64,000 nt of DNA. Source: Roseibium algicola (GTDB lineage: Bacteria; Pseudomonadota; Alphaproteobacteria; Rhizobiales; Stappiaceae). The DNA lies in contig NZ_CP019630.1 in NCBI RefSeq assembly GCF_001999245.1, positions 5,361,001 through 5,425,000 of the forward strand, read 5' to 3'. The first letter of the stretch is position 1, and the number at the start of each line of letters is the position of its first letter. The position numbers were made by a program, and so were the translations under genes. This document shows positions 1 to 64,000 of this stretch, in pieces. The notes under the pieces were generated by a model. It was not told where the DNA came from and did no database searches. It worked only from the letters and a program-made list of their open reading frames with translations.

Positions 1-777
1 GTGATGGCCGGTCCGGAAGGGGAGCTGTTCGAGAATGTCGGAATGTTTCTGGAAGTTGTCGACGGTGAGAAGCTGACGTTCACGGATGCCTATTCGGAAG
101 GATATGTGCCGCGGGAAAACGCGTTCATGACCGGGTATGTGGAACTGGCAGATGTTCCCGGTTTTGGTACGCGCTTCACATGGGGGGCTCGCCACACTTC
201 GGAAGCAGACAGGAACAAGCACCTGGAAATGGGTTTTGAGGAAGGCTGGAAGGCCGCTTCCACTCAGCTTGATGAGCTTGCTAGGTCGATTGCCATTGAG
301 GGCTTGCAAACAACTCCTGCGTTTTCCGCCAAGGTGCGCACTTGCCTGTTCTTCAGTGAGAAGGGTGAAGAAGCCGCCAAATACTATACGTCCTTGTTGC
401 CGGATAGCGTGATGGGTTCGGTGTTCAGGCCGGATCCGAATGGACCTGTGCTTGTTGCCGAGTTCACCCTGGCGGGCTCACCTTTCATGATCCTGAACGG
501 CAACCCGGATATGCAGCCAAGTTATCTGACCTCGATTTCCATACTGACGGAAGATCAGGCAGAAACGGATCGGCTTTGGCAGGCGCTCCTTGCCGATGGT
601 GGGGAAGAAGGGCAGTGCGGCTGGTTAAAAGACCGCTACGGTGTTCACTGGCAGATCGTACCAAAGGCGTTGCCTCGGCTGATGCATGCTGGCAATCCGG
701 AACGGGCTGGCCGTGTCAGTGCTGCCCTGATGAAGATGAGGAAGATCGACATTGCCGGGCTGGAAGCCGCTGCCTGA
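1..777 (+). CDS. SRPBCC (AHSA1)-VOC fusion protein, 5' truncated
   Basis: The reading frame is open to the window edge, so the N-terminus is missing and the first visible GTG need not be the start. Residues 1-95 resemble the C-terminal half of an AHSA1/START-like SRPBCC ligand-binding domain, with the typical segment RFTWGARHTS and a terminal helix ending TQLDELARS. From about residue 105 to the end the protein looks like a PhnB/3-demethylubiquinone-type VOC domain (TCLFFSEKGEEAAKYYTSLL, then GWLKDRYGVHWQIVP, the usual end of the family). Joining of the two domains is seen in other proteobacteria. The substrate cannot be read from the sequence. A terminator follows at 845-870. Confidence 0.8.
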   Translation: MMAGPEGELFENVGMFLEVVDGEKLTFTDAYSEGYVPRENAFMTGYVELADVPGFGTRFTWGARHTSEADRNKHLEMGFEEGWKAASTQLDELARSIAIEGLQTTPAFSAKVRTCLFFSEKGEEAAKYYTSLLPDSVMGSVFRPDPNGPVLVAEFTLAGSPFMILNGNPDMQPSYLTSISILTEDQAETDRLWQALLADGGEEGQCGWLKDRYGVHWQIVPKALPRLMHAGNPERAGRVSAALMKMRKIDIAGLEAAA

Positions 778-844
778 ATTGGAGCATTCACTCAGCCCGT
801 TGTCTTGAGAGCCCAACGAGGCTTGAGCGAAGAATGAGAATCCG

Positions 845-870
845 AAACGCCGCCTGTTGAGCGGCGTTTT
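845..870 (+). terminator. Rho-independent terminator after SRPBCC-VOC gene
   Basis: Inverted repeat AAACGCCGC / GCGGCGTTTT with a 7-base loop and a T-rich tail. It lies 68 bases after the stop codon at 777. Confidence 0.8.
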
Positions 871-949
871 GCTTTTGTGGAACAGACACTTTCACCGGGA
901 TTGCCGTCCCCGTTCTTTCCGTGCAACTTTGCAATCCGGAGGAGTGGAT

Positions 950-1540
950 ATGACACATAACGATCCCGTCCACATTCAGATTGCAACCCCGGAGCGCTGG
1001 GCAGATCTGGTGGATCTGTTCGGACCGGAGAGGGGGGCGTCTGGCGGTTGCTGGTGCATGTGGCCGTTCTTGCGGGGCAGAGACTGGAAAGCGATGACCC
1101 GTGATGAACGGCGCGATGCATTCCAGCAGAAAGTGGACGGGGGTCCGGCGCCAGGGCTTCTGGCCTATCGCGGCGATCTGGCCGTGGGGTGGATCGCACT
1201 CGGTCCACGTATGCAGTATCTGCGTTTTCAGCTTGGAAAAACCACCCAGCCGCTACCCGATGACAGCGAACAAGCGCTGGCGGCGACATATGCCGTCACC
1301 TGTTTCTTTATCAGAATCGGACATCGCAAAACCGGGTTGATGTCCGTGTTGCTTGATGCAGGCATCGACCACGCCAAAGCGCAAGGAGCGCAGCAACTGG
1401 ATGCTTGTCCAATGGAATCGGAAAAGCCCCTTCAATGGGGAGAAGGCTTCGTGGGTATGGCAGACGTCTTCCGTAGAGCCGGTTTTGTCGAAATCGCACG
1501 CAGAAGCCCGCGGCGGCCGCTGATGCGCAAACTTCTTTGA
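950..1540 (+). CDS. GNAT-family acetyltransferase-like protein
   Basis: 196 residues. The ATG at 950 is chosen because GGAGGAG sits just upstream (938-944); the frame stays open further 5' but without another good site. The N-terminal part ERGASGGCWCMWPF is the Cys/Trp-rich opening of a GNAT subgroup. LAVGWIALGPR matches the central beta-strand region, followed by the acetyl-CoA segment HRKTGLMSVLLDAGIDHA and the C-terminal strand VFRRAGFVEIARRS. The usual R/QxxGxG/A loop reads RIGHRKTG, a slightly divergent version. It would transfer an acetyl group from acetyl-CoA; the acceptor is unknown. It is followed after 13 bases by the ACT-domain gene, with which it may be cotranscribed. Confidence 0.75.
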   Translation: MTHNDPVHIQIATPERWADLVDLFGPERGASGGCWCMWPFLRGRDWKAMTRDERRDAFQQKVDGGPAPGLLAYRGDLAVGWIALGPRMQYLRFQLGKTTQPLPDDSEQALAATYAVTCFFIRIGHRKTGLMSVLLDAGIDHAKAQGAQQLDACPMESEKPLQWGEGFVGMADVFRRAGFVEIARRSPRRPLMRKLL

Positions 1541-1553
1541 ATGGATTATCCGA

Positions 1554-1958
1554 ATGACCGGTGAAACCGACCTTGCCACCCTGATCTCCCAGATGCGTCC
1601 GATGCTGGATCCGGAGCCTTATGTGTTCTGCACCTTCGCTTCGAAATCCATGACGGACCTCGCGGAATACGACCCGATCGGGCTTTTTGCGGAAACGGAG
1701 GGCCTGACAGCGATCCTGCCGGTGGAGCGTGCGCGCGAACTGGGTTTGGCCGAGGCCGAATGGTTTCGCCGGATAACCCTGACGGTGCATTCCTCACTTG
1801 AAGCCGTGGGGCTGACGGCGTCGATCTCGGCTGCATTGGCCGCTGAGGGGATTTCGGCAAATGTGGTCGCAGCCTATTTTCACGATCATGTTTTTGTGCC
1901 TGAAGAGCGCGCCGATGATGCCCTGGCAGCACTGCGCAAACTCGCCGGAGACATCTGA
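1554..1958 (+). CDS. Small ACT-domain protein (DUF2241-like)
   Basis: 134 residues. The arrangement fits small two-ACT-repeat proteins: an N-terminal half with FCTFASKSMTDLAEYDPIGLF and a C-terminal half with LEAVGLTASISAALAAEGISANVVAAYFHDHVFVP. ACT domains usually bind amino acids or other small ligands, so a ligand-sensing role is likely, but no catalytic domain is attached and the ligand cannot be named. It lies 13 bases downstream of the GNAT gene in the same direction, suggesting an operon. Confidence 0.75.
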   Translation: MTGETDLATLISQMRPMLDPEPYVFCTFASKSMTDLAEYDPIGLFAETEGLTAILPVERARELGLAEAEWFRRITLTVHSSLEAVGLTASISAALAAEGISANVVAAYFHDHVFVPEERADDALAALRKLAGDI

Positions 1959-2072
1959 CACTACTTTTCTTAGTTGGCCGAACTTCGGGCTGGGTGGCGA
2001 ATTCGGTGGATTTTCCCTTGCAATTTCCGGTTTGCCTTCCCATTCCTAAGCGGGAGCAAGCGGGGTAAGAGC

Positions 2073-2930
2073 ATGCAACGGGTCAAGCGGCGTCTGGCGG
2101 CAGTTATGTGCGCAGACGTTGCGCAATATTCCAAGCTCATGGAGCGGGATGAAGACGGAACGCTGGACCGGCTCAAGGCCTATCGGTTGGTGATGTCTGC
2201 GCTGACCGAGCGTCACAATGGACGTATCGTCAACACCTGGGGTGATGCTGTCATCATCGAGTTCGCCTCGGTGATGGAGGCCGTTCAATGCGCAGTCGAC
2301 ATTCAGAACGAGCTTTCCGTTCGCAATGCGGACCTTCCGGACCTGAACAGGATGGAGTTTCGCATCGGTATCAATCTCGGCGACATCATGGTCGAGGGCG
2401 AGGATATCTACGGCGACGGTGTGAATGTTGCTGCCCGTTTGCAGGAAATCGCGCCGAGGGGTGGAATCATGCTCTCCCAATCGGTCTATGACCAGGTCAA
2501 GACCAAGATGGCGCTGGGCTTTGAGCCGCTAGGCCCTCAGCACGTCAAGAACGTTACCGATCCCGTTGAAACCTATTGCGTGCGTATTGGCGGTCGCAAT
2601 GCGCCGGAGGAAAAACGTTCCGGGCAGGAGACGAACGGAACTGCAGAGCGACGCCAGACCGAAATTCCAAGACCGGAATGGGAACGAGACACCCAGGCGG
2701 TTGCCTCCGGGTTTGAACAGGCGCGCCGTTGGTTGAGAGCTCAGCCAAAGCGGGTGCGAAGCTGCGTTTTCATGATCGGCCTGTTTTTCGTGATCAACCT
2801 GCTGACTTCTGGCTTGTCCACATTGTGGTTCGTCTGGCCGTCCCTGCCTTTCGCAGCCATGCTGGTTTGGTATCTGCTTGTCGGGCGACAGGAAAAGCGC
2901 TTCGGCGAGACGACAGGACCGGGTGATTGA
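2073..2930 (+). CDS. Class III adenylate/guanylate cyclase with C-terminal membrane segments
   Basis: 285 residues from the ATG at 2073. The upstream open frame codes for an implausible basic/aromatic stretch, so this internal start is preferred. The cyclase domain occupies about residues 5-190: metal-binding Asp14 (CADVAQYS) and Asp58 (NTWGDAVIIEF), RIGINLGDI, and the NVAAR motif with Asn118 and Arg122. The position that is usually the adenine-specifying Lys is Asn54, so substrate choice (ATP or GTP) is uncertain. After a charged linker (200-240), residues about 243-280 form two hydrophobic helices resembling a 2TM tail, which would anchor the cyclase domain to the inner membrane. It stands alone between the ACT gene and the ClpP-like gene. 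Confidence 0.85.
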   Translation: MQRVKRRLAAVMCADVAQYSKLMERDEDGTLDRLKAYRLVMSALTERHNGRIVNTWGDAVIIEFASVMEAVQCAVDIQNELSVRNADLPDLNRMEFRIGINLGDIMVEGEDIYGDGVNVAARLQEIAPRGGIMLSQSVYDQVKTKMALGFEPLGPQHVKNVTDPVETYCVRIGGRNAPEEKRSGQETNGTAERRQTEIPRPEWERDTQAVASGFEQARRWLRAQPKRVRSCVFMIGLFFVINLLTSGLSTLWFVWPSLPFAAMLVWYLLVGRQEKRFGETTGPGD

Positions 2931-3113
2931 GAGAGGGCAATGTCACCTGTTGCCGATCTGATAACTCTTTTCACGCTAATCAGGGTCTGATGATTTGCGA
3001 GTGCAACTGACTTCGCTTACACATGGACCAACGCGGGGCGGCGAAACATTCCGTCAGCCCATCGAAAATGCCGGCCAGGCCGGCCCAACAGCAAAGGGAG
3101 CTTAATCCTGCGC

Positions 3114-3728
3114 ATGAAAAACTATTCGACCACGGTGCCTGCACGCCTCGACGATGAAGACGAGGATAAGCCCAAGAGCCAGCCGTCGATCCAGGTCGAC
3201 AAGCATCTGTTCGAAGCGCGCACAGTTCTGATCACCGGTCCGGTGACACAGGACATGGCCCGCGACGTGTGCGCCCGGCTTCTGGCGCTGGCGCAGGTTT
3301 CCAACGACCCGATCACGGTCATTGTTTCGTCTCCGGGCGGTCATGTCGAATCCGGTGACATGATTCACGACACCATCAAGTTCATCGCACCCGAGGTCCG
3401 TATCCTCGGCATGGGCTGGGTGGCCAGCGCCGGTGCGCTGATCTACGTGTCGGTTCCCAAGGACAAGCGTTTCTGCACGCCGAACACTCGCTTCCTGCTT
3501 CATCAACCGTCCGGTGGTGCCGGCGGCATGGCTACGGATATCGAGATCCAGGCCAAGGAAATCATCAAGATGCGCGATCGACTGAACAAGATCTTCGCGG
3601 CGGCGACAGGCCAGCCGATCGAACGGATCGAAAAAGACACCGATCGCGACTACTGGATGAGCCCGGAAGAGGGTATCGACTACGGTCTGGTCGGCAAGAT
3701 CGTCACGAGCGTGGACGAACTGGGTTGA
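3114..3728 (+). CDS. ClpP-type serine protease (paralog of the Clp proteolytic subunit)
   Basis: 204 residues, close to normal ClpP length. After an acidic N-terminal tail (residues 12-22, DDEDEDKPK) the ClpP fold follows: [17 protein letters not shown], then [12 protein letters not shown] with the nucleophile Ser, then [10 protein letters not shown] with the catalytic His, and [19 protein letters not shown] carrying the Asp and the typical ending. The triad therefore looks intact. It differs from canonical ClpP in having Val-Ala-Ser-Ala where E. coli has Ala-Ala-Ser-Met and in the tail, and it is not next to clpX or clpA. It is best read as a second ClpP isoform or ClpP-like peptidase; whether it docks to ClpA/ClpX is unknown. 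A strong terminator follows. Confidence 0.85.
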
Positions 3729-3755
3729 TCCCGACTGACCTGACTGCAAACGTAG

Positions 3756-3783
3756 AAACGCCGGCAAATGCCGGCGTTTTTTC
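3756..3783 (+). terminator. Terminator between ClpP-like and globin-like genes
   Basis: Perfect stem AACGCCGGC / GCCGGCGTT with an AAAT loop and a run of six T. It ends 12 bases from the stop of the convergent gene at 3796 and could serve both strands. Confidence 0.85.
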
Positions 3784-3795
3784 TATCCGAACCGA

Positions 3796-4215
3796 TCAGA
3801 GGCAGATCGGTTCGGGTTCGACGGAATAGACCATTACCGGTGCAACCGGCTTGGGGTTGAGCACATGCGGCCGAAGTCGGGACATGAGCTCACGCAGGTG
3901 CTCTTCGTCTCCGGGGGCAGGGGCGCCGTCGAATATGACTGCGACAAGGTGATCCACGAAGCGTTCGTAGATGTTGTTGCAGGTGCAGATCGGCGCCAGC
4001 AGTTCACAGACGGGCTTGCCGTCGTAAAATGGCGCTCCACCGGCGAGGAAGATCAGGAACTCGGTCAGATCGTCCGAGTGTTCGAATTCCGGCAGAAAGC
4101 TGGTCACGTCGAAACACGGGTCCTGTTCCAGTCTCGCTTTGAGGCGAGGCATTGCCCGCATGATCGCCGTGCGACCGCCTAGTTTCATATAGAGTGTCAT
4201 CTGGCTAACCCTCAT
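3796..4215 (-). CDS. Group I truncated-globin-like protein lacking the proximal His
   Basis: 139 residues. The ATG at 4215 follows an AAGGA site. The start MTLYMKLGGRTAIMRAMPRL matches the opening of group 1 truncated hemoglobins (SLYERLGG..AI), and FLIFLAGGAPFYDGKPV followed by YERFVDHLVAVI matches their E-F-G helix region. In the family the heme-ligating proximal His lies in the segment after GG..Y.G (AHxxM). Here that segment reads CELLAPICTCN, with Leu at the His position and several Cys nearby. It may therefore not bind heme in the usual way. The function is unknown. It is convergent with the ClpP-like gene and preceded by a 350-base gap. Confidence 0.6.
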   Translation of the reverse strand: MRVSQMTLYMKLGGRTAIMRAMPRLKARLEQDPCFDVTSFLPEFEHSDDLTEFLIFLAGGAPFYDGKPVCELLAPICTCNNIYERFVDHLVAVIFDGAPAPGDEEHLRELMSRLRPHVLNPKPVAPVMVYSVEPEPICL

Positions 4216-4565
4216 TGATCCTTCATTACGATGTCGCCAAGATGACTCAGAAAGCGTGCCAGCCCTGTGACTCCGATCACGGATAAACCCTTTGTCAAAA
4301 TCACCAGTGCCCGCTAATGGCGAATTGGTGCGGTGAAAACAGCCCCAAAGCGGCCGTTTTCAACGGTTTGAGCAGGAAGATGTCGGTAAAATGTGACAGG
4401 CGCGTTACAGGACCCGTAAACAGCGGTCAGTCAGGCCCCGCGGAGGCATCGGCGTCCACATTGTTAAAAATAGTGAGGCATCTATGGAATGCGCGCGGTG
4501 GTCGGATCGGCGAAAAGCCTGACCAAATCGAAGCCTGTCAGCAATAGCCAAAGTTCGGATCAATT
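4216..4565. other. Intergenic region without a supported gene
   Basis: About 350 bases between the start of the globin-like gene and the 3' end of the GGDEF gene. A 76-codon open frame on the plus strand (4317-4547) has no family resemblance and no clear ribosome site. It presumably contains the promoter of the globin-like gene. Confidence 0.5.
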
Positions 4566-5561
4566 TCAGAAATGCTGCGAATCGATGCGCCCTGACTTCC
4601 GGCATTCGCCGGATTTTCCGGTCTCGATGGCCGCTGCCGTGGGGACAGCGTCCCCGGCGATGAGGCGGGCTCGGCCGGTTTCCTTTGCCAAATAGAGGTT
4701 TCTGTCAGCCCGTTCAAAAAGCGAAGCAGGGGTGTCTTCTGACCTTTTTTCCGCCAGACCCGCGCTTGCGGTATAGGCGTATCTTTTGCCGCGCGCGAAC
4801 ATTGGTGTCGCGTTCAACAGATCAAGCATGCGACTGACGACTATCGTCGCTTGCTCCAGATTTGTTTCCGGCAGGATCAGCGCGAATTCTTCACCACCCA
4901 CACGGCAAACGACATCCGTCTGGCGCAGATGTTCCAGACATCTTTGCGCAAAATGAACGAGGATTTCATCTCCAAGCTGATGGCCATGGGCATCGTTGAT
5001 CGACTTGAAATGGTCCAGGTCGATCAGCGAAATGCAGAAGTCGTGATCATAGCGAACAGAACGGTTGTATTCCTTGTCCAGTTCCTGGTCGAACCCGCGG
5101 CGGTTGGCGATACCGGTAAGCGGATCCGTGAGCGCCAGGTTTTCAAGTTCGGTCCGCTCCAGGCCGAAATGCAAGATCTTGTTGTTAAGCGACGAGATGT
5201 CGGCATTGAGCGCGGCAAACTTGCTGGAAAGATTCATGTTCTCGTCGAAGCGGACAAGAACGGCTCCATCAATTCCGGTGCCAGGCACAGACAATCTGTG
5301 GCCAAAAGCAACGCTTTCATAACCGGACAGAAGTTTCAGGCGTACCGGTACGGGAGTGGTTGAAGACCTGCACATCGCCAGGTATTCGGCTATTTCGGCG
5401 GCATCCGTGACCTTGTCCGAAAGTTGTTCACCTACACTAATTCCGGCAAGAGACTTGGCTGCCTTATTTGCGAGAACCACACGGCCAAAATCGTCCAGCA
5501 GGAGAATAGGCTGTGGCATAGTCTGGACAAGGGCCGATATGATGGCGGTGGACCTGGGCAC
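4566..5561 (-). CDS. PAS-like/GGDEF diguanylate cyclase
   Basis: 331 residues starting at a GTG (5561), two bases after the stop of the upstream gene, so translation is probably coupled. Residues 10-105 look like a PAS sensor (MPQPILLLDDFGRVVLANKA). A short coiled segment at 110-140 leads to the GGDEF domain: LTDPLTGIANRRGFDQEL, then DLDHFKSINDAHGHQLGD, then the active-site GGEEF at 222-226. The RQTD motif at 213-216, five residues before GGEEF, is the classic RxxD inhibitory site, so product inhibition by c-di-GMP is expected. It should make c-di-GMP from two GTP in the cytosol. No membrane segment is visible; the upstream partner may be its sensor. Confidence 0.9.
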   Translation of the reverse strand: MPRSTAIISALVQTMPQPILLLDDFGRVVLANKAAKSLAGISVGEQLSDKVTDAAEIAEYLAMCRSSTTPVPVRLKLLSGYESVAFGHRLSVPGTGIDGAVLVRFDENMNLSSKFAALNADISSLNNKILHFGLERTELENLALTDPLTGIANRRGFDQELDKEYNRSVRYDHDFCISLIDLDHFKSINDAHGHQLGDEILVHFAQRCLEHLRQTDVVCRVGGEEFALILPETNLEQATIVVSRMLDLLNATPMFARGKRYAYTASAGLAEKRSEDTPASLFERADRNLYLAKETGRARLIAGDAVPTAAAIETGKSGECRKSGRIDSQHF

Positions 5562-5563
5562 GA

Positions 5564-6109
5564 CTATCGGACCCTGTAGAATTCTTTGCCGTTGACGTCG
5601 TTCTCTGCGGTCGGAGTCAGGTGGACAACAACACGGCAGTCAGTATCACCACGGGCGATTGACCTGTCGATGTGAACCCTGGCGTAGCCATGGCAATCTG
5701 CAGCGATTCTTCCGAAGACGTTTGTCGTCATCATGCAGAGGGACGGGCGGTCCTTGACGCGGTCTCCGAACGGGCAGCGGGTGTTCTTGAGGATCAAGAC
5801 CTTGTTGTCTTCATATTCGACACAGAACTGGCCGCCGATCCGTCGTTTCAGGTCAACCAGGACGTCTGCAAGCAAAGGCCCTGGGATCTGTTCAAGATGC
5901 AGGGCAGACTTGTAATCGGAATTGATCTTTTCACCGATGCGGTTGGCTACCAGTGCGATGAACCCTTCCGCCTCGTTCAATCCGACAATTTCCTGCAGTG
6001 CTCCGCTGAGCTCTCGAATGATCTGATTGAAGAAGTCGGTTGTCTCCAGGGGGAGCTGTGCCTTGGTGATTTCCGGCTGCTGCTGGTCCACTTCAATCGG
6101 CAGGCTCAT
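5564..6109 (-). CDS. Methanogen output domain 1-type protein, partner of the GGDEF gene
   Basis: 181 residues with AGGAGG upstream of the ATG. The C-terminal half carries the signature of the domain first named from methanogen signalling proteins: KNTRCPFGDRVKDRPSLC, MMTTNVFGRIAADCHGYARV, and IARGDTDCRVVVHL. The three Cys (two around RPSLC and one near DCRV) suggest a metal- or redox-sensing site. The N-terminal half is predicted helical (DFFNQIIRELSGALQEIVG). As first gene of a two-gene operon with the GGDEF cyclase it most likely reports a signal to that enzyme. The ligand is unknown. Confidence 0.75.
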   Translation of the reverse strand: MSLPIEVDQQQPEITKAQLPLETTDFFNQIIRELSGALQEIVGLNEAEGFIALVANRIGEKINSDYKSALHLEQIPGPLLADVLVDLKRRIGGQFCVEYEDNKVLILKNTRCPFGDRVKDRPSLCMMTTNVFGRIAADCHGYARVHIDRSIARGDTDCRVVVHLTPTAENDVNGKEFYRVR

Positions 6110-6420
6110 GATCGATCCTCCTAGGGTTGCAATCTAACGTTGGGTGAATTTTCTTTCGAATCAATTAAATCGTTGAAATAAAGAGATAATAACAGTGCAA
6201 CCTGGAGATTTATGACAATGCGAGGGCGGACGTCTCAACCTCGAACATTGTCGTAATTGTCATGCGGGAGAACGACTGGAAAATCCGGGCCAAGGCCGTG
6301 AAAACCTTGTTGGCTCAAAAGCTGTCAGGATGTGTGCTCACTTCAGCTTCAAGTCTCAATATTGTCGGTTTCACCGTATCTTTGTCACGCATCGGGCCCG
6401 CAACGATTCGGATTTTTCAG
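6110..6420. promoter_or_regulatory. Divergent promoter region, AT-rich
   Basis: About 310 bases between the divergent methanogen-output gene and the DUF218 gene. Positions 6140-6200 are clearly AT-rich compared with the neighbourhood (tracts such as AATCAATTAAATCG) and probably contain the leftward promoter. No operator palindrome was recognised. The rightward frame stays open back to 6262, so a longer DUF218 protein cannot be excluded. Confidence 0.4.
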
Positions 6421-7218
6421 ATGTATGTTTACCTATCCAAGATCGGCGGATTTCTGATCCTGCCATCCAATTTTCTCGTTGTTCTGATGGCTTTGGGATT
6501 GGTGCTCAGCCTTACGTCAAAGTGGCGGCGCAGTGGACGGTTTCTGACTTTTGCCGGTTTTCTTGGTTTGGTGGTTTGCGCTTTCTCACCGGCAGCCAAC
6601 TGGTTGATTGTGCCCCTCGAGGACCGTTTTCAGCGTCCCGGCACTTTGGAGAATTATGACGGGATCATCGTTCTGGGTGGTGCCGTGGACACGGTGGTGA
6701 CCGGCGTGCGGGGCGACACGGCCCTGACAATGTCCGCCGAGCGCATCACCATCACTGCGCGGCTGGCCAAAGCGCTGCCGGAGACGAAGATCATCCACAC
6801 CGGTGGGCAGGGCATGATCGTGTCGGACCAGGCAACAGAAGCCGAAGGGGCTGCGCGACTGTTTCGAGACTTCGGCATCTCTCCCGATCGCGTAATACTG
6901 GAAGACAAGTCCCAGAACACCTGGCAAAACGCAGTCTACGCAAAGGATGTTGTGCAACCACAGCCCGGACAGCAGTGGCTTCTTGTCACTTCGGCCTATC
7001 ACATGCCGCGCGCCATGGGAGTGTTCGAAAAGGCTGGTTGGACCGGGGTGACGGCTTATCCGGTGGACTATCGCACGCGTGGACCACAGGACAAGTCGCT
7101 CGGCTTCGACGGTGCTTCAAAAGGCCTGCGGCGCTTTGATATCGCCTACCGGGAATGGGTTGGTCTGGCTGTCTACTGGATGCTTGGCAGGAGCACGGAA
7201 TTCTTCCCTGGTCCATGA
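6421..7218 (+). CDS. DUF218/YdcF-ElyC-like membrane protein
   Basis: 265 residues from the ATG at 6421, chosen because it places two N-terminal membrane helices at the usual position (GGFLILPSNFLVVLMALGLVL and FLTFAGFLGLVVCAFSP). The rest is the DUF218 domain: DGIIVLGGAVD, IIHTGGQG, DRVILEDKSQNTWQNAVYAK, and LLVTSAYHMPRAMGVFEKAG. ElyC, the characterised relative in E. coli, affects peptidoglycan precursor or lipid-carrier metabolism. A similar envelope role is plausible but not shown here. Length fits ElyC (about 260 residues). An alternative upstream start at 6262 would add 53 residues. Confidence 0.85.
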   Translation: MYVYLSKIGGFLILPSNFLVVLMALGLVLSLTSKWRRSGRFLTFAGFLGLVVCAFSPAANWLIVPLEDRFQRPGTLENYDGIIVLGGAVDTVVTGVRGDTALTMSAERITITARLAKALPETKIIHTGGQGMIVSDQATEAEGAARLFRDFGISPDRVILEDKSQNTWQNAVYAKDVVQPQPGQQWLLVTSAYHMPRAMGVFEKAGWTGVTAYPVDYRTRGPQDKSLGFDGASKGLRRFDIAYREWVGLAVYWMLGRSTEFFPGP

Positions 7219-7330
7219 ATTTGCAAAACCCTTTCGACTGCCAGCGACTTTTGAAATCGAACCTCTTTTACTGTGCGGAGCGTGTTCCCATATACTGGGC
7301 TCAATCAGGGATTTGAAAGGACGTGGGCTG

Positions 7331-8578
7331 ATGGTCCTCGAAGCGCCGATCGTTGCGGCAGACGTCGTACAATGGCTCTACAGCGATGCGCCCCAATTGA
7401 AGGGGACGCTGGAAATCGTCACTGAGATGGCGAAACGTCTGCGCGCCGGAAAAGTTCCGGTCGATCGTGTCACCACAGGGATCTGGGTGGTGCATCCGAA
7501 CGTGCGCGCGGAAAGCTCGATCTGGGTCAACGGCCAGACACCGGAATTGCGTCTTCACACTGCGGAGAACAAATCGCAGGACGAGTACCAGAAAAGTCCG
7601 ATCAAGCGCGTGCATGAAACGCAGAAGGCCGTTCGTGTGGAAATCGGCAAGAAGCCGGCTGTCGCCGACGAATTTCCGATTACCGCAGAGCTGCGCCAGG
7701 AAGGCTATACCGACTATATCGCTCTGCCCATGCGGTTCTCCGACGGTTCGGTGAAGGTTGCGAGTTTCGCCACCAAGACACCAGGCGGATTTTCAGGGTC
7801 GCATATCGGCGTTTTTGAATCGCTGATCCAGCCGCTTGCCCTCGTGTGTGAATTAAAAACATTGCGTCGCACCGCAGAAACCGTTCTGGACACCTATGTC
7901 GGCCCGCGGGCGGGTTCGAAGGTTCTGGACGGCACCACGCGGCGTGGAGAAGGCGAGTGGATCAAGGCGGTTGTCAGCTTCGCCGACATCCGTGGGTTCA
8001 CGCGTCTTTCCAACACGCTTCCGGCGGACAAGATCGTATTGTTTCTGAACAAGTATTTCGGAGCGATGACAGCAGCTGTCGAAGCCCACGGTGGCGAGGT
8101 GCTGAAGTTCATTGGCGATGAAGTGATGGCGATCTTTCCGTATGAAACCGAAGAGGAAGCCAGAGACGCCTCGGTGCGTGCGCTGATGGCAGCACGTGAA
8201 ACGCTGACGCGGATCGAGGCGATCAACACGGCCCGAACCTGTTCGGTCACACCTGACCTGAGCGTTGGAATTGCCCTTCACGCGGGCGATGTCTTCTACG
8301 GCAATGTCGGCAGCGAAACGCGTCTGGACTTCACGGTCGTCGGCCCAGTGGTCAATCTTGCGGCCCGTATTGCAGAGCTTGCAAAGGACCTGCAGCGCCA
8401 GCTTCTGGTCTCGGATGCCCTGGCCGATATCATGGGGTGTCGGTCGGGCCTTTATGGCCGCTATCAGGTGAAGGGGTTTGATGAACCTGTATCGGTGTAT
8501 TCGCCGGATTTGTCCGCGGATCCCAAGTTCGGATATTGCCCCAAGAGCACGGCGGCTCTGGCCTTGGAAACGAACTGA
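7331..8578 (+). CDS. Class III adenylate cyclase with N-terminal sensor region
   Basis: 415 residues from the ATG at 7331 (GAAAGGA upstream). Residues 1-200 form an unclassified, soluble N-terminal region with a strand pattern like a GAF/sensor domain (SPIKRVHETQKAVRVEIGKK, TDYIALPMRFSDGSVKVASF). Residues about 210-390 are the cyclase: AVVSFADIRGFTRLSN with the first metal Asp, VLKFIGDEVMAIF with Lys and the second Asp, GIALHAGDVFYGNVG, and VVGPVVNLAARI. All key residues are present, so ATP-to-cAMP activity is likely. The last 115 bases overlap the convergent DUF599 gene. It is one of three class III cyclases in the window. Confidence 0.88.
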   Translation: MVLEAPIVAADVVQWLYSDAPQLKGTLEIVTEMAKRLRAGKVPVDRVTTGIWVVHPNVRAESSIWVNGQTPELRLHTAENKSQDEYQKSPIKRVHETQKAVRVEIGKKPAVADEFPITAELRQEGYTDYIALPMRFSDGSVKVASFATKTPGGFSGSHIGVFESLIQPLALVCELKTLRRTAETVLDTYVGPRAGSKVLDGTTRRGEGEWIKAVVSFADIRGFTRLSNTLPADKIVLFLNKYFGAMTAAVEAHGGEVLKFIGDEVMAIFPYETEEEARDASVRALMAARETLTRIEAINTARTCSVTPDLSVGIALHAGDVFYGNVGSETRLDFTVVGPVVNLAARIAELAKDLQRQLLVSDALADIMGCRSGLYGRYQVKGFDEPVSVYSPDLSADPKFGYCPKSTAALALETN

Positions 8579-9219
8579 CGACGTAGCAGGACCAGGAGAA
8601 CGGCGAGGGTGGTTGCGGCAAATACATAAGGACCGGCGAACCACCCAAGGAAGCCGATCGAAAAGAACAGCGCTCGCTGGCCGCGATTGAAATGGCGGCC
8701 GGCGAGAACGCCCAGCTCCCCCGCCTGCGCAGCCATTTTCGCGATCACTTCGTCAGATGCCTGACCTTGTTGCGGGACTGCGCCCATGACGATACTGGCA
8801 TAATTGAAGAGCCGGTACGCCCAGCCGAATTTGAAAAATCCATAGGCAAAGATCAGCATCAGGGCGAGCACCTTGATTTCCCAGAGTGCTCGGCTGTCGG
8901 CCACCGGGATGGACAGGTCACCGGCGACCTGAACGATGCGTTCCGTTGCATCCAGAAGCGCGAAACCGCCACCGATCGCCAGTAGGGACGTGGACGCGAA
9001 GAAGGCGGTGCCTTGCTGCAGACCGGACATGATAGACGTGTCCATGATGCGGACTTCCCGCAGGCTCATGGCACGCATCCAGCCGCGTCTGTAGGTTTCC
9101 ATGGCGCTGGACAACGTCTTTTTACGCAGCGGACTGACATCGATCAGCAAATTGAAACCGAGCCAGGCAAACAGAAACCAGGCGGCTGCTGCCAGGTCCA
9201 TATTCGAGAGCGCGTGCAT
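8464..9219 (-). CDS. DUF599 family membrane protein
   Basis: 251 residues with AGGGA before the ATG at 9219. Hydrophobic segments at about residues 8-28 (AAAAWFLFAWLGFNLLIDV), 70-92, 110-135 (IKVLALMLIFAYGFFKFGW) and 195-220 (GFLGWFAGPYVFAATTLAVL) agree with the four-helix DUF599 family, as do the motifs YRRGWM and FKFGWAYRLFNYASI. The role is unknown in the family. The C-terminal 35 residues after RRQF are hydrophilic and are coded by the stretch that overlaps the 3' end of the cyclase gene, so they may be a later extension. Confidence 0.85.
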   Translation of the reverse strand: MHALSNMDLAAAAWFLFAWLGFNLLIDVSPLRKKTLSSAMETYRRGWMRAMSLREVRIMDTSIMSGLQQGTAFFASTSLLAIGGGFALLDATERIVQVAGDLSIPVADSRALWEIKVLALMLIFAYGFFKFGWAYRLFNYASIVMGAVPQQGQASDEVIAKMAAQAGELGVLAGRHFNRGQRALFFSIGFLGWFAGPYVFAATTLAVLLVLLRRQFVSKARAAVLLGQYPNLGSADKSGEYTDTGSSNPFT

Positions 9220-9479
9220 CCTGATCCCTTTTGATTCTCCGGTGGCCGAATCCGACCATGGTCTGTCTTACCAGACTTTTTCCTGGTCCCTAACTGGCAG
9301 CATCGAGAGGACTAAGTGGCTGAATTTCCTGATGCGAAACGAGGAATGCAAAAATGCGGGATCAGCTGCTCTTTTTTTGCGCTTGCGAAATGGTAATGGA
9401 TCGTTTACCTCCTCGCCTCAATGGCGCCATATTTGAGGTCGGTGGGACCCGGCGTCGCACAACAATATGTAGGGTTTTT

Positions 9480-9614
9480 ATGGACGAAAACGTGCAGAAA
9501 TCTTGTTGGAGCGTCACTCTCTGGACTGTCGCTGCAGTGGGCCTCGCATTGACGATGGTACTTCTGTTCAACGATGTTGAAAGTGCACAACAAGCCGTCG
9601 CCGCCGCCAAATAA
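9480..9614 (+). CDS. Small single-span membrane protein (44 residues)
   Basis: A 44-codon frame starting at ATG 9480, preceded by GTAGGG six bases upstream. Residues 11-29 form one hydrophobic helix (SVTLWTVAAVGLALTMVLLF) followed by a short polar tail rich in Ala and Gln. A good terminator lies 23 bases after the stop. No family is recognised. Genes of this size can be chance frames; the helix, the ribosome site and the terminator argue for a real one. Confidence 0.45.
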   Translation: MDENVQKSCWSVTLWTVAAVGLALTMVLLFNDVESAQQAVAAAK

Positions 9615-9636
9615 GCCAGCGGGACGCAAGGAAAAC

Positions 9637-9664
9637 AAAGGCGCAGCGTGAGGCTGCGCCTTTT
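9637..9664. terminator. Bidirectional terminator
   Basis: Stem GGCGCAGC / GCTGCGCC with a GTGAG loop, flanked by T-rich runs on both sides. It can end the small membrane-protein transcript on the plus strand and the 9739-10326 gene on the minus strand. Confidence 0.8.
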
Positions 9665-9738
9665 GTCGTTTTAGCGGACATTTTATGCGAGCTCGGTATT
9701 CTCCGAGCTGGGAAGGCGTCGTTCGAACTTCGGGCGTG

Positions 9739-10326
9739 TCAGTTTCCGGCAGAACTGGTTGAGAACGAAATCTCGGGTCTGTCCGATGGCCCGTAGGACT
9801 GCCTGAATTCCATTTGCCGCACCACTGTCCTGTTGCCGGGATGGCTGATGAGGAATGCGGTATAGGCTCTTTCACCCAGAGGCAGCAGTACAAGTTGAAC
9901 GGTGCCGGATCCTGGCCAGTCCAGTTCCGCGCCCCAGGCCGGAACATCTTCCGGATTGTCTTTCCCGAACAATGCCTGAATGTCGATGTCATGAAGCAGG
10001 GACGTTCCATTGGCGTCCCACGTCAGCGCGGCCAGGCCTTGATCCAGCGGAAACAGGCTGAGTTTGGCGCCGTTGATCTCGACATCAAGACGGTTGGTGG
10101 CATCCCTTTCGATCAGGGCCGTGCCTTCGTTCATGTCGGTTGCCAGCGCGATGCGCTCCCCGTTGCTTTGAACGAACCCTTCTGTGTTTACCACCTTGAA
10201 TATGCCAACGGGGATGCTTTCCGCCTGAAGTGGCAAAACGGAAACGAGAAAGACCAGCAACGATGTGAGTGTACGTAACACGCCCGGACCCTGTATTGAG
10301 CTTTTGTCCGGATCATACACCTTCAA
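9739..10326 (-). CDS. Exported hypothetical protein
   Basis: 195 residues from the ATG at 10326; an in-frame GTG at codon 16 with CAGGGT upstream is an alternative start that would give a more standard signal peptide. The segment VLRTLTSLLVFLVSVLPLQAE is a clear Sec signal with cleavage after LQA. The mature part is beta-rich with no known motif (FKVVNTEGFVQSNGERIAL, VEINGAKLSLFPLDQG). No cysteine pairs or catalytic signatures are visible. It is most likely periplasmic. Its stop lies about 75 bases from the shared terminator. Confidence 0.65.
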   Translation of the reverse strand: MKVYDPDKSSIQGPGVLRTLTSLLVFLVSVLPLQAESIPVGIFKVVNTEGFVQSNGERIALATDMNEGTALIERDATNRLDVEINGAKLSLFPLDQGLAALTWDANGTSLLHDIDIQALFGKDNPEDVPAWGAELDWPGSGTVQLVLLPLGERAYTAFLISHPGNRTVVRQMEFRQSYGPSDRPEISFSTSSAGN

Positions 10327-10394
10327 AACTTTAGAAAGTCTTTGTCCAATACCGGACTCAGTGCGCTAAGCTGCTCAAAACTCAAGGTTATCGT

Positions 10395-11279
10395 CTATTT
10401 TGACAGGGATACCACGAGGTCCTCTATTGTCGAATGTTCCGGTTGCCAGCCAGTTGCCCTTTGGGCATGGCTGACGTCAACGGACTGCGACAAGGCAAAA
10501 CCGGCGGCCCAGTCGGTAAGCGGTTCGGTTGCCTCAGGGGCCGGAACTGTCACGATTTCCAGCGGCAGTCCGTGGCGGGCTGAAATGTGAGATGCCAGAT
10601 GACCGACCGAGATGCCGGGAATGCAGCTCGCGATCAGGGACATCCGGAACCGTGCGTTCTTGAGGGCAAGAGCATAAAGCGCGGCAAGGTCGTTGATTTC
10701 AACAAGCGCCCATTTGGTTTGCGACGTCGCGCGGGTTTCAAACGGCCTGCCTTCTTTCAGCGCGGCCGTCATTTCGGCAATCGGCCCGGTCGTCTGGCCG
10801 CAGGCGAGGGCCGGATGAATGACCGTCAGATTGAGATCCGTTCCGTGTGACAGGGTCCTGATCGTCTCGGTCATGAAGCGAAACGCAGGTAAGGGCGCGA
10901 ACTGGGTTTTCTCGGTCAACAGGCTGTCGCCTGCCGTTGCGGGAAAGAGCCAGATGCCTCCGGTGTAAACAATCTTGAGCGGCTGCTTGCGGTGCCTTGA
11001 TGCCTGCTTCAACGCAAGCATGCTCTGGCGGTCAACACGACCCATGTCTTCGGAAAAAGTTGCACCAAGATGGATGACGGCATCGCATGAGGCCGCCCGT
11101 GATACCCAGCTTTCCGGTGCTCGCAAGTCGCCCGGGTAGGCGCTTGCACCGAACGCACGCAGCTTTGCCGAGGACGCGTCAGAGCGGGCCAGACCGATTA
11201 CCCTGGCACCATCCTGAACCAGCCGCTTTACCACGGCAGAACCGATCTCGCCGGTTCCACCCGTTACAAATACTTCCAT
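10395..11279 (-). CDS. NAD-dependent epimerase/dehydratase (extended SDR)
   Basis: 294 residues from the ATG at 11279; the frame is open further 5' but this start puts the nucleotide-binding motif VTGGTGEIG at residues 5-13 as in the family. Other landmarks are the D..L segment (AYPGDLRAP), CDAVIHLGA, and IVYTGGIWLF. The usual YxxxK catalytic pair is not obvious: the region after the VYTGG strand contains FRFMTETIR, with no Tyr-x3-Lys. VIHPALACGQ corresponds to the common RP..VYG segment. It probably binds NAD(P)(H) and modifies a sugar or other small substrate, but atypical chemistry is likely. Divergent from the DUF1489 gene. Confidence 0.75.
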   Translation of the reverse strand: MEVFVTGGTGEIGSAVVKRLVQDGARVIGLARSDASSAKLRAFGASAYPGDLRAPESWVSRAASCDAVIHLGATFSEDMGRVDRQSMLALKQASRHRKQPLKIVYTGGIWLFPATAGDSLLTEKTQFAPLPAFRFMTETIRTLSHGTDLNLTVIHPALACGQTTGPIAEMTAALKEGRPFETRATSQTKWALVEINDLAALYALALKNARFRMSLIASCIPGISVGHLASHISARHGLPLEIVTVPAPEATEPLTDWAAGFALSQSVDVSHAQRATGWQPEHSTIEDLVVSLSK

Positions 11280-11400
11280 GGGCAAAGAGAACCCCGTTCT
11301 TGCCATCGGCGCAAGCTGAAGCTGCCTGTGAAATTGGACAATCCACCGCCGTTTCTCGCCACAATCTTGACCTTGGCGGGAAGCCTGATACGTCAGAAGC

Positions 11401-11835
11401 ATGACCTTGCATCTGGTAAAACTGTGCGTCGGCGCGGACAGCGTCGAGTCTCTTCAGGCCTGGATCGATTTTCGTATGGAGAACGCCCGCAAATCGGGAC
11501 TTCCGGCGGAAACGATCCATACGACGCGCATGGTGCCAACCCGTAAGGACGAGCTTCTGGACGGTGGGTCTCTCTATTGGGTGATCAAGGGCAAGATCCA
11601 GGTGCGTCAGCACCTGATCGACATCAGGCCGTTTACGGATCAGGCGGGCGTCAAACGCTGCGACCTGGTGATGGAGCCGAGACTGATCCTGACGCAGTAC
11701 CAGCCCAAGCGGCCGTTTCAGGGCTGGCGATATCTGAAGGTGCAGGACGCGCCGGCGGATCTGAAGGCTGGTGGTGCGGCACACGCCATGCCGGAGGACA
11801 TGCGGCGGGATCTTACGGAACTCTGCCTGCTTTGA
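11401..11835 (+). CDS. DUF1489 family protein
   Basis: 144 residues. The sequence follows the alphaproteobacterial DUF1489 family: it opens with LHLVKLCVGADSVESLQAW, has TRMVPTRKDELLDGGSLYWVIKG in the middle, then CDLVMEPRLILTQYQPKRPFQGWRYL and ends MPEDMRRDLTELCLL. The function is unknown; the fold is thought small and cytosolic. It is divergent from the epimerase gene (121-base gap) and convergent with the TetR gene, whose stop lies only 10 bases away. Confidence 0.85.
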   Translation: MTLHLVKLCVGADSVESLQAWIDFRMENARKSGLPAETIHTTRMVPTRKDELLDGGSLYWVIKGKIQVRQHLIDIRPFTDQAGVKRCDLVMEPRLILTQYQPKRPFQGWRYLKVQDAPADLKAGGAAHAMPEDMRRDLTELCLL

Positions 11836-11845
11836 TCCGCTGATT

Positions 11846-12466
11846 TCAGCCTGGATCCGGCAGGGCCTTCTGAAGATGCGTGACCAGTGTGCCGAGTTCC
11901 GGCCAGCCGCGCCCGAGGCCCGGGTTCTCCTTCTTTCGTGTCATGGCAAGATGGGCATAGCCATGCACCAGCGACCACACGAGTATCTCGATTTCTTCCG
12001 GATCGGTCCCTTCAGGGATCAGCGGGGCGCATGTTTCGCGCAGGATGGCGTAGGCCCTTGAGGCGTGCACCGCGAATTCCTCGTCATCCTCTTTGAACTT
12101 CTGTCCCGAAAAAATGAACAGGAACAGCTCCGGGTGGCCGGTGGCGAAATCCAGGTACCCCTGACAGATCGCGCTCAGTCTTTCTGTTGCCGCAGGAGGG
12201 GACGCATCGAGGCGTTGTTCCATCGCCTGGCAAAACAGGGCGAAGCCGCGCCCTGCAATCGCCGTCGACAAACCTGTGATGTTCTTGAAGTGATAACCGG
12301 GCGCAGCGTGTGACACACCCGCCTTGGCGGCGCATTCACGCAACGAGAGCTTGTCCGGACCACGTTCTCGCAAAAGCGCCACACCTGCATCAACCAGGGC
12401 TTTTCGAAGACTGCCGTCTCTTTTGCGACGAGGAGGAGTAACTGTCATGCGGTCTTCATCGGTCAT
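11846..12466 (-). CDS. TetR/AcrR family regulator of the DUF2306 gene
   Basis: 206 residues. The helix-turn-helix lies at about residues 20-65 (LRKALVDAGVALLRERGPDKLSLRECAAKAGVS, then APGYHFKNITGLSTAIAG). The C-terminal half matches the WHG-type ligand domain (SAICQGYLDFATGHPELFLFIFSGQ, IEILVWSLVHGYAHLA). The ATG at 12466 lies only 1 base outside an operator palindrome, so the mRNA may be nearly leaderless; a second ATG at codon 7 is an alternative. It is divergent from the DUF2306 gene and very probably represses both genes through the twin palindromes at 12470-12510. Confidence 0.88.
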   Translation of the reverse strand: MTDEDRMTVTPPRRKRDGSLRKALVDAGVALLRERGPDKLSLRECAAKAGVSHAAPGYHFKNITGLSTAIAGRGFALFCQAMEQRLDASPPAATERLSAICQGYLDFATGHPELFLFIFSGQKFKEDDEEFAVHASRAYAILRETCAPLIPEGTDPEEIEILVWSLVHGYAHLAMTRKKENPGLGRGWPELGTLVTHLQKALPDPG

Positions 12467-12469
12467 TCG

Positions 12470-12510
12470 CTTGACAGTGTCAAGTTTTACTCTATCTTGA
12501 CACTGTCAAG
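12470..12510. promoter_or_regulatory. Twin palindromic operators and overlapping divergent promoters
   Basis: Two 15-base palindromes differing only at the centre base: CTTGACAGTGTCAAG at 12470-12484 and CTTGACACTGTCAAG at 12496-12510, centres 26 bases apart. Each contains TTGACA, a -35 hexamer. On the plus strand TTGACA at 12471 pairs with TATCTT at 12493 (16-base spacer); on the minus strand TTGACA at 12509-12504 could serve the tetR promoter in the mirrored arrangement. Binding of the TetR protein would block both promoters. Confidence 0.8.
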
Positions 12511-12528
12511 TTGTGTTGGGGGGTCGGT

Positions 12529-13170
12529 ATGTCGATGGTTTCTAGGTTTGCAGCAAACGTTGCTTTTTGGACGGTGGCTGTGAGCGCCGCTCTGGTCGCA
12601 GTGGCTTCATTGAGGTTTTTGGCGCTGGGGGTATCTGCTTCAATGGAATTCGTGGCGCATAACCTCGACGGAAATGCGCTGATGCTTTACGCCCATATCG
12701 GTGTTGCACCGATCGCACTTGCCTTGATGCCGTTTCAATTCATGACAAGGCTGCGAGCCAGCAGGCCGAAACTGCACCGCTGGCTGGGGCGAGGGTACGT
12801 CGTGTCGATCCTGATCTCGGGGATTGCGGGACTTCAGCTGGCTTTTCACACGACTGCAGGGACCTTCGCTGCAACAGGCTTTGCGATTCTCGCAGTCTTG
12901 TGGCTGGCGACGACCGGCATCGCGTTCGCCTTTGCCTTGAGGCGGCAATTCCCGCGTCACCGAGCCTGGATGCTGCGTTCGGCAGCTCTTACATTTGCTG
13001 CCGTAACATTGCGGGTCTATCTGGGGAGCAGTATGGCGGCAGGGGTCGATTTTGAAGTCGCCTATCCACTTATCGCCTGGCTGTGCTGGGTGCCTAACGT
13101 CCTCGTCATGGAGGTATATCTGCAGATGGCTCGGCCCGGAAAGACCCGCCTGATTTCAGCGGCAGCGTAA
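12529..13170 (+). CDS. DUF2306 family membrane protein
   Basis: 213 residues from the ATG at 12529 with GGGGGG upstream. Six or so hydrophobic segments are visible, including VAFWTVAVSAALVAVASL, LMLYAHIGVAPIALALMPF, GYVVSILISGIAGLQLAF and AILAVLWLATTGIAFAFAL. The motifs HIGVAPIALALMPFQF, RASRPKLHRWLGRGYV and RHRAWMLRSAALTFAAVTLR, with several membrane His and Arg, are typical of DUF2306 and recall heme- or quinone-binding membrane proteins; the function is unknown. Expression is likely controlled by the divergent TetR, suggesting a response to a small hydrophobic compound. Confidence 0.85.
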   Translation: MSMVSRFAANVAFWTVAVSAALVAVASLRFLALGVSASMEFVAHNLDGNALMLYAHIGVAPIALALMPFQFMTRLRASRPKLHRWLGRGYVVSILISGIAGLQLAFHTTAGTFAATGFAILAVLWLATTGIAFAFALRRQFPRHRAWMLRSAALTFAAVTLRVYLGSSMAAGVDFEVAYPLIAWLCWVPNVLVMEVYLQMARPGKTRLISAAA

Positions 13171-13273
13171 GAACATGATCGGCTGCGCCATGTCGCATCC
13201 GACGGCTTGAGACTTGCCAAAACGGCTGCCCCGACCCAAGTTGAGTGTCACCAACTGGCAGAAGGAGGCGGCC

Positions 13274-14014
13274 GTGAACGTCAAGACCGGCAAAGGCACG
13301 GTAGACCCTATGGTCAAGCAGGACGCCCGCGTGCCTTCAGCCGAATCCGATGTTGCTGCCTTTCTTCAGAAGGCCAAGGAAATTGCACCGCAACCGGGCA
13401 GCGGCGGGCGGTTGGTGTTTGCCCTGGACGCTACCATGAGCCGTCAACCGACCTGGGACCAGGCCTGTCAGATTCAGGCGGAGATGTTTCAGGAAGCCGG
13501 CAAGATTTCAGGCCTCAGCATCAAGCTTGTCTATTTTCGCGGTTTTGGTGAATGCCGGGCGTCCCGCTGGTTTTCCAGCGGCACTGAGCTCGCCCATGCG
13601 ATGAGCCGGATTTCCTGTCAGGGCGGGCGTACCCAGATCCGAAAGGTGCTCTCGGCTGCCTTGTCCGCTGCCAATACCGAGAAAATCGCGGCGCTGGTCT
13701 ATGTCGGCGATTGCATGGAAGAGGACGTGGATGCCCTGTGTGACAAGGCCGGCCAGCTGGGTATGCTTGGTGTGCCGATGTTCCTGTTTCAGGAGGGGCG
13801 TGACAGCGTCGCTGAGCGCGCGTTTCGCGAGATGGCCAGACTGACCAACGGCGCCTTTTGCCGGTTTGATTCCGGGTCGGCCCAGCAACTGGCCGATCTT
13901 TTGAAGGCGGTTGCCGTTTTCGCCAGCGGAGGCCGGACGGCACTTCAGCAGCTGGAAAAGCAAGGCGGCAAGGGCGCAACGCTTCTGCTGCAGCAGCTAC
14001 CATCGGCCCGCTAG
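13274..14014 (+). CDS. vWA-like domain protein
   Basis: 246 residues from a GTG at 13274, preferred because AAGGAGG lies 7 bases upstream; an ATG at 13214 would add 20 residues without a good site. Residues 45-230 look like a von Willebrand A fold: GGRLVFALDATMSRQPTWDQA corresponds to the MIDAS strand (DxTxS in place of DxSxS), GGRTQIRKVLSAAL follows the second strand, and AALVYVGDCMEEDVDALCDKA the third. The C-terminus has GGRTALQQLEKQGGKGATLLLQQL. It is probably cytosolic and may bind a partner through a metal ion. It precedes the membrane J protein by about 150 bases, and the two may act together. Confidence 0.75.
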   Translation: MNVKTGKGTVDPMVKQDARVPSAESDVAAFLQKAKEIAPQPGSGGRLVFALDATMSRQPTWDQACQIQAEMFQEAGKISGLSIKLVYFRGFGECRASRWFSSGTELAHAMSRISCQGGRTQIRKVLSAALSAANTEKIAALVYVGDCMEEDVDALCDKAGQLGMLGVPMFLFQEGRDSVAERAFREMARLTNGAFCRFDSGSAQQLADLLKAVAVFASGGRTALQQLEKQGGKGATLLLQQLPSAR

Positions 14015-14161
14015 AGCCCGGAAAGCGCCGGGCTTGCACTTCCTTGCTGTAGCCGGTGCCGGAGGTTTACATACTCGGCAAATTTCGACACGTGACTGGA
14101 GTAGGGCCGGAGCATCCCAATGTGATGGTCCCGGGCCGGCGAACGGGGAACCAACCGCCAC

Positions 14162-14869
14162 ATGATTTATTTGATTATCGGCTTGATACTGCTGACCGCC
14201 CTGTTGACGCTCGGCAACAAGTTCGTGAACGCCAATCCCGCAAATCTGGCCAGAGGACTGCGCCTCTTCGGAGGAGCGTTTCTGATGGTGTTGGCGCTGG
14301 TCTTTGCGCTGACGGGCCGGTTCGTGTTTGCCATCCCGTTGTTCGGGCTTGGCTTGTCGGTGCTGGGGATGTCCGGGCTGAACTGGCTCTCGTCAGGCTA
14401 CAAACCTCAGAAAACCTCCGGACAACGTTCCCGTGTGCGGACCGCTATGGTGGAGATGGAACTCGATCACGATACCGGTCACATGACCGGGATCGTGCTG
14501 GCAGGCACCTATCAGGGGCGCGAGCTGGATCAGTTGACCGAAACGGACCTGGAAGCCTTTTGGCAGGAGACGGCCCAGGACGGTCAGAGCCAGAAGCTAG
14601 TCGAAGCTTATCTCGACCGCAGGCTTGCCGGTTGGCGTGAACACTTCCAGGCGAATGGAGCAGAGCGGCAGGGAAGCGCGGCGAGCTCTGGCCCCATGAC
14701 AGATGAGGAGGCCTACCAGATCCTGGGGCTTACGCCCGATGCCGGGGACGCGGAAATTAGAGCCGCGCACCGCAGGCTTATGATGCGGGTCCATCCCGAC
14801 CAGGGAGGCTCCGGTTTCCTCGCGGCGAAAATCAACGAGGCTAAAGACACGCTTCTCAGAAGACATTGA
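14162..14869 (+). CDS. Membrane-anchored DnaJ-domain protein
   Basis: 235 residues. Residues 1-18 ([18 protein letters not shown]) and 36-75 ([36 protein letters not shown]) form two or three inner-membrane helices. A middle cytosolic region follows, and the last 60 residues are a J domain: [20 protein letters not shown], then [29 protein letters not shown], with the HPD motif that stimulates DnaK ATPase. The layout (membrane part first, J domain at the end) matches the DjlA/TIM14-like bacterial family. It would recruit DnaK to the membrane. Its stop lies 17 bases from that of the convergent D,D-carboxypeptidase. Confidence 0.9.
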
Positions 14870-14886
14870 CGGCATCCGTTACGCGG

Positions 14887-16572
14887 TTACTGGTAGATGG
14901 CGAAGCAAGCGTATTTTGCCTTTTTCAAGCTTTTGCAGGCATTCCACGCAGCTGTTTTGGTGTCGAAGCCGACGAAGCGGGCCCGGTAGAGGGTCTGTCC
15001 GTTGGTGTCGACGGGTTCGGTGTAAGGGACCCGGCCACGAAGGGCGGATCCGGTCTTGGCCTTGGCGTTCTTCAACATAGTGATGGCCTGGCCTTCGGAT
15101 TCTGTTGCGGCGATCTGGACCTGCCAGCCCGGCTCGACATCGCGGGTGTCGCTGGTTGCAACCGTAACGCTGTCGTCGTCGCTGCTGTTGTCGGCAGCTG
15201 CGGTTTCAGGCGCTGCAACTGTTTCAACCGGCGTCGTGTTGACCGCGATCGTCTGAACGGAGACGGTCTTGACCGACTGCGCGGAGCCGACAGCGCGCTG
15301 GCTGTTGTCCGACTTCACGACTTCTGCTCTTGCAGCTTCGATCAGGGCAGTCCGGGAAATCGAATTGGTGTTCAGCGGCTCATCCGGGCTTGAAGGCGGG
15401 ATCGGCGGCAAAGCTGTTGCGACCGCAAACGTGCTGTCAAAGCGTTGCTTGACCAGTTTCGGCGGCAGCGGAACGTCGTTGCCAAAGCCTGGAACCGGAG
15501 CAGGGGCCTGGGCCGAAGCCATGACTGGCGCATTGGACGCAGTCACGGGAAGGGGGGCCGGAGCCGGTGTTGGAATGGCGCCAGGGTTGGACGGTGCGGT
15601 GAATGCCAGCACCATCGGCTCACCCGTTGCAGGCACGGGCTCGCTTCCCGGCTTGCTGTTCGGAAGAGGCGGGTTCTTCAGCGCAATTGCCACGAAAGTC
15701 GGTTCAGACGTGTTCTGAACGATCAGCGGGGCCGTTTTCGGGCCGCGGCTTGCCTTGGGCAGATAGGAGTTGATGAGCTTTGTCATCTGCGCGTTGCGTG
15801 ACGCGCCGGTCTTGCCACCCATCACGACGGCCACAATCTGCCGCCCGTCCCGGTTCACAGAAGTCACCAGGTTGAAGCCGGAAGCCCGGATGTAACCGGT
15901 CTTGATGCCGTCTACACCCTTTACGCGGCCCAGCAGCTTGTTGTGGTTGCCATAGGTGCGTCCGTTGTACTTGTAGGCACGGGTTTTGAAGTAGCCGTAG
16001 TACTGCGGGAACCGTTCCTGAATTGCGCGCCCAAGCGTCGCCATGTCGCGGGCCGTCGTACGCTGCCCGCTGTCGGGCAGGCCGTGCGGGTTGCGGAAAG
16101 TGGTCTTCGACATGCCGATCTGGCGCGCCGTACGGGTCATGCGCTCGGCGAATTTCTTTTCAGAGCCACCCAGGTTTTCAGCGATCACGGATGCGACGTC
16201 GTTCGCAGACTTGGTAACAAGTGCGAGGATGGCGTCCTTGACTTTGATCGTGCCGCCGGGCTTGAGGCCCAGCTTGGAGGGCGGACGTGCTGAAGCGTAG
16301 CTGGAAACGCTCAGGTTGGAGTCCAGTGACAGTCGCCCGGCTTCCAGTTCCTCGAACACAAGATAAAGCGTCATAATCTTGGTGAGCGATGCCGGGTACC
16401 GGTAGGCGTCAGCCGAAGAGGAGTAAAGTGTCTTGCCGGTTTTTGCATCAACGACGATCCCCGCATATTTCGGGTTGGCCATCGCCGTTGCCGGGACCCC
16501 CAGGAGCACCAGGCCGAGGGTCAAGATCTTAGCGGTGCGGGCGAGAGCCCGTCCTTTGCGAAAAATACGCAT
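14887..16572 (-). CDS. D-alanyl-D-alanine carboxypeptidase (PBP5/6 type) with SPOR domain
   Basis: 561 residues from the ATG at 16572; a GTG 33 bases upstream is possible but would lengthen the signal peptide unusually. The signal ends in LGLVLLGVPATAMA. The penicillin-binding motifs are in order: SLTK (YPASLTKIMTLYLVFE), SAN (TKSANDVASVIAE) and KTG (VDGIKTGYIRASGFN). They define an S11 enzyme that trims the terminal D-Ala of peptidoglycan pentapeptides in the periplasm. A long Pro/Ala/Val-rich linker (about residues 290-465) leads to a C-terminal SPOR domain (WQVQIAATESEGQAITMLKN, YRARFVGFDTKTAAWNACKSLK), which binds denuded septal glycan and targets the enzyme to the division site. Confidence 0.93.
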   Translation of the reverse strand: MRIFRKGRALARTAKILTLGLVLLGVPATAMANPKYAGIVVDAKTGKTLYSSSADAYRYPASLTKIMTLYLVFEELEAGRLSLDSNLSVSSYASARPPSKLGLKPGGTIKVKDAILALVTKSANDVASVIAENLGGSEKKFAERMTRTARQIGMSKTTFRNPHGLPDSGQRTTARDMATLGRAIQERFPQYYGYFKTRAYKYNGRTYGNHNKLLGRVKGVDGIKTGYIRASGFNLVTSVNRDGRQIVAVVMGGKTGASRNAQMTKLINSYLPKASRGPKTAPLIVQNTSEPTFVAIALKNPPLPNSKPGSEPVPATGEPMVLAFTAPSNPGAIPTPAPAPLPVTASNAPVMASAQAPAPVPGFGNDVPLPPKLVKQRFDSTFAVATALPPIPPSSPDEPLNTNSISRTALIEAARAEVVKSDNSQRAVGSAQSVKTVSVQTIAVNTTPVETVAAPETAAADNSSDDDSVTVATSDTRDVEPGWQVQIAATESEGQAITMLKNAKAKTGSALRGRVPYTEPVDTNGQTLYRARFVGFDTKTAAWNACKSLKKAKYACFAIYQ

Positions 16573-16760
16573 CCCAAACACAATTACTATCCCATTCTGG
16601 GTCACGTGGTTCGTATCTGGAGCGGCACGGTTCGGATCTTAACCCCCTGCGATTCAAAGCCGCGGCCCCGTCGTTCTCCATGTCATTTGATGGAATCACG
16701 GTTACGAATGAGTAAATGAATGATCGAAAAAGCACTTAAAAAAATAGTTTTTTGTTAGAG

Positions 16761-16775
16761 TTAATTGTTGGTTAA
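16761..16775. promoter_or_regulatory. CtrA-type binding motif TTAA-N7-TTAA
   Basis: TTAATTGTTGGTTAA fits the full CtrA consensus of alphaproteobacteria. It lies about 190 bases upstream of the start of the SPOR-tailed D,D-carboxypeptidase, whose septal role would suit cell-cycle control. AT-rich surroundings raise the chance of a random match. Confidence 0.4.
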
Positions 16776-17036
16776 GGTTGTGTTTTGCGTACTTGATAAG
16801 AATTGTCTAGATCTAATTCTTATTCCAATTTGTTTTATTGGTTAAGCGTTCGTTTATTTTCGGTGTCTGTTGTTCCGAAGTTGGTCAAATTCAAGAATCT
16901 GACTGAAATCTTGCTGAGGCTCTGTTGTTTCCTGCTTCCGGTTGTTGGTGCCGGTCTCGATCAGGGACATCTGTTTTCAGAGGGAAGTCTGACAGCTTAC
17001 GCCGTGGAAGGATTGTCAATTTCGCGTAATGGTTGT

Positions 17037-17084
17037 TTTTGCAATGCAAAATCGCCTTGACACTTATTGTGCAGTGCATTACGA
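17037..17084 (+). promoter_or_regulatory. Phasin promoter with two PhaR-like palindromes
   Basis: TTTTGCAATGCAAAA (17037-17051) is a perfect 15-base palindrome, and TTGTGCAGTGCATT (17067-17080) shares its core TGCAnTGCA. Between them TTGACA (17057-17062) is a good -35 box, and the second palindrome covers the expected -10 region. TGCA-rich operators are known for PhaR, the repressor that senses polyhydroxybutyrate and controls phasin genes in alphaproteobacteria; assignment here is by similarity only. Confidence 0.55.
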
Positions 17085-17178
17085 CAAAATCCCGTTAGGT
17101 AACGCGATACGCGCGCCGGGCCGCCCCATAAGGCCGATGCTTGGGATTGGAAACCGGTTCGCCGGAAAAGGGCAGAAA

Positions 17179-17511
17179 ATGATGAACAACTTTGATGAAA
17201 TGCAGAAGATGAGCAAAGACAACATGGATATGGCCATGGCGTCCTTCGGCTCCTTCAGCAAGGGATTCCAGGCCATCGCCGCTGAAATGGCCGACTACCA
17301 GAAAAAGTCCTTCGAGGAAGGATCCGCAGCTGTTGAGAAGCTCGTTTCCTCCAAGTCCCTCGACAAGGCATTTGAAGCGCAGGCCGACTACGTCAAAACC
17401 GCTTACGAAGGTTTTGTTGGCGAGATGACAAAGATTGGTGAAATGGTCACCGACATGTCCAAGGATGCCTACAAGCCTTACGAAGGTGTGATGGGCAAGC
17501 TTGCGAAATAA
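17179..17511 (+). CDS. Phasin family protein
   Basis: 110 residues from the first of two adjacent ATG codons at 17179; AAGGGC lies upstream. The protein is almost entirely amphipathic helix, without Cys, and rich in Met, Lys, Glu and Phe: NFDEMQKMSKDNMDMAMASF, SFSKGFQAIAAEMADYQKKS, SLDKAFEAQADYVKTAYEGFVGEMTKIGEM. This is the Phasin_2 pattern. Phasins coat polyhydroxyalkanoate granules in the cytosol and control their size and number. A strong promoter with possible PhaR operators and a strong terminator make it a single-gene unit, as expected for an abundant protein. Confidence 0.9.
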   Translation: MMNNFDEMQKMSKDNMDMAMASFGSFSKGFQAIAAEMADYQKKSFEEGSAAVEKLVSSKSLDKAFEAQADYVKTAYEGFVGEMTKIGEMVTDMSKDAYKPYEGVMGKLAK

Positions 17512-17909
17512 GTTTTCCTTTTAGCCGTCGCAGGACGGCTTGAAGTTTCAAACCCGGCTCTGACGAGCCGGGTTTTTTCGTATATGCACAGATTTACAGG
17601 CTTGCCGCGGTTCATCCTGCCATTTGCAGCCGGATTTCGAAATGCGTTCTCTTGCCACCTTTTAATCATTAAAGGGCAACCTACATTCCTCTTGACCGGC
17701 AGCGCAGGGACTACAAATGCGCTGTTGACCTTTATGTTGATGAAATCGACCATTGCGCGAGCGCGGCTTGCGCGGCAGGATTACCACTGAGAATGCGTAT
17801 TCGCGGCGCAGTCCGTGCTGCGGAAAGCTCTGGACCAGCTGCGCAGGGCAGTGTGTTCAGGATTCGAAATTTGGTGATGGCCGGAGTGATAGAGGCAAAA
17901 GAAACGGCA
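17512..17909. other. Phasin-clpS intergenic region
   Basis: About 400 bases. The first part holds the phasin terminator. A 68-codon frame at 17584-17790 lacks a ribosome site and resembles nothing known. The remainder should contain the clpSA promoter and leader; the clpS frame is open upstream to 17793. Confidence 0.4.
17551..17580 (+). terminator. Phasin terminator
   Basis: Perfect stem AACCCGGCTC / GAGCCGGGTT with a TGAC loop and six T. It starts 39 bases after the phasin stop. Confidence 0.9.
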
Positions 17910-18242
17910 ATGTCGGCGGGCTCTGATTATGACAATGACGGTGGCGACGCCGGAACGGTTACAGTCACCCGTACCAAAACAGTAACCAAGCGGCCAAATC
18001 TCTATCGAGTGCTGCTGTTGAACGATGACTACACTCCGATGGAGTTCGTCATTCACGTTGTGGAGAACTTCTTCCAAAAAAACCGCGAAGAGGCGACCCG
18101 CATTATGCTGCATGTTCACCATCACGGCGTCGGGGAATGCGGGATTTATTCCTACGAGGTCGCGGAGACGAAAGTCACCCAGGTGATGGATTTCGCGCGC
18201 AAGCATCAGCATCCGTTGCAATGCGTCATGGAAAAAAAGTGA
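17910..18242 (+). CDS. clpS: ATP-dependent Clp protease adaptor ClpS
   Basis: 110 residues if started at ATG 17910, the start that gives normal ClpS length; the frame is open upstream with possible starts at 17877 and 17793, and no start has a strong ribosome site. After a disordered acidic/Thr-rich N-terminus the ClpS core is clear: [20 protein letters not shown], then [40 protein letters not shown] and a HPLQCVMEK ending. The [10 protein letters not shown] loop and the His-rich helix form the N-degron pocket. ClpS hands N-end-rule substrates to ClpA, whose gene starts 12 bases downstream. Confidence 0.93.
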
Positions 18243-18254
18243 GGACAAACGCAC

Positions 18255-20702
18255 GTGCCTTCCTTCTCACGCAGTCTTGAAAAAGCACTTCACCAGGCTC
18301 TGGCCTTCGCCAACGAGCGACAGCAGGAGTATGCAACGCTGGAGCATCTTCTGCTGGCGTTGCTGGACGACCAGGACGCGGCTGCGGTCATGCGGGCTTG
18401 CAACGTGGATCTGGAAACGATCCGCCGCAATCTGGTTGAATATATCGAAACCGAGCTGGACAACCTTGTCACGGACAGTGACGAGGACTCCAAGCCGACC
18501 GCGGGCTTCCAGCGCGTCATTCAGCGGGCGGTTATCCACGTCCAGTCGTCTGGCCGGGAAGAGGTGACCGGCGCCAACGTGCTTGTTGCGATCTTTGCCG
18601 AGCGCGAAAGCCATGCGGCTTACTTCCTGCAGGATCAGGACATGACCCGTTACGACGCGGTCAATTATATCTCGCACGGCATTGCCAAGCGTCCCGGCAT
18701 GTCCGAGGCCCGTCCAGTCGAAGGGGCGGATGAAGAAGATGTGATGCCCGGAGCTGAAACCGAGAAGAAATCCAGTCAGAAGACGGACGCTCTTGAAGCT
18801 TACTGTGTCAATCTCAACACCAAGGCCACCAACGGCAAGATTGATCCGCTGATCGGGCGCGATAGCGAAATTTCGCGCACGATCCAGATCCTGTGCCGCA
18901 GGTCGAAGAACAATCCGCTCTTCGTCGGCGACCCGGGTGTCGGCAAGACCGCCATTGCGGAAGGTCTGGCGCATCGCATCGTCAATGGCGATGTGCCGGA
19001 TGTCCTGAAAGATGCCACCATCTTCTCTCTCGATATGGGCTCGCTGCTGGCGGGTACCCGCTATCGCGGCGATTTCGAGGAGCGGCTGAAGCAGGTGGTC
19101 AAGGAGATCGAGGACTACCCGGGTGCGGTGATGTTCATCGACGAGATCCATACTGTGATCGGCGCCGGTGCAACCTCTGGCGGGGCGATGGATGCGTCCA
19201 ACCTCCTGAAACCTGCGCTTGCTTCCGGAGCGATCCGCTGCATCGGTTCGACCACCTACAAGGAATACCGCCAGTTCTTCGAGAAGGACCGGGCGCTGGT
19301 TCGCCGTTTCCAGAAGATCGACGTCAACGAGCCGTCGATTCCGGACGCGATCGATATCCTGAAAGGCCTGAAGCCTTACTTCGAGGACTTCCACAAGGTT
19401 CGTTACACCAACGATGCCATCAAGGTGGCTGTGGAGCTGTCGGCGAAATATATTTCCGACCGCAAGCTGCCGGACAAGGCGATCGACGTGCTGGATGAAA
19501 CCGGTGCCTCGCAGATGCTTGTTCCCGAAGCCCGCCGCCGCAAGACCATTGGCGTGAAGGAAATCGAGAACACGATTGCCACCATGGCCAGGATCCCGCC
19601 AAAGTCCGTTTCCAAGGATGATGCGGAGATTCTGGAGAACCTTGGCAAGGATCTGAAGCGGGTTGTCTACGGACAGGATGAAGCTATCGGGACGTTGGCC
19701 TCTGCCATCAAGTTGGCGCGTGCCGGTCTGCGTGAGCCCGACAAGCCGATCGGCAGTTATCTGTTCTCCGGCCCGACAGGGGTAGGCAAGACGGAAGTCG
19801 CTCGGCAGCTGGCATCTTCACTGGGTGTTGAACTGATCCGGTTCGACATGTCCGAATACATGGAGCGGCACACCGTGTCGCGCCTGATCGGTGCACCTCC
19901 GGGATATGTCGGCTTCGACCAGGGTGGCCTCTTGACCGACGGTGTCGACCAGCATCCGCACTGCGTGCTGCTGCTGGACGAGATCGAAAAGGCCCATCCG
20001 GACCTGTTCAATATCCTGTTGCAGGTGATGGACCATGGCAAGCTGACCGACCATAACGGCAAGCAGGTCGATTTCCGCAATGTCATCCTGATCATGACCA
20101 CCAACGCCGGTGCCGCGGACATGGCCAAGATGCCGGTTGGTTTCAACCGCATGAAGCGGGAAGGCGACGACGCGGAAGCGATCAACAAGCTGTTCACGCC
20201 GGAGTTCCGCAACCGTCTTGATGCGATCATTCCGTTCGGCAATCTGCCGATGGAAGTCGTCTACAAGGTGGTCGAGAAGTTCGTCATGCAGCTGGAAGTC
20301 CAGCTGGCTGACCGCGGCGTGACCTTCGAGCTGACGGAAGATGCCGTCAAGTGGCTTGCCGACAAGGGCTATGACAGCCAGATGGGGGCTCGCCCGCTTG
20401 GGCGGATCATCCAGGAGCACATCAAGCGGCCTCTGGCCGACGAGGTGCTGTTCGGCAAATTGAAGAAAGGCGGAATGGTTAAGGTCACCGTGTCCGAGGA
20501 CGGCAAGGGTCTGCTTCTGGAAAGCATCGAGGAGCGTGCGACACCGCCAAAAGCCAAGGCCAAGACCGAAACCAAGGCAAAGCCGAAGCGCCGGCGCAAG
20601 CCTGCTGCCAAGGCAGCGGCCGCCAAGGATACGAAGCCGCCTGCAAGCAAGAGCGGTCCGGCCAAGAAAAGCCTTGTGCCCAAGGTGCCGCTGGCCGACT
20701 GA
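18255..20702 (+). CDS. clpA: ATP-dependent Clp protease ATP-binding subunit ClpA
   Basis: 815 residues from a GTG start 12 bases after clpS. The N-domain (residues 1-145: [30 protein letters not shown]) binds ClpS. AAA+ module 1 has Walker [14 protein letters not shown] and Walker [15 protein letters not shown]. Module 2 has Walker [14 protein letters not shown] and [20 protein letters not shown], and ends with the C-terminal small domain ([24 protein letters not shown]). There is no ClpB-type middle coiled coil. An unusual Lys/Ala/Pro-rich tail of about 55 residues (from [18 protein letters not shown]) follows the core. The hexamer unfolds substrates and feeds them to ClpP. Confidence 0.97.
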
Positions 20703-20723
20703 GGCCCTGCACAATCAGATCGG

Positions 20724-20754
20724 AAAGGCCCCGAAGAGATTCGGGGCCTTTTTG
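20724..20754 (+). terminator. clpSA terminator
   Basis: Stem AAGGCCCCGAA / TTCGGGGCCTT with a short loop and T-run, 22 bases after clpA. Confidence 0.88.
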
Positions 20755-20944
20755 TTTTTCGCCTGCACAGACGACGCGCAATGCGCGAAGCGGGCCGGGT
20801 TGGCTCACGCCCCGGGCTTGTCCTCCAACAGGTGTACTGCGCTTGTTCTCATTCATGTTTGGAATTGAAACCATTCAGGAAAATCATTTGCCGCCGCCTG
20901 GCTGCTTGCCTAGCTATGAAGCAGACACTTTCGGGAGAACGGAC

Positions 20945-21649
20945 ATGAGCGATAACAAGGTTGCGATGATCACCGCTGGCGGCTCCGGCATGGGGGCCGA
21001 TGCAGCAAGACGGTTGGCTGCAGATGGGTTCCGGGTCGCAATCCTGTCGTCCTCCGGCAAGGGGGAAGCGCTCGCGGAGGAATTGGGCGGGGTCGGGTTC
21101 ACCGGATCCAATCTGGTAGCAGACGACCTGACCTCTTTTGTCAGCAAGACGGTGGACGCCCTTGGCCGGATCGATGTTCTCGTCAATTCGTCCGGACATG
21201 GCCCGAAAGGCGATATTCTGGAAATCTCCGACGAGGACTGGCATCTCGGCATGGACTACTACCTGATGAACGTCATTCGCCCGGCACGCCTTGTCGCCCC
21301 GATCATGGCTGCGCAAGGTGGTGGAACGGTGATCAATATCTCCACATTCGCCACCTTCGAGCCGGACCCGATGTTTCCGACTTCCGGTGTGTTTCGGGCG
21401 GGGCTGGCAAGCTTCACCAAGCTGTTTGCCGACAAGTTCGCTGCCGAGAACGTGCGCATGAACAATATCCTGCCCGGTTTCATAGACAGCCTGCCGGAGA
21501 AGGAAGATCGCCTGGCGCGGATCCCCATGGGCCGCTACGGCCGCTCGGACGAAATCTCAAGCCTGATCGCCTATCTGGCCAGCGACGAGGCGGCCTATAT
21601 CACAGGTCAGAACATACGTATTGATGGTGGGCTAACGCGGTCGGTGTGA
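20945..21649 (+). CDS. Short-chain dehydrogenase/reductase with altered catalytic motif
   Basis: 234 residues from the ATG at 20945 (GGGAGAACGGAC upstream). The Rossmann motif TAGGSGMG is at residues 10-17, VLVNSSGHGP stands for NNAG, and GGTVINISTFA carries the catalytic Ser strand. The usual YxxxK is replaced: the position reads FPTSGVFRAGLASFTK, so Tyr becomes Phe and Lys becomes Gly. The ending ASDEAAYITGQNIRIDGGLT is classical. It can probably bind NAD(P) but may use different catalytic residues or be non-catalytic. A subgroup of SDRs with this FPTS...R motif is known to me from related bacteria. It stands alone. Confidence 0.85.
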   Translation: MSDNKVAMITAGGSGMGADAARRLAADGFRVAILSSSGKGEALAEELGGVGFTGSNLVADDLTSFVSKTVDALGRIDVLVNSSGHGPKGDILEISDEDWHLGMDYYLMNVIRPARLVAPIMAAQGGGTVINISTFATFEPDPMFPTSGVFRAGLASFTKLFADKFAAENVRMNNILPGFIDSLPEKEDRLARIPMGRYGRSDEISSLIAYLASDEAAYITGQNIRIDGGLTRSV

Positions 21650-21780
21650 GCTGTTCAGAGGGCATCAAAAGGGAGTTCGGAAATTCGCATGCCGAACTCT
21701 TTCGCCGATTGGCACTCTGGACAGAAAATCTCCAAAAAGGTAAGGCTACCTTACTAACTGCCCAGAGATGAGTCAGCTTG

Positions 21781-22542
21781 ATGACGGCTCCTGATCAGCC
21801 AGATATCGACCAGGAATCCCAGAACCCGCCGGAACATGCCCGGGTCTGGATGGCGCGTGGAGCGCGGGCGGCGGTGTCTATTCCAGCGTTTATTCTGACT
21901 GCCGCGTTTGTCGGATATGCGGGGCTTGCCCGTGAAACAGGGCTGACGCTCTTTGAGACGCTGGCAATGACCGGTTTCGTCTGGGCGCTGCCTTCCATCG
22001 TGGTTCTGACCGGCGCGATTTCTTCCGGAATGGGTATCCTTCCTGCCGGAATCGCCGTCGCTCTTGCGTCAGTCCGTCTGATGCCGATGACAATGGCCTT
22101 GATGCCGCTGGTCAAGGTGCCGGGCAAGACAAAGACCTGGCAATTGCTGATCGCGTCTCATTTCGTTGCGGTGACTGCCTGGGTGTTCGCGATGAAGCAC
22201 CTGCCGGACATGCCGAGGGAAGGGCGTCTGCCGTTCTTCATTGGTTTTGGCGCGGCGGTGACCAGCTTCGTCTTCTGCATGACCGGTGTCTCCTACCTGT
22301 TGGTTGAAAGCATGCCGGGCATGGTGGCAGGTGCCTTGTTCCTGCTGACGCCAGTCTATTTCCTGTGCTCGCTCTGGGGGGCTGCAAGGCTCAATGCCGA
22401 CCGGGCGGCCATGGTCGCAGGACTGCTGCTCGGACCGGTCTTCTTCACCTATCTGCCCGGACTGGATCTGCTTTGGACCGGCCTTGTAGGCGGCACGATT
22501 GCCTACCTCGGAACCAGGATCATGCGCAGGGGGCTGTCGTGA
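21781..22542 (+). CDS. azlC: AzlC family branched-chain amino acid exporter subunit
   Basis: 253 residues from the ATG at 21781. After a hydrophilic start, AVSIPAFILTAAFVGYAGLARETGLTLFETLAMT is the AzlC opening, followed by repeated hydrophobic segments (WALPSIVVLTGAISSG, SHFVAVTAWVFAMKHL, FIGFGAAVTSFVFCMTGVSYLL, VAGALFLLTPVYFLCSLWGA). AzlC works with the small subunit AzlD to export branched-chain amino acids and analogues across the inner membrane. The stop overlaps the start of the azlD-like gene (TGATG), as is usual for this pair. Confidence 0.88.
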   Translation: MTAPDQPDIDQESQNPPEHARVWMARGARAAVSIPAFILTAAFVGYAGLARETGLTLFETLAMTGFVWALPSIVVLTGAISSGMGILPAGIAVALASVRLMPMTMALMPLVKVPGKTKTWQLLIASHFVAVTAWVFAMKHLPDMPREGRLPFFIGFGAAVTSFVFCMTGVSYLLVESMPGMVAGALFLLTPVYFLCSLWGAARLNADRAAMVAGLLLGPVFFTYLPGLDLLWTGLVGGTIAYLGTRIMRRGLS

Positions 22543-22916
22543 TGGAGGGATCGACGGCAGGTGGATTGGTATCCGAAACCTGGTGGCCACTGGTGATGAT
22601 CATCATCGCCGGCTGGTTTGCAACTGACGTCTGGCGGTGGCTGGGTGTCTTTGCCGGCGGCAGGCTGCGTGAAGACGGCGAACTGCTGATCTGGGTGCGC
22701 TGTGTTGCAACCGCACTTGTGGCCGGAGTGATTTCCAAGCTGATCCTGTTCCCGCAAGGTGTGCTGGCAGAAACACCGCTCTGGCTGCGTCTGGCTGCCG
22801 CCGGTTTCGGCTTCGCGTCGTTTTTTGCAGCCCGGCAACGTGTGTTTGTTGGCGTACTTGCCGCAGAAGTCTTTCTCGTTTCCGGTTGGCTGATCCTCGA
22901 CACGATGGCTTCCTGA
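22542..22916 (+). CDS. azlD: AzlD-like small subunit
   Basis: 124 residues; the ATG at 22542 shares its A with the azlC stop, so translation is coupled. Four hydrophobic helices fit AzlD: WWPLVMIIIAGWFATDVWRWLGVF, LIWVRCVATALVAGVISKLI, LRLAAAGFGFASFFAARQRV and FVGVLAAEVFLVSGWLI. The motif LIWVRCVATALVAG matches the family. The start LVSETWWPLV recalls the AzlD opening, although the protein is slightly longer than the most common versions. It is the partner of AzlC. Confidence 0.85.
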   Translation: MEGSTAGGLVSETWWPLVMIIIAGWFATDVWRWLGVFAGGRLREDGELLIWVRCVATALVAGVISKLILFPQGVLAETPLWLRLAAAGFGFASFFAARQRVFVGVLAAEVFLVSGWLILDTMAS

Positions 22917-23001
22917 CACCAAGCGATTTCCCGTGTTCACTTGCCCGCCAGATAGGCTAGGTTGAAGAGTACAGCGATTGCACCCGGTCAAGGAGAGGAA
23001 C

Positions 23002-23652
23002 ATGGCGGATCAGGTCGAACTCTTTTATGCACCTCAGACACGCGCCACCGGCGTACGTGTTCTCCTGGAGGAGCTGGGCGCACCTTACAAGCTGAATGTG
23101 CTCAATCTGAAGTTGGGTGAAAACCGGACCCCCCGATATCTTGCCGTCAACCCGGCTGGCAAAGTTCCGGCATTGCGCGTTGGCGAGGCAGTCATTACCG
23201 AACAGGTCGCGATCTATATCTATCTGGCCGACCTGTTTCCCGAAAAAGGACTGACACCCTCGCTGGATGATCCACTGCGTGGACCGTACCTGCGATGGTT
23301 CGTGCATATGGCATCCTGTTTTGAGCCGGCACTGATCGACCGCGCACTCAAGCGTGAAGAACCGCCGCATTCCATGTCCGCCTATGGTTCTTTTGACACC
23401 GTCATGGAAAGCATGCGTGCCCAGCTGGCAAAGGGACCCTTCGTCCTTGGAGAACGCATGACGGCTGTCGACGTTCTGTGGGGCATGGGGCTGCGGTGGG
23501 GAACAATGTTCGGCATCGTACCGGAATTCGAAGAATTCACCGCCTACATCGAGCGGTTCGCCGAAAGGCCGTCGGTGGTCAAGGTACTGCAGGAAGACCA
23601 GAACATGGCCAGGGAGCAGGAAGACGCTGCTGTTCAGGCGGGCGTCGCGTAA
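23002..23652 (+). CDS. Glutathione S-transferase family protein
   Basis: 216 residues; AGGAGAGG directly precedes the ATG at 23002. The N-terminal thioredoxin-like domain has ELFYAPQTRATGVRVLLEEL, VNPAGKVPALRVGEAVITEQVAIYIYLADLFP (with the cis-Pro VPAL and the glutathione gamma-Glu contact region E-Q-V). The helical C-terminal domain contains FVLGERMTAVDVLWGMGLRW, the N-capping motif of GSTs. The position of the usual catalytic Ser/Tyr/Cys holds APQTR, so Thr or a neighbouring residue may serve. Cytosolic; the substrate is unknown. No close operon partner. Confidence 0.88.
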   Translation: MADQVELFYAPQTRATGVRVLLEELGAPYKLNVLNLKLGENRTPRYLAVNPAGKVPALRVGEAVITEQVAIYIYLADLFPEKGLTPSLDDPLRGPYLRWFVHMASCFEPALIDRALKREEPPHSMSAYGSFDTVMESMRAQLAKGPFVLGERMTAVDVLWGMGLRWGTMFGIVPEFEEFTAYIERFAERPSVVKVLQEDQNMAREQEDAAVQAGVA

Positions 23653-23889
23653 AATTTTGTCACAAGCGGCGTCTTCTCAGCGATGCGCAGCACCGACTGC
23701 GGTTACCCTCTCTTCTATCCGCAATCCTGACAGGACAATCCTTTGCCGCGCACTATCTAACGAAACGTCGTTTTTGCGGCACTAAACTTCGAATGGGGGA
23801 TGATCGGATAAAACGCAGCCGACCTAGAGTTAACGATTGAAACCGGGCGCAAGCCAGATGGTGACTGTAAACTTGGAGGTAATCTGACG

Positions 23890-25503
23890 ATGAAGGACAA
23901 GTACAAAGATACGGAAATGCTGGAAAAGCTGGGCGAGGCCGCAAGATCTGGCCGCATTTCCCGCCGTGATTTCCTGAACTATTCCATGGCTGCCGGTGTT
24001 GCAGCTTCCGCCGCAACAGGGCTCTGGACCACGAAAGCCAAGGCGCAACCAAAGCAGGGCGGAACCTTCAAGGTCGGCATTCATGACGGCAACACATCAG
24101 ACACCCACGATCCGGGCACCTATCTCACCATCGCCATGATCGTGCTGGCGCATACTCACCGCAGTTACCTTACCCTGATCGAACCAGATGGGTCTCTTGG
24201 GCCGGATATCGCCACCGAATGGACGGCGAATGCGGACGCAACGGAGTGGACTTTCAAGCTCAACGAAAACGTCACCTTCCACTCTGGTCGCAAGATGACA
24301 GCCGACGACGTCATTGCATCGATGAACCACCACCGCGGCGACAGCACGACCTCCGCGGCCAAGGCTCTGCTGACCGACGTCGCTGATATCGTCAAGGACG
24401 GCGACAACACGATCGTTTTCAAACTGTCTTCGGGCAATGCGGATCTGCCGTGGCTCATGACCGATTACCATCTGGCCATCTGTCCGGCGAACGCCGATGG
24501 CTCGATCGACTGGGCTTCGGGCGACGGTACCGGTCCCTACAAGATCGAAACCGGTGACTTCGGTGTCAGGTTCTCTCTGACGCGCCATGACGGCTGGCAT
24601 CTGGACGGTGCACATTTCGACGGCGTGGAACTGATCATCCTGACCGATCCGAACGCCCGTCAGACGGCTCTGGTTACTGGCGACGTGGATGCCGTTTCGC
24701 TCATCGATCTAAAGACGATGGGTCTGCTTGCGCGCAATCCAAACCTGGAGATCGACAATGTGCCGTCTGCCTCGACGCTCACGATGCCGATGTTCTGCGA
24801 CACGCCTCCGTTTGACAACAAGGATGTTCGCAACGCACTCAAGCTCGCGATGAACCGCGACGAGATCATCGAGAAGATCGCCTTTGGTGCAGCGACAAAG
24901 GCAAACGATTTCCACCATTCGCCAGCCATGCCCTATTGGCCGGATGACATTCCCCAACACGACTACGATCCGGATCAGGCGAAATCGCTGCTGAAAAAAG
25001 CCGGTGCCGAGGGACTATCCATCAGCATCTCCTCTGCAGAATCCATCTACTCCGGCGCGGTCGATCTTTGCGTGCTTTATGCCGAACATGCCAAGGCGGC
25101 AGGCATCGACATCAAGGTCGTGCGTGAACCGAACGACGGTTATTACTCGGATGTCTGGCTGAAGAAACCGTTCTGCGTAGTGGCCTGGGGCGCACGTCCG
25201 ACACCGGACGTGATGTATTCATTGGCCTACAAGTCCGATGCCGCCTGGAACGAGAGCCATTGGCAGAACGAACGTTTCAACGAGCTGCTATTGATGGCGA
25301 AAGCCGAATTGGACGACACCAGGCGGGCGGAGATGTACCGGGAAATGGCGCTGCTTGCGCATGACGACGGCGGCACGATCATCCCGTTCTTCCGCAACTT
25401 CGTTTATGCCCGCCGCAGCAATGTTCAGCATGGTGAGCAACTGGCATCGAGCTGGGAGCTCGACGGTGCCCGTGCCTGCAGCCGCTGGTGGTTCGATAGC
25501 TGA
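23890..25503 (+). CDS. Family 5 ABC transporter substrate-binding protein with Tat signal
   Basis: 537 residues with GGAGG upstream of the ATG. Residues 20-50 are a twin-arginine signal: ISRRDFLNYSMAAGVAASAA, cleavage after KAKA. The mature part follows the oligopeptide/dipeptide-binding family: GGTFKVGI, WTFKLNENVTFHSGRKMTADDVIASM, VRNALKLAMNRDEIIEKIAFG, ALPYWP-like motif (AMPYWPDDIPQHDYDPDQAKSLLKKAG) and the C-terminal RRAEMYREMALLAHDDGG. It should bind a peptide or similar solute in the periplasm. No permease or ATPase gene is adjacent, and a terminator follows, so it must work with a transporter encoded elsewhere. Export by Tat suggests folding before transport. Confidence 0.92.
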   Translation: MKDKYKDTEMLEKLGEAARSGRISRRDFLNYSMAAGVAASAATGLWTTKAKAQPKQGGTFKVGIHDGNTSDTHDPGTYLTIAMIVLAHTHRSYLTLIEPDGSLGPDIATEWTANADATEWTFKLNENVTFHSGRKMTADDVIASMNHHRGDSTTSAAKALLTDVADIVKDGDNTIVFKLSSGNADLPWLMTDYHLAICPANADGSIDWASGDGTGPYKIETGDFGVRFSLTRHDGWHLDGAHFDGVELIILTDPNARQTALVTGDVDAVSLIDLKTMGLLARNPNLEIDNVPSASTLTMPMFCDTPPFDNKDVRNALKLAMNRDEIIEKIAFGAATKANDFHHSPAMPYWPDDIPQHDYDPDQAKSLLKKAGAEGLSISISSAESIYSGAVDLCVLYAEHAKAAGIDIKVVREPNDGYYSDVWLKKPFCVVAWGARPTPDVMYSLAYKSDAAWNESHWQNERFNELLLMAKAELDDTRRAEMYREMALLAHDDGGTIIPFFRNFVYARRSNVQHGEQLASSWELDGARACSRWWFDS

Positions 25504-25520
25504 TTGAGCATCGAGAAAAA

Positions 25521-25551
25521 CGCCCGCCCGGTTTGAAGCCGGGCGGGCGTT
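25521..25551 (+). terminator. Terminator after substrate-binding protein
   Basis: Stem CGCCCGCCCGG / CCGGGCGGGCG with a TTTGAAG loop, 17 bases after the stop. The T-run after it is weak (TTGTCTGTTGTTT). Confidence 0.75.
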
Positions 25552-25590
25552 GTCTGTTGTTTGCTGAATGGCTGAAGATGCTCGCCTGGC

Positions 25591-26019
25591 TCAGGCCAGT
25601 GCGGCTCGTATCTTTTCTGCTTGGGCTGCCAGCACGTCATTGTCTGCCATCGCACCGGTGTGCGGTTTCAGCGACACGCCCTCGAAACGTGGAATGACGT
25701 GGACGTGGGTGTGGAACACCACCTGGCCACCGGCAGGTTCTGAGAATTGTTGGATGGTCGTGCCGTCGGCATCAAAGGCCTTGATCACCACCCTGGCCAT
25801 GGTCTGCGTTGTTGCCATGACCGCGTTGAGATCTTCCGGCGCGATGTCCAGAATGTTGCGGGAAGGGGCTTTCGGGATCACCAGAACATGACCATCGCCG
25901 CGAGGCATGATGTCCATGATCACCAGTGTTTTGTCGTCCTCGTAAACCTTGTGGCTCGGCAGTTCGCCGCGCAGGATTTTGGCAAAGACATTCTGGTCGT
26001 CATAAGCGGGCGTGGACAT
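25591..26019 (-). CDS. HIT family protein (histidine triad hydrolase)
   Basis: 142 residues from the ATG at 26019 (AGGAA upstream); the frame is open further 5' but without support. The HINT/HIT order is complete: NVFAKILRGELPSHKVYEDD, then IMDIMPRGDGHVLVIPK, and the active-site motif GGQVVFHTHVHVIPR with the His triad HxHxH. Such proteins hydrolyse nucleoside phosphoramidates or related adenylated compounds in the cytosol. The short C-terminal tail LAAQAEKIRAAL is standard. Convergent with the substrate-binding protein gene. Confidence 0.93.
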   Translation of the reverse strand: MSTPAYDDQNVFAKILRGELPSHKVYEDDKTLVIMDIMPRGDGHVLVIPKAPSRNILDIAPEDLNAVMATTQTMARVVIKAFDADGTTIQQFSEPAGGQVVFHTHVHVIPRFEGVSLKPHTGAMADNDVLAAQAEKIRAALA

Positions 26020-26221
26020 GTTTGCATTCCTGTCTGATAGGCAAAAGAATTTCGCGAAGCGGTGTTCAGAAACGAGCCACCCCGACACTTCAGGGTTGAT
26101 CAAAGGACTATCAATCGATTCCGATCAAGAGTTACTCCTGATCTAGTCCGAGTTTTCTTGCAGCTGCAAGCCGCGACATGCGGCAGAACCGCCCGGATGA
26201 GTTTGCTCAAGCCGCGGTTGT

Positions 26222-26599
26222 TCAGGAAACGGTTTCGGTGGCCCGTTGACCGGCATTTGATGCTTCAGGATCCGTTTGCGATGCGCATGTGAGCTTCAAC
26301 CCCAGGTCCTCCAGCCTTGTCCTGTCGGGTTTGTAGAACATCCAGTTGCCGATCCGCTTTCCCGTTACCAGGCCTGCTTCCGACATCTTTTTCATGTGCG
26401 AGCTTACGGTCGGTTGGCTGAGGCCCACCTTGTCGGTGATGAAACCCACACACACGCCGTCATCCACGAGGTCTCCGTCCCGCTGGCGGGGGAAGTGGGC
26501 TCGAGGGTCGAGCAGCCACAAAAGGATCTGCAGCCGCACAGGGCTCGCCAGTGCCGCCATTGCCAATGAACTTGACTCTACATCTATATTGATATTCAT
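26222..26599 (-). CDS. ArsR-family transcriptional regulator
   Basis: 125 residues. The winged helix is typical: AMAALASPVRLQILLWLLDP, then VGFITDKVGLSQPTVSSHMKKMSEAGLVTGKRIGNWMFYKPD. There is no classical metal-site Cys pair in the alpha-3 helix; single Cys occur at GVCVGF and LTCAS. It probably represses the divergent PLP-enzyme gene. Its own start codon lies at the edge of the palindrome ATCTATATAGAT and a further half-site lies inside codons 4-7, so autoregulation is likely. Confidence 0.88.
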   Translation of the reverse strand: MNINIDVESSSLAMAALASPVRLQILLWLLDPRAHFPRQRDGDLVDDGVCVGFITDKVGLSQPTVSSHMKKMSEAGLVTGKRIGNWMFYKPDRTRLEDLGLKLTCASQTDPEASNAGQRATETVS

Positions 26600-26625
26600 C
26601 TATATAGATACTCTTCGATATAGAT
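26582..26625. promoter_or_regulatory. ArsR operator region with ATCTATAT half-sites
   Basis: A perfect 12-base palindrome ATCTATATAGAT (26598-26609) is flanked by ATCTATAT at 26582-26589 and ATATAGAT at 26618-26625. The outer half-sites are about 17 and 16 bases from the nearest edge-to-centre positions, giving a near-symmetric array. It spans the start of arsR and the leader of the decarboxylase gene (ATG 26639). Confidence 0.7.
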
Positions 26626-26638
26626 TGGTGGTTCGAAC

Positions 26639-28006
26639 ATGGAAAATAGCCTTCTCGGCCTTCAAGCGGAAGCCTTTTCGAACGGCGCGGCGCGCGGCGT
26701 GCGTTATCTGAAACAATTGACGGATCGGCGCGTCGGGCCGAATTTGTCTCGTCTTGCCGAGCTCGATCCAGGTTTGCCGGAGCAGGGCGCCGACGTTGGC
26801 GATATTCTTGATCTGCTCGAGACCGTGGGCGGTGAGGGCACTGTTGCGACGGCGGCAGGTCGGTACTTCGGTTATGTCATAGGGGGTGCATTGCCTGCAG
26901 CCTCCGCAGCCCGGGCTTTGCTCTCCGCGTGGGATCAGGTTGCAGACGGTTTGACGGGACCTTCCGTGATCAAGATGGAAGAAACGGCGGTGTCCTGGAT
27001 CGTTAGGCTTCTGGGGCTGCCTGAAGGTACCGATGGCGCTTTCACCACCGGTGCGACCATGTCGAACATGGCGCTACTGGTCACCGCGCGCGACACGCTG
27101 TTATCGCGCCTTGGCCACGAAAGAGGAGAGGGCCTGATTGGCGCTCCCGGCTTGCGGATTGTCGCCAGCGCAGAAATTCATGCAACCGTGCTGAAATCCC
27201 TTCGGATGGCAGGCCTGGCCACGAAATCGATCGAGTGGGTGCAAGTGGACGATCAGGGGCGGATGCGGATCGACAAGCTACCCGAACTGGATGATCGCAC
27301 GCTCGTTTTGTGCCAGGCAGGAAACGTTTGCAGCGGAGCCTTCGATCCATTTGACGAACTCGGCGACAAGTGTAATGCCGCTGGTGCCTGGCTTCACGTC
27401 GATGGCGCTTTCGGGTTGTGGGCAAGGGCCTGCAGCGATACGGCAACGGCTCTCAAGGGACTTGAGAAGGCAGACAGCTGGGTGGTCGACAGCCACAAGA
27501 CACTCAACACACCATATGATTCAGGCTTGGCCTTGTGCCGCCATCCGCAGGAAATGCAGGCGTCGATGGCAATCGGGGCCACCTATCTGCCGGCGACCGT
27601 ATCAAATCCGGCCAACCGCGCTCCTGAATTCAGCCGGTCTGCACGTGGAGCCGAGACCTGGGCTGCGCTGCTTTCCCTCGGCCGGCAAGGTCTTGAGGAC
27701 ATGCTGAGCCGTTTTCACGGTCATGCAAGGCGCATTTCAGGGGATCTGACAGCACTCGGGTTCGAAGTCCCACATGAGGTGCATTTCAACCAGGTGTTTG
27801 CGACGTTGCCGGGGGCGGAAGACGCCTGTGCCCGCATCGCTGGCCATGTTCAGGCTTCCGGTGAAGCCTGGTTCGGTCAGGCCTCCTGGAAAGGACGACA
27901 GGGGTTTCGCATCAGCGTCTCGAACTGGTCAACCCGGACGGAAGATGTGGACCGGCTGATAGCTGCCGTTGCAAAGGCAAAGGCCGAGGTGATGGCCCCG
28001 GCCTGA
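26639..28006 (+). CDS. PLP-dependent group II decarboxylase-family protein
   Basis: 455 residues. The sequence fits the glutamate/aromatic-amino-acid decarboxylase-like family: RYFGYVIGGALPAASAARALLSAWDQ, EETAVSWIVRLLGLPEGTDGAFTTGATMSNMALL, then LCQAGNVCSGAFDPF and AGAWLHVDGAFGLWA. The PLP lysine is in WVVDSHKTLNTPYDSGL. It ends with FRISVSNWSTRTEDVDRLI. It would use pyridoxal phosphate to act on an amino acid; decarboxylation is most likely, but a lyase or aminotransferase-like reaction cannot be excluded. Control by the divergent ArsR repressor suggests induction by a stress or metabolite. Confidence 0.85.
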   Translation: MENSLLGLQAEAFSNGAARGVRYLKQLTDRRVGPNLSRLAELDPGLPEQGADVGDILDLLETVGGEGTVATAAGRYFGYVIGGALPAASAARALLSAWDQVADGLTGPSVIKMEETAVSWIVRLLGLPEGTDGAFTTGATMSNMALLVTARDTLLSRLGHERGEGLIGAPGLRIVASAEIHATVLKSLRMAGLATKSIEWVQVDDQGRMRIDKLPELDDRTLVLCQAGNVCSGAFDPFDELGDKCNAAGAWLHVDGAFGLWARACSDTATALKGLEKADSWVVDSHKTLNTPYDSGLALCRHPQEMQASMAIGATYLPATVSNPANRAPEFSRSARGAETWAALLSLGRQGLEDMLSRFHGHARRISGDLTALGFEVPHEVHFNQVFATLPGAEDACARIAGHVQASGEAWFGQASWKGRQGFRISVSNWSTRTEDVDRLIAAVAKAKAEVMAPA

Positions 28007-28038
28007 TGCAGTTCACATTGCAGAAGACGCGACCCTGG

Positions 28039-28848
28039 TCAGGTCCTTTCGGGCCACAGATATGACAGGGTTGCGTTCGAGCGTATGACCACGAATTCCT
28101 CGCGTTTTTCCCATCGTCCCAAAACGTTGATTTCAGTCACCGAACAATTGCCGTGCTGACGCCGCAAGGGATCGCAGGCGCGGGCTGCAGTGGTATAGAG
28201 TTTCGCCCGTCGGTTCTTGAATTCGTTCAGCCAGGCTTCGGCATAGATTCCGGCACTGTCCACCAGATCGGCGTCCACTTCCTGGTAGTTGAGAGGCTTC
28301 TCTGTCTCGAATGCACCGGGGACTTGCTTCTCTACGAACTCAAGCTGCATCCTGATCTCGGCAAATTTCGGATCATCCTTGAATTGCTTGGCTTTTGTCA
28401 GCTTTACCCGGCAATTTGATGCAATTGTCTTCACTAGGAGCTTGCATTCGGCTTCCGCGATTCTGGGGGCCTGACCGGAGATGAAGACCTCGATCATGTC
28501 CATGTCGGCAGGAGCTCCTGTTTCCTTCAAGAGCTCTTTCACCGATACGGGCATGACGATATTGACCACCCGTCCGGCATCGAGGTTTTTGAAGTCCGTG
28601 AGGGCGACGTAGCCGTCTTTCAGGGAACCGCCTGAGCCATGCCTGGCGTTGTGGACTGTCGCCTGTCCTTTCAGCGGATCGTTCTTGAAGCCGAAGACAG
28701 TGTTCGCGACGTTGGCAACACTGAACATGATGTAGCCGTAGTAGAGCGTCACTGCGAAAAAGATCACTCCGCAGGCGATTTGAAGGATACGCTTCAAGAC
28801 TGTTCCCTGTTGCTTATGAACCGGAATTGGAATTGGCGGTGCTGTCAC
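28039..28848 (-). CDS. Membrane-anchored hypothetical protein
   Basis: 269 residues from the ATG at 28848, which overlaps the 3' end of the upstream lipoprotein gene by 35 bases. A TTG at 28797 with CAGGGAACA upstream would avoid the overlap and give 252 residues. One N-terminal helix (ILQIACGVIFFAVTLYYGYIMF) anchors a soluble, presumably periplasmic domain with four Cys (AECKLL, SNCRVK, ARACDP, GNCSVT), possibly two disulfides. No family was recognised. Its close position after the lipoprotein gene suggests the two products work together in the envelope. Confidence 0.65.
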   Translation of the reverse strand: MTAPPIPIPVHKQQGTVLKRILQIACGVIFFAVTLYYGYIMFSVANVANTVFGFKNDPLKGQATVHNARHGSGGSLKDGYVALTDFKNLDAGRVVNIVMPVSVKELLKETGAPADMDMIEVFISGQAPRIAEAECKLLVKTIASNCRVKLTKAKQFKDDPKFAEIRMQLEFVEKQVPGAFETEKPLNYQEVDADLVDSAGIYAEAWLNEFKNRRAKLYTTAARACDPLRRQHGNCSVTEINVLGRWEKREEFVVIRSNATLSYLWPERT

Positions 28849-29875
28849 GTCCGAGAGCCTTGTCGACCAGCGGCCTGATCTGCGCCATCGCCTTGTCCTC
28901 GTAGCCGGACTTGCCAGCTACTGCGATGTTCTCGACCGGCGTCATGATGACGAGTGATCCCCCCAGTGGACGGAAGGGAATCCGGTCATCAAGATTTTCC
29001 GGGAGTGGCCCAACGAGCACATGAGTTGACCGTTCCACGCCCGCGAGATTTTGCTCGCTTCTTATGCCGAAGGCGCTCTTGAACCAGCTGTCGTACTTGC
29101 GATAAGCCGCCTTGTTCTTGGCAACGGGCTCTTCATGAAGGCTCGGATTTTCCTTGGCGTTTCTTGCGAAAAGCCAGTGATCTTGCATCTTTCGCCAGGG
29201 CTGAACACCGCAGGAACGAAGGGTTCTTGCACCGGCCATTTCAACAGGCACGTCAGGATCAAGATTGGCGAAAGCGATATCGCCGACACCGAGTGCCACC
29301 ACATGCGAGATGCGGGCGCCAGGTGCCAGATGTATGTTCCATAGGATCTTGCCGAATTCGTTTTGCAGGATCAGGTAGACCGGCTTTTCGGTTTCCGTAA
29401 CCACGACATCGACAACAGGAAAACTGTCGTCCTTTGCACTGAGTACCATCGTGTCGACACGGATCTTTCTGGGGTCGTCGGCTGGTTTTTGGGCGTTTTC
29501 AGCCAGCTTTTGTGCCCGTTCCCGAATTTTCGTTTTCGACCAGGTATAGATCGGCGCATGCATGTTGCCTGTGCCGACATGCACATTGCCGATATATTCT
29601 CCGAGGTTGGGTTTGCGGAAGCGGCAGAACGCAGTGGGCTGCTGCATGACCACCTTCGCGGGAAGGTCGGTGTCCAAGGTCGTTTCCTTGTACCCGGTCA
29701 CCGCGGACTGGATCCAATGAGGTGTCCCGTCTTCCGCTACGAGGACGCCGGGTGATGCCTTGTAACCGCGCATGTCGCGCTTCAGACCGGACTGCGGGTC
29801 TCCGGATGGAACGTTATCCGAGCAGGCGAGCAAACCGAAGCATAAGGCTACGGCAAATCCTTTTTTAAAACGCAT
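28814..29875 (-). CDS. Lipoprotein of unknown function
   Basis: 353 residues; GGAGCTTACGG precedes the ATG. The signal MRFKKGFAVALCFGLLAC ends in a lipobox (L-L-A-C18), with Ser-Asp after the Cys. The mature protein contains KPVYLILQNEFGKILWNIHLAPGARISHVVALG and STHVLVGPLPENLDDRIPFRPLGGSLVIMTP. No family was recognised. Asp at +2/+3 after Cys may influence sorting in the Lol system, but this rule is not well tested in alphaproteobacteria. It is the first gene of a probable two-gene unit with the membrane-anchored protein downstream. Confidence 0.7.
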   Translation of the reverse strand: MRFKKGFAVALCFGLLACSDNVPSGDPQSGLKRDMRGYKASPGVLVAEDGTPHWIQSAVTGYKETTLDTDLPAKVVMQQPTAFCRFRKPNLGEYIGNVHVGTGNMHAPIYTWSKTKIRERAQKLAENAQKPADDPRKIRVDTMVLSAKDDSFPVVDVVVTETEKPVYLILQNEFGKILWNIHLAPGARISHVVALGVGDIAFANLDPDVPVEMAGARTLRSCGVQPWRKMQDHWLFARNAKENPSLHEEPVAKNKAAYRKYDSWFKSAFGIRSEQNLAGVERSTHVLVGPLPENLDDRIPFRPLGGSLVIMTPVENIAVAGKSGYEDKAMAQIRPLVDKALGRDSTANSNSGS

Positions 29876-30069
29876 CCGTAAGCTCCGGAAATGTCTGGCG
29901 TTGGGTATGCGTTCACAGGTTGTATCATTCGTCTTAAGGTTTAGTTTCGCCGGGAGGGCAATTCTTGCGTTACTGGCGGTTTAGATCGGGAAATGTTCTT
30001 CTGATGTCTTGTTGGCGATGCTGAAAAATCTCTCTAGATAAGATAAAGAGGTGTGGTGATCAGTATTCA

Positions 30070-30097
30070 CCCCGACCCGGCTTGCGTCAGGTCGGGG
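30070..30097 (-). terminator. Hairpin after the LplT-Aas fusion gene
   Basis: Stem CCCCGACC / GGTCGGGG with a 12-base loop, 7 bases after the aas stop codon on the minus strand. A T-run is missing, so it may act as an mRNA-stabilising hairpin or weak terminator. Confidence 0.5.
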
Positions 30098-30104
30098 CGT
30101 AATG

Positions 30105-33100
30105 TCAGGCGGCTTCGCCCAGTTCAGATCCGTCTTTGACCAGTTTTGCAACCGCTGCGAAGTCCAGCTTTCCGGAACCCAGGACAGGAACCTTGGATAC
30201 CACACGGACTTCTGCCGGTATCATGAGGTCCTGTGCGCCTCGGGCTTTGGCGCCTTCAACAAAGGCTGCGCGGTCCGCATCCGGGTTTTCCGTCACGAGC
30301 ACCAGCTTCTCGCCCTTGCGGGCATCCTTGATGGCGGCAACTGCGGACAGATGCTGCGGCCAGATCTGACCCGCCAGGGCTTCCACGGCGGACAGAGACA
30401 CCATCTCGCCTGCAATCTTGGCGAAGCGCTTGGCGCGGCCCTTGATGATGATGTAGCCGTCGTTGTCGATCTCGACAATGTCGCCGGTGTCGTGCCAGCC
30501 GTCGACAAGTGGTTCGACGACGCCGGGATTTTCGGCCTTCAGATAACCGACCATCACGTTCGGTCCCGACACATGCAGTCTGCCGCCGGTTTCCACACCA
30601 GGTACGGGCTCAAGGCGTGCCTTCATGCCGGGCATCAGTTTGCCGACCGTGCCTGGACGGTTGTACATCGGCGTGTTGAGCGCGATGACCGGTGCGGTCT
30701 CGGTCACGCCGTATCCTTCCAGAACACGCAGACCGAAGCGTTCCTGATAGATCTGCCTGGTTGACGGTTTCACCGGCTCCGCGCCTGCAAAACAGTAGCG
30801 CAGGGAGCGGAAGTCGTAGGCATGGGCAACGCGGGCATACCCGTTGAGGAAGGTGTCCGTACCGAACAGGATCGTCGCATTGGAGGTGTAGATCAGCTCC
30901 GGAACGATCCGGTAATGCAGGGGCGAGGGATAGAGATAGACCGGGACACCGGATATCAGCGGCAGGATGGTCCCCGCGGTCAGGCCGAAGGAATGGAACA
31001 TCGGCAGGACGTTGAACACCTTGTCGTTCGGGGTGAAATCGATCCTGGCGGCTGCCTGCGTGGCATTGGACAGGATGTTCCTGTGTGTCAGCACAACGCC
31101 TTTCGGTGTTCCCTCCGATCCGGAGGTGAACAGGATCACTGCCGTGTCGTCCGCCTGCCTGCGTACCAGGGGGCGGCTTTTGGTCAGAAGGCCGCGGATC
31201 TTGTCCATGAAGCCGATTTCAGAGCGCAGATCTTCCAGCCAGATGATGCGAACGTTGTCTTCCAGGTTTGACGCCAGTTGCTCCAGGCGAGCCTGCTTGA
31301 CGAAGGCGCGGGAAGACAACAGCGTACGAACGTCCGCAGCACGGCAAGCCGCGAGAATGTTTTCCTGACCGGCGGTGAAATTGATCATGGCGGGCACCTT
31401 GCCGGCAGACATGGTCGCCAGAACGGTAACGGCAGCACCATTGGCATTCGGCAGCATGATGCCGAGGGTTTCTTCTCCGCCGGTGTGCCGAAACAGTTTG
31501 CGGCCAAGCACTGAGACGCCTGTCAGCAGTTTGCCTGCATTCAGCTTTCCGGACACCGGATCCTCAACCGCCAGCTTGCCGTAGCCGTATTCTTCTGCCG
31601 TGGCGATTACCTTCTCCAGGATCGTCACGTCTTCCGTCAGGCTGGTTTCAAACATCAGTTCGGACATGACGCTGTACAGCTTGGCGCCGGCTGCAGCGCG
31701 CCGCAGACGTCCCCTCAGTTCGTCGTCGAGGTCCAGGCGGGTAGGTTCCATGATTGTCACCTTCACTTTGGGGAACAGACGCTTGCGGATCTGGCTTGGG
31801 TTCAGGTAGGAGAACGGCGTTTTTTCGAGGCCGTCGATGCGGATCGGGACGATCATGGCCCCGGTCTTGTCGGCCACCATGGCCGCACCGTCGTAGACCT
31901 TCATCAGGCTGCCGGTGACAGTCAGCCGGCCTTCCGGGAAGATCACCATCGGTTCGCCGGAGTTCACCACCTTGATCAGTGCGCGGGTGGCCATGGGTTT
32001 TGACGGGTTGATCGGCAAGGCATTCGCAAGGTGCAGGAAGGGTTTTACCCACCAGCGCCTGGCAATGTCATAGTCGATGGCGAAGGACGGCTTCTTGTCG
32101 GTCAGGGTCAGAGCCAGGCCAGCGTCCAGCAAACTAACGTGGTTCAGCGCCAGGATCGGGGCTTCGCCGGCTTTTTCCAGATTTTCCAGGCCTTTGACTT
32201 CCATCCGGAAGATGGCGCGATACAGGATCGAGATTGCATCGCGCATCGGGTTGGTCGGCAGGATCTTGAGCATCACGATAGCTGCGACAAGGTTCAGCCC
32301 GGCCAGCGCCAGAAAAATTGCGGGAACGGAAAATCCAAGTTTCTGGGCTCCTGCCAGCAACAGTCCGCCAACCGTCATCAGGGCAGCGCCAAGGGCGTTG
32401 GACGCTGCTATCCGGCGGGCACGCACCTGCGGTTTCGCCCAGGTCTGGAGTGCCGTGAAGGTGGGAACAACCAGCAACGCACCGGAAATGGCAAGGCCGG
32501 CCATATCGACACTGAGGCGGATTACGCCCTCATGGGTGAGGAACTCGCGCAAGCCAGATGCTGTTGCGGTTGCTGGCAGGCCTGCCAGGGTCAATGCCGC
32601 ATCCAGGCAAAAGAGCGCCAGCAGAAGCGTTCCGACAGGAGCCGGCAAAAGGACGACACGGCCAGCCAGAAGCCAGGCGGCAATTGCCGACCCGATGCCG
32701 ATCGAAACGGCGAAGACGGTCAGGAAATAGGTGACGGCAATTTCTTCACCGCCCAGGAACGTCTTGACCATCAGCGGCAGAACAGCGAGCACCATGGCAC
32801 CGATGAGCCAGAACCAGGCATTCATCATGGCTACCAGGAAGAGACGACGATCGGCAGCCAGATCTCTCACCACGCACCATGTGGATGTCGCAAGGTTCCA
32901 GTCAATCGTCAGATGAGGGGCTGCTGCCGATGCGGAGGGAATTTGCCGGCTCAGCCCGTAACATGCGATAGCCAAGGCTATCATAACTGGGGCAAAGATC
33001 AGGGTGGGAGCACCGGTGCTGAACAAAAGGCCGGCGGAAATCGTGCCGCCCAGGATTGCCAGAAAAGTTCCCGCTTCTATCCAGGCATTGGCGCGCGGCA

Positions 33101-33524
33101 GGTTTGAAGCCGGCAGATGATCCGGGAGCAGCCCGTATTTGACCGGGCTGAACAAGGCAGACATGGCACCAAACACGAATAGCGCGGCAAAGAGGATGGG
33201 GAGGGAGGACAAGGCCATGCCTGTCACGGCCAGGCCTGCGCCTGCAATTTCTGCAAGCTTGGTTGCCCGGGCAATCCGAGCCTTGTCGAACTTGTCTGCG
33301 AGTTCGCCCCCGAGTGCGGACAGAAACAGGAAGGGCGCGATGAAGACAGCCCCGGCCAACGTTATCAGAACACCGGTGTTGCCACCGTCTGCGCCGTGTC
33401 CACCAACCTGGAACAACACCAGGAACACCAGGGCGTTTTTCAGGAAATTGTCGTTGAATGCAGAGAAAAACTGCGTCCAGAAGAGCGGTGCGAAACGTCT
33501 GGATGTCATCAGTGACGCGCTCAT
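30105..33524 (-). CDS. aas: LplT-Aas fusion: lysophospholipid transporter, acyltransferase and acyl-ACP synthetase
   Basis: 1139 residues, with GAAGGAGG before the ATG. Residues 1-415 form an MFS transporter of the LplT type (FWTQFFSAFNDNFLKNALVF, LFVFGAMSALFSPVKYGLLPD). Residues about 430-640 are a PlsC-type acyltransferase with NHVSLLDAGLAL and the FPEGRLT box. Residues about 660-1139 are an AMP-forming acyl-ACP synthetase with FTSGSEGTPKGVVLTHRN, LEGYGVTETAP and GWHDTGDIVEID. In E. coli LplT and Aas are separate: LplT flips lysophospholipids inward and Aas re-acylates them using acyl-ACP. Here one protein should do the whole repair cycle. It is the last gene of the PspA-YiaA/B group. Confidence 0.92.
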   Translation of the reverse strand: MSASLMTSRRFAPLFWTQFFSAFNDNFLKNALVFLVLFQVGGHGADGGNTGVLITLAGAVFIAPFLFLSALGGELADKFDKARIARATKLAEIAGAGLAVTGMALSSLPILFAALFVFGAMSALFSPVKYGLLPDHLPASNLPRANAWIEAGTFLAILGGTISAGLLFSTGAPTLIFAPVMIALAIACYGLSRQIPSASAAAPHLTIDWNLATSTWCVVRDLAADRRLFLVAMMNAWFWLIGAMVLAVLPLMVKTFLGGEEIAVTYFLTVFAVSIGIGSAIAAWLLAGRVVLLPAPVGTLLLALFCLDAALTLAGLPATATASGLREFLTHEGVIRLSVDMAGLAISGALLVVPTFTALQTWAKPQVRARRIAASNALGAALMTVGGLLLAGAQKLGFSVPAIFLALAGLNLVAAIVMLKILPTNPMRDAISILYRAIFRMEVKGLENLEKAGEAPILALNHVSLLDAGLALTLTDKKPSFAIDYDIARRWWVKPFLHLANALPINPSKPMATRALIKVVNSGEPMVIFPEGRLTVTGSLMKVYDGAAMVADKTGAMIVPIRIDGLEKTPFSYLNPSQIRKRLFPKVKVTIMEPTRLDLDDELRGRLRRAAAGAKLYSVMSELMFETSLTEDVTILEKVIATAEEYGYGKLAVEDPVSGKLNAGKLLTGVSVLGRKLFRHTGGEETLGIMLPNANGAAVTVLATMSAGKVPAMINFTAGQENILAACRAADVRTLLSSRAFVKQARLEQLASNLEDNVRIIWLEDLRSEIGFMDKIRGLLTKSRPLVRRQADDTAVILFTSGSEGTPKGVVLTHRNILSNATQAAARIDFTPNDKVFNVLPMFHSFGLTAGTILPLISGVPVYLYPSPLHYRIVPELIYTSNATILFGTDTFLNGYARVAHAYDFRSLRYCFAGAEPVKPSTRQIYQERFGLRVLEGYGVTETAPVIALNTPMYNRPGTVGKLMPGMKARLEPVPGVETGGRLHVSGPNVMVGYLKAENPGVVEPLVDGWHDTGDIVEIDNDGYIIIKGRAKRFAKIAGEMVSLSAVEALAGQIWPQHLSAVAAIKDARKGEKLVLVTENPDADRAAFVEGAKARGAQDLMIPAEVRVVSKVPVLGSGKLDFAAVAKLVKDGSELGEAA

Positions 33525-33584
33525 GAGGTCCTCCTTCGAAGCAGCTATCTGTCAATCTGCTTCATAACCTTCAATCTTTGAAAC

Positions 33585-33613
33585 CCGGGCGGAGAGTTAG
33601 AAACTCCGCCCGG
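33585..33613 (-). terminator. Hairpin between YiaA/B and LplT-Aas genes
   Basis: Stem CCGGGCGGAG / CTCCGCCCGG with a 9-base loop, 14 bases after the YiaA/B stop on the minus strand; only a weak T-tract follows. It could lower readthrough into aas, making the fusion gene less expressed than its upstream neighbours. Confidence 0.55.
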
Positions 33614-33626
33614 TTTAATTTCTGGA

Positions 33627-33908
33627 TCAGACTTGTTCCGGCTTGCTGATGTCCATCAGCAGTTTTTCCGTCTTTGCGTCTTCCAGGCGGTTATGGAACT
33701 TGTTGGCTTCCTCGCGATCACGCATGGTCTTGGTCAGGGTGACCGCTGTATGGACCAGCATGATTGCGGCCATTGCGTAGAAGCCTTTCGCGGAGAAGCT
33801 TGCTTCAAGGTTCCAGATGCCCAGGGCCATCATGATAGCGGCAACAGCGAAACTGCCGGCGGTAAAAATGGTCCAGTTGTTGGAATGTTTGACTGTGGGT
33901 TCCTGCAT
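33627..33908 (-). CDS. YiaA/B two-helix domain membrane protein
   Basis: 93 residues. Two hydrophobic helices, NNWTIFTAGSFAVAAIMMALGIW and AKGFYAMAAIMLVHTAVTLTKT, with the DREEANKF tail match the YiaA/YiaB domain, in which each helix hairpin sits in the inner membrane. The molecular role is unknown. It lies 15 bases after the PspA-like gene and before the phospholipid-repair gene, which supports an inner-membrane maintenance role. Confidence 0.85.
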   Translation of the reverse strand: MQEPTVKHSNNWTIFTAGSFAVAAIMMALGIWNLEASFSAKGFYAMAAIMLVHTAVTLTKTMRDREEANKFHNRLEDAKTEKLLMDISKPEQV

Positions 33909-33923
33909 GGTCTTGTCCTCGTG

Positions 33924-34622
33924 TTAGCTGCTTTTTTCCAGAAGAAGGGGAATGTCGGATTTCAGGCGGGCGAGCACATCGTCCGCTCTGGTTTTCACAG
34001 GCGCGCCGCAACCGGCATCGCCCAGTTTTTCGATAACCGCACTCGGGTTATCCGCTGCCGACAAGGTCTTGAATTCCTGTTCGGCCAATTGGTCGCGTTC
34101 CTGGCGTCGGCGGATGTCCTCCAGCTGTCCTTCTGCAAGGGCGAGCGCCGACTGGCCGGTACTGGAGCCAAAGGACTGTGCTTTCTGGATCTGGTCGCGA
34201 ACTTCAACGGTGCGTTCACCGCGCTTGAGGGCGCGCAGACGGCTCTGGGCGCGATGCAAGGTTTCCGTGAGGCTTGAAAGATCGCCGTCGAACGATCGGA
34301 TCGCCTCTTCGAGCGCCGACTTTTCGTCTTCCAGAAGTGCGATAGCTTCCGCTGCCTCTTTCGCGAGGGGTTCAAGACCTTTGAGGAGGGCGTTGCGAGC
34401 CCTGTTCTCCAGATCTTCGAGGGATGCATTGATTTGCCACAGCCGCTTGCGGTCCTGCTGCTGTTCTGCCTTGGCGCGGGCCAGAGCAACCTGGGCAGCC
34501 CGGACGGAAGCGGCGGCTGTACGCGTGTTGATGGAGAGGAGAGCAAGAGACTGATTGTCCCGGCTTTCCTCGGCGCTGGTTAGAAACAGCGCCCTCAGTT
34601 GGTTCATGAATGGCTCAAACAT
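33924..34622 (-). CDS. PspA/IM30-like coiled-coil protein
   Basis: 232 residues from the ATG at 34622 (AGAGG upstream); the frame is open 16 codons further 5', into the operator, so that start is less likely. Almost the whole protein is charged coiled coil: ASVRAAQVALARAKAEQQQD, LEDLENRARNALLKGLEPLA, ALLEDEKSALEEAIRSFDGD, LHRAQSRLRALKRGERTVEV. This is the PspA layout; PspA binds stressed inner membranes and can bind membrane lipids through an N-terminal amphipathic helix. Sequence similarity is moderate, so the name is tentative. It heads a probable operon with YiaA/B and LplT-Aas, under the divergent TetR. Confidence 0.75.
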   Translation of the reverse strand: MFEPFMNQLRALFLTSAEESRDNQSLALLSINTRTAAASVRAAQVALARAKAEQQQDRKRLWQINASLEDLENRARNALLKGLEPLAKEAAEAIALLEDEKSALEEAIRSFDGDLSSLTETLHRAQSRLRALKRGERTVEVRDQIQKAQSFGSSTGQSALALAEGQLEDIRRRQERDQLAEQEFKTLSAADNPSAVIEKLGDAGCGAPVKTRADDVLARLKSDIPLLLEKSS

Positions 34623-34639
34623 CGTGCCTCTCTCAAAAG

Positions 34640-34712
34640 GTGAACGTTGTTCACTATTTGACAAAGCCACATCATTTTGATTAGGTCAAGATGAAAAATG
34701 AACAAAGTTCAC
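34640..34712. promoter_or_regulatory. Paired operators of the membrane-maintenance locus
   Basis: GTGAACGTTGTTCAC (34640-34654) is a perfect palindrome in its arms (GTGAAC-N3-GTTCAC), and ATGAACAAAGTTCAC (34698-34712) repeats it with one arm mismatch. Centres are 58 bases apart, one near each gene start. TTGACA (34658-34663) lies between them. The TetR encoded at 34734 is the likely ligand. Confidence 0.8.
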
Positions 34713-34733
34713 TTTTGAGGTGCGATACGGTTA

Positions 34734-35321
34734 ATGGCCGGAGTTCAAAAAGCAAAAAGCGAAGAAACCCATCGTCGCGTTCTGGAAGCGGCGATTGCCG
34801 CCGTGGAAGCAGGGGGCATGGAAGCGGTCAACATCAGAAAGATCGCGGCTGATGCCGGTTACTCGGTAGGGTCGGTCTACAAGCATTTCGCGGACCAGGA
34901 TGCGTTGTTGCTTGCGGTCAACTCGGTAACGCTCGGCCGCATCAAGGATCTGATGGCATCGAAAGTCGAAACCGTGGATGAGCCCTTGGCACGGCTCAAG
35001 GTGCTGGCGCTGGCCTATCTGGCGTTTGCGCGCGACAATCGAAACCTCTGGATGACATTGTTCAGCCATCACTTGCCTGAAGGCAAGGCGGTGCCTGAGT
35101 GGCATATTCAGGAAAATATCGCGCTTCTCGGTTTCATCGCAGCACCGTTGCGCGAACTCGATCCAAGCATGATGGAAGAAGATCTCGCAGCCCGGACACG
35201 TACCGCTTTTGCGGCGGTACACGGTCTCGTCACGATCAGCCTGGAAGCACGGTTCGTCGGCCTGTCGGGAGAAAAGCTGGAGCAGGAAATGAACTTTCTG
35301 GTCGAGCGCCTGGCAGGGTAG
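34734..35321 (+). CDS. TetR family regulator divergent from the PspA-like operon
   Basis: 195 residues. Helix-turn-helix at 10-55: ETHRRVLEAAIAAVEAGGMEAVNIRKIAADAGYSVGSVYKHFADQDALLLA, close to the TetR consensus. The C-terminal ligand domain contains FARDNRNLWMTLFSHHLPEG and TAFAAVHGLVTISLEARFVGL, resembling the TetR_C-type pocket of regulators that sense fatty acyl compounds or other hydrophobic ligands; the ligand is not known. It is divergent from the PspA-YiaA/B-LplT-Aas group with two GTGAAC-N3-GTTCAC sites between, so it most likely represses both directions. Confidence 0.88.
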   Translation: MAGVQKAKSEETHRRVLEAAIAAVEAGGMEAVNIRKIAADAGYSVGSVYKHFADQDALLLAVNSVTLGRIKDLMASKVETVDEPLARLKVLALAYLAFARDNRNLWMTLFSHHLPEGKAVPEWHIQENIALLGFIAAPLRELDPSMMEEDLAARTRTAFAAVHGLVTISLEARFVGLSGEKLEQEMNFLVERLAG

Positions 35322-35363
35322 GGAGGTCCCTGGCTGCCAGGCTGGAGATTATCCTGCTGAGGT

Positions 35364-37427
35364 TTACCAGGCTCTCACCCGTTTCTCCGGTGGCAGCCAC
35401 ATCGGGTCGCCCTCCTCGATGCCGAAAGTCTCGTAGAACGCATCGACATGTTGTAGGGCCGCAAAAGCTCGGTAAGGGCTAGGAGGATGCCCGTCACCGG
35501 CGACAAGCATGCGCAGGAACGGGTCGGAGGCCTTGGCCGTCCAGAACTGGGCCCAACCGATGAAACAGCGCTTGGCCGGCGACAGGCCATCTATCTCGAC
35601 ATTTTCCTCAGGGTGCTCGGCCAGATAATCCATCAGGCTTTCATAGGCGAGCGTGATGCCGCCGACATCGGCCATGTTCTCTCGGACATTCAAGGGGCCG
35701 TTGGCGTTAAGGCCAGGCAGCACTTCGAAGGCGTTGGCCTGGTCGATCAGTTTCTGGGCTTCCCTGTCGAAGGCCTTTGCATCGGCTTCCGTCCACCAGT
35801 CACGGAAGTTGCCTTCCGCATCGTATCGGCGGCCACCGCTGTCGAAACCGTGAGTCATTTCGTGGCCGATGACCGCGCCGATCCGGCAGAAGCGCAAGGG
35901 AGCGTCCATATCGTGGCTATAGGCTGGCGGCTGGGTGATGGCCGCATTTACCTCGAAGCCGTTGATGGAAGGCGTGTAGGCGGCATTGATGACGATCGGC
36001 AGCGTTGACTGCGTGTTGAATTCCTCGTGCACGACGGGTTTCTTAATTTTCTCCAGCATGCGGTTCATGGAAAAGGCTCCAAGATTGCGCATGTTTGCAA
36101 CGGGATCGGCCCCGATCTCGAGTTTGGAATAATCGACCCATTCATCGGGATAGCCGACCTTGTAGTAGAAGGTGTCGACCTTCTTCAGGGCTTCGGCGCG
36201 AGTATCTTCCGACAACCAATCCCGCGTTTCGACGCGCTCGCGAAACTTCCCGTGAATGCGCTCGACCATCTTGATGACTTCGGCCTTGGTCTCGTCGGAA
36301 TAGTAGGTTTCCACGAAGAGCTGGCTGGCAGGATGGCCGAGGTTCTCTTTCAGCAGGTCGTACATGTGCTCCTGGCGAGGACGGTCCGTTCGTGCACCGG
36401 TCAGGACAAGATTGAATTCCTTGGCAGGTTCTTCGAAGGCTGATGTCAGGAATTCCTTGTAGTTTTCAATAACCCGAAAAGCCGCATAGGCTTTCAGATC
36501 TTCAAGCGGTGTTTCCTTCAGCACTTTCGAGAGTTCTGGCAGAGCCCTTGGTTCGAACATGAAGACTGCATCGGGTTTCTCGAAGCCGACTGTTTCAAGA
36601 TATAGATCGAGGTCGAATTCCGGCACCTGTGCCTGGACCTCTTCATAACCAAGTTTGCTGTAGCGGTTGCGTGGATCGTTGCCTTCCTCGGGCGTCAGTA
36701 TCCCGGCATAAAGCGCTGTTTCTATTCGAAGTGTGATGTCGGCGATGCGAGCAGCAACGTCCTCCGGATAACCGGCGACCTTCATGATTTCCGCCACATA
36801 GGCACGGTAGGCAGGAATGCGCGGATCGCCTTCCTTATTGCGCAAGAGTTCGAGATGGTGGTCCTCAACGCCGAAACTGGGACCTACTGAAAAAATTGCG
36901 TAGCGCTTGCTGTCCGCTGGATCTGCACTGGGTGCGAAAATCGCGAACAGGGCCGGTCCGGACATTGCTGCCTGGTCAGCCGCGAACCGGGTGAGGTCAT
37001 CCAGGGTTTCCAGGGCTTCGATGGCGTCCAGGTCACTTTGGATCGGTTCGATGCCTGCAGCATCCATCGCCTCGACATTCATATAGGCTTTGTAGAAATC
37101 GCCAACGAGCTGCGTCGGGCTGCCCTTGGGCGCTTCCGCGGTGCTCTCGCTTGCCTTTTTCGCAACAGCTGCAAGCTGCTTGATCAGTCTTTCGCCGATG
37201 ATCGAAAAAATATCCCAACTCGCCTTGTCCACTGGCCGGTTCACCCGGTCGAGCCACTTGCCTGAAGCATAGCGATAAAAATCGTCGGCTGGATCCACAG
37301 AGGTATCCATATTCTCGGGCGAGAACTGAAGGTCGTCCGGGGTCAGCGGGGGGAGGCTGTTTTCCTCAGCGAAGGCAGATCCGGAAAGCAGCAAAGTGCT
37401 CGTCAGCAGAAGTGGGATAAATTTCAT
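35364..37427 (-). CDS. M13 family (neprilysin-type) zinc metallopeptidase
   Basis: 687 residues. A Sec signal MKFIPLLLTSTLLLSGSAFAEE leads the protein. Residues 40-400 form the M13_N region (FYRYASGKWLDR, PVDKASWDIFS). The catalytic M13 domain has VIGHEMTHGFDSGGR (HExxH) and ENMADVGG, the third zinc ligand, then RCFIGWAQFW and a C-terminal NVDAFYETFGIEEGDPMWLPPEKRVRAW-type ending, here with HVDAFYETF. Length is standard for bacterial M13 enzymes. It should act in the periplasm on oligopeptides. It stands alone, convergent with the TetR gene (42 bases). Confidence 0.95.
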   Translation of the reverse strand: MKFIPLLLTSTLLLSGSAFAEENSLPPLTPDDLQFSPENMDTSVDPADDFYRYASGKWLDRVNRPVDKASWDIFSIIGERLIKQLAAVAKKASESTAEAPKGSPTQLVGDFYKAYMNVEAMDAAGIEPIQSDLDAIEALETLDDLTRFAADQAAMSGPALFAIFAPSADPADSKRYAIFSVGPSFGVEDHHLELLRNKEGDPRIPAYRAYVAEIMKVAGYPEDVAARIADITLRIETALYAGILTPEEGNDPRNRYSKLGYEEVQAQVPEFDLDLYLETVGFEKPDAVFMFEPRALPELSKVLKETPLEDLKAYAAFRVIENYKEFLTSAFEEPAKEFNLVLTGARTDRPRQEHMYDLLKENLGHPASQLFVETYYSDETKAEVIKMVERIHGKFRERVETRDWLSEDTRAEALKKVDTFYYKVGYPDEWVDYSKLEIGADPVANMRNLGAFSMNRMLEKIKKPVVHEEFNTQSTLPIVINAAYTPSINGFEVNAAITQPPAYSHDMDAPLRFCRIGAVIGHEMTHGFDSGGRRYDAEGNFRDWWTEADAKAFDREAQKLIDQANAFEVLPGLNANGPLNVRENMADVGGITLAYESLMDYLAEHPEENVEIDGLSPAKRCFIGWAQFWTAKASDPFLRMLVAGDGHPPSPYRAFAALQHVDAFYETFGIEEGDPMWLPPEKRVRAW

Positions 37428-37582
37428 TTCAGCGCCCCCGGGAATGCTTTTTACCCTGCGTTAGAATAGAGTTCCGGCTGCAGATGGCAATCCGATTAGT
37501 GCAAGGGTTGTGGCAACGGCGTTCGAGAGCGAAGTGGCACCTTGCGCAATCGAGCCGACTGTGTCGGGCGCAAGGTTTGGTC

Positions 37583-39064
37583 TTACGTTCCGCAGAAGGT
37601 TTGATAGGGACCAAACGCCTCCGGGGCAGGAAGGGCATAGCTCTCAAAGCCTGTTCGTTCTTCATACGGAGCTTTTAGAATATCCAGTAACTCATTGAGC
37701 AAAAAATACTCTCCAGTTTCCGCGCTCTGGAGTGCCTCTTCCACCTTGTGGTTCCGTGGAATGTAGAGCGGATTGACAAGGTTCATCGCCGTTCTGGTAT
37801 CTGCAGGCGCTCTGCCTTCACTTTCGAGACGTTGCATCCAGCGCTCCAGCCAGCCGTCTATCTGCGTCGGATCGACAAAAAGCTCGCGCAGTTTTTGCGG
37901 GGCGCCGACAGCAGCCTCGCTCAGGTGCCGGAAAAAGAGCGTGTAGTCGACCGATTGTTCCTGCAGGATCGAAAGCATCGTTTCGAACAGGTCCTGATCT
38001 TCCGCGGTTTCTTCAACTAGACCCAGCTTTGCGCGCATCCCGTTCAGCCAGGCTGCGCGGTAGATATCAGGAAAGCGGCCAAGTTCGGCGCTTGCCAGTT
38101 CGACTGCCTTGTCCAGATCATCGGGCTGGATCAGGGGCAAAAGGGTTTCGGCAAGCCGGGCAAGGTTCCATTGCATGATGACGGGTTGGCGGCCAAACGC
38201 GTATCGTCCACCGTGGTCAATGGAGCTGAACACGGCTGCCGGATCATAGGCGTCAATGAAGGCGCAAGGGCCATAGTCGATTGTTTCGCCGGAAATCGTC
38301 GTGTTGTCGGTGTTCATGACACCGTGAACGAACCCGACAAGCACCCAATTGGCGACCAGCGCTGCCTGGCGCTCGACTACTCCCCGAAACAGCCGGATAT
38401 AGCGGTCCGGTTGTCCGGCAAGATCCGGATCGTGGCGGGCAATGGCGTAGTCGGCGAGCTGGCGGACTTTTTCCGTTTCACCGCGTGCCGCAAAATACTG
38501 GAAGGTACCGACCCGCAAATGGCTTGCGGCGACACGGGTCAACACTGCGCCCGGTTTCGGACCATCCCGGTAGATGGTTTCTCCGGTAGTTACCGCTGCC
38601 AATGCTCGTGTCGTCGGAATGCCGAGTGCATGCATGGCTTCGCCGAGGATATATTCGCGCAGGACCGGTCCCACGACAGCCTTGCCGTCTCCACCACGGG
38701 AGAAGGGGGTCGGTCCCGACCCTTTCAGCTGAATGTCCTTCCGATTGCCGGTGCTGTCGATAATCTCTCCGAGAAGAAGCGCGCGGCCATCCCCCAGTTG
38801 TGGCGAGAAGCCGCCAAACTGGTGGCCGGCATACACCTGGGCAAGGGGGGACGCGCCGTCCGGCTGACGGACCCCGGCAAAGATCTCTGCGCCTTCGGAT
38901 GTTTCCAGAAGGTTGGAATCAAGGCCGAGTTCTTTTGCAAGTTCACGATTGAACACCACAAGCTGCGGCGTTGGCACCTTCGCGCCTTCCCAGGCCACAT
39001 AAAAGCCGGGCAGGTCCCGTGCGTAGGAATTGTCGAACTGGAAAATGGGCGGTCGGGCGGTCAT
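37583..39064 (-). CDS. selO: SelO/YdiU family protein adenylyltransferase (pseudokinase)
   Basis: 493 residues from the ATG at 39064; the frame has an upstream start 8 codons earlier. Family motifs: FDNSYARDLPGFYVAW, YAGHQFGGFSPQLGDGRALLLGEI, DIQLKGSGPTPFSRGGDGKA, VLREYILGEAMHALGIPTTRALA, and GVMNTDNTTISGETIDYGPCAF (Asp and Asn for metal). SelO transfers AMP from ATP to Ser, Thr or Tyr of target proteins. The C-terminus is FCGT: a Cys is three residues from the end, where mitochondrial SelO has selenocysteine. The protein is about normal length. No operon partners. Confidence 0.94.
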   Translation of the reverse strand: MTARPPIFQFDNSYARDLPGFYVAWEGAKVPTPQLVVFNRELAKELGLDSNLLETSEGAEIFAGVRQPDGASPLAQVYAGHQFGGFSPQLGDGRALLLGEIIDSTGNRKDIQLKGSGPTPFSRGGDGKAVVGPVLREYILGEAMHALGIPTTRALAAVTTGETIYRDGPKPGAVLTRVAASHLRVGTFQYFAARGETEKVRQLADYAIARHDPDLAGQPDRYIRLFRGVVERQAALVANWVLVGFVHGVMNTDNTTISGETIDYGPCAFIDAYDPAAVFSSIDHGGRYAFGRQPVIMQWNLARLAETLLPLIQPDDLDKAVELASAELGRFPDIYRAAWLNGMRAKLGLVEETAEDQDLFETMLSILQEQSVDYTLFFRHLSEAAVGAPQKLRELFVDPTQIDGWLERWMQRLESEGRAPADTRTAMNLVNPLYIPRNHKVEEALQSAETGEYFLLNELLDILKAPYEERTGFESYALPAPEAFGPYQTFCGT

Positions 39065-39190
39065 GGAACCTACAGTGTGCGGTGGCAATTGCTTTACCGC
39101 TTAATATAGGAAGTTACGCCCGTCTGTCCGCCCCGGTCAGGTCGGAAATCGAATTCATGTGAACTTTGAGGGGGGAGGCAGCGCGGCCTG

Positions 39191-39838
39191 TCACGCTGCG
39201 TAGGCCGCCAGAAACACCTTCACCGCTGCCGCAACATTGGTTTCGATTTCTTCTTCGCTCGGCTTTGGGCCGGCATTGAGCAGCATGCGCCTTAGAACGC
39301 CCGCCACACACAAGTCGAAAAACTGGCCTGCCGCCAGTTCGACATCGCAGTCCTTCAACTCGCCGCGGTCGATCCGCTCCTGGATGAAGGCACCAAGGTC
39401 GCGTCGGCCCTGGCATGGACCGGCTTCGTAGAGCAGAACGCCGAACTGAGGGAATTTTTCCGCAGCGCCGACTACCATGCGGAGGGTCGACAATTTTTCG
39501 GGATTCGCCATTTTCTGCAGATAACTGCGGCCGATACGGTGCAGATCGCTTTTCACGTCAGCCCTGCTGACGAGGGCTTCCCGCAGGATTTCCGCCTGGC
39601 TGAAACGTTCTTGCAGAATCAGCGCCTCGAACAGCGCTTCCTTGCTGCTGAAGTAGACGTAAAGCGTGCCTTTGGAAACGCCGGCTTCCTTGGCGATAAC
39701 CTCCATACTGGCGCCATCGAATCCCTTTGCACGGAAGACTTTTCGTGCTCCGGCAAGAATCTGCCTGCACTTGGCGTTGTCGGTCTTCTGAGCCGGATCT
39801 TCGGCTGTCGCCGGTAGTTCCTGTGTTTCGGTTGTCAT
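39191..39838 (-). CDS. TetR family regulator near emrAB
   Basis: 215 residues. Helix-turn-helix at 25-70 (CRQILAGARKVFRAKGFDGASMEVIAKEAGVSKGTLYVYFSSKEALFEAL). The C-terminal half (QKMANPEKLSTLRMVVGAAEKFP, FFDLCVAGVLRRMLLNAG) matches the TetR_C group that regulates multidrug efflux. It is divergent from the EmrA/EmrB-type genes with a 442-base gap that contains a 25-base palindrome; it is the likely repressor of the pump. Confidence 0.88.
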   Translation of the reverse strand: MTTETQELPATAEDPAQKTDNAKCRQILAGARKVFRAKGFDGASMEVIAKEAGVSKGTLYVYFSSKEALFEALILQERFSQAEILREALVSRADVKSDLHRIGRSYLQKMANPEKLSTLRMVVGAAEKFPQFGVLLYEAGPCQGRRDLGAFIQERIDRGELKDCDVELAAGQFFDLCVAGVLRRMLLNAGPKPSEEEIETNVAAAVKVFLAAYAA

Positions 39839-40280
39839 CGCAATCTCGAATTTCTGCCGTCTTTCAGTAGTTTACCGCTAGTATTCTGTCAAACACACGG
39901 TTTTTCTCAAAAAGCATTCCCATAAATGCAAAGGTCAACTGTTCGGCAGGTGGTTGGTCAATCTCAACACTATCGGCCAACAGGACGAACCATTCAATCT
40001 TTCCTGGTCAGACCAGCTGTGTCTGCAAGTCAAAACGCCCCCTAGAAAATATCTTCGACAGGATCCGACTCCCGGACAGGTGATGCGTCTCGCGTCCCCC
40101 TCCCAAAGTGTCTTGTTGCCGTCTTGATCAACCAGGTTGTTGAACAGGGGGGCTCTTGTGCGTTGCAAAAAATTCGCCGGAACCCTTGCGTTCGCCAAGG
40201 GGATGAACATATAAATGCCATTGACCGAACCGTTCAGTCAATGCCTGGGCGGTCAAGAATTTTGGGCAAAGGATACCATC
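39839..40280. promoter_or_regulatory. tetR-emrA intergenic region
   Basis: About 440 bases with no supported gene; short frames on either strand have no family resemblance. The end nearest emrA holds the efflux operator (40219-40243). An AT-rich stretch near 39880-39930 probably contains the tetR promoter. Confidence 0.45.
40219..40243. promoter_or_regulatory. 25-base palindromic operator upstream of emrA
   Basis: Arms CATTGAC-CGAAC and GTTCA-GTCAATG around a single C, with only one mismatched pair. It contains TTGAC and is 38 bases upstream of the emrA start. TetR-type efflux regulators bind similar GAAC/GTTC palindromes. Confidence 0.75.
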
Positions 40281-41576
40281 GTGGCACTCAGAGAAGGCCG
40301 CAACGAAAGCGGCGCGATCGGTGGTGGGCCGCAGGCTGCGAGCCGCCAGGATCAAGACAACGAGACTTCAGTAGCCTCGAAAAGCGGACAGGCAACACCA
40401 TCTTCCGCGAAAGACACAAGCGATGACAAAGGCGGGCAGGTGGCAGTTTCGTCTCAGGCACAGGTAACAACCGCAACGACCACCGCAGAAGCGCCTCCAC
40501 CGAAAAAGAAAGGCAAGGCCAAGCGGGTATTCACGCTGGTTTTGCTCGCCGGTCTCGGCTTTGGCGGATATGAGGCGTACCATTGGTGGACCGAAGGCAG
40601 ATTCATTGCCAGCACGGACGACGCCTATGTGACCGCGGATATCACCGTCATCCTTTCCAAGGTGTCCGGTTATGTTGCGTCTGTCGCTGTCGGCGACAAT
40701 CAACGCGTGAAAGCCGGTGACGTGCTGCTGAAGATCGACGATGGCGACTACAAGCTTGCCGTCCAGTCCGCAAAGGATTCCATCGACAGTGCCCGCGCAA
40801 CGGTCGATCGTATCGCGACCCAGATTACGGCTGCCAAGGCATCCGTGCTGCAGGCTGAAGCGTCTGTTGCTTCCGCCAAGGCGCAGAAGGACGAAGCTTC
40901 CGCGAACTACGATCGTCAGAAAAGACTGGCGGACAACAAATTTGCCAGCCAGGCAACGCTTGATACTGCCGATGCCTCACTGAAAGGCGCGCAGGCGGAT
41001 CTGGAGAATGCGCAGGCGGCGGTGACGCTGGCCAAAGCCAATATCGATGTGCTCAACGGCCAGAAGAAAGAAGCCGAACAGGCAGTGGTTGCTGCCAAGA
41101 CAGCTCTTGAGAAAGCCGAGCGCGACCTCGCCTTTACCGTCATTCGGGCACCGGTCGATGGCATCGTCGGCAACAGGGCAGCCCAGGTTGGCTCCCTGCT
41201 GCAGCCGGGAAGCCGGATTGCCGCGATCGTGCCGCTGGCCGACACTCACATCGATGCGAATTTCAAGGAAACTCAGCTCGAGGGTATCCAGCCCGGAGCA
41301 GAGGTTGAAATTTCCGTCGACGCTTATCCGGACCAGCCGATCAAGGGAACCGTGGAAAGCATTGCTCCTGCGACCGGTTCCGTCTTCAGCCTTCTGCCGG
41401 CCGAAAATGCGACAGGCAACTTCACCAAGGTGGTTCAGCGCGTGCCGGTGAAGATCAAGGTTCCGGAAGAAGAAATAACAAGCGGACATCTGCGAGCTGG
41501 CATGTCGGTGGTTGTCGAAGTCGACACCAGGACAGGTGGCCAGAAAGACAACGTCGCCCTGTCGGCGCTCCACTAG
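40281..41576 (+). CDS. emrA: EmrA/HlyD-type efflux periplasmic adaptor
   Basis: 431 residues from the GTG at 40281, chosen because AAAGGAT lies upstream and the earlier ATG at 40215 falls just before the operator. A Ser/Gln/Thr-rich, probably disordered N-terminal region (residues 1-70) and a Lys patch precede the single membrane helix VFTLVLLAGLGFGGYEAYHW. Then come the HlyD barrel-sandwich (DDAYVTADITVILSKVSGYVASVAVGDNQRVKAGDVLLKID), two long hairpin helices with the Ala/Gln-rich repeats (QKDEASANYDRQKRL, TLDTADASLKGAQADL), and FTVIRAPVDGIVGN. It couples the MFS pump downstream to an outer-membrane channel. Confidence 0.92.
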   Translation: MALREGRNESGAIGGGPQAASRQDQDNETSVASKSGQATPSSAKDTSDDKGGQVAVSSQAQVTTATTTAEAPPPKKKGKAKRVFTLVLLAGLGFGGYEAYHWWTEGRFIASTDDAYVTADITVILSKVSGYVASVAVGDNQRVKAGDVLLKIDDGDYKLAVQSAKDSIDSARATVDRIATQITAAKASVLQAEASVASAKAQKDEASANYDRQKRLADNKFASQATLDTADASLKGAQADLENAQAAVTLAKANIDVLNGQKKEAEQAVVAAKTALEKAERDLAFTVIRAPVDGIVGNRAAQVGSLLQPGSRIAAIVPLADTHIDANFKETQLEGIQPGAEVEISVDAYPDQPIKGTVESIAPATGSVFSLLPAENATGNFTKVVQRVPVKIKVPEEEITSGHLRAGMSVVVEVDTRTGGQKDNVALSALH

Positions 41577-41792
41577 ACCTTCAGGTGCGGATCAAGGGTC
41601 CGTATCTATTCAAGTCCTCCCCGCGGCCTCCAACCGCACAAGCCCGGTATCCGCATCTTGCGGATGCCGCCCCTTTGAAGAGCAGACCGTCGACAGCAAG
41701 ACCTGCGCGGATGTTCCAACAGTATCGAATGATCGGCTACAGGCCATTCCGTCCCTTTCGGCTGAATGACCGCCGGTTCAAGGCTACGTCAC

Positions 41793-43349
41793 ATGAGCGA
41801 GACGGCACAAAGCGCATCCATCGACGGACGCAAGCTGTTCACCTTCCTCTGCATGGTGTTCGGCATGTTCATGGCGATTCTGGATATCCAGATCGTGTCC
41901 GCGTCCCTGTCGGAAATCCAGGCCGGGCTTGGAGCTTCCCAGGACGACATTCCCTGGGTGCAGACAAGTTACCTGATAGCGGAAGTCATCATGATCCCGT
42001 TGTCCGGATATCTCTCGCGCATGTTGTCGACGCGCTGGATGTTCGCGCTGTCAGCGGCCGGTTTCACGGTGATGAGCCTGATGTGCGCCACTGCCTCCAC
42101 GATCGAGGAAATGATCGTCTACCGTGCCTTGCAGGGGTTTCTCGGTGGCGGCATGATCCCGACGGTTTTCGCGACGGCTTATCTGATTTTCCCGCGTGAG
42201 AAATTCAACGTCATCTCTCCCGTGATCGGTCTTGTTGCAACGCTGGCACCGACCATCGGTCCGACGCTCGGCGGTTATCTCACCGAATTCGGCTCCTGGC
42301 ATTGGCTGTTCCTGATCAACGTGGTGCCGGGCATCTTCGTTACGCTTGCCGCTGTTACCCTGATCGATTTCGACGAGCCGGATCTGTCTCTGCTCGATCA
42401 TTTTGACTGGTATGGCTTCGCGGCCATGGCCATCTTCCTCGGTTCTCTGGAATTCGTTCTTGAAGAAGGTTCGGGCGAAGACTGGTTCCAGAGCGGCGAG
42501 ATCGTTTTCTTTTCCGCAATCACTGTGCTGGGAGCTGCGATCTTCTTCTGGCGGGCTTTCACGGCGCGAGAACCCATTGTCGATCTGAGAGCCTTTGCCG
42601 ACAAGAACTTCGCCATGGGCAGTCTTTTCAGCTTCATTATGGGGGTGGGGCTCTACGGCCTGACATATCTTTATCCGGTCTATCTGAGCGGCGTTCGCGA
42701 CTACACCTCGCTGCAGATTGGCGAGACCATGTTCGTGAGCGGTCTTGCCATGTTCCTTACAGCCCCGATTGCGGGGCGGCTGATGTCCGTGCTCGATCCG
42801 CGTGTGATGATGGCAATCGGTTTCTCCGGCTTTGCGATCGGCACCTACATGGTGACCGGTATTACGCACGATTGGGATTTCTGGGAGCTGCTGGTTCCGC
42901 AGATCCTGCGTGGCTGCTCGCTGATGCTGTGCATGGTGCCGATCAACAATATCGCCCTTGGTATGTTGCCGCCGCAGATGATCAAGAACGCATCTGGCCT
43001 GTTCAACCTGACCCGGAACCTGGGAGGTGCCGTCGGACTTGCGGTGATCAACACGCTGCTGACCAATCGGCAGGATTTCCACTACGAACGTATTTCCGAA
43101 ACGGTCAACTGGTCGCGTCCCGTCGTCAATGAGACATTGACCAACATGACACATGCGTTCTCGGAACTGGGTCAGAATGCGGAAACAGCGGCCTTGAAGA
43201 CGTTGTCTGGCATCGTCACCCGTGAAGCGTTCCTGCTTTCCTTCTCGGATATTTTCCTGATCCTGACAGGCTTGTTCCTCGCACTTGTCGCCGCGCTCTA
43301 TTTCGTGGAACGACCGAAACCGGCACCTGCCGGTGGTGGCGGTCATTGA
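41793..43349 (+). CDS. emrB: EmrB/QacA-type MFS drug transporter (DHA2)
   Basis: 518 residues from the ATG at 41793; an ATG 27 bases upstream is possible. About 14 hydrophobic segments are visible. Family motifs: FGMFMAILDIQIVSASLSEI, WVQTSYLIAEVIMIPLSGYLS, MCATASTIEEMIVYRALQGFLGGGMIPTVF, and PTIGPTLGGYLTEFGSWHWLFLINVVPG (motif C region). It pumps hydrophobic drugs or metabolites out with the adaptor encoded 216 bases upstream. The last 49 codons have a second, diverged copy at 48955-49122. Confidence 0.93.
   Translation: MSETAQSASIDGRKLFTFLCMVFGMFMAILDIQIVSASLSEIQAGLGASQDDIPWVQTSYLIAEVIMIPLSGYLSRMLSTRWMFALSAAGFTVMSLMCATASTIEEMIVYRALQGFLGGGMIPTVFATAYLIFPREKFNVISPVIGLVATLAPTIGPTLGGYLTEFGSWHWLFLINVVPGIFVTLAAVTLIDFDEPDLSLLDHFDWYGFAAMAIFLGSLEFVLEEGSGEDWFQSGEIVFFSAITVLGAAIFFWRAFTAREPIVDLRAFADKNFAMGSLFSFIMGVGLYGLTYLYPVYLSGVRDYTSLQIGETMFVSGLAMFLTAPIAGRLMSVLDPRVMMAIGFSGFAIGTYMVTGITHDWDFWELLVPQILRGCSLMLCMVPINNIALGMLPPQMIKNASGLFNLTRNLGGAVGLAVINTLLTNRQDFHYERISETVNWSRPVVNETLTNMTHAFSELGQNAETAALKTLSGIVTREAFLLSFSDIFLILTGLFLALVAALYFVERPKPAPAGGGGH
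43202..43349 (+). repeat. emrB 3' end, left copy of a diverged direct repeat
   Basis: The last 148 bases of emrB match 48961-49122 in the same orientation. Shared blocks include TTTTCCTGATCCTGACAGGC and CCGAAACCGGCACCTGCCGG. The copies lie about 5.7 kb apart and flank the subtilase, haloperoxidase and cyclase-TPR genes. Confidence 0.85.
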
Positions 43350-43391
43350 TTTCAAGATAGTGGATCATCCGGACGAGCGCTGCCGTGTTGA

Positions 43392-45446
43392 TCAGGCCTT
43401 TCTGTCCGGTCCGAAACGAATTCTTCGTTGCATCCGGCCGCCGCCAATTCGCGTATTGGCCGGTCTTGACGGTGGCGGATGATCGTCAAATGCGGCCTGT
43501 GCACTCACGTCACCCTTCGTTGCTGTTTGGCCTTGTGCAAGCCTGTCGGCCATCCATCGGGCAACCTGAGGTGTCGCGACACTGGTTCCATTGAGAGACA
43601 CCAGCGATCCGCAGCGTGATCCGGCACTCAATATGCCTCGCAGGACGGGTGTGTCGTCGCTGACCGCGGCTGCATCCGGACCGTTTCTCGTCGGACCGGT
43701 TGCATTGAATGCCGTTGTTACCGGGCCCGCGGCAGAATAGCCGGCCAGATCGTTGCGGGTTTCGACATATCCGGCAACAACGGCGGGAAACTCGCCGCAG
43801 GCAAAGCCGCTTATGGTGCCGCTGCGCTTGACCAGGCAATCGGATCCGGGCGGATCGATCGGCAAGGGGGCCCCAAAGCTGTCTAAACGCTGATAGTCGT
43901 CATTGTCGAAATAGGATTGACGTCCAAATGCCGGGAACCCGGGCAAGGTTTCGTCGCGCCGGATCCAGACCTGAACCCGATCGGTTTCGGTCAGGGCAAC
44001 ATTCTCGATTTCGATTTTCCAGACACCCGAAGGTGCCAAGTCATCCGTGACATCGTGATGAAAGGTCGGATGAACGCCGACGACAATGCAACCGCGCCAG
44101 GTTGGCGCATGGGGAGGTGTGTAGAGGATCCGGCCGAATTCCACGTTGTCTCCGGAATGGAGGATCGCAGTCTCTCCAGGCACTGTTGAAACCGGCGTAC
44201 TCCTCGGTCCCACGGGAGGCGTAACGCGCACTCTCACTAGGTTGTCAGGGTTCTCCTTCGGCGGCATCCAGATTTCGACGTAGCTCGCGCTGCGGTCGTC
44301 AGGTTGAATGCGCCAGTCTAGGCTGGCGGGCCTGACGTTACCCGTATCCTCATCCGTAAAGGTAACCTCCGCGTGGGTGCGCGCCAGATTGCCGTTCCCG
44401 GCAGGAAGAGCCACCTGGATTTCACGCTGGGTGGTCGAGTGAAGCTCTTGATCGATCTTCGCTTCGATCAGACCGGTACCATCGTGCGGTCCTGCAAAAT
44501 TCCCGAAACTGAAATTGACCACCAGCGGGATCCGCTTGCCGTGATCGGTCTCGAGCCGGTAGCGTTCCGCGTGTATCTTGATGAAGTCGATCGCGCGTCC
44601 GAGAGCTGGCAGGATCTGCGCTCCGCTGACATCCATGGTGAGATCGGTTGGCAGCTGCACGCAGATGATGGGGCGCGTGTTGTCCTTCGTGCCGGGTTGG
44701 TAACCGGCGGCAAGTCCCATCACATGGGTGCCGTGGGACACTCGCATGGCGGCCGGCTTGAGGCCGGGCCAGCTGTAGTCGATCAATCCGCACTGACTGT
44801 AGAAGCGGTGCTCATCGAGGAGCCCGCTGGACGTGTTCGCGGCAAGCAACCCGTCGATTTCGCTCCTGGCAAGGGCGTGGCCCTGCGGGACGACGAGGGT
44901 GCCGGTCCGCGGTTTGGCGTCCATGATCCAGGCAAAGGAAACGCGTGACGCATTTGGGTCGTTTTTTCGGAAAAGTTCATGGCCGAACGCGATGCCGTTG
45001 TCGATGACAGCGGTAACAACGGTGCCATCCTCGACAAATATTTCCGGCAAATTGCCGGGCATGATCTGCGCGCTCGTGTCGAGCTGTCCAACCGGAACGA
45101 CAGTCCCAAGGATGATGCGTTTTATGCCGAGTTGTCCCGCGTTCCTCGTCGCTTCCTGCAAGAAGATGTCTTTTGCGTAGAGTGAGGGATACAGGATCGC
45201 TTTCTTGGCCGCCCGCTGTTGCGCGGTATAGAAATTCGGGATGAGGACTGCGTCCTCAAGCCCGTTGCCACCGCCGATATCCTTGGCCCTGGCGATCAGA
45301 TCATCGAGTGAGATGTCATCGAGCTCGACGAGGATGTCCCACCAAGGGTCTTCTTCTCCGGATCCGAACTTTGCTGCAACAGCCAGCCGCCAGTTCGTGA
45401 CCGGATCGATTGAAAACTCATCAAGGGTTCCGTTGGTATCCGACAT
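43392..45446 (-). CDS. Subtilisin-like serine protease (S8) without signal peptide
   Basis: 684 residues; GGAGG precedes the ATG. No signal or membrane helix is seen at the N-terminus (MSDTNGTLDEF). Catalytic residues: Asp149 in VVTAVIDNGIAFGHELF, His238 in RVSHGTHVMGLAAG, Ser622 in LNGTSVATPQVARW. About 380 residues separate His and Ser, more than usual, and include VVNFSFGNFAGPHDGTG and a beta-rich insert (from VTFTDEDTGNVRPASLDW to DRVQVWIRRDE) that may be an inserted jelly-roll-like domain. The triad looks intact. It is in an accessory region with other enzymes lacking signals. The C-terminus is basic (MQRRIRFGPDRKA). Confidence 0.88.
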   Translation of the reverse strand: MSDTNGTLDEFSIDPVTNWRLAVAAKFGSGEEDPWWDILVELDDISLDDLIARAKDIGGGNGLEDAVLIPNFYTAQQRAAKKAILYPSLYAKDIFLQEATRNAGQLGIKRIILGTVVPVGQLDTSAQIMPGNLPEIFVEDGTVVTAVIDNGIAFGHELFRKNDPNASRVSFAWIMDAKPRTGTLVVPQGHALARSEIDGLLAANTSSGLLDEHRFYSQCGLIDYSWPGLKPAAMRVSHGTHVMGLAAGYQPGTKDNTRPIICVQLPTDLTMDVSGAQILPALGRAIDFIKIHAERYRLETDHGKRIPLVVNFSFGNFAGPHDGTGLIEAKIDQELHSTTQREIQVALPAGNGNLARTHAEVTFTDEDTGNVRPASLDWRIQPDDRSASYVEIWMPPKENPDNLVRVRVTPPVGPRSTPVSTVPGETAILHSGDNVEFGRILYTPPHAPTWRGCIVVGVHPTFHHDVTDDLAPSGVWKIEIENVALTETDRVQVWIRRDETLPGFPAFGRQSYFDNDDYQRLDSFGAPLPIDPPGSDCLVKRSGTISGFACGEFPAVVAGYVETRNDLAGYSAAGPVTTAFNATGPTRNGPDAAAVSDDTPVLRGILSAGSRCGSLVSLNGTSVATPQVARWMADRLAQGQTATKGDVSAQAAFDDHPPPSRPANTRIGGGRMQRRIRFGPDRKA

Positions 45447-45478
45447 GACTTGACCTCCGGTTCGACTTTGCTATGCGA

Positions 45479-46768
45479 TCACGAGCCGTCGTCTTCCAAA
45501 GGCGAGGCACCATCACCACCATCCTCGAGTGTTCCGCCACCGCTGCTGCCACCGGCACAGGGTTCCCTCAGGTCCAGCCATTCCTGCTTTGCGCGGTTCC
45601 ACAGCCAGGCCAGCGGCGTGGATTGAATGGTCGTGCCGGTGAGGGACGTTGTGGTTTCGTCGGCCCAGGCTCCCGGGTCCTTCTGCGTGTGGGTTGCCGG
45701 ATCGTAGAGCTGTGTCCAGTCGAAATCCCGGCTGTCAGGATACTGGTCACCGTGGAAAGTCCATCCCTTGATTTCATTGGAACCCTGGCACCGACCCGCG
45801 AAATAGGCGCCGAGCGTAAGCCCGAGAATTGCGCCGGCCTCGCTGTCGACCGGAAAATGTACACCCGCGACGGTGCGGTTTACTGCAATGCGCGAGGCCT
45901 GACGCATGAACATCTTGCCCCAGATCGTGTCGTCATAAGGCACGACACCGGCATCCCTCAGGAGGAGCCAAAGAACCCGGGCCAGCGTGAAGGCTTCCGT
46001 CGAATGACCGCTCGGCAGGGTGCCATGCGTGGGCGTCAGGATCATCGGCTGGATCTGCGGGGAGAATTCTATCGGACGCTTGCAGGCCAGGGCATACTTG
46101 ATCCGCATCTCCACCAGGTTGGCGAGACCCTGCGCAGTTGCCAACAGCTCGATCGTATATGGTGTTCGAGCCGGTGCGATGAATGCGATTGACCGCAGAA
46201 ATTCAACGGGTGTGCTGAGTTGGGCGATAATTTCAGCCGCACGATCCTGCCGCAGGTCTGCATAATTTGCCACGAGATCGAGCTGCTTCTTGAAGATCGC
46301 CATGGTTGGGCGAGACATCCTGGCAAGCATGGCATAAGCCGCGAGTGGCGTATCGGTCCCGTCAGGGTTGCTGGTCACGTTCACGTGCCATACCTGAGCC
46401 GTTCCGGAGCTCGTTCCCTCAAACTTGAAGGTGAAGCCGAGCCTCGATGCCAGTTCAAGTGCGTAAATGCTTTGCCGGACTTCCGGAGAGAGGCGGCCTA
46501 GAAAAGCATCGTATTCCGGGCAGTTCTCCTGGATGGCCGCTGTAACAGTCTGCCAGGTTCCGGCAATGCCATCGTGATTGGTGATCAGCGCGTTCACGAT
46601 CAGCGGTGAATCGAAGGAAGGGGCGCCGCCGAACCCGCCAAAGCCGCCAAAACCGCCAAATCCCCCGAAGCCCCCAAACCCTCCGAACCCGCCAAATCCC
46701 CCGAAGCCCCCAAATCCTCCAAAGCCCCCGAAGCCGCCTGCCGGATATGCTGTTTCCCTAGGTGTCAT
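45479..46768 (-). CDS. Vanadium-haloperoxidase/PAP2-type enzyme with (GGF)12 N-terminal domain
   Basis: 429 residues. Residues 11-48 are twelve Gly-Gly-Phe triplets plus GG, an intrinsically disordered stretch. The rest has the three PAP2/vanadium-haloperoxidase phosphate- or vanadate-binding motifs in order: K224-x6-R231P (KYALACKRP), PSGH at 252-255 (PSGHSTEAFTLAR), and R298-x5-H304 (NRTVAGVHFPVDSEAG). No membrane helices or signal peptide are visible, as in soluble vanadium enzymes and soluble acid phosphatases of this fold. Whether it oxidises halides or hydrolyses phosphate cannot be decided from the motifs. The C-terminus is Gly/Asp/Glu-rich (GGSSGGGTLEDGGDG). It lies 32 bases upstream of the subtilase gene in the same direction. 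Confidence 0.85.
   Translation of the reverse strand: MTPRETAYPAGGFGGFGGFGGFGGFGGFGGFGGFGGFGGFGGFGGFGGAPSFDSPLIVNALITNHDGIAGTWQTVTAAIQENCPEYDAFLGRLSPEVRQSIYALELASRLGFTFKFEGTSSGTAQVWHVNVTSNPDGTDTPLAAYAMLARMSRPTMAIFKKQLDLVANYADLRQDRAAEIIAQLSTPVEFLRSIAFIAPARTPYTIELLATAQGLANLVEMRIKYALACKRPIEFSPQIQPMILTPTHGTLPSGHSTEAFTLARVLWLLLRDAGVVPYDDTIWGKMFMRQASRIAVNRTVAGVHFPVDSEAGAILGLTLGAYFAGRCQGSNEIKGWTFHGDQYPDSRDFDWTQLYDPATHTQKDPGAWADETTTSLTGTTIQSTPLAWLWNRAKQEWLDLREPCAGGSSGGGTLEDGGDGASPLEDDGS
46631..46738 (-). repeat. 12 tandem 9-base repeats coding for GGF
   Basis: Each unit codes for Gly-Gly-Phe but codons vary (GGC, GGG, GGA, GGT; TTC, TTT), so the DNA copies are not identical. The protein repeat is perfect while the third positions differ, which suggests selection for the amino-acid pattern and an age greater than a recent slippage event. 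Confidence 0.95.
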
Positions 46769-46813
46769 GACTAACTCTCCCTACCTTTTTGATTGGCCGG
46801 TTCCGCTCCATTC

Positions 46814-48613
46814 TCAGGGCGGCAGTCCGGCTTGCCTTAGGGTTTCGGCGAAGTCCTTCCCAACCTGAAACTGCGCACTTGGCGAATTCTTCAGCCAGCG
46901 GCTTACGGTCAGATCCGGCTGACGCTCGCGCAGTTCGCTGATGGTCTGAGCTGCCAGTTCGGTGTGTCCAAGGCGCATTTCCGCGACAGCCTTGGCACGC
47001 AGCGTCGAGGTGTGCGCACGGTTGGAGCGAAGCGACTGATTGGCGAACTCGAGAGCGCGTTCATATTTTTCGGCCGTAACGCAGGCGGATGCCGCAAGCG
47101 ACAGGAAAAAGTACCTGTAGGGATCGATGGGAGACAGGCGGAGGGCCAGTTCCGTGTCCTTGACAGCCTCCTCGCCAGCTCCCTTGAACGCGAAGAGAGT
47201 GCCGCGCAGCAGGCGACCCATGGCATAATTCGGATTGTACTCGAGGGCCATGTTGTAACGCTGTTCAGCTTCTTCGAGCTTGTGCGCGAGATTTGTGAGG
47301 GCAAATCCTTCGGACACAAGGGCCGTGACATTTGTCGGGTCGTGGTCGAGCGCGGTTTGCGTGCAGCTCAACGCAAGAGATTTTTCGCGCTCGGGCGAAT
47401 CCGTCCAACCCTGTTGAACCGCCAGGACGTGCCATTTTGCCTTCCATGCCAAGGCCATTGCGGGTTGGCGCGACGAACGGTGAATCAGTTCGTCAAGAAG
47501 TTCGGCGGCGTATTCGAAATGGTGGCGCGAGAGCCTGTAGATCAGTCCAATCGCGCTCATGAGAAGCGAATAGGCATCGAGTGTCTGCATGGGGCAGGAC
47601 AGTGCCTGTTGCACCTCGCTCCGGAAGATTGCCGCGTGGCAGTCCTTGGCGAACTGATACATGACGGATGAATCGCTAAGGAGGGTAGGAACCTCCTCGC
47701 TCAGGCGATCCGACCAGATCACGCGACCGGTTTTTGCGTCGGCGAGTTCCGCGTCCAGAATTACGTGGTTTGCATCACCGCTATAGGTCCCCGACAGGAC
47801 AAAATCCGCCTGAAGCGTCTCCGAGATCTTGGCAAGGGAGATGTTCCGCATGCGAAAACCTGTCGTCGACAGGCGAGAAATGACATTGAGTTCCGAGGAC
47901 CGGGACAGTGCGACGATCAATTCCTCTGCGAGCACTTCACCGAGCACGTAATTGTCTCTTGATCTGCTGCGTGGCGTGAAGGGAATAACCGCGACGGTGG
48001 GGAACAGGTCTTCGAACTGCTGTAACGGAAAAATGCTCGGGTGGGTTCCCACGGGATGAACCCTGAAGGCCCGCACCGTCTCGGCGACATTCTTGAGGTG
48101 GCAATCACCAAGATCCTCGAATTCCGCGTCGAGTTCGCTTGCCAAAGCATCCCTGACCTCGGCGGAGGCAACAATCTCTCCGGGTCGGGCAAGTGACATG
48201 AGACGGGCAGCAATGTTGACGTGGCTGCCATAAATGTCGTCATCGCCGGTGGTGAGCACGTCGCCGGTGTCGATACCGATGCGAACCTGCAACCGGTTCA
48301 CAGCAGGGAGTTGCTCGTTAATCTTTGCCAGTTCCGTGGTGAGACGCATTGCAAACCGGACTGCACTCGTTGCGTGCTCGATTTCAGCCAGAATGCCGTC
48401 GCCCAATGACTTCACGAGCCTGCCATCGTGTTCCGGCAGAAGGTCATCTTTCAGGTAGGCGACAAAGGAAAGCCAAGCTCCTATGGATGCATTGTCGGCG
48501 GTCGTAAATAGCCGCGCAGATCCAACTACGTCGGCAAAAAGTATTACTTTCTGCCGATTCTCCCATTTTTCGAATAGCCGTACGGGCTTTCGGTATTCAG
48601 CGGCTGCCTGCAT
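46814..48613 (-). CDS. Class III cyclase with TolB-like middle region and TPR C-terminus
   Basis: 599 residues. Residues 20-190 are the cyclase domain: KVILFADVVGSARLF (first Asp), DGRLVKSLGDGILAEIEHA (Lys and second Asp), VRIGIDTGDVLTTG, and GSHVNIAARLMSLA. Key residues are present, so ATP-to-cAMP activity is plausible. Residues about 210-320 (TVAVIPFTPRSRSRDNYVLGEVLAEELIVALSRSSELNVISR) match the FlgO/TolB-like region common in alphaproteobacterial cyclases. From about 380 the protein is TPR helices (EQRYNMALEYNPNYAMGRLL, YERALEFANQSLRSNRAHTS). No membrane segment is visible. It is the third cyclase in the window and precedes the haloperoxidase gene by 45 bases in the same direction, so it could regulate that group. 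Confidence 0.9.
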   Translation of the reverse strand: MQAAAEYRKPVRLFEKWENRQKVILFADVVGSARLFTTADNASIGAWLSFVAYLKDDLLPEHDGRLVKSLGDGILAEIEHATSAVRFAMRLTTELAKINEQLPAVNRLQVRIGIDTGDVLTTGDDDIYGSHVNIAARLMSLARPGEIVASAEVRDALASELDAEFEDLGDCHLKNVAETVRAFRVHPVGTHPSIFPLQQFEDLFPTVAVIPFTPRSRSRDNYVLGEVLAEELIVALSRSSELNVISRLSTTGFRMRNISLAKISETLQADFVLSGTYSGDANHVILDAELADAKTGRVIWSDRLSEEVPTLLSDSSVMYQFAKDCHAAIFRSEVQQALSCPMQTLDAYSLLMSAIGLIYRLSRHHFEYAAELLDELIHRSSRQPAMALAWKAKWHVLAVQQGWTDSPEREKSLALSCTQTALDHDPTNVTALVSEGFALTNLAHKLEEAEQRYNMALEYNPNYAMGRLLRGTLFAFKGAGEEAVKDTELALRLSPIDPYRYFFLSLAASACVTAEKYERALEFANQSLRSNRAHTSTLRAKAVAEMRLGHTELAAQTISELRERQPDLTVSRWLKNSPSAQFQVGKDFAETLRQAGLPP

Positions 48614-48954
48614 GAATTCCCTCGTAGCGACAAAATCGCTCCACCTGAAAACAGTCTAAAATCAAATATTAGGCACAAATTTTTCGTAGAAATAATGAGG
48701 TAATTAACAATGATTGTTTCACGTAGACAGATTTTCACACGCATTTTCAACGCGAGCTGCGCCATGGACAGGCGAAAGTGCTCTGTGTCCACTTGCGTGC
48801 TTGATAATATATTTCCTTTTGTCGCTTCTAGCTTGCCTCCAATCTAGTCGTCTGTAAAGCAATACATTTATTACGCTAGGGAAGTTTTTCTTAAATATTT
48901 GAATTAGATTGTTTTGGATGCTCACTTGCACGTGATCGTCGGAAAATAGGGAGG
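48614..48954. promoter_or_regulatory. AT-rich leader upstream of the cyclase-TPR gene
   Basis: About 340 bases without a gene. Positions 48650-48720 are strongly AT-rich compared with the rest of the window and probably contain the leftward promoter of the cyclase-haloperoxidase-subtilase group. No palindromic operator was recognised. The composition change may also mark foreign DNA. Confidence 0.45.
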
Positions 48955-49122
48955 CGATGTGCTCTCGGTGCAATTGGCACTCGTGAAGCCTTCCGGCTGT
49001 CCTTTTCGGCTGTTTTCCTGATCCTGACAGGCTTGGTTCTTGCCTTTGTCGCCGCGGTCTCTTTCGTGGAGTGGCCGAAACCGGCACCTGCCGGCACTGG
49101 CGGAGGTCATGGATCCGTGTGA
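48955..49122 (+). pseudogene. Diverged remnant of an emrB 3' end
   Basis: Read in frame from about 48961, the segment codes ALGAIGTREAF, then RLSFSAVFLILTGLVLAF, VAAVSFVEWPKPAPAG, TGGGHGSV and a stop at 49120-49122. It matches the emrB C-terminus (LSGIVTREAF, LLSFSDIFLILTGLFLAL, VAALYFVERPKPAPAG, GGGH) at about 35 of 44 positions by eye. Upstream the match is lost, and no start codon or ribosome site is present, so this is a fragment. Same strand as emrB; about 5.7 kb away. Confidence 0.85.
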
Positions 49123-49418
49123 GCCGGCTATCTGGCCAGCCTTCTTGTTGAGTTACGGGTATCTAGCCAGTCGAAGTGATTTCGCCTTCGAACACCGGGA
49201 AGAGGGGGATCTTGGAATATTGCAACTTTCAATACACGTAATGGTATTGCAGTCGCATTCCGTCAACCTAGGGCGTTACATCTTCGTTATTTCATGCTAA
49301 CGTAGCTGCCTGTTTGAAAAACAGATTGATGCGCTTTTGATTTGCAGGCGCCGAAAGTAAATTTTCGCTTTTCAAAATTCAGATGACTGTTCTCTCGAGT
49401 TTTCAATGGGAGGAAATA
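49123..49418. other. Region between the emrB remnant and the tyrosinase gene
   Basis: About 296 bases. No gene was seen. An AT-rich section near 49300-49400 leads to the ribosome site of the tyrosinase gene (GGGAGGAAATA) and probably includes its promoter. Confidence 0.4.
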
Positions 49419-50867
49419 ATGGCAGGCATAAGAAAAGACATTGCCAAGCTCGGCGGGCCATGGTCCGAAACGATGCTTTGGTATGCGCGAGCCGTTGGTG
49501 AACTGCGGTCGCGCCAGTTGCGTGATCGGACAAGCTGGCTCTACCTGGCAGCGATCCACGGCATCAATCCGCAGGGTTGGATTGACCAGAACATCATTTC
49601 ACCGACCACGCCGGCGCCAAACGCCGACGAGCAACGATTGATGTTCAACCAGTGTCAGCATGCGGGTTGGTTTTTCCTGCCCTGGCACAGGGGCTATCTG
49701 CATGCGTTCGAGGCAATCCTGGCAGACTGGATTGTCAGCCAGGGCGGTCCGACTACATGGGCATTGCCCTACTGGAATTATCTCAACGGGTCTGATCCAG
49801 CGTCGCGAGACTATCCGCAGGAGTTTCTGGACAGCACCATTCCGGGTGACAACACGCCGAACCCGTTGGCCAACGCGTTTCGTGGCCCTGCCGTGAAACT
49901 TGGTCCGCAGGCCTGGATCAATGTCGACATTTCGCTCGACGCGCAAACCACGCAGACCGTTTATACATCAATCCCCGGCACGCTTGGATATGGCGGTCCT
50001 ATCAGCGGTTTCGACCAGCAGGGCAATGCCTATGGTGCGGTCGAAAGTGACCCGCACAATTTCGTGCATGTCATGGTGGGCGGCAACGTACCGCCCAGTC
50101 CGACCGGCTGGATGTACGATCCGGATTTTGCCGGTCTCGATCCGATCTTCTGGGTTCACCATTGCAACATCGACCGCTTGTGGGCGGCCTGGATGACCGG
50201 GGGAGGCAACTCCCAGGAAACCAGCCGGCCCTGGCTCAACGGGCCGTTCCCGCGCCAATTTGCGATGCCGGACGCACAGCAAAATATTTCCATTTTCACG
50301 CCGGAAGACACGCTGCCGGGCGCGGCTCTTGCGCCGGTCTATGATAATCTGATCGATGGAACGGGCATTACGCCCACCGTGGGGATTGCAATGGCCACCA
50401 CACCGACAGGTCGGGGCACTTCGACACTCGTCGGGGCAAACGACGAGGTGCTGCAGGTTACCGCAAGTCCGGTAACAGCACGCGTGAAATTGGCTGCAGC
50501 GCCAACTGCGGCCCTTGCTGCTGCAGCTCCGGCCGCAGCGGAGCGACTTTATCTCAACGTTGAAGGTGTCCGGGGGACCACTCCGAGCGGTGTTCTTTCC
50601 GTTCGTGTTGTTGCGCCAGGCATACCGGATGCGGAAATCAACGAAACTCTGGTGTTCTTCGGCCTTGGCAAGGCCAGTTCAACCGACGGCTCGCACGCAG
50701 GCAACGGCCTGTCATCAACCGTGGAAATCACCGACAAGGTTGCGGCCATGCAGGCGCGTGCTGGTGCTGCAATCCAGGAGCTTGAAGTCAGTCTCGTTCA
50801 GCCAGAGGGAGCCTCGTCGGAAATTACCGTCGACCGGATCAGCATCTACCGTCTCAGGGTTAGATGA
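49419..50867 (+). CDS. Tyrosinase-family type 3 copper oxidase
   Basis: 482 residues from the ATG at 49419 with GGAGGAAATA upstream. No signal peptide. CuA site: H47 (LAAIHGIN), H81 and H90 (CQHAGWFFLPWHRGYLHAFE). CuB site: H213 and H217 (DPHNFVHVMVGG), then H247/H248 (DPIFWVHHCNIDRLW). These give a complete dinuclear copper centre for oxidising phenols to quinones. The C-terminal region from about residue 385 (RLYLNVEGVRGTTPSGVLSV, SEITVDRISIYRLRVR) is a beta-rich domain like the C-terminal shielding domain of plant and fungal polyphenol oxidases, which could keep the enzyme inactive until removed. An Ala-rich linker precedes it. Translation is coupled to the DUF2182 gene. Confidence 0.93.
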   Translation: MAGIRKDIAKLGGPWSETMLWYARAVGELRSRQLRDRTSWLYLAAIHGINPQGWIDQNIISPTTPAPNADEQRLMFNQCQHAGWFFLPWHRGYLHAFEAILADWIVSQGGPTTWALPYWNYLNGSDPASRDYPQEFLDSTIPGDNTPNPLANAFRGPAVKLGPQAWINVDISLDAQTTQTVYTSIPGTLGYGGPISGFDQQGNAYGAVESDPHNFVHVMVGGNVPPSPTGWMYDPDFAGLDPIFWVHHCNIDRLWAAWMTGGGNSQETSRPWLNGPFPRQFAMPDAQQNISIFTPEDTLPGAALAPVYDNLIDGTGITPTVGIAMATTPTGRGTSTLVGANDEVLQVTASPVTARVKLAAAPTAALAAAAPAAAERLYLNVEGVRGTTPSGVLSVRVVAPGIPDAEINETLVFFGLGKASSTDGSHAGNGLSSTVEITDKVAAMQARAGAAIQELEVSLVQPEGASSEITVDRISIYRLRVR

Positions 50868-50868
50868 C

Positions 50869-51693
50869 ATGTCCCGGCTGGCGGCCTTTGCCGTGCAGAC
50901 CAGTCGGGGCGCAATGCCCTGGCTGGTTGCCTTGAGCGCGGGCAGCTACCTCCTGCTCGGTTTCGCACAACCAGCTTCGAACGTCGCGGCTATTTGCGGG
51001 CGACTGAATGTTGCGCAATCCGTTTACCTGCCCGCACCGAACCTTCAATTCTCGCAGATCTTGCAAGCGGTAGCCGCGGACTGGATCCTGATGGTCGTCG
51101 CCATGATGGCGCCGCTGGTTGCTGCCAATCTGTCTTATGTCGGCCGAGTGGTGCATGCGTCCCAAAAGGTGGCTGCAAGTATTGCCTTTCTGCTCGGTTA
51201 TCTCTGCGTCTGGATCTTGTCGGGCCTGTTGCTTGTGCCACTGGCGTTTGTCCTGGCGCTTGCCGGCACCTGGATCGACCTGTCGTTGGCGTTCGGTGTC
51301 GCTGTCGTTTGGAGTATGTCCCCGCTCGCCCAATGGGCCAGAAACAGGTGCCACGGTACTAGCCGGATGGCAGCTTTCGGACAGGAGGCACAGGCTGATG
51401 GTTGCTGGTTCGGTCTTCGAACCGGGGCGGCTTGTGTGTTTGCTTGCTGGCCCTGGATGCTTGTGCCTTTGCAGGTGGAGACCGGCCACATTGCCGTGAT
51501 GGTGCTGACAGGTCTCTATCTTTTCGCCGACCGGATTGCACCGCCTGCCGCGCCAGTCTGGCGCCTGCCTCCGGCACTGGAAACTGTCCTGGGGGTGTCG
51601 CTCCTGCCAGGAGGACGCAGAGCGAACAGGCACAGTCCGCCCCACACCAAGCCGCTTGCTGCAACAAGCCAGCCTGTCCGGACACGCCATTGA
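50869..51693 (+). CDS. DUF2182 integral membrane protein
   Basis: 274 residues; its ATG lies one base after the tyrosinase stop, so the two are translationally coupled. Hydrophobic helices include WLVALSAGSYLLLGFAQP, DWILMVVAMMAPLVAANLSYVG, VAASIAFLLGYLCVWILSGLLLVPLAFVLAL and ACVFACWPWMLVPLQV. The signature WILMVVAMMAP and CW..ML of DUF2182, a predicted metal-binding membrane family, are present; Cys and Met residues could bind copper. An exact role is not known. A copper- or quinone-related job next to tyrosinase is an inference. The C-terminus (from residue 235) is basic and Pro-rich. Confidence 0.82.
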   Translation: MSRLAAFAVQTSRGAMPWLVALSAGSYLLLGFAQPASNVAAICGRLNVAQSVYLPAPNLQFSQILQAVAADWILMVVAMMAPLVAANLSYVGRVVHASQKVAASIAFLLGYLCVWILSGLLLVPLAFVLALAGTWIDLSLAFGVAVVWSMSPLAQWARNRCHGTSRMAAFGQEAQADGCWFGLRTGAACVFACWPWMLVPLQVETGHIAVMVLTGLYLFADRIAPPAAPVWRLPPALETVLGVSLLPGGRRANRHSPPHTKPLAATSQPVRTRH

Positions 51694-51711
51694 CGGTCAG
51701 AGGAGGAAATC

Positions 51712-53238
51712 ATGCCGATCAATTTCATTCCGAACGACCCGAGAGCTGGACACCCGCCTTCAGCCGTCATCGAGGCGCATGCTGAGCGACCAGATGAACT
51801 GGCCCGGTATGTCTATCTGGGCTCCGTCCCGGAAGACACATATCCAACTGACAGCGACGGCTTTCTGTTCTGGCAGTGCCGCGAGGCCGCTCTCAGAGCC
51901 ATCGACCTTTGGGAGTTGATCGACGGGAGTACGCTGACCACGTGGCAGAACGGGAAAACCCTGCGGCTGAAACACAAGACACCGGGGCAGCCTCAACTCA
52001 ATGCCTATTACGACAGGCTTTCGCTTTCGTTTTTTCAGGTGGATGCTGCCGGGGGAGACAGTTACCGCTCAGGGGCAAGTACCGATGTTGTCGCACACGA
52101 GGCGGGCCATGCCTTTCTGGATGCAATCCGCCCGGACCTTTGGGGGGCTTTTCAGGCGGAGCCGGGTGCTTTTCACGAAGCCTTCGGAGACTGCATCGCA
52201 ATTCTCGTCGCGCTTCAGGACAAGGCGACCCGCCAGGTGCTTGTGGATCAAGGGTTGTTGAGACAGAAGAACTTTGTCGAGACCACTGCAGAGGATCTGT
52301 CCCACGGTATTGCCGTCCTGGTCGACGCAAATCACAATGCGGCGGTCCCACGGCGCGCTCTCAACACACATCAATGGGTGATGCCGGCCTCCTTGCCGGT
52401 GTCAGGTGGCCCGGGCGTTCTGATCAACGAAGTACATTCGCTGGGCATGATCTTCAGCGGTTGTTTTTACGACACGCTGACGAACATCTATCAGTCGCGC
52501 GGTGTGGAGAGCGAAAAAGGATTGCTGGCGGCGGCAAGGACGGCGGGAGAGTTGCTGGTTGCTGCTGCGCGTACGGCGCCACTTAAGCCTCGATTTTTCC
52601 AGGCTGTCGGCAACGCCATGCTGATTGCGGACGGAATGCGCAATGCCGGGGTCAATGCCCAGGCAATCCGGGACGGGTTCGAGAGCCATAATGTGCTGTT
52701 GAATGCCGAACAACTGACATCCCCCACCGTAGTTCTGGCTGGCCGACCGCCTTCGGAAACCGTTCATTCCGTTCGTGATGTGCTGACACAGGCCTCCCGC
52801 CGCAGCCTGCTGGAAGTCACCGGAGATGATACGGATCAGCGGTTCTACGGCAGCCGGGTTCAGCTTGGCGATCAGTCGGTAGCAGCCGTTCGGCGGCGCC
52901 AGAAAGTCTCGCTCGCAGATGTCGCCAGCGATCTGGAAGGCGTCTATTGCTACGTTGAGGAAGACGTCCTCATCGGTGAGCAAAACGGGAATGCCGCCCT
53001 GCTGGGCGAGGTGGAGACAGTTCGGCAATCCGCTGTCGAGGCGCAAAGCTTTGTCTTCAGCCTGCATGCCGCCGGTCAGATTTCCGAAGAGGCTCACAGC
53101 CGGGCAGGCGACGATACGATCGGTGCCGTGAGCCATGTGGTCAGTCACGTGGGGGAGGAGCGTCGATTGCTTCGAAAGCGTTTCAATTGCCGGTGTCACG
53201 CTCTTCCAGGTACGGCAAGAGCCTTCCTGTGCACTTGA
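51712..53238 (+). CDS. Thermolysin-like zinc metalloprotease without signal peptide
   Basis: 508 residues; AGGAGG precedes the ATG 18 bases after the DUF2182 stop. The zinc motif HEAGH is at 129-133 (STDVVAHEAGHAFLDAI) and the third ligand Glu156 with Asp160 is in PGAFHEAFGDCIAIL, the same spacing and pattern as NEAISD in thermolysin. Later LINEVHSLGMIFSGCFYDTLTNIY resembles the region that holds the catalytic His in M4 enzymes (VHxxS/G). There is no signal peptide, and no M4 propeptide. The last 170 residues have no clear family; the end contains several Cys and basic residues (RKRFNCRCHALPGTARAFLC). Its stop abuts that of the convergent gene directly. Confidence 0.82.
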   Translation: MPINFIPNDPRAGHPPSAVIEAHAERPDELARYVYLGSVPEDTYPTDSDGFLFWQCREAALRAIDLWELIDGSTLTTWQNGKTLRLKHKTPGQPQLNAYYDRLSLSFFQVDAAGGDSYRSGASTDVVAHEAGHAFLDAIRPDLWGAFQAEPGAFHEAFGDCIAILVALQDKATRQVLVDQGLLRQKNFVETTAEDLSHGIAVLVDANHNAAVPRRALNTHQWVMPASLPVSGGPGVLINEVHSLGMIFSGCFYDTLTNIYQSRGVESEKGLLAAARTAGELLVAAARTAPLKPRFFQAVGNAMLIADGMRNAGVNAQAIRDGFESHNVLLNAEQLTSPTVVLAGRPPSETVHSVRDVLTQASRRSLLEVTGDDTDQRFYGSRVQLGDQSVAAVRRRQKVSLADVASDLEGVYCYVEEDVLIGEQNGNAALLGEVETVRQSAVEAQSFVFSLHAAGQISEEAHSRAGDDTIGAVSHVVSHVGEERRLLRKRFNCRCHALPGTARAFLCT

Positions 53239-54108
53239 TCAGTTGAAGCCCCTTCGCCGAAGTATGCGTCTGCCGGTCTCATCAGTTTCGACATAGTGCG
53301 TCGGTTGACCGAGCAGTGGCGACGCCATGCCTTCCAGTTCTCCTGCTTCAGCTTGGCCTGTCTCACCTGGTGCCATCTCAAGCTGGCCATTGGCCCGCAG
53401 ACTTTGAATGTAGGCCTTTGCCTCCTGGATCGTGTCTTCAGCAACCTCTTTGAATGCGACAGGGTGAGGGCTGTCGGGCTGTTCAATGACAAACGACGTG
53501 GGAAGGTTCAGGAACAGGCCGGAGAGGGCACCAAGAGCGCTGTCTTCCACGGATATCAGGCAATGACCTTCTGCTTCGATCCGTTCCGGACGGAACGAAA
53601 CTTGCTGGAGATCGACAACACCTTCCGCGGCCGCCAGAACCGGCAGCACCAGTTGCAGGTTCTCGGCCGCGTTTCTTTCGGTTTTCCGGGCAATCTTCAA
53701 TAGCATTGCAGGCCAGCCAGACATTCCATCGGCGCCAGTCTCTTCCAGAAGAAGTTTCGGTAAACCTGGCGGAAGAGCGCCATCCGTGCTGCCGGGGCTG
53801 GCGTCGACCAAAGCACATTCCGATGCGGGATCATTTACCGAGAAACGTTCCTGCAATTCTCTCAGTACTGTCGCGTCAACACCGGGTTTGTTCGTCTCAA
53901 TGACCTGGGAGGGGCCAGCTGGAAGCCGTAGCTCTCTCAAGGTGGACAGGACTTCAGCTGCGTCATTTGACGAGCGAACAACCAGCGCAAAGGCAAGCCG
54001 AGCTCCCGTTTCATCTCTCATCTGGCCAATCGCATCCAGTGCCTCACAGACGAAGGGTCTGAGAGCGCCATGCGGGTCAAGAAGACTGTCCGGTGTCAGA
54101 AGCAGCAA
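53239..54108 (-). CDS. Hypothetical protein with possible CTG/TTG start
   Basis: 289 residues from a TTG at 54108. No family was recognised. The protein is soluble-looking and acidic, with RLAFALVVRSSNDAAEVLSTLRELRLPAG and LPPGLPKLLLEETGADGMSG; a helical C-terminal region (EVAEDTIQEAKAYIQSLRAN) precedes a Gly/Glu-rich tail and a basic end RRILRRRGFN. AGGAGG at 54128-54123 is 14 bases from the TTG but only 5 or 8 bases from two in-frame CTG codons (54117, 54114), which may be the true start. Its stop directly touches the stop of the metalloprotease gene. Downstream of the DLH-like gene by 27 bases. Confidence 0.6.
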   Translation of the reverse strand: MLLLTPDSLLDPHGALRPFVCEALDAIGQMRDETGARLAFALVVRSSNDAAEVLSTLRELRLPAGPSQVIETNKPGVDATVLRELQERFSVNDPASECALVDASPGSTDGALPPGLPKLLLEETGADGMSGWPAMLLKIARKTERNAAENLQLVLPVLAAAEGVVDLQQVSFRPERIEAEGHCLISVEDSALGALSGLFLNLPTSFVIEQPDSPHPVAFKEVAEDTIQEAKAYIQSLRANGQLEMAPGETGQAEAGELEGMASPLLGQPTHYVETDETGRRILRRRGFN

Positions 54109-54135
54109 CCGCAGCAGTTTGGCCTCCTGGTTTCC

Positions 54136-54717
54136 TCAGACGCGTTGCAGGAATTCAATGACCCGCCGGGTGAGCAGGGCAGACGCTTCTGCATCAAACG
54201 ATGGTAGCGACCTATCGGCGAAATAGTGCTCCTCTCCGGGATAGAGAAAAAGAGCTGCATCCTCTGCCGTATCGACGATCGCGCGCGCGGCATCGATGTC
54301 ACCCTCGCCGACGAAGAAAGGATCATTGTCCATTGCGTGGATTTGAACAGGGACGCCATTAGGCCAGGGCCCAAAAGACCAGTCACCGCTGATCGGCAGG
54401 CAGGAGTGGATCAGCAAGGCAGCCCGTGCTCCAGGCCGGGTTTGAGCAAGCTTCTGCGCCGGCAACACACCAAACGAGAAACCCGCGTAGACGAGATCGT
54501 GGGGGAGGTCATCTGCCAAATGGACACCGCGTTCGCGCATCTCGTCAAAGCCGGTTTCCTCGATGAAGGCGAGGCCCTTCTCGATGCTGTTGAACGTTTT
54601 ACCCTCGAACAGATCCGGCGTGTGCACTTTGTGACCGGCCTGTCGCAGATCGTCTGCAAACTTCAGCACCCCGGAAGTCAAGCCAAGCGCATGGTGAAAC
54701 AGCAGAACCTCAGACAT
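54136..54717 (-). CDS. Dienelactone hydrolase-family alpha/beta hydrolase
   Basis: 193 residues from the ATG at 54717 with GGAGGAG upstream. The order of family motifs is present: VLLFHHALGLTSGVLKFADDLRQAGHKVHTPDLFEG, then VYAGFSFGVLPAQKLAQTRP, where the nucleophile elbow is G-F-S-F-G (Ser rather than the Cys of classical dienelactone hydrolase), then NDPFFVGEGDIDAARA, and LFLYPGEEHYFADRSLPSFD with the catalytic His. It should hydrolyse an ester or lactone. The location after the tyrosinase cluster allows a role in processing oxidised phenolics, but this is an inference. Confidence 0.82.
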   Translation of the reverse strand: MSEVLLFHHALGLTSGVLKFADDLRQAGHKVHTPDLFEGKTFNSIEKGLAFIEETGFDEMRERGVHLADDLPHDLVYAGFSFGVLPAQKLAQTRPGARAALLIHSCLPISGDWSFGPWPNGVPVQIHAMDNDPFFVGEGDIDAARAIVDTAEDAALFLYPGEEHYFADRSLPSFDAEASALLTRRVIEFLQRV

Positions 54718-55038
54718 CTGGCTCCTCCAGAAGTGGAAAATATCACGCAGCAAGGCATCATGTCATCGGTGGGGCCATGCAAAGTGCGATCCGCCTCCGG
54801 GGACGCCTATACGTCGGACGGACTTCTGGCTTTCCGAAGCTGATTGGCAGCGAGAGTGGTAACACGTGGTACTGCGCGCGGGCAGGAAGGAGGTTGAGCG
54901 ATCTCTATTTTCATTTCGGGTTGTCAGACCTCCCGGTGCTCTTCGCGCGCCGCGCCTGTTGCCTCGCGTTTTTGCCTTCCGGACTTTGTAGTCCGGAAGG
55001 CTGTATTCGTGAAATTGAAGATCTGCTGCTTGCTCAGC
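54718..55038. other. Intergenic region with a strong hairpin
   Basis: About 320 bases between the start of the DLH-like gene and the 3' end of the sulfatase gene. Besides the hairpin at 54974-55001 nothing was recognised. Confidence 0.4.
54974..55001. terminator. Strong 11-bp hairpin downstream of the sulfatase gene
   Basis: GCCTTCCGGAC / GTCCGGAAGGC with a 6-base loop, perfect over 11 pairs, 37 bases after the sulfatase stop on the minus strand. There is no T-run in either direction, so it is a terminator-like or RNA-stabilising element. Confidence 0.55.
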
Positions 55039-56574
55039 TTACTGCGGTGGCGGCGCAGCGTTCATAATCCGCTTCGACATGTCCTCAACAGACGTGGAGA
55101 AACTGGCAATCCGCGGCGGGAATTCCTCGAAGGAGGCAACAAACTTGTTCACCAGGCCGAGTGCTGGACCGATGGCCCAGGACCTGTTCTCCTGCCATTC
55201 GTCAAATCCCCGGGCGTCGTGGAACCGTTCAAAGGGATCGAGATCGAGGCGCGTGATCAACGGGGAGGTCATTTCATACTGGTTGCCGTTGAACCAACGG
55301 TCTTGGCTGGTGAATAGGAACTTCCATTCCCCGAACCGCAGGCCGTGGAAAGTGGTTTCAGTGAAATAGAAGAACTCCATCCGGTTGGAAGGCCCGGTTT
55401 GGGTCAGCAACGGGGTCTGGTCATAGCCGTCCAGATGAACCTTGAAGGTCTTGCCGCCAATGTCCGCACCCGCCAGAAGCTGTTCCTTGATGTCTGGCTG
55501 ACCCAGTTGGGACATGATGGTCGGGATCCAGTCCTCCATTGTCATAAGTTCGCCGGTGGTGGTTCCAGCCGGCGTTACTCCGGGCCAGCGAACTGCCATC
55601 GGCACCTTGAAGCCGCCTTCATAACCGCCCACGCCCTTTTCACCCCGGAAAGGCTGGTTGCCGCCGTCGGGCCAGGAATTGGACGCCGCACCGTTGTCGG
55701 TGGAGAACATCACCATCGTATTGTCGGCGACGCCAAGTTCGTCCAGCAGGTTCAGAAGCTCACCCACGTCGTCGTCCAGTTCCACCATGCCGTCGGCATA
55801 GACATTGCCGGTGCCGGTGATGCCGTCATAATGGTCGTTCAGGTTGGTGCGATAGTGCATGCGGGTGGTGTTGTGCCAGACGAAGAACGGCTCGTTGGCG
55901 GTGACAGCCTCCGTAATGAAGCGCTTGCTTTCTTCAAGCACGTCCTGGTCAAGGTTGCGCTGAACTTCCTGTCCGAACGGGCCGAGATCCTCGATCTCCT
56001 GACCGCCATCTGCTTTTGCAAAGCTGTGAATGATGCCTCGCTGTGCCAGGTTCGCATCCTCGAAAGCCTGTGCCGGATAATCCACCTGCTCGATATATTC
56101 CCCGGCGTTCAGGTGGTAGAGGATCCCGAAGAATTCATCGAACCCGTGGTTTGTGGGCAGATGTTCGTCCCGGTCACCAAGATGGTTCTTTCCGAATTGG
56201 CCGGTGCGGTATCCCAAGGGCTTGAGCATTTCGGCCAGTGTCGGATCTTCGGTCGAAAGACCTTGTGGCGCACCGGGGAGACCGACGGTGGACAGGCCGA
56301 CCCTAAGCGGGTACTGGCCCGTGATGAAGGCCGCCCGGCCTGCGGTACAGGACGCCTGGGCATAATGGTCCATGAAGAGCATGCCTTCGTTTGCGATCCT
56401 GTCGATATTCGGCGTTTCGCCTGCCATCATGCCTCGGTGGTATGCCGAGATGTTCCACATCCCGACGTCATCCCCCCAGATGACGAGAATATTTGGCTTG
56501 TCTGGTTCCTGGGCTGTGGCAGCTACCGGGGCCAGGCAGGCAGCAAGTGCCGCTGCCGCAATAAGTTTCAACAT
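55039..56574 (-). CDS. Exported arylsulfatase-type sulfatase
   Basis: 511 residues from the ATG at 56574 with AAGGAG upstream; a GTG one codon earlier is also open. A Sec signal ends ACLAPVAATAQ. Metal Asp pair in ILVIWGDDVGMWN; the formylglycine site is QASCTAGRAAFITGQYP (C-T-A-G-R, Ala for the usual Pro), with the Cys expected to be oxidised to formylglycine. MFSTDNGAASNSWPDGG and FRGEKGVGGYEGGFKVP are typical of the family. It should release sulfate from organic sulfate esters in the periplasm; marine polysaccharide or phenolic sulfates are possible substrates. A dedicated sulfatase-activating enzyme gene is not seen in this window. Confidence 0.93.
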   Translation of the reverse strand: MLKLIAAAALAACLAPVAATAQEPDKPNILVIWGDDVGMWNISAYHRGMMAGETPNIDRIANEGMLFMDHYAQASCTAGRAAFITGQYPLRVGLSTVGLPGAPQGLSTEDPTLAEMLKPLGYRTGQFGKNHLGDRDEHLPTNHGFDEFFGILYHLNAGEYIEQVDYPAQAFEDANLAQRGIIHSFAKADGGQEIEDLGPFGQEVQRNLDQDVLEESKRFITEAVTANEPFFVWHNTTRMHYRTNLNDHYDGITGTGNVYADGMVELDDDVGELLNLLDELGVADNTMVMFSTDNGAASNSWPDGGNQPFRGEKGVGGYEGGFKVPMAVRWPGVTPAGTTTGELMTMEDWIPTIMSQLGQPDIKEQLLAGADIGGKTFKVHLDGYDQTPLLTQTGPSNRMEFFYFTETTFHGLRFGEWKFLFTSQDRWFNGNQYEMTSPLITRLDLDPFERFHDARGFDEWQENRSWAIGPALGLVNKFVASFEEFPPRIASFSTSVEDMSKRIMNAAPPPQ

Positions 56575-57069
56575 CACGCGGCTCCTTCATGAACGATAAG
56601 TCCATCAAACAGCCCAATGATCCCATACGTCAAATGGATTGCAAAAATTCTGTATGCAAACTTTGGGTGTGAGTTAATGCGAGTGTTCGAACAAGAAGGG
56701 TATATGCCACCGGAAAGTGAGCTGCTGATTTCGGGACATGGTGGCAAAGACTTCCAAAGTTGCATCGACCAGACAGTTCAGTGAACGTTGACGATTTACC
56801 CCAAGCAAAGTCCAATTCGTTGCTGGATAATATCCCGGGGAAATTGCATACTGTAGCTTCGCTACCAAATTGAAGTTGTTCTTTTTCTTCGGGTGTTGGG
56901 AGCTCGTATTGAAAAGGTGGCCCGGCAGACTGGCGAGTATGAGAGTAGAGGACTGCCTTCATGCAAAAATCGGTCTGTCAAACGGGCGGTAAGTGCGCAA
57001 GCAAGTGGAAATCGACACACAGGGCCATGCAGCAAACCCGTAGCGACTTTTGAGGCAGGAGAGGCGGAC
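56575..57069. other. Intergenic region upstream of the sulfatase and outer-membrane protein genes
   Basis: About 495 bases between divergent genes. AT content is somewhat higher at 56600-56720, where a sulfatase promoter could lie. Open frames on both strands here do not resemble known families. No operator was recognised. Confidence 0.45.
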
Positions 57070-58053
57070 GTGGGCGAGACCAGAACCAGCAAAGCACGCA
57101 GACACTCACTCACCTTGAAGGTGTCGCTGTTCGCACTGATGTGCCTTGCGGGCACACCGCAGCAGGCAAACTCGGCTGAAAGCGGTGTCGGGTTCTATCT
57201 GCTTGGGTCCAAGGGGCCATTTGCGGCGGTGCTGCCCGGGCCGGGTGTCTACTTTCAAAATGACGTCTATTTCTATTCAGGGTCTGCCGGGGCGAGCCGT
57301 GACCTGCCTGTTGGCGGCAGGGTTATCGGCAATGTCGACGCGACCGCCTATATCGATCTCGCAACAGGCTTGTGGGTTGTACCGACAAGCGTACTTGGGG
57401 GCAGCCTTGCCCTGCAGGCGACGGTTCCCTGGGGTGGACAATCCGTCGATGCTTCACTTGATGCCGGCGGAATTCTCGGAGCGTCTGTCAGCGATACGGT
57501 GTTCACGATTGGTGACCCCGTTGTTGGCGCCTCGCTGGGCTGGCACAACGGCAATTGGCACTGGACGACGGGTTTCCTCGTCAACGTGCCGGTGGGGGAC
57601 TACCAGAAAGGCGAGATTGCCAACGTTGCCTTCAATCGTTGGGGGCTCGACATCAACGGTGGCGTGACCTGGTTCGATCCTAAAAGCGGTTGGGAGGTTT
57701 CTGGTGTCGCCGGTTTCACCTTCAACGGCGAAAACCCGGCCACGAACTACACCACCGGAACGGAATTTCACTTCGAAGGGGCGCTCACCAAAACCTTTTC
57801 ACCCCAGTTCTCGGCGGGACTGGTCGGCTATTACTACGACCAGATTACAGCCGACAGCGGATCCGGCGCCAGGCTTGGCGATTTCGAGGGGCGCGTTGCC
57901 GCACTCGGCGGCACGGCGGGCTACAATTTCCAGCTCGGCCAGACACCGGTCTCGACACGCGTGAAGGTTTACCGGGAGTTCGCTGCGGAAAATCGTCTGG
58001 AAGGGACGTCGGCCTATCTCACCCTGACGATCCCGCTGGGCGTCAAACAGTAG
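57070..58053 (+). CDS. Outer-membrane barrel, phenol meta-pathway transporter family
   Basis: 327 residues from a GTG at 57070 with AGGAGAGG upstream. The signal is LKVSLFALMCLAGTPQQANSAE. The mature part alternates strands of aromatic and polar residues as in beta-barrels: GFYLLGSKGPFAAVLPGPGVYFQNDVYFY, GNWHWTTGFLVNVPVGDYQKGEIANVAFNRWGLDINGGVTWFDP, and it ends with a strand (EGTSAYLTLTIPLGVKQ). This fits the COG4313 / MetA-pathway-of-phenol family of outer-membrane proteins that are thought to take up aromatic or hydrophobic compounds. It lies opposite the sulfatase, so transport of a sulfated aromatic is possible. Confidence 0.8.
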   Translation: MGETRTSKARRHSLTLKVSLFALMCLAGTPQQANSAESGVGFYLLGSKGPFAAVLPGPGVYFQNDVYFYSGSAGASRDLPVGGRVIGNVDATAYIDLATGLWVVPTSVLGGSLALQATVPWGGQSVDASLDAGGILGASVSDTVFTIGDPVVGASLGWHNGNWHWTTGFLVNVPVGDYQKGEIANVAFNRWGLDINGGVTWFDPKSGWEVSGVAGFTFNGENPATNYTTGTEFHFEGALTKTFSPQFSAGLVGYYYDQITADSGSGARLGDFEGRVAALGGTAGYNFQLGQTPVSTRVKVYREFAAENRLEGTSAYLTLTIPLGVKQ

Positions 58054-58509
58054 CGCAGACTGGGCAAATTTTTATCTTGTTCAGCAGGCCATGAAGACCT
58101 CAAGTCACATGTAGATGTGGCCTTTTTCAAGACAGGCGAGCGGCGCAAAACCAGATCCGTCTTTGCAGAGGGAGAACTTCAGGATTCCGCAGTCGATTTC
58201 CAAAAGAAGCCAGAGCTTTCAAGGATCTATCCAAACCAACTTCTACAGAGGCCGAGGAGTATCTCTTTGTTGTTTCTGGTTTCGGTCGTAAAAAGCGTTT
58301 GAACGCAAGTCGCCCGACGCGTTGCCGAAAGCAATTTTGCCAGACAATCCTTCAGCTCGAAGACGAACGCCCCGGTCAAAAAGGCGGTATTGAGATCGGT
58401 ATTTGCCCCTTGTGTTCGCCCGCTGGATGCCCGCGTTTCCTAAAAGGCTTATTTGGTACTATCGTTACCGTTGTCCCTGCAGTTCTGCCAAACAATGCTG
58501 GGCCCGATT
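58054..58509. other. Intergenic region without a recognised feature
   Basis: About 455 bases between the convergent outer-membrane protein and M20 peptidase genes. Short frames occur but none has a ribosome site plus family match. No perfect terminator stem was found. Confidence 0.45.
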
Positions 58510-60036
58510 TCACAGGTCGTCCAGATTGTCCATCATCTGGTAGAAGAAGCCGATGGTCTTGCCGTATTCATCGACTCTGATGCGCTCATTGACACCATGG
58601 AAACCTTCAAATTCCTTCGTGTTTTCAAGCTGGATGCCGGTGATGGTAAAAACGTCCGGAGCGAACGGCCGGGCCTGGAAGTGTTTTGAATCCGAGCCGC
58701 CGATCACGAAGAACGGCGCCACGACGAGATCATTGCCCCAGATCTGGCGAATGGTCTTTTCCAGTGCCTTGTAGCCGGGGCCTTCGGGGTCAGCCATGGC
58801 GGTTGCAGGTGTCGAGGCGGAGATGTCCCGAATGGTTATGCGGTCGTCGCCGATGGCATCCTTTACGTGCTGGATGATGACCTCGGGCGTGTCGCCGGGC
58901 ATGGGGCGAAAATTCACGACTGCCGTCGCTGAAGGTGGCAGAACGTTATCCTTGATGCCTGCATTGAACATGCTGACGGCGATTGTCGTATGCATCATGG
59001 CCCGGGTGACCTGATTGCCGGCCATGACCTCGACAAACTGCTTTTCGAGATCGGTCATCTCGCCGTCCTTGCCGAAGGCAACGGCTGCATAAAGCGGCTG
59101 ATAGGCTTCATCCAGTTCAGGCCCGAGATAACGATACTGATGACGCAGCGCAGGATGAATGCGGTAGGGAAACTGCGCGGCTTCCAGCTTGGTGATCGCC
59201 TTTGCGAGAATGCCGATATTCGATTCCTCGGGCGGCTGCGATGAATGACCTCCGACCCCATGCATCGCCAGTTCCAGGCTGACGTAGCCCTTTTGCGCTA
59301 TGCCGATCAGCGCCGTATTATCTGGAAGTCCGGGGAAGAGACCGGGCACCAGCGGAGCTGACTCGTCCATGACAAAGGCAAATCGCTTGATGCCGCGTTT
59401 TTCCAGGGTCTCCGCAATGAATCTGGCCCCTTCCGGGCCGCCGACTTCCTCATCCTGGCCAAAGACGAAATAAATCGTCCGTTCCGGCTGCCAGCCTTCC
59501 TTGATCTTCATTTCAGCGGCTTCAAGAATGCCGTGAATCTGGTTCTTGTCGTCAAGGACACCACGTCCCCAAATGTATCCGTCGGCAACTGCCCCGGAGA
59601 AAGGATCCTGTTCCCACTGATCTCGCGAGTCCGCCGGCACTGGCACCACATCCTGGTGGGCGTAGAAGAGTGCTGGCTCCAGATCCGGGTTCTTGCCTTC
59701 CCAGGTGTAAAGCAGGCTGTAGGGACGCGGATCACCGAGGATTTCTCGCTTCAAGACCTTGTGTACCTCCGGATAGGCCTCGACAAGGAACGCGTGATAG
59801 TCCTCAAACGCCTTGGTGTCGAAGTCGTCCCGGTCCTGATTCGAGATCGTCGGAAACTGCACGGCCTTGGATAGTCGCTCCACCGCGCCATCGAGGTCGA
59901 CGTCGATCGAAATCTGTTCGACGCCTTTCATTTGCTTGGAAGAGAAATCCTGCGGCTCTTCCGCCAAGGCAGTTGCGCCAAAGGCAATGGAAGCCACGAG
60001 TGAAAAGCCGGCCGCATATCTGGTGGGGCACTTCAT
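58510..60036 (-). CDS. Exported M20-family zinc peptidase
   Basis: 508 residues; CCAGGAGACC precedes the ATG. A Sec signal FSLVASIAFGATALAEEP leads. Zinc-ligand motifs: LFYAHQDVVPVPADSRDQW (HxD), YIWGRGVLDDKNQIHGILEA (the bridging Asp), FVFGQDEEVGGPEGARFI (catalytic Glu and next ligand), and GVGGHSSQPPEESNIGIL in the dimerisation domain. It resembles PM20D1 and bacterial carboxypeptidase S-type enzymes, which cleave or form N-acyl amino acids and dipeptides. It should act in the periplasm. The start ATG overlaps the stop of the upstream amidohydrolase fragment. Confidence 0.93.
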   Translation of the reverse strand: MKCPTRYAAGFSLVASIAFGATALAEEPQDFSSKQMKGVEQISIDVDLDGAVERLSKAVQFPTISNQDRDDFDTKAFEDYHAFLVEAYPEVHKVLKREILGDPRPYSLLYTWEGKNPDLEPALFYAHQDVVPVPADSRDQWEQDPFSGAVADGYIWGRGVLDDKNQIHGILEAAEMKIKEGWQPERTIYFVFGQDEEVGGPEGARFIAETLEKRGIKRFAFVMDESAPLVPGLFPGLPDNTALIGIAQKGYVSLELAMHGVGGHSSQPPEESNIGILAKAITKLEAAQFPYRIHPALRHQYRYLGPELDEAYQPLYAAVAFGKDGEMTDLEKQFVEVMAGNQVTRAMMHTTIAVSMFNAGIKDNVLPPSATAVVNFRPMPGDTPEVIIQHVKDAIGDDRITIRDISASTPATAMADPEGPGYKALEKTIRQIWGNDLVVAPFFVIGGSDSKHFQARPFAPDVFTITGIQLENTKEFEGFHGVNERIRVDEYGKTIGFFYQMMDNLDDL

Positions 60037-60239
60037 GTTGGTCTCCTGGCGTGCTCGTTCGACAAGAACCGATCCTGGTTGATCGTGTTCTTGTAGATTT
60101 CGCCGTCCTTCATGATCAGGATGAGATTTTCATCGGATCTGCGATCAGGCCAATTATTGTTCTCGTCCGTCACCCGGTTAGCGAGAAGTTCCATCCATTT
60201 TGCACCCATTTTTCGGGCTTGGTAATTAATCTTGATCAA
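60033..60239 (-). pseudogene. C-terminal fragment of an imidazolonepropionase-type amidohydrolase
   Basis: A 68-codon frame whose segment SDENLILIMKDGEIYKNTI matches the usual end of metal-dependent amidohydrolases of the imidazolonepropionase-like family (ILLIMKDGKIYKN). The part upstream (residues 1-30) no longer looks like the family, so the gene was cut down. Its TGA overlaps the M20 start (ATGA). It may survive as a short leader peptide, but a decayed fragment is more likely. Confidence 0.55.
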
Positions 60240-60430
60240 TCAGCTGGTCTGTTTTGCAAATTGGCCAAAAAGCGACGGTGGGGAAGCACTACTTGAACCT
60301 GCGATCGTCGTCCTGGAAACCGGCTCTGTTTGCGGGGGGCTCTTTGGATACTCGCTCATGGTCTGTCAGCGGCCCTTCGAATGCCGATGGTGTCGAGAAC
60401 CGTGGCATGGAATGGCGGAAACCGGTGCTG

Positions 60431-60471
60431 ACAAAAAGAAAACCCGCCCGATCGTTTCCGATGGGCGGGTT
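60431..60471 (-). terminator. nrdJ terminator
   Basis: Stem AACCCGCCC / GGGCGGGTT with a 13-base loop. On the minus strand it is followed by TTTTCTTTTTG, a good terminator tail. It lies about 125 bases after the nrdJ stop. Confidence 0.8.
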
Positions 60472-60560
60472 CTTTCGTCTGGGCGCCGGGAGCCGCGCTG
60501 TGGCCGGTGGTAACCGGCCTGGGCGAACTCCCGGCTAAGCTTTGTGTGCGATCGAATTCA

Positions 60561-60588
60561 GACTTCCGGCCGGTGCCGGCCGGAAGTC
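60561..60588. terminator. GC-rich hairpin just after nrdJ
   Basis: Perfect stem GACTTCCGGCCGG / CCGGCCGGAAGTC with a two-base TG loop centre, 9 bases after the nrdJ stop. There is no T-run, so it probably protects the mRNA 3' end or assists the terminator further downstream. Confidence 0.55.
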
Positions 60589-60597
60589 TGTTGATCG

Positions 60598-63500
60598 TCA
60601 GCTGCAGCCGCTGGTGGAGCCGCAGGTGTCGCACTTCAGGCAGGTGCCGTTGCGCACCATGGTGAAGTTGCCGCATTCCGAGCAGCTCTCGCCTTCGTAA
60701 CCCTTCATTCGGGCCTGAGCGATCTGCTGGGCCGCGGTTTTCACCTGTGGGGCAGGGGCCGAGGTCACTTCGACAGCGGCAGCTGCTTCCGAGCCGCGGG
60801 CGAAAGCCGTTGCGACGGCGGAGGTCTGGGCGGCGATTGTTGTGCCCAGTTCCACTTTCACCGCTTCGGTGATCTCGCCTGAAGGCTCGTTGCCGGCGAC
60901 GAGACGGAAACGCTCTGTTTGGCCGCGGACGAGGCCGTGGGAAACCACACCGCCGGAGCTGCCCTTGTCCATGGTCTTGACCGCGCCAGCGCTGACCGGG
61001 CCGCTGAAGGCTTCCGGCGGAACGTGGGCAAGGTCGTGACGACCGAGATAGGATACTGCCAGTTCGCGGAACACGTAGTCGAGGATCGAAGTGGCGTTCT
61101 TGATCGCATCGTTGCCCTGGACCATGCCGGCCGGTTCGAACTTGGTGAAGGTGAACGCGTCGACATATTCCTCGAGCGGCACACCGTATTGCAGACCAAG
61201 CGAAACCGAGATCGCGAAGTTGTTGATGAATGCCCGGAGCGCAGACCCTTCCTTGTTCATGTCGAGGAAGATTTCGCCAAGGCGGCCATCGTCATATTCG
61301 CCGGTGCGCAGGAAGATGGTGTGACCACCGATCTTTGCCTTCTGGGTGTAGCCCTTGCGGCGGGTCGGCAGTTTTTCCTGTTCGCGGACAACGCGTTCGA
61401 CGATCCGCTCGACGATGCGTTCGGCAACCACTTCGGCCTTTGCGGCCATCGGCTTGGCGGCCAGAGCCTCGAGGGCCTCGTCCTCGTCTTCGTCCTCATC
61501 GGCCAGTAGCTGGGCGTTGAGCGGCTGGGACAGTTTGGAACCGTCGCGGTAAAGGGCATTCGCCTTGAGCGCGAGTTTCCAGGACAGCATGTAGGCTTCC
61601 TTGCAGTCCTCCACCGTCGCATCGTTCGGCATGTTGATCGTCTTGGAGATCGCGCCGGAGATGAACGGCTGGGCCGCTGCCATCATGCGGATGTGGCTTT
61701 CCACCGACAGGAAGCGTTTGCCGATACGGCCGCACGGGTTGGCGCAGTCGAAGACCGGATAATGCTCTTCCTTCAGGAAGGGTGCACCTTCCAGGGTCAT
61801 CGCACCACACACGTGGGTGTTGGCGGCTTCGATGTCAGCCTTGGAGTAGCCGAGGAAGGTCAGGAGATCGAATTCTGGATCTTCCAGCTGCTCGTCGGTA
61901 ACGCCGAGGGCCTTCATCTGTTCGTCGCCGAGGGTCCAGCGGTTGAAGACGAACTTGATGTCAAAGGCCGACTTCATGCCGTCCTTCAGCTTGGTCAGGC
62001 TCTCGTCGGTGAAGCCCTTGGTCTTCAGCGCGGACGGGTTGACGCCCGGTGCTTGATCAATGGAGCCATGGCCAACGGCGTAGGCTTCGATCTCGCCAAT
62101 CTCGCTTTCAGTGTAACCGAGCTTGCGCAGGGCTTCAGGAACAGCGCGGTTGATGATCTTGAAGTAGCCGCCGCCGGCCAGCTTCTTGAACTTCACCAGC
62201 GCAAAGTCAGGCTCGATACCGGTGGTGTCGCAGTCCATGACCAGACCGATGGTTCCGGTCGGGGCAATAACGGTGGACTGGGCGTTGCGGTAGCCGTTCT
62301 TCTCGCCAAGCTCAAGGGCACGATCCCAGGCCTTCTTGGCCCGCTCGACGATCACCTGATCCGGGCAGGAAACATGGTCAAGAGCAACCGGAGCCGTGTT
62401 GAGGCCTTCGTAGCCGTCCGCTTCGCCGTATGCGGCGCGGCGGTGGTTGCGCATGACACGCAGCATGTGGCTTGCGTTTTTCTTGTAGCCCGGGAAGGCG
62501 CCGAGTTCGCCAGCCATTTCAGCGGAAGTGGCATAGGCAACACCGGTCATGACCGCGGTGAGGGCGCCGCAAAGTGCACGGCCTTCGTCGCTGTCGTACG
62601 GAATGCCGGAGGTCATCAGCAGGCCGCCGATGTTGGCATAGCCGAGACCGAGGGTGCGGAACTTGTAGGACAGTTCTGCAATTTCCTTGGACGGGAACTG
62701 AGCCATCAGCACCGAGACTTCCAGAACGATGGTCCACAGGCGGACGGCATGTTCGTAGTTGTCGATGTCGAAGGACCGGTCTTCCCGGCGGAACTGCATC
62801 AGGTTCAGGGACGCCAGGTTACAGGCCGTGTCGTCCAGGAACATGTATTCCGAGCATGGGTTGGATGCACGGATTTCGCCATCGGCAAGGCAGGTGTGCC
62901 AGTCGTTGATCGTGGTGTGGTACTGCAGGCCCGGATCAGCGGAAGCCCAGGCGGCATAGCCGATCTGTTCCCAAAGTTCCTTGGCCTTGACGGTCTTCAG
63001 AACGTCACCGGAGCGGCGGGCGGTCAGGTCCCAGGCGCTGTCGTCAACAACGGCGTTCAGGAAGCCGTCGGTCACACGCACAGAGTTGTTGGAGTTCTGT
63101 CCGGCAACCGTCAGATAGGCTTCGGAATCCCAGTCCGTGTTGAACGTCGGGAATTCGATCTTGGTGAAGCCCTGCTTTGCAAACTGGATGACGCGCTGGA
63201 TGTAGTTTTCCGGCACCATCATCTTCTTGGCAGCACGGATTTCACGCTTCAGGGCCGGGTTCTTGGCCGGATCGAAGCAGTCGCCGTTGTCCGCCTCGCA
63301 GTTGACGCAGGCGCGCATGATTGCGCCGAGGTGCTTCTGGCAGATCTTGGAGCCGGTGACGAGCGCGGCCACCTTCTGCTCTTCCTTGACCTTCCAGTTG
63401 ATGTATTCCTCGATATCCGGATGGTCGACATCGACAACGACCATCTTGGCCGCGCGGCGGGTGGTGCCGCCGGACTTGATCGCGCCGGCTGCCCGGTCGC

Positions 63501-64000
63501 CGATCTTCAGGAAGCTCATCAGGCCGGAGGACTTTCCACCACCGGACAGGCGCTCGCCTTCGGCGCGAACATGGGAGAAGTTGGAGCCGGTGCCGGAGCC
63601 GTATTTGAACAGGCGTGCTTCGCGGACCCAAAGGTCCATGATGCCGCCTTCGTTCACCAGGTCGTCGCCGACGGACTGGATGAAGCAGGCATGCGGCTGC
63701 GGATGCTCATAGGCGCTCTTGGACTTGACGAGCTTGCCGGTCTGGAAGTCGACATAGAAGTGACCCTGGCCCGGGCCATCGATGCCGTAGGCCCAATGCA
63801 GGCCGGTGTTGAACCACTGCGGAGAGTTCGGCGCCACCTTCTGGGTCGCCAGCATGTAACGCAGTTCGTCGTAGAAAGCCTGAGCGTCGGATTCCTTGTC
63901 GAAATAGCCGCCCTTCCAGCCCCAGTAGGTCCAGGTGCCAGCTAGACGATCAAAGACCTGGCGGCCGTCAATTTCAGAGCCGTAGCGCTCGTCCTCTGGC
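60598..64000 (-). CDS. nrdJ: Adenosylcobalamin-dependent (class II) ribonucleotide reductase, 5' truncated by window edge
   Basis: At least 1134 residues are visible; the frame runs off the window. Landmarks: [10 protein letters not shown], the [18 protein letters not shown] region, [20 protein letters not shown] with the thiyl-radical-region Cys, [20 protein letters not shown], and [11 protein letters not shown] long insert with Asp/Glu repeats ([15 protein letters not shown]) separates the catalytic body from a C-terminal TSCPD-like region ([20 protein letters not shown]) and a zinc-ribbon-like ending with the Cys pairs SCSECG and [14 protein letters not shown]. The enzyme reduces ribonucleotides to deoxyribonucleotides using vitamin B12 and needs no oxygen. 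This is the usual large alphaproteobacterial version. Confidence 0.95.

Follow-up and report, generated by a model that had tools for sequence, protein, structure and literature searches.

A decayed second emrB 3' end, the probable mark of gene acquisition at a variable slot of Roseibium algicola, and the conserved tripeptide-array module that it flanks

We analysed a 64,000-nt stretch of the Roseibium algicola genome (hereafter the window) in which the efflux gene emrB and a second copy of its 3' end bracket a block of three genes. The bracket is genuine and of an ordinary type: it marks gene acquisition in a variable slot, where an accessory block came to lie next to a core gene with no recombinase in sight. 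Of greater importance than the relic is the block, a conserved unit present in Stappiaceae and also in four genomes of the class Alphaproteobacteria that are more distant. Its middle gene encodes an array of identical tripeptides whose peptide is uniform and whose DNA is largely randomised at synonymous sites, which gives a direct handle on a system for which we found no description in the titles and opening abstract lines of the papers listed. The features are listed in Table 1.

Table 1. Features of the emrB-nrdJ slot in the window
Feature	Position	Strand	Remarks
emrB, intact multidrug-efflux MFS gene	41766..43349	+	Reference 3' end at 43212-43342
Subtilase (S8) with Csp-protease-like predicted fold; module gene 3	43392..45446	-	Pfam, fold match
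PAP2-superfamily protein with N-terminal (GGF)12 array; module gene 2	45479..46768	-	Pfam, fold match
12 perfect GGF units, residues 11-46	46631..46738	-	9 different 9-mers; coordinates derived from residue numbers
Class III cyclase - FlgO-like - TPR regulator; module gene 1	46814..48613	-	Pfam
AT-rich leader between module and emrB relic	48614..48972		GC 0.438 at 48500-48999
emrB relic, decayed second copy of the 3' end	48973..49103	+	Frame continues to 49122
Tyrosinase (49383-50867) and PpoB2-type copper chaperone (50917-51693)	49383..51693	+	Second gene pair of the slot
Sulfatase (-) and outer-membrane protein (+)	55032..58053		Only 3' ends left in the IAM 12614 slot
nrdJ terminator region, where the variable slot ends on the right	60433..60582		Present in relatives

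A repeat search followed by alignment shows that the two emrB ends form a direct repeat of 131 nt with 83% identity (109/131 bases). In the 6.65-Mb genome of the window, the relic matches the emrB DNA with E 5.1e-34 and the EmrB protein over 49 residues at 76% identity (E 2.3e-13), which rules out chance similarity or a short shared motif as the source of the match and confirms the original prediction that the C-terminal end of emrB recurs in the same orientation. The other six emrB matches in this genome are all distant MFS paralogues of 23-28% identity. The relic lacks the 5' part of emrB, as predicted, and also its stop codon, so that the frame runs three residues further to a stop at 49120-49122. 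This stop agrees with the predicted end of the fragment (48955-49122), while the predicted start lies too far upstream, since sharp similarity begins only at about 48969-48973 and the alignment before it is gappy and weak. The three minus-strand genes expected between the two copies are present, and the AT-rich leader is real. The region thus shows the anatomy of homology-facilitated illegitimate recombination (HFIR): an intact emrB, a new block and a same-orientation 3' fragment of emrB. No word of at least 7 bases is shared between the junction stretches 43331-43420 and 48931-48990, and the leader shares nothing above the level of shuffled sequence with the nearest module (L157).

By amino acid identity, the window's emrB is nearest, among named relatives, to the genes of Roseibium aggregatum IAM 12614 (97%) and Stappia sp. 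BW2 (95%), and those of strain BW5 and R. aggregatum SY-2-12 reach 89% each. For the tree of both emrB ends that had been proposed as a check, eight emrB genes were aligned, the fragment was added, and its placements were AU-tested under GTR+G on a backbone with the topology of the free tree; HKY+G agrees. The best placement of the relic is beside its own emrB (AU p 0.85), and the split uniting the two has an ultrafast bootstrap of 86 in the free tree. Placement basal to or with the IAM 12614 and BW2 pair is not rejected (AU p 0.29). Placement with IAM 12614 alone or BW2 alone gives AU p 0.03 on the full alignment, where the SH test does not reject it (p 0.20), and AU p 0.15, again without rejection, on the 138 shared columns. 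The test rejects an origin beside BW5, beside SY-2-12 or on the branch that the two share (AU p 0.002-0.013), and with it any donor from outside the clade of the window's emrB, IAM 12614 and BW2. The relic is also more similar to its own emrB end than to each of the six other aligned emrB ends.

We polarised the changes at 135 sites by taking the state shared by IAM 12614 and BW2 as ancestral. The relic branch carries 14 changes, at codon positions 1/2/3 in the numbers 4/5/5, and the branch of the window's own emrB carries 4 (1/0/3), with 5 ambiguous sites (1/0/4). Between the working emrB genes of the window and IAM 12614, the differences are 17/5/163. Because the changes in the relic are spread evenly over the codon positions, it has evolved without visible coding constraint, as a dead copy. 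The event that made it is old, as originally suggested. The relic is a pseudogene remnant of the emrB 3' end of this lineage or of a very close one. No relic was detected in 44 other genomes of the genus, one per species, in which a more decayed copy could escape detection; five of these match the relic query, at their own emrB end (G002, G026, G034 and G019) or over 38 nt (G024). Near relatives of emrB on plasmids were also looked for, and the only matches are two weak ones in Loktanella.

The interval between emrB and nrdJ is a variable slot whose content keeps changing, as seen in four related genomes, the window's included. On the upstream side of emrB, collinearity with IAM 12614 and BW2 is kept, with gaps. 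Downstream, homology to BW2 returns only at about 60.43 kb (60435), and homology to IAM 12614 returns in pieces (55032-55214, 57916-58049 and 60433-60582). The next conserved gene after the slot is nrdJ, which is present in 45/45 genomes of the genus. The two genes face each other at a distance of 17.2 kb in the window, 9.9 kb in BW2 and 42.0 kb in SY-2-12, and lie on two separate contigs in IAM 12614. The slot of the window holds the three-gene block, the tyrosinase pair, a metallopeptidase, a sulfatase, an outer-membrane protein and an M20 peptidase (Pfam). An AraC regulator, a flavoprotein and a periplasmic binding protein occupy the slot of BW2 (3 ORFs scanned), and genes for CoA metabolism, a binding protein, a phytochrome kinase, a copper-type ATPase and cytochromes occupy that of SY-2-12 (13 ORFs scanned). 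The slot of IAM 12614 contains a caspase-like gene, 3' relics of the sulfatase and outer-membrane protein genes, and a TniQ/TniB/Mu-type transposon. The expectation that the arrangement is specific to the strain agrees with these other contents and with the missing relic in the 44 genomes; the block does stand beside emrB as originally described, within a variable interval that is larger than had been claimed. Part of the slot variation may be loss rather than gain, since the SY-2-12 slot holds ordinary metabolic genes.

Several further features of the slot were observed. In IAM 12614, the caspase-like (Peptidase_C14) gene lies close downstream of emrB (L042:12485-14290), and the 3' ends of the divergent sulfatase and outer-membrane protein genes abut (L042:14549-14866), as from one internal deletion. 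The transposon of this strain lies at L042:15328-21131, and the homology on the nrdJ side resumes on another contig with an overlap of 5 bases (window 60578-60582). The tyrosinase, with a DUF7868 domain, and the PpoB2-type copper chaperone recur together in two other genomes of the genus (L173:7802-10139 and L174:9307-11531). Behind this pair in the window, 51712-53238 encodes a weakly M36-like metallopeptidase below the Pfam cut-off, and the convergent gene at 53239-54108 matches no family in Pfam, NCBIfam or PADLOC.

The original prediction saw no integrase or transposase, and this holds for the 10 proteins of the interval that were scanned with Pfam (ORF 54136-54753 was left out). None of the three block proteins is an integrase, recombinase or transposase by Pfam, and there are no tRNA genes at 36000-64000. 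In composition, the block is among the more deviant parts of the window in its 4-mers, as only 5 of 147 counting windows deviate more and 4 of those overlap the block, and the tripeptide array itself adds to this deviation. The GC3 of the block (0.65-0.67) lies inside the range of its neighbours (0.63-0.79). GC3 shows no contrast with the flanks and is rejected as a mark of foreign origin.

We favor, with moderate confidence, the reading that the module settled behind emrB by emrB-anchored recombination, which left the lineage's own 3' end as a dead relic. Donor DNA from a close relative, carrying emrB and the module, would have recombined with the recipient through emrB homology on one side and would have been joined without homology inside or beside the recipient's emrB end on the other. 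The recipient's old emrB 3' end would then have been left as an orphan and have decayed. We infer this transfer route and this order of events; displacement by HFIR that leaves orphan 3' ends is a model put forward by Kirchberger et al. (PMC5361080) for the immunity-gene arrays of V. cholerae, and they name Rhs as well. A genome with emrB beside the module and without the relic, as the proposed donor would be, was not found among the species representatives searched. The lack of a shared word at the two junctions, the GC3 within the range of the neighbours and the possible losses in the slot also weigh against this reading.

Duplication is a serious rival, tentative as it is. Here an emrB segment would have been duplicated in tandem around the module, or the module would have entered a duplicated emrB, and the second copy would later have lost its 5' part. 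According to Kirchberger et al. (PMC5361080), duplication predicts that copies within one genome are nearest relatives, and the relic is nearest, weakly, to its own emrB. A same-species donor would give the same tree. A deletion that leaves only 3' ends is documented in this very slot by the abutting sulfatase and outer-membrane protein ends of IAM 12614. However, duplication requires two events, and the module must still come from outside, as it is a free-standing unit elsewhere and its cyclase and PAP2 genes are unmatched in IAM 12614 and BW2.

An unlikely history is that a circular element with an extra emrB 3' end integrated in the Campbell manner and later lost its integrase. Integration of this type is known for phage 21 or e14 in icd, and the direct repeats of a gene's 3' end around the block would fit it. 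So would the arrangement in BW2, where the nrdJ terminator region is present as direct copies on either side of a 9.5-kb insert. These copies lie at L043:11756-11835 (80 nt, behind emrB) and L043:21378-21414 (37 nt); as general evidence of the same mechanism they are weak, since a 35-nt copy occurs elsewhere in the window's own genome and a 38-nt copy in the SY-2-12 slot. Against this history, the three block proteins include neither an integrase nor any other mobility function, there is no tRNA at 36000-64000, and the 131-nt repeat is much longer than a usual att core. The original prediction had also offered a donor of a different species as one explanation of the divergence, but an emrB end brought by the block from such a donor is very improbable, as only the identity of just 83% speaks for it, whereas the AU test prefers the own emrB and rejects BW5, SY-2-12 and their joint placement, the identity to each of the six other ends is lower, and the excess divergence has no codon-position bias.

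The block is a conserved module of a TPR regulator, a PAP2 protein and a Csp-like subtilase. The PAP2 protein gives 28 matches in 22 of 87 Stappiaceae genomes (E <= 1e-20), and all 28 places were examined (the window's own, 18 loci and 9 more). The subtilase is adjacent in 28/28 of them and the regulator in 26/28; no regulator was found in L205 and L206, and that of L207 is divergent. Outside the family, five PAP2 genes were found in four other genomes, from a sample of 289 in the class with the window's genome included, and both the subtilase and the regulator are adjacent in 5/5. Over all loci, PAP2 and subtilase adjoin in 33/33, with the regulator alongside in 31/33. The gene order is identical in 16/16 loci compared, and there is no emrB match in those stretches. 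In IAM 12614 and BW2, neither the cyclase gene nor the PAP2 gene has a match.

The regulators share a build in which a variable N-terminus is joined to TPRs. Pfam scans of the window's regulator and 10 of the 30 others place a class III cyclase domain in the window, L158 and L163 (the last just over the cut-off), and a Trans_reg_C winged helix in L162 and L164. Five others (L165, L170, L189, L202 and L204) show only TPRs by Pfam and a SARP-like winged-helix N-terminus by eye, and the one in L201, without a Pfam domain, is assigned by 26% identity only. The matches of the window's cyclase to PycC are confined to the cyclase domain (best E 2.5e-8), and the other four proteins scanned have no PADLOC match. 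Pycsar defence, or a defence system of any kind, was rejected, as these proteins give neither PADLOC support nor an adjacent effector that senses cyclic nucleotides.

The subtilase shows no signal peptide by eye, and its residues D149, H238 and S622 are invariant in 41 sequences. Its structural model has a pLDDT of 83, and the nearest folds are clostridial Csp proteases. The PAP2 protein likewise shows no signal peptide by eye, and its model also has a pLDDT of 83, except in the array (<40). The middle gene had been predicted as a haloperoxidase; the gene is there, and the name is better replaced by PAP2 protein, given the Pfam assignment and a Foldseek ranking led by acid phosphatases, with the first haloperoxidase at rank 25. 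Residues K224, R231, P252-S253-H255, R298 and H304 are invariant in 49 sequences; they are shared across the superfamily and do not distinguish phosphatase from haloperoxidase.

The N-terminal array consists of 7-14 identical tripeptides in 30/33 PAP2 genes, by a criterion of at least 7 perfect units; these are 24 arrays (the window's own, 18 loci and 5 outside the family) and 6 more. The array-bearing loci are the window, L157-L172, L189, L190, L200-L204 and L207-L213, with 5 AGD units in L207; L205 and L206 have about 3 GDH units. The unit differs by lineage, being GGF, GSL, NGL, SGV, GGI, GGV, GGL, GGA, SGT, SGA, NAE, NAD or AGD. The 24 arrays comprise 250 units. If cyclic order is disregarded, 12 peptides occur among them, and the distinct 9-mers, counted array by array and summed, number 200. 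Orthologous arrays differ synonymously: those of L160 and L161 encode the same peptides at an identity of 93.5% over 108 nt. Between L165 and L166, every unit is changed from GGI to GGV at a CDS identity of 81%. At least 13 unit changes are needed on the 24-member tree of the array-free part of PAP2, in which some long branches are of unsure position. In a synonymous-codon test of 8 of the 24 arrays against random codons, 4 fall within the 95% range, the units of L160 and L204 are more alike than random codons, and those of L170 and L172 are less alike. This test does not support an origin of the array by recent slippage.

As the synonymous codons are largely randomised and the unit is uniform and lineage-specific, the comparison of these genes indicates that the array is kept by selection on the peptide, with a uniformity that is strong and not absolute. 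In the scanned loci, 863 open frames of at least 200 aa contain 31 runs of at least 6 perfect units, of which 24 belong to PAP2 genes, 6 fall within masked sequence and the last is a Thr run, which indicates that the array is specific to the PAP2 protein. Some results count against the array reading. A period-3 run was detected in only 5 of the 120 listed database homologues (155 found), and many entries begin behind the array, such as P0001, which is 98% identical to the window's PAP2. Several visible database N-termini are imperfect (GAF/GSF, AAF/GNS, GGW/SGS and NGHSLQ). Among close homologues, the (GGI)n array of L210:8805-9944 is also imperfect, with one unit broken by Arg.

A speculative and rather doubtful reading is that the module is a signalling system of a new kind with the array as its working part, in which the subtilase would cut the PAP2 array and the TPR regulator would read the repeat, once released or exposed, and answer through its DNA-binding or cyclase domain. 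If this were true, the tripeptide would be a lineage-specific signal. A less bold reading, which fits the same data, is that the array is a regular, self-assembling tail, of which the uniformity rather than the sequence is selected.

Known TPR regulators include the one-component CadC type, with a winged helix and TPRs, and the RRNPP peptide receptors. The module regulators resemble both in that a DNA-binding or signal-making N-terminus is joined to TPRs, and that of the window differs in its output domain, a class III cyclase, and in that peptide binding is putative. The TPR regulator, the array and the protease are encoded side by side, and processing, export and binding of a peptide as in RRNPP signalling would be putative. 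The subtilase is similar in fold to clostridial CspA/B/C (PDB 4i0w, 9pr8; Foldseek E 3.6e-23 and TM 0.76 by target length for CspB), yet its identity to them is 13-18%, it shows no sign of a role in germination, and it stands beside PAP2 and a TPR regulator. The PAP2 protein shares the PAP2 core of class A bacterial acid phosphatases (PDB 7f17, 1d2t; Foldseek E about 1e-6) and differs from them in the lack of a signal peptide by eye, the extra N-terminal region and the tripeptide array. At the level of the locus, the slot is comparable to gene-transfer hotspots between core genes (PMC5635113), with a fixed flanking pair and turnover of the content between; unlike those hotspots, it is described here from four genomes, with the flanks of IAM 12614 on separate contigs. 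In comparison with the T6SS immunity arrays of V. cholerae and Rhs loci (PMC5361080), the remnant here is a decayed efflux-pump end without retained function, and a single displacement is visible, with the donor arrangement not found among the genomes searched. The layout is nevertheless the same as in those arrays and Rhs loci, with an intact anchor gene, a new block, a displaced 3' remnant and no integrase.
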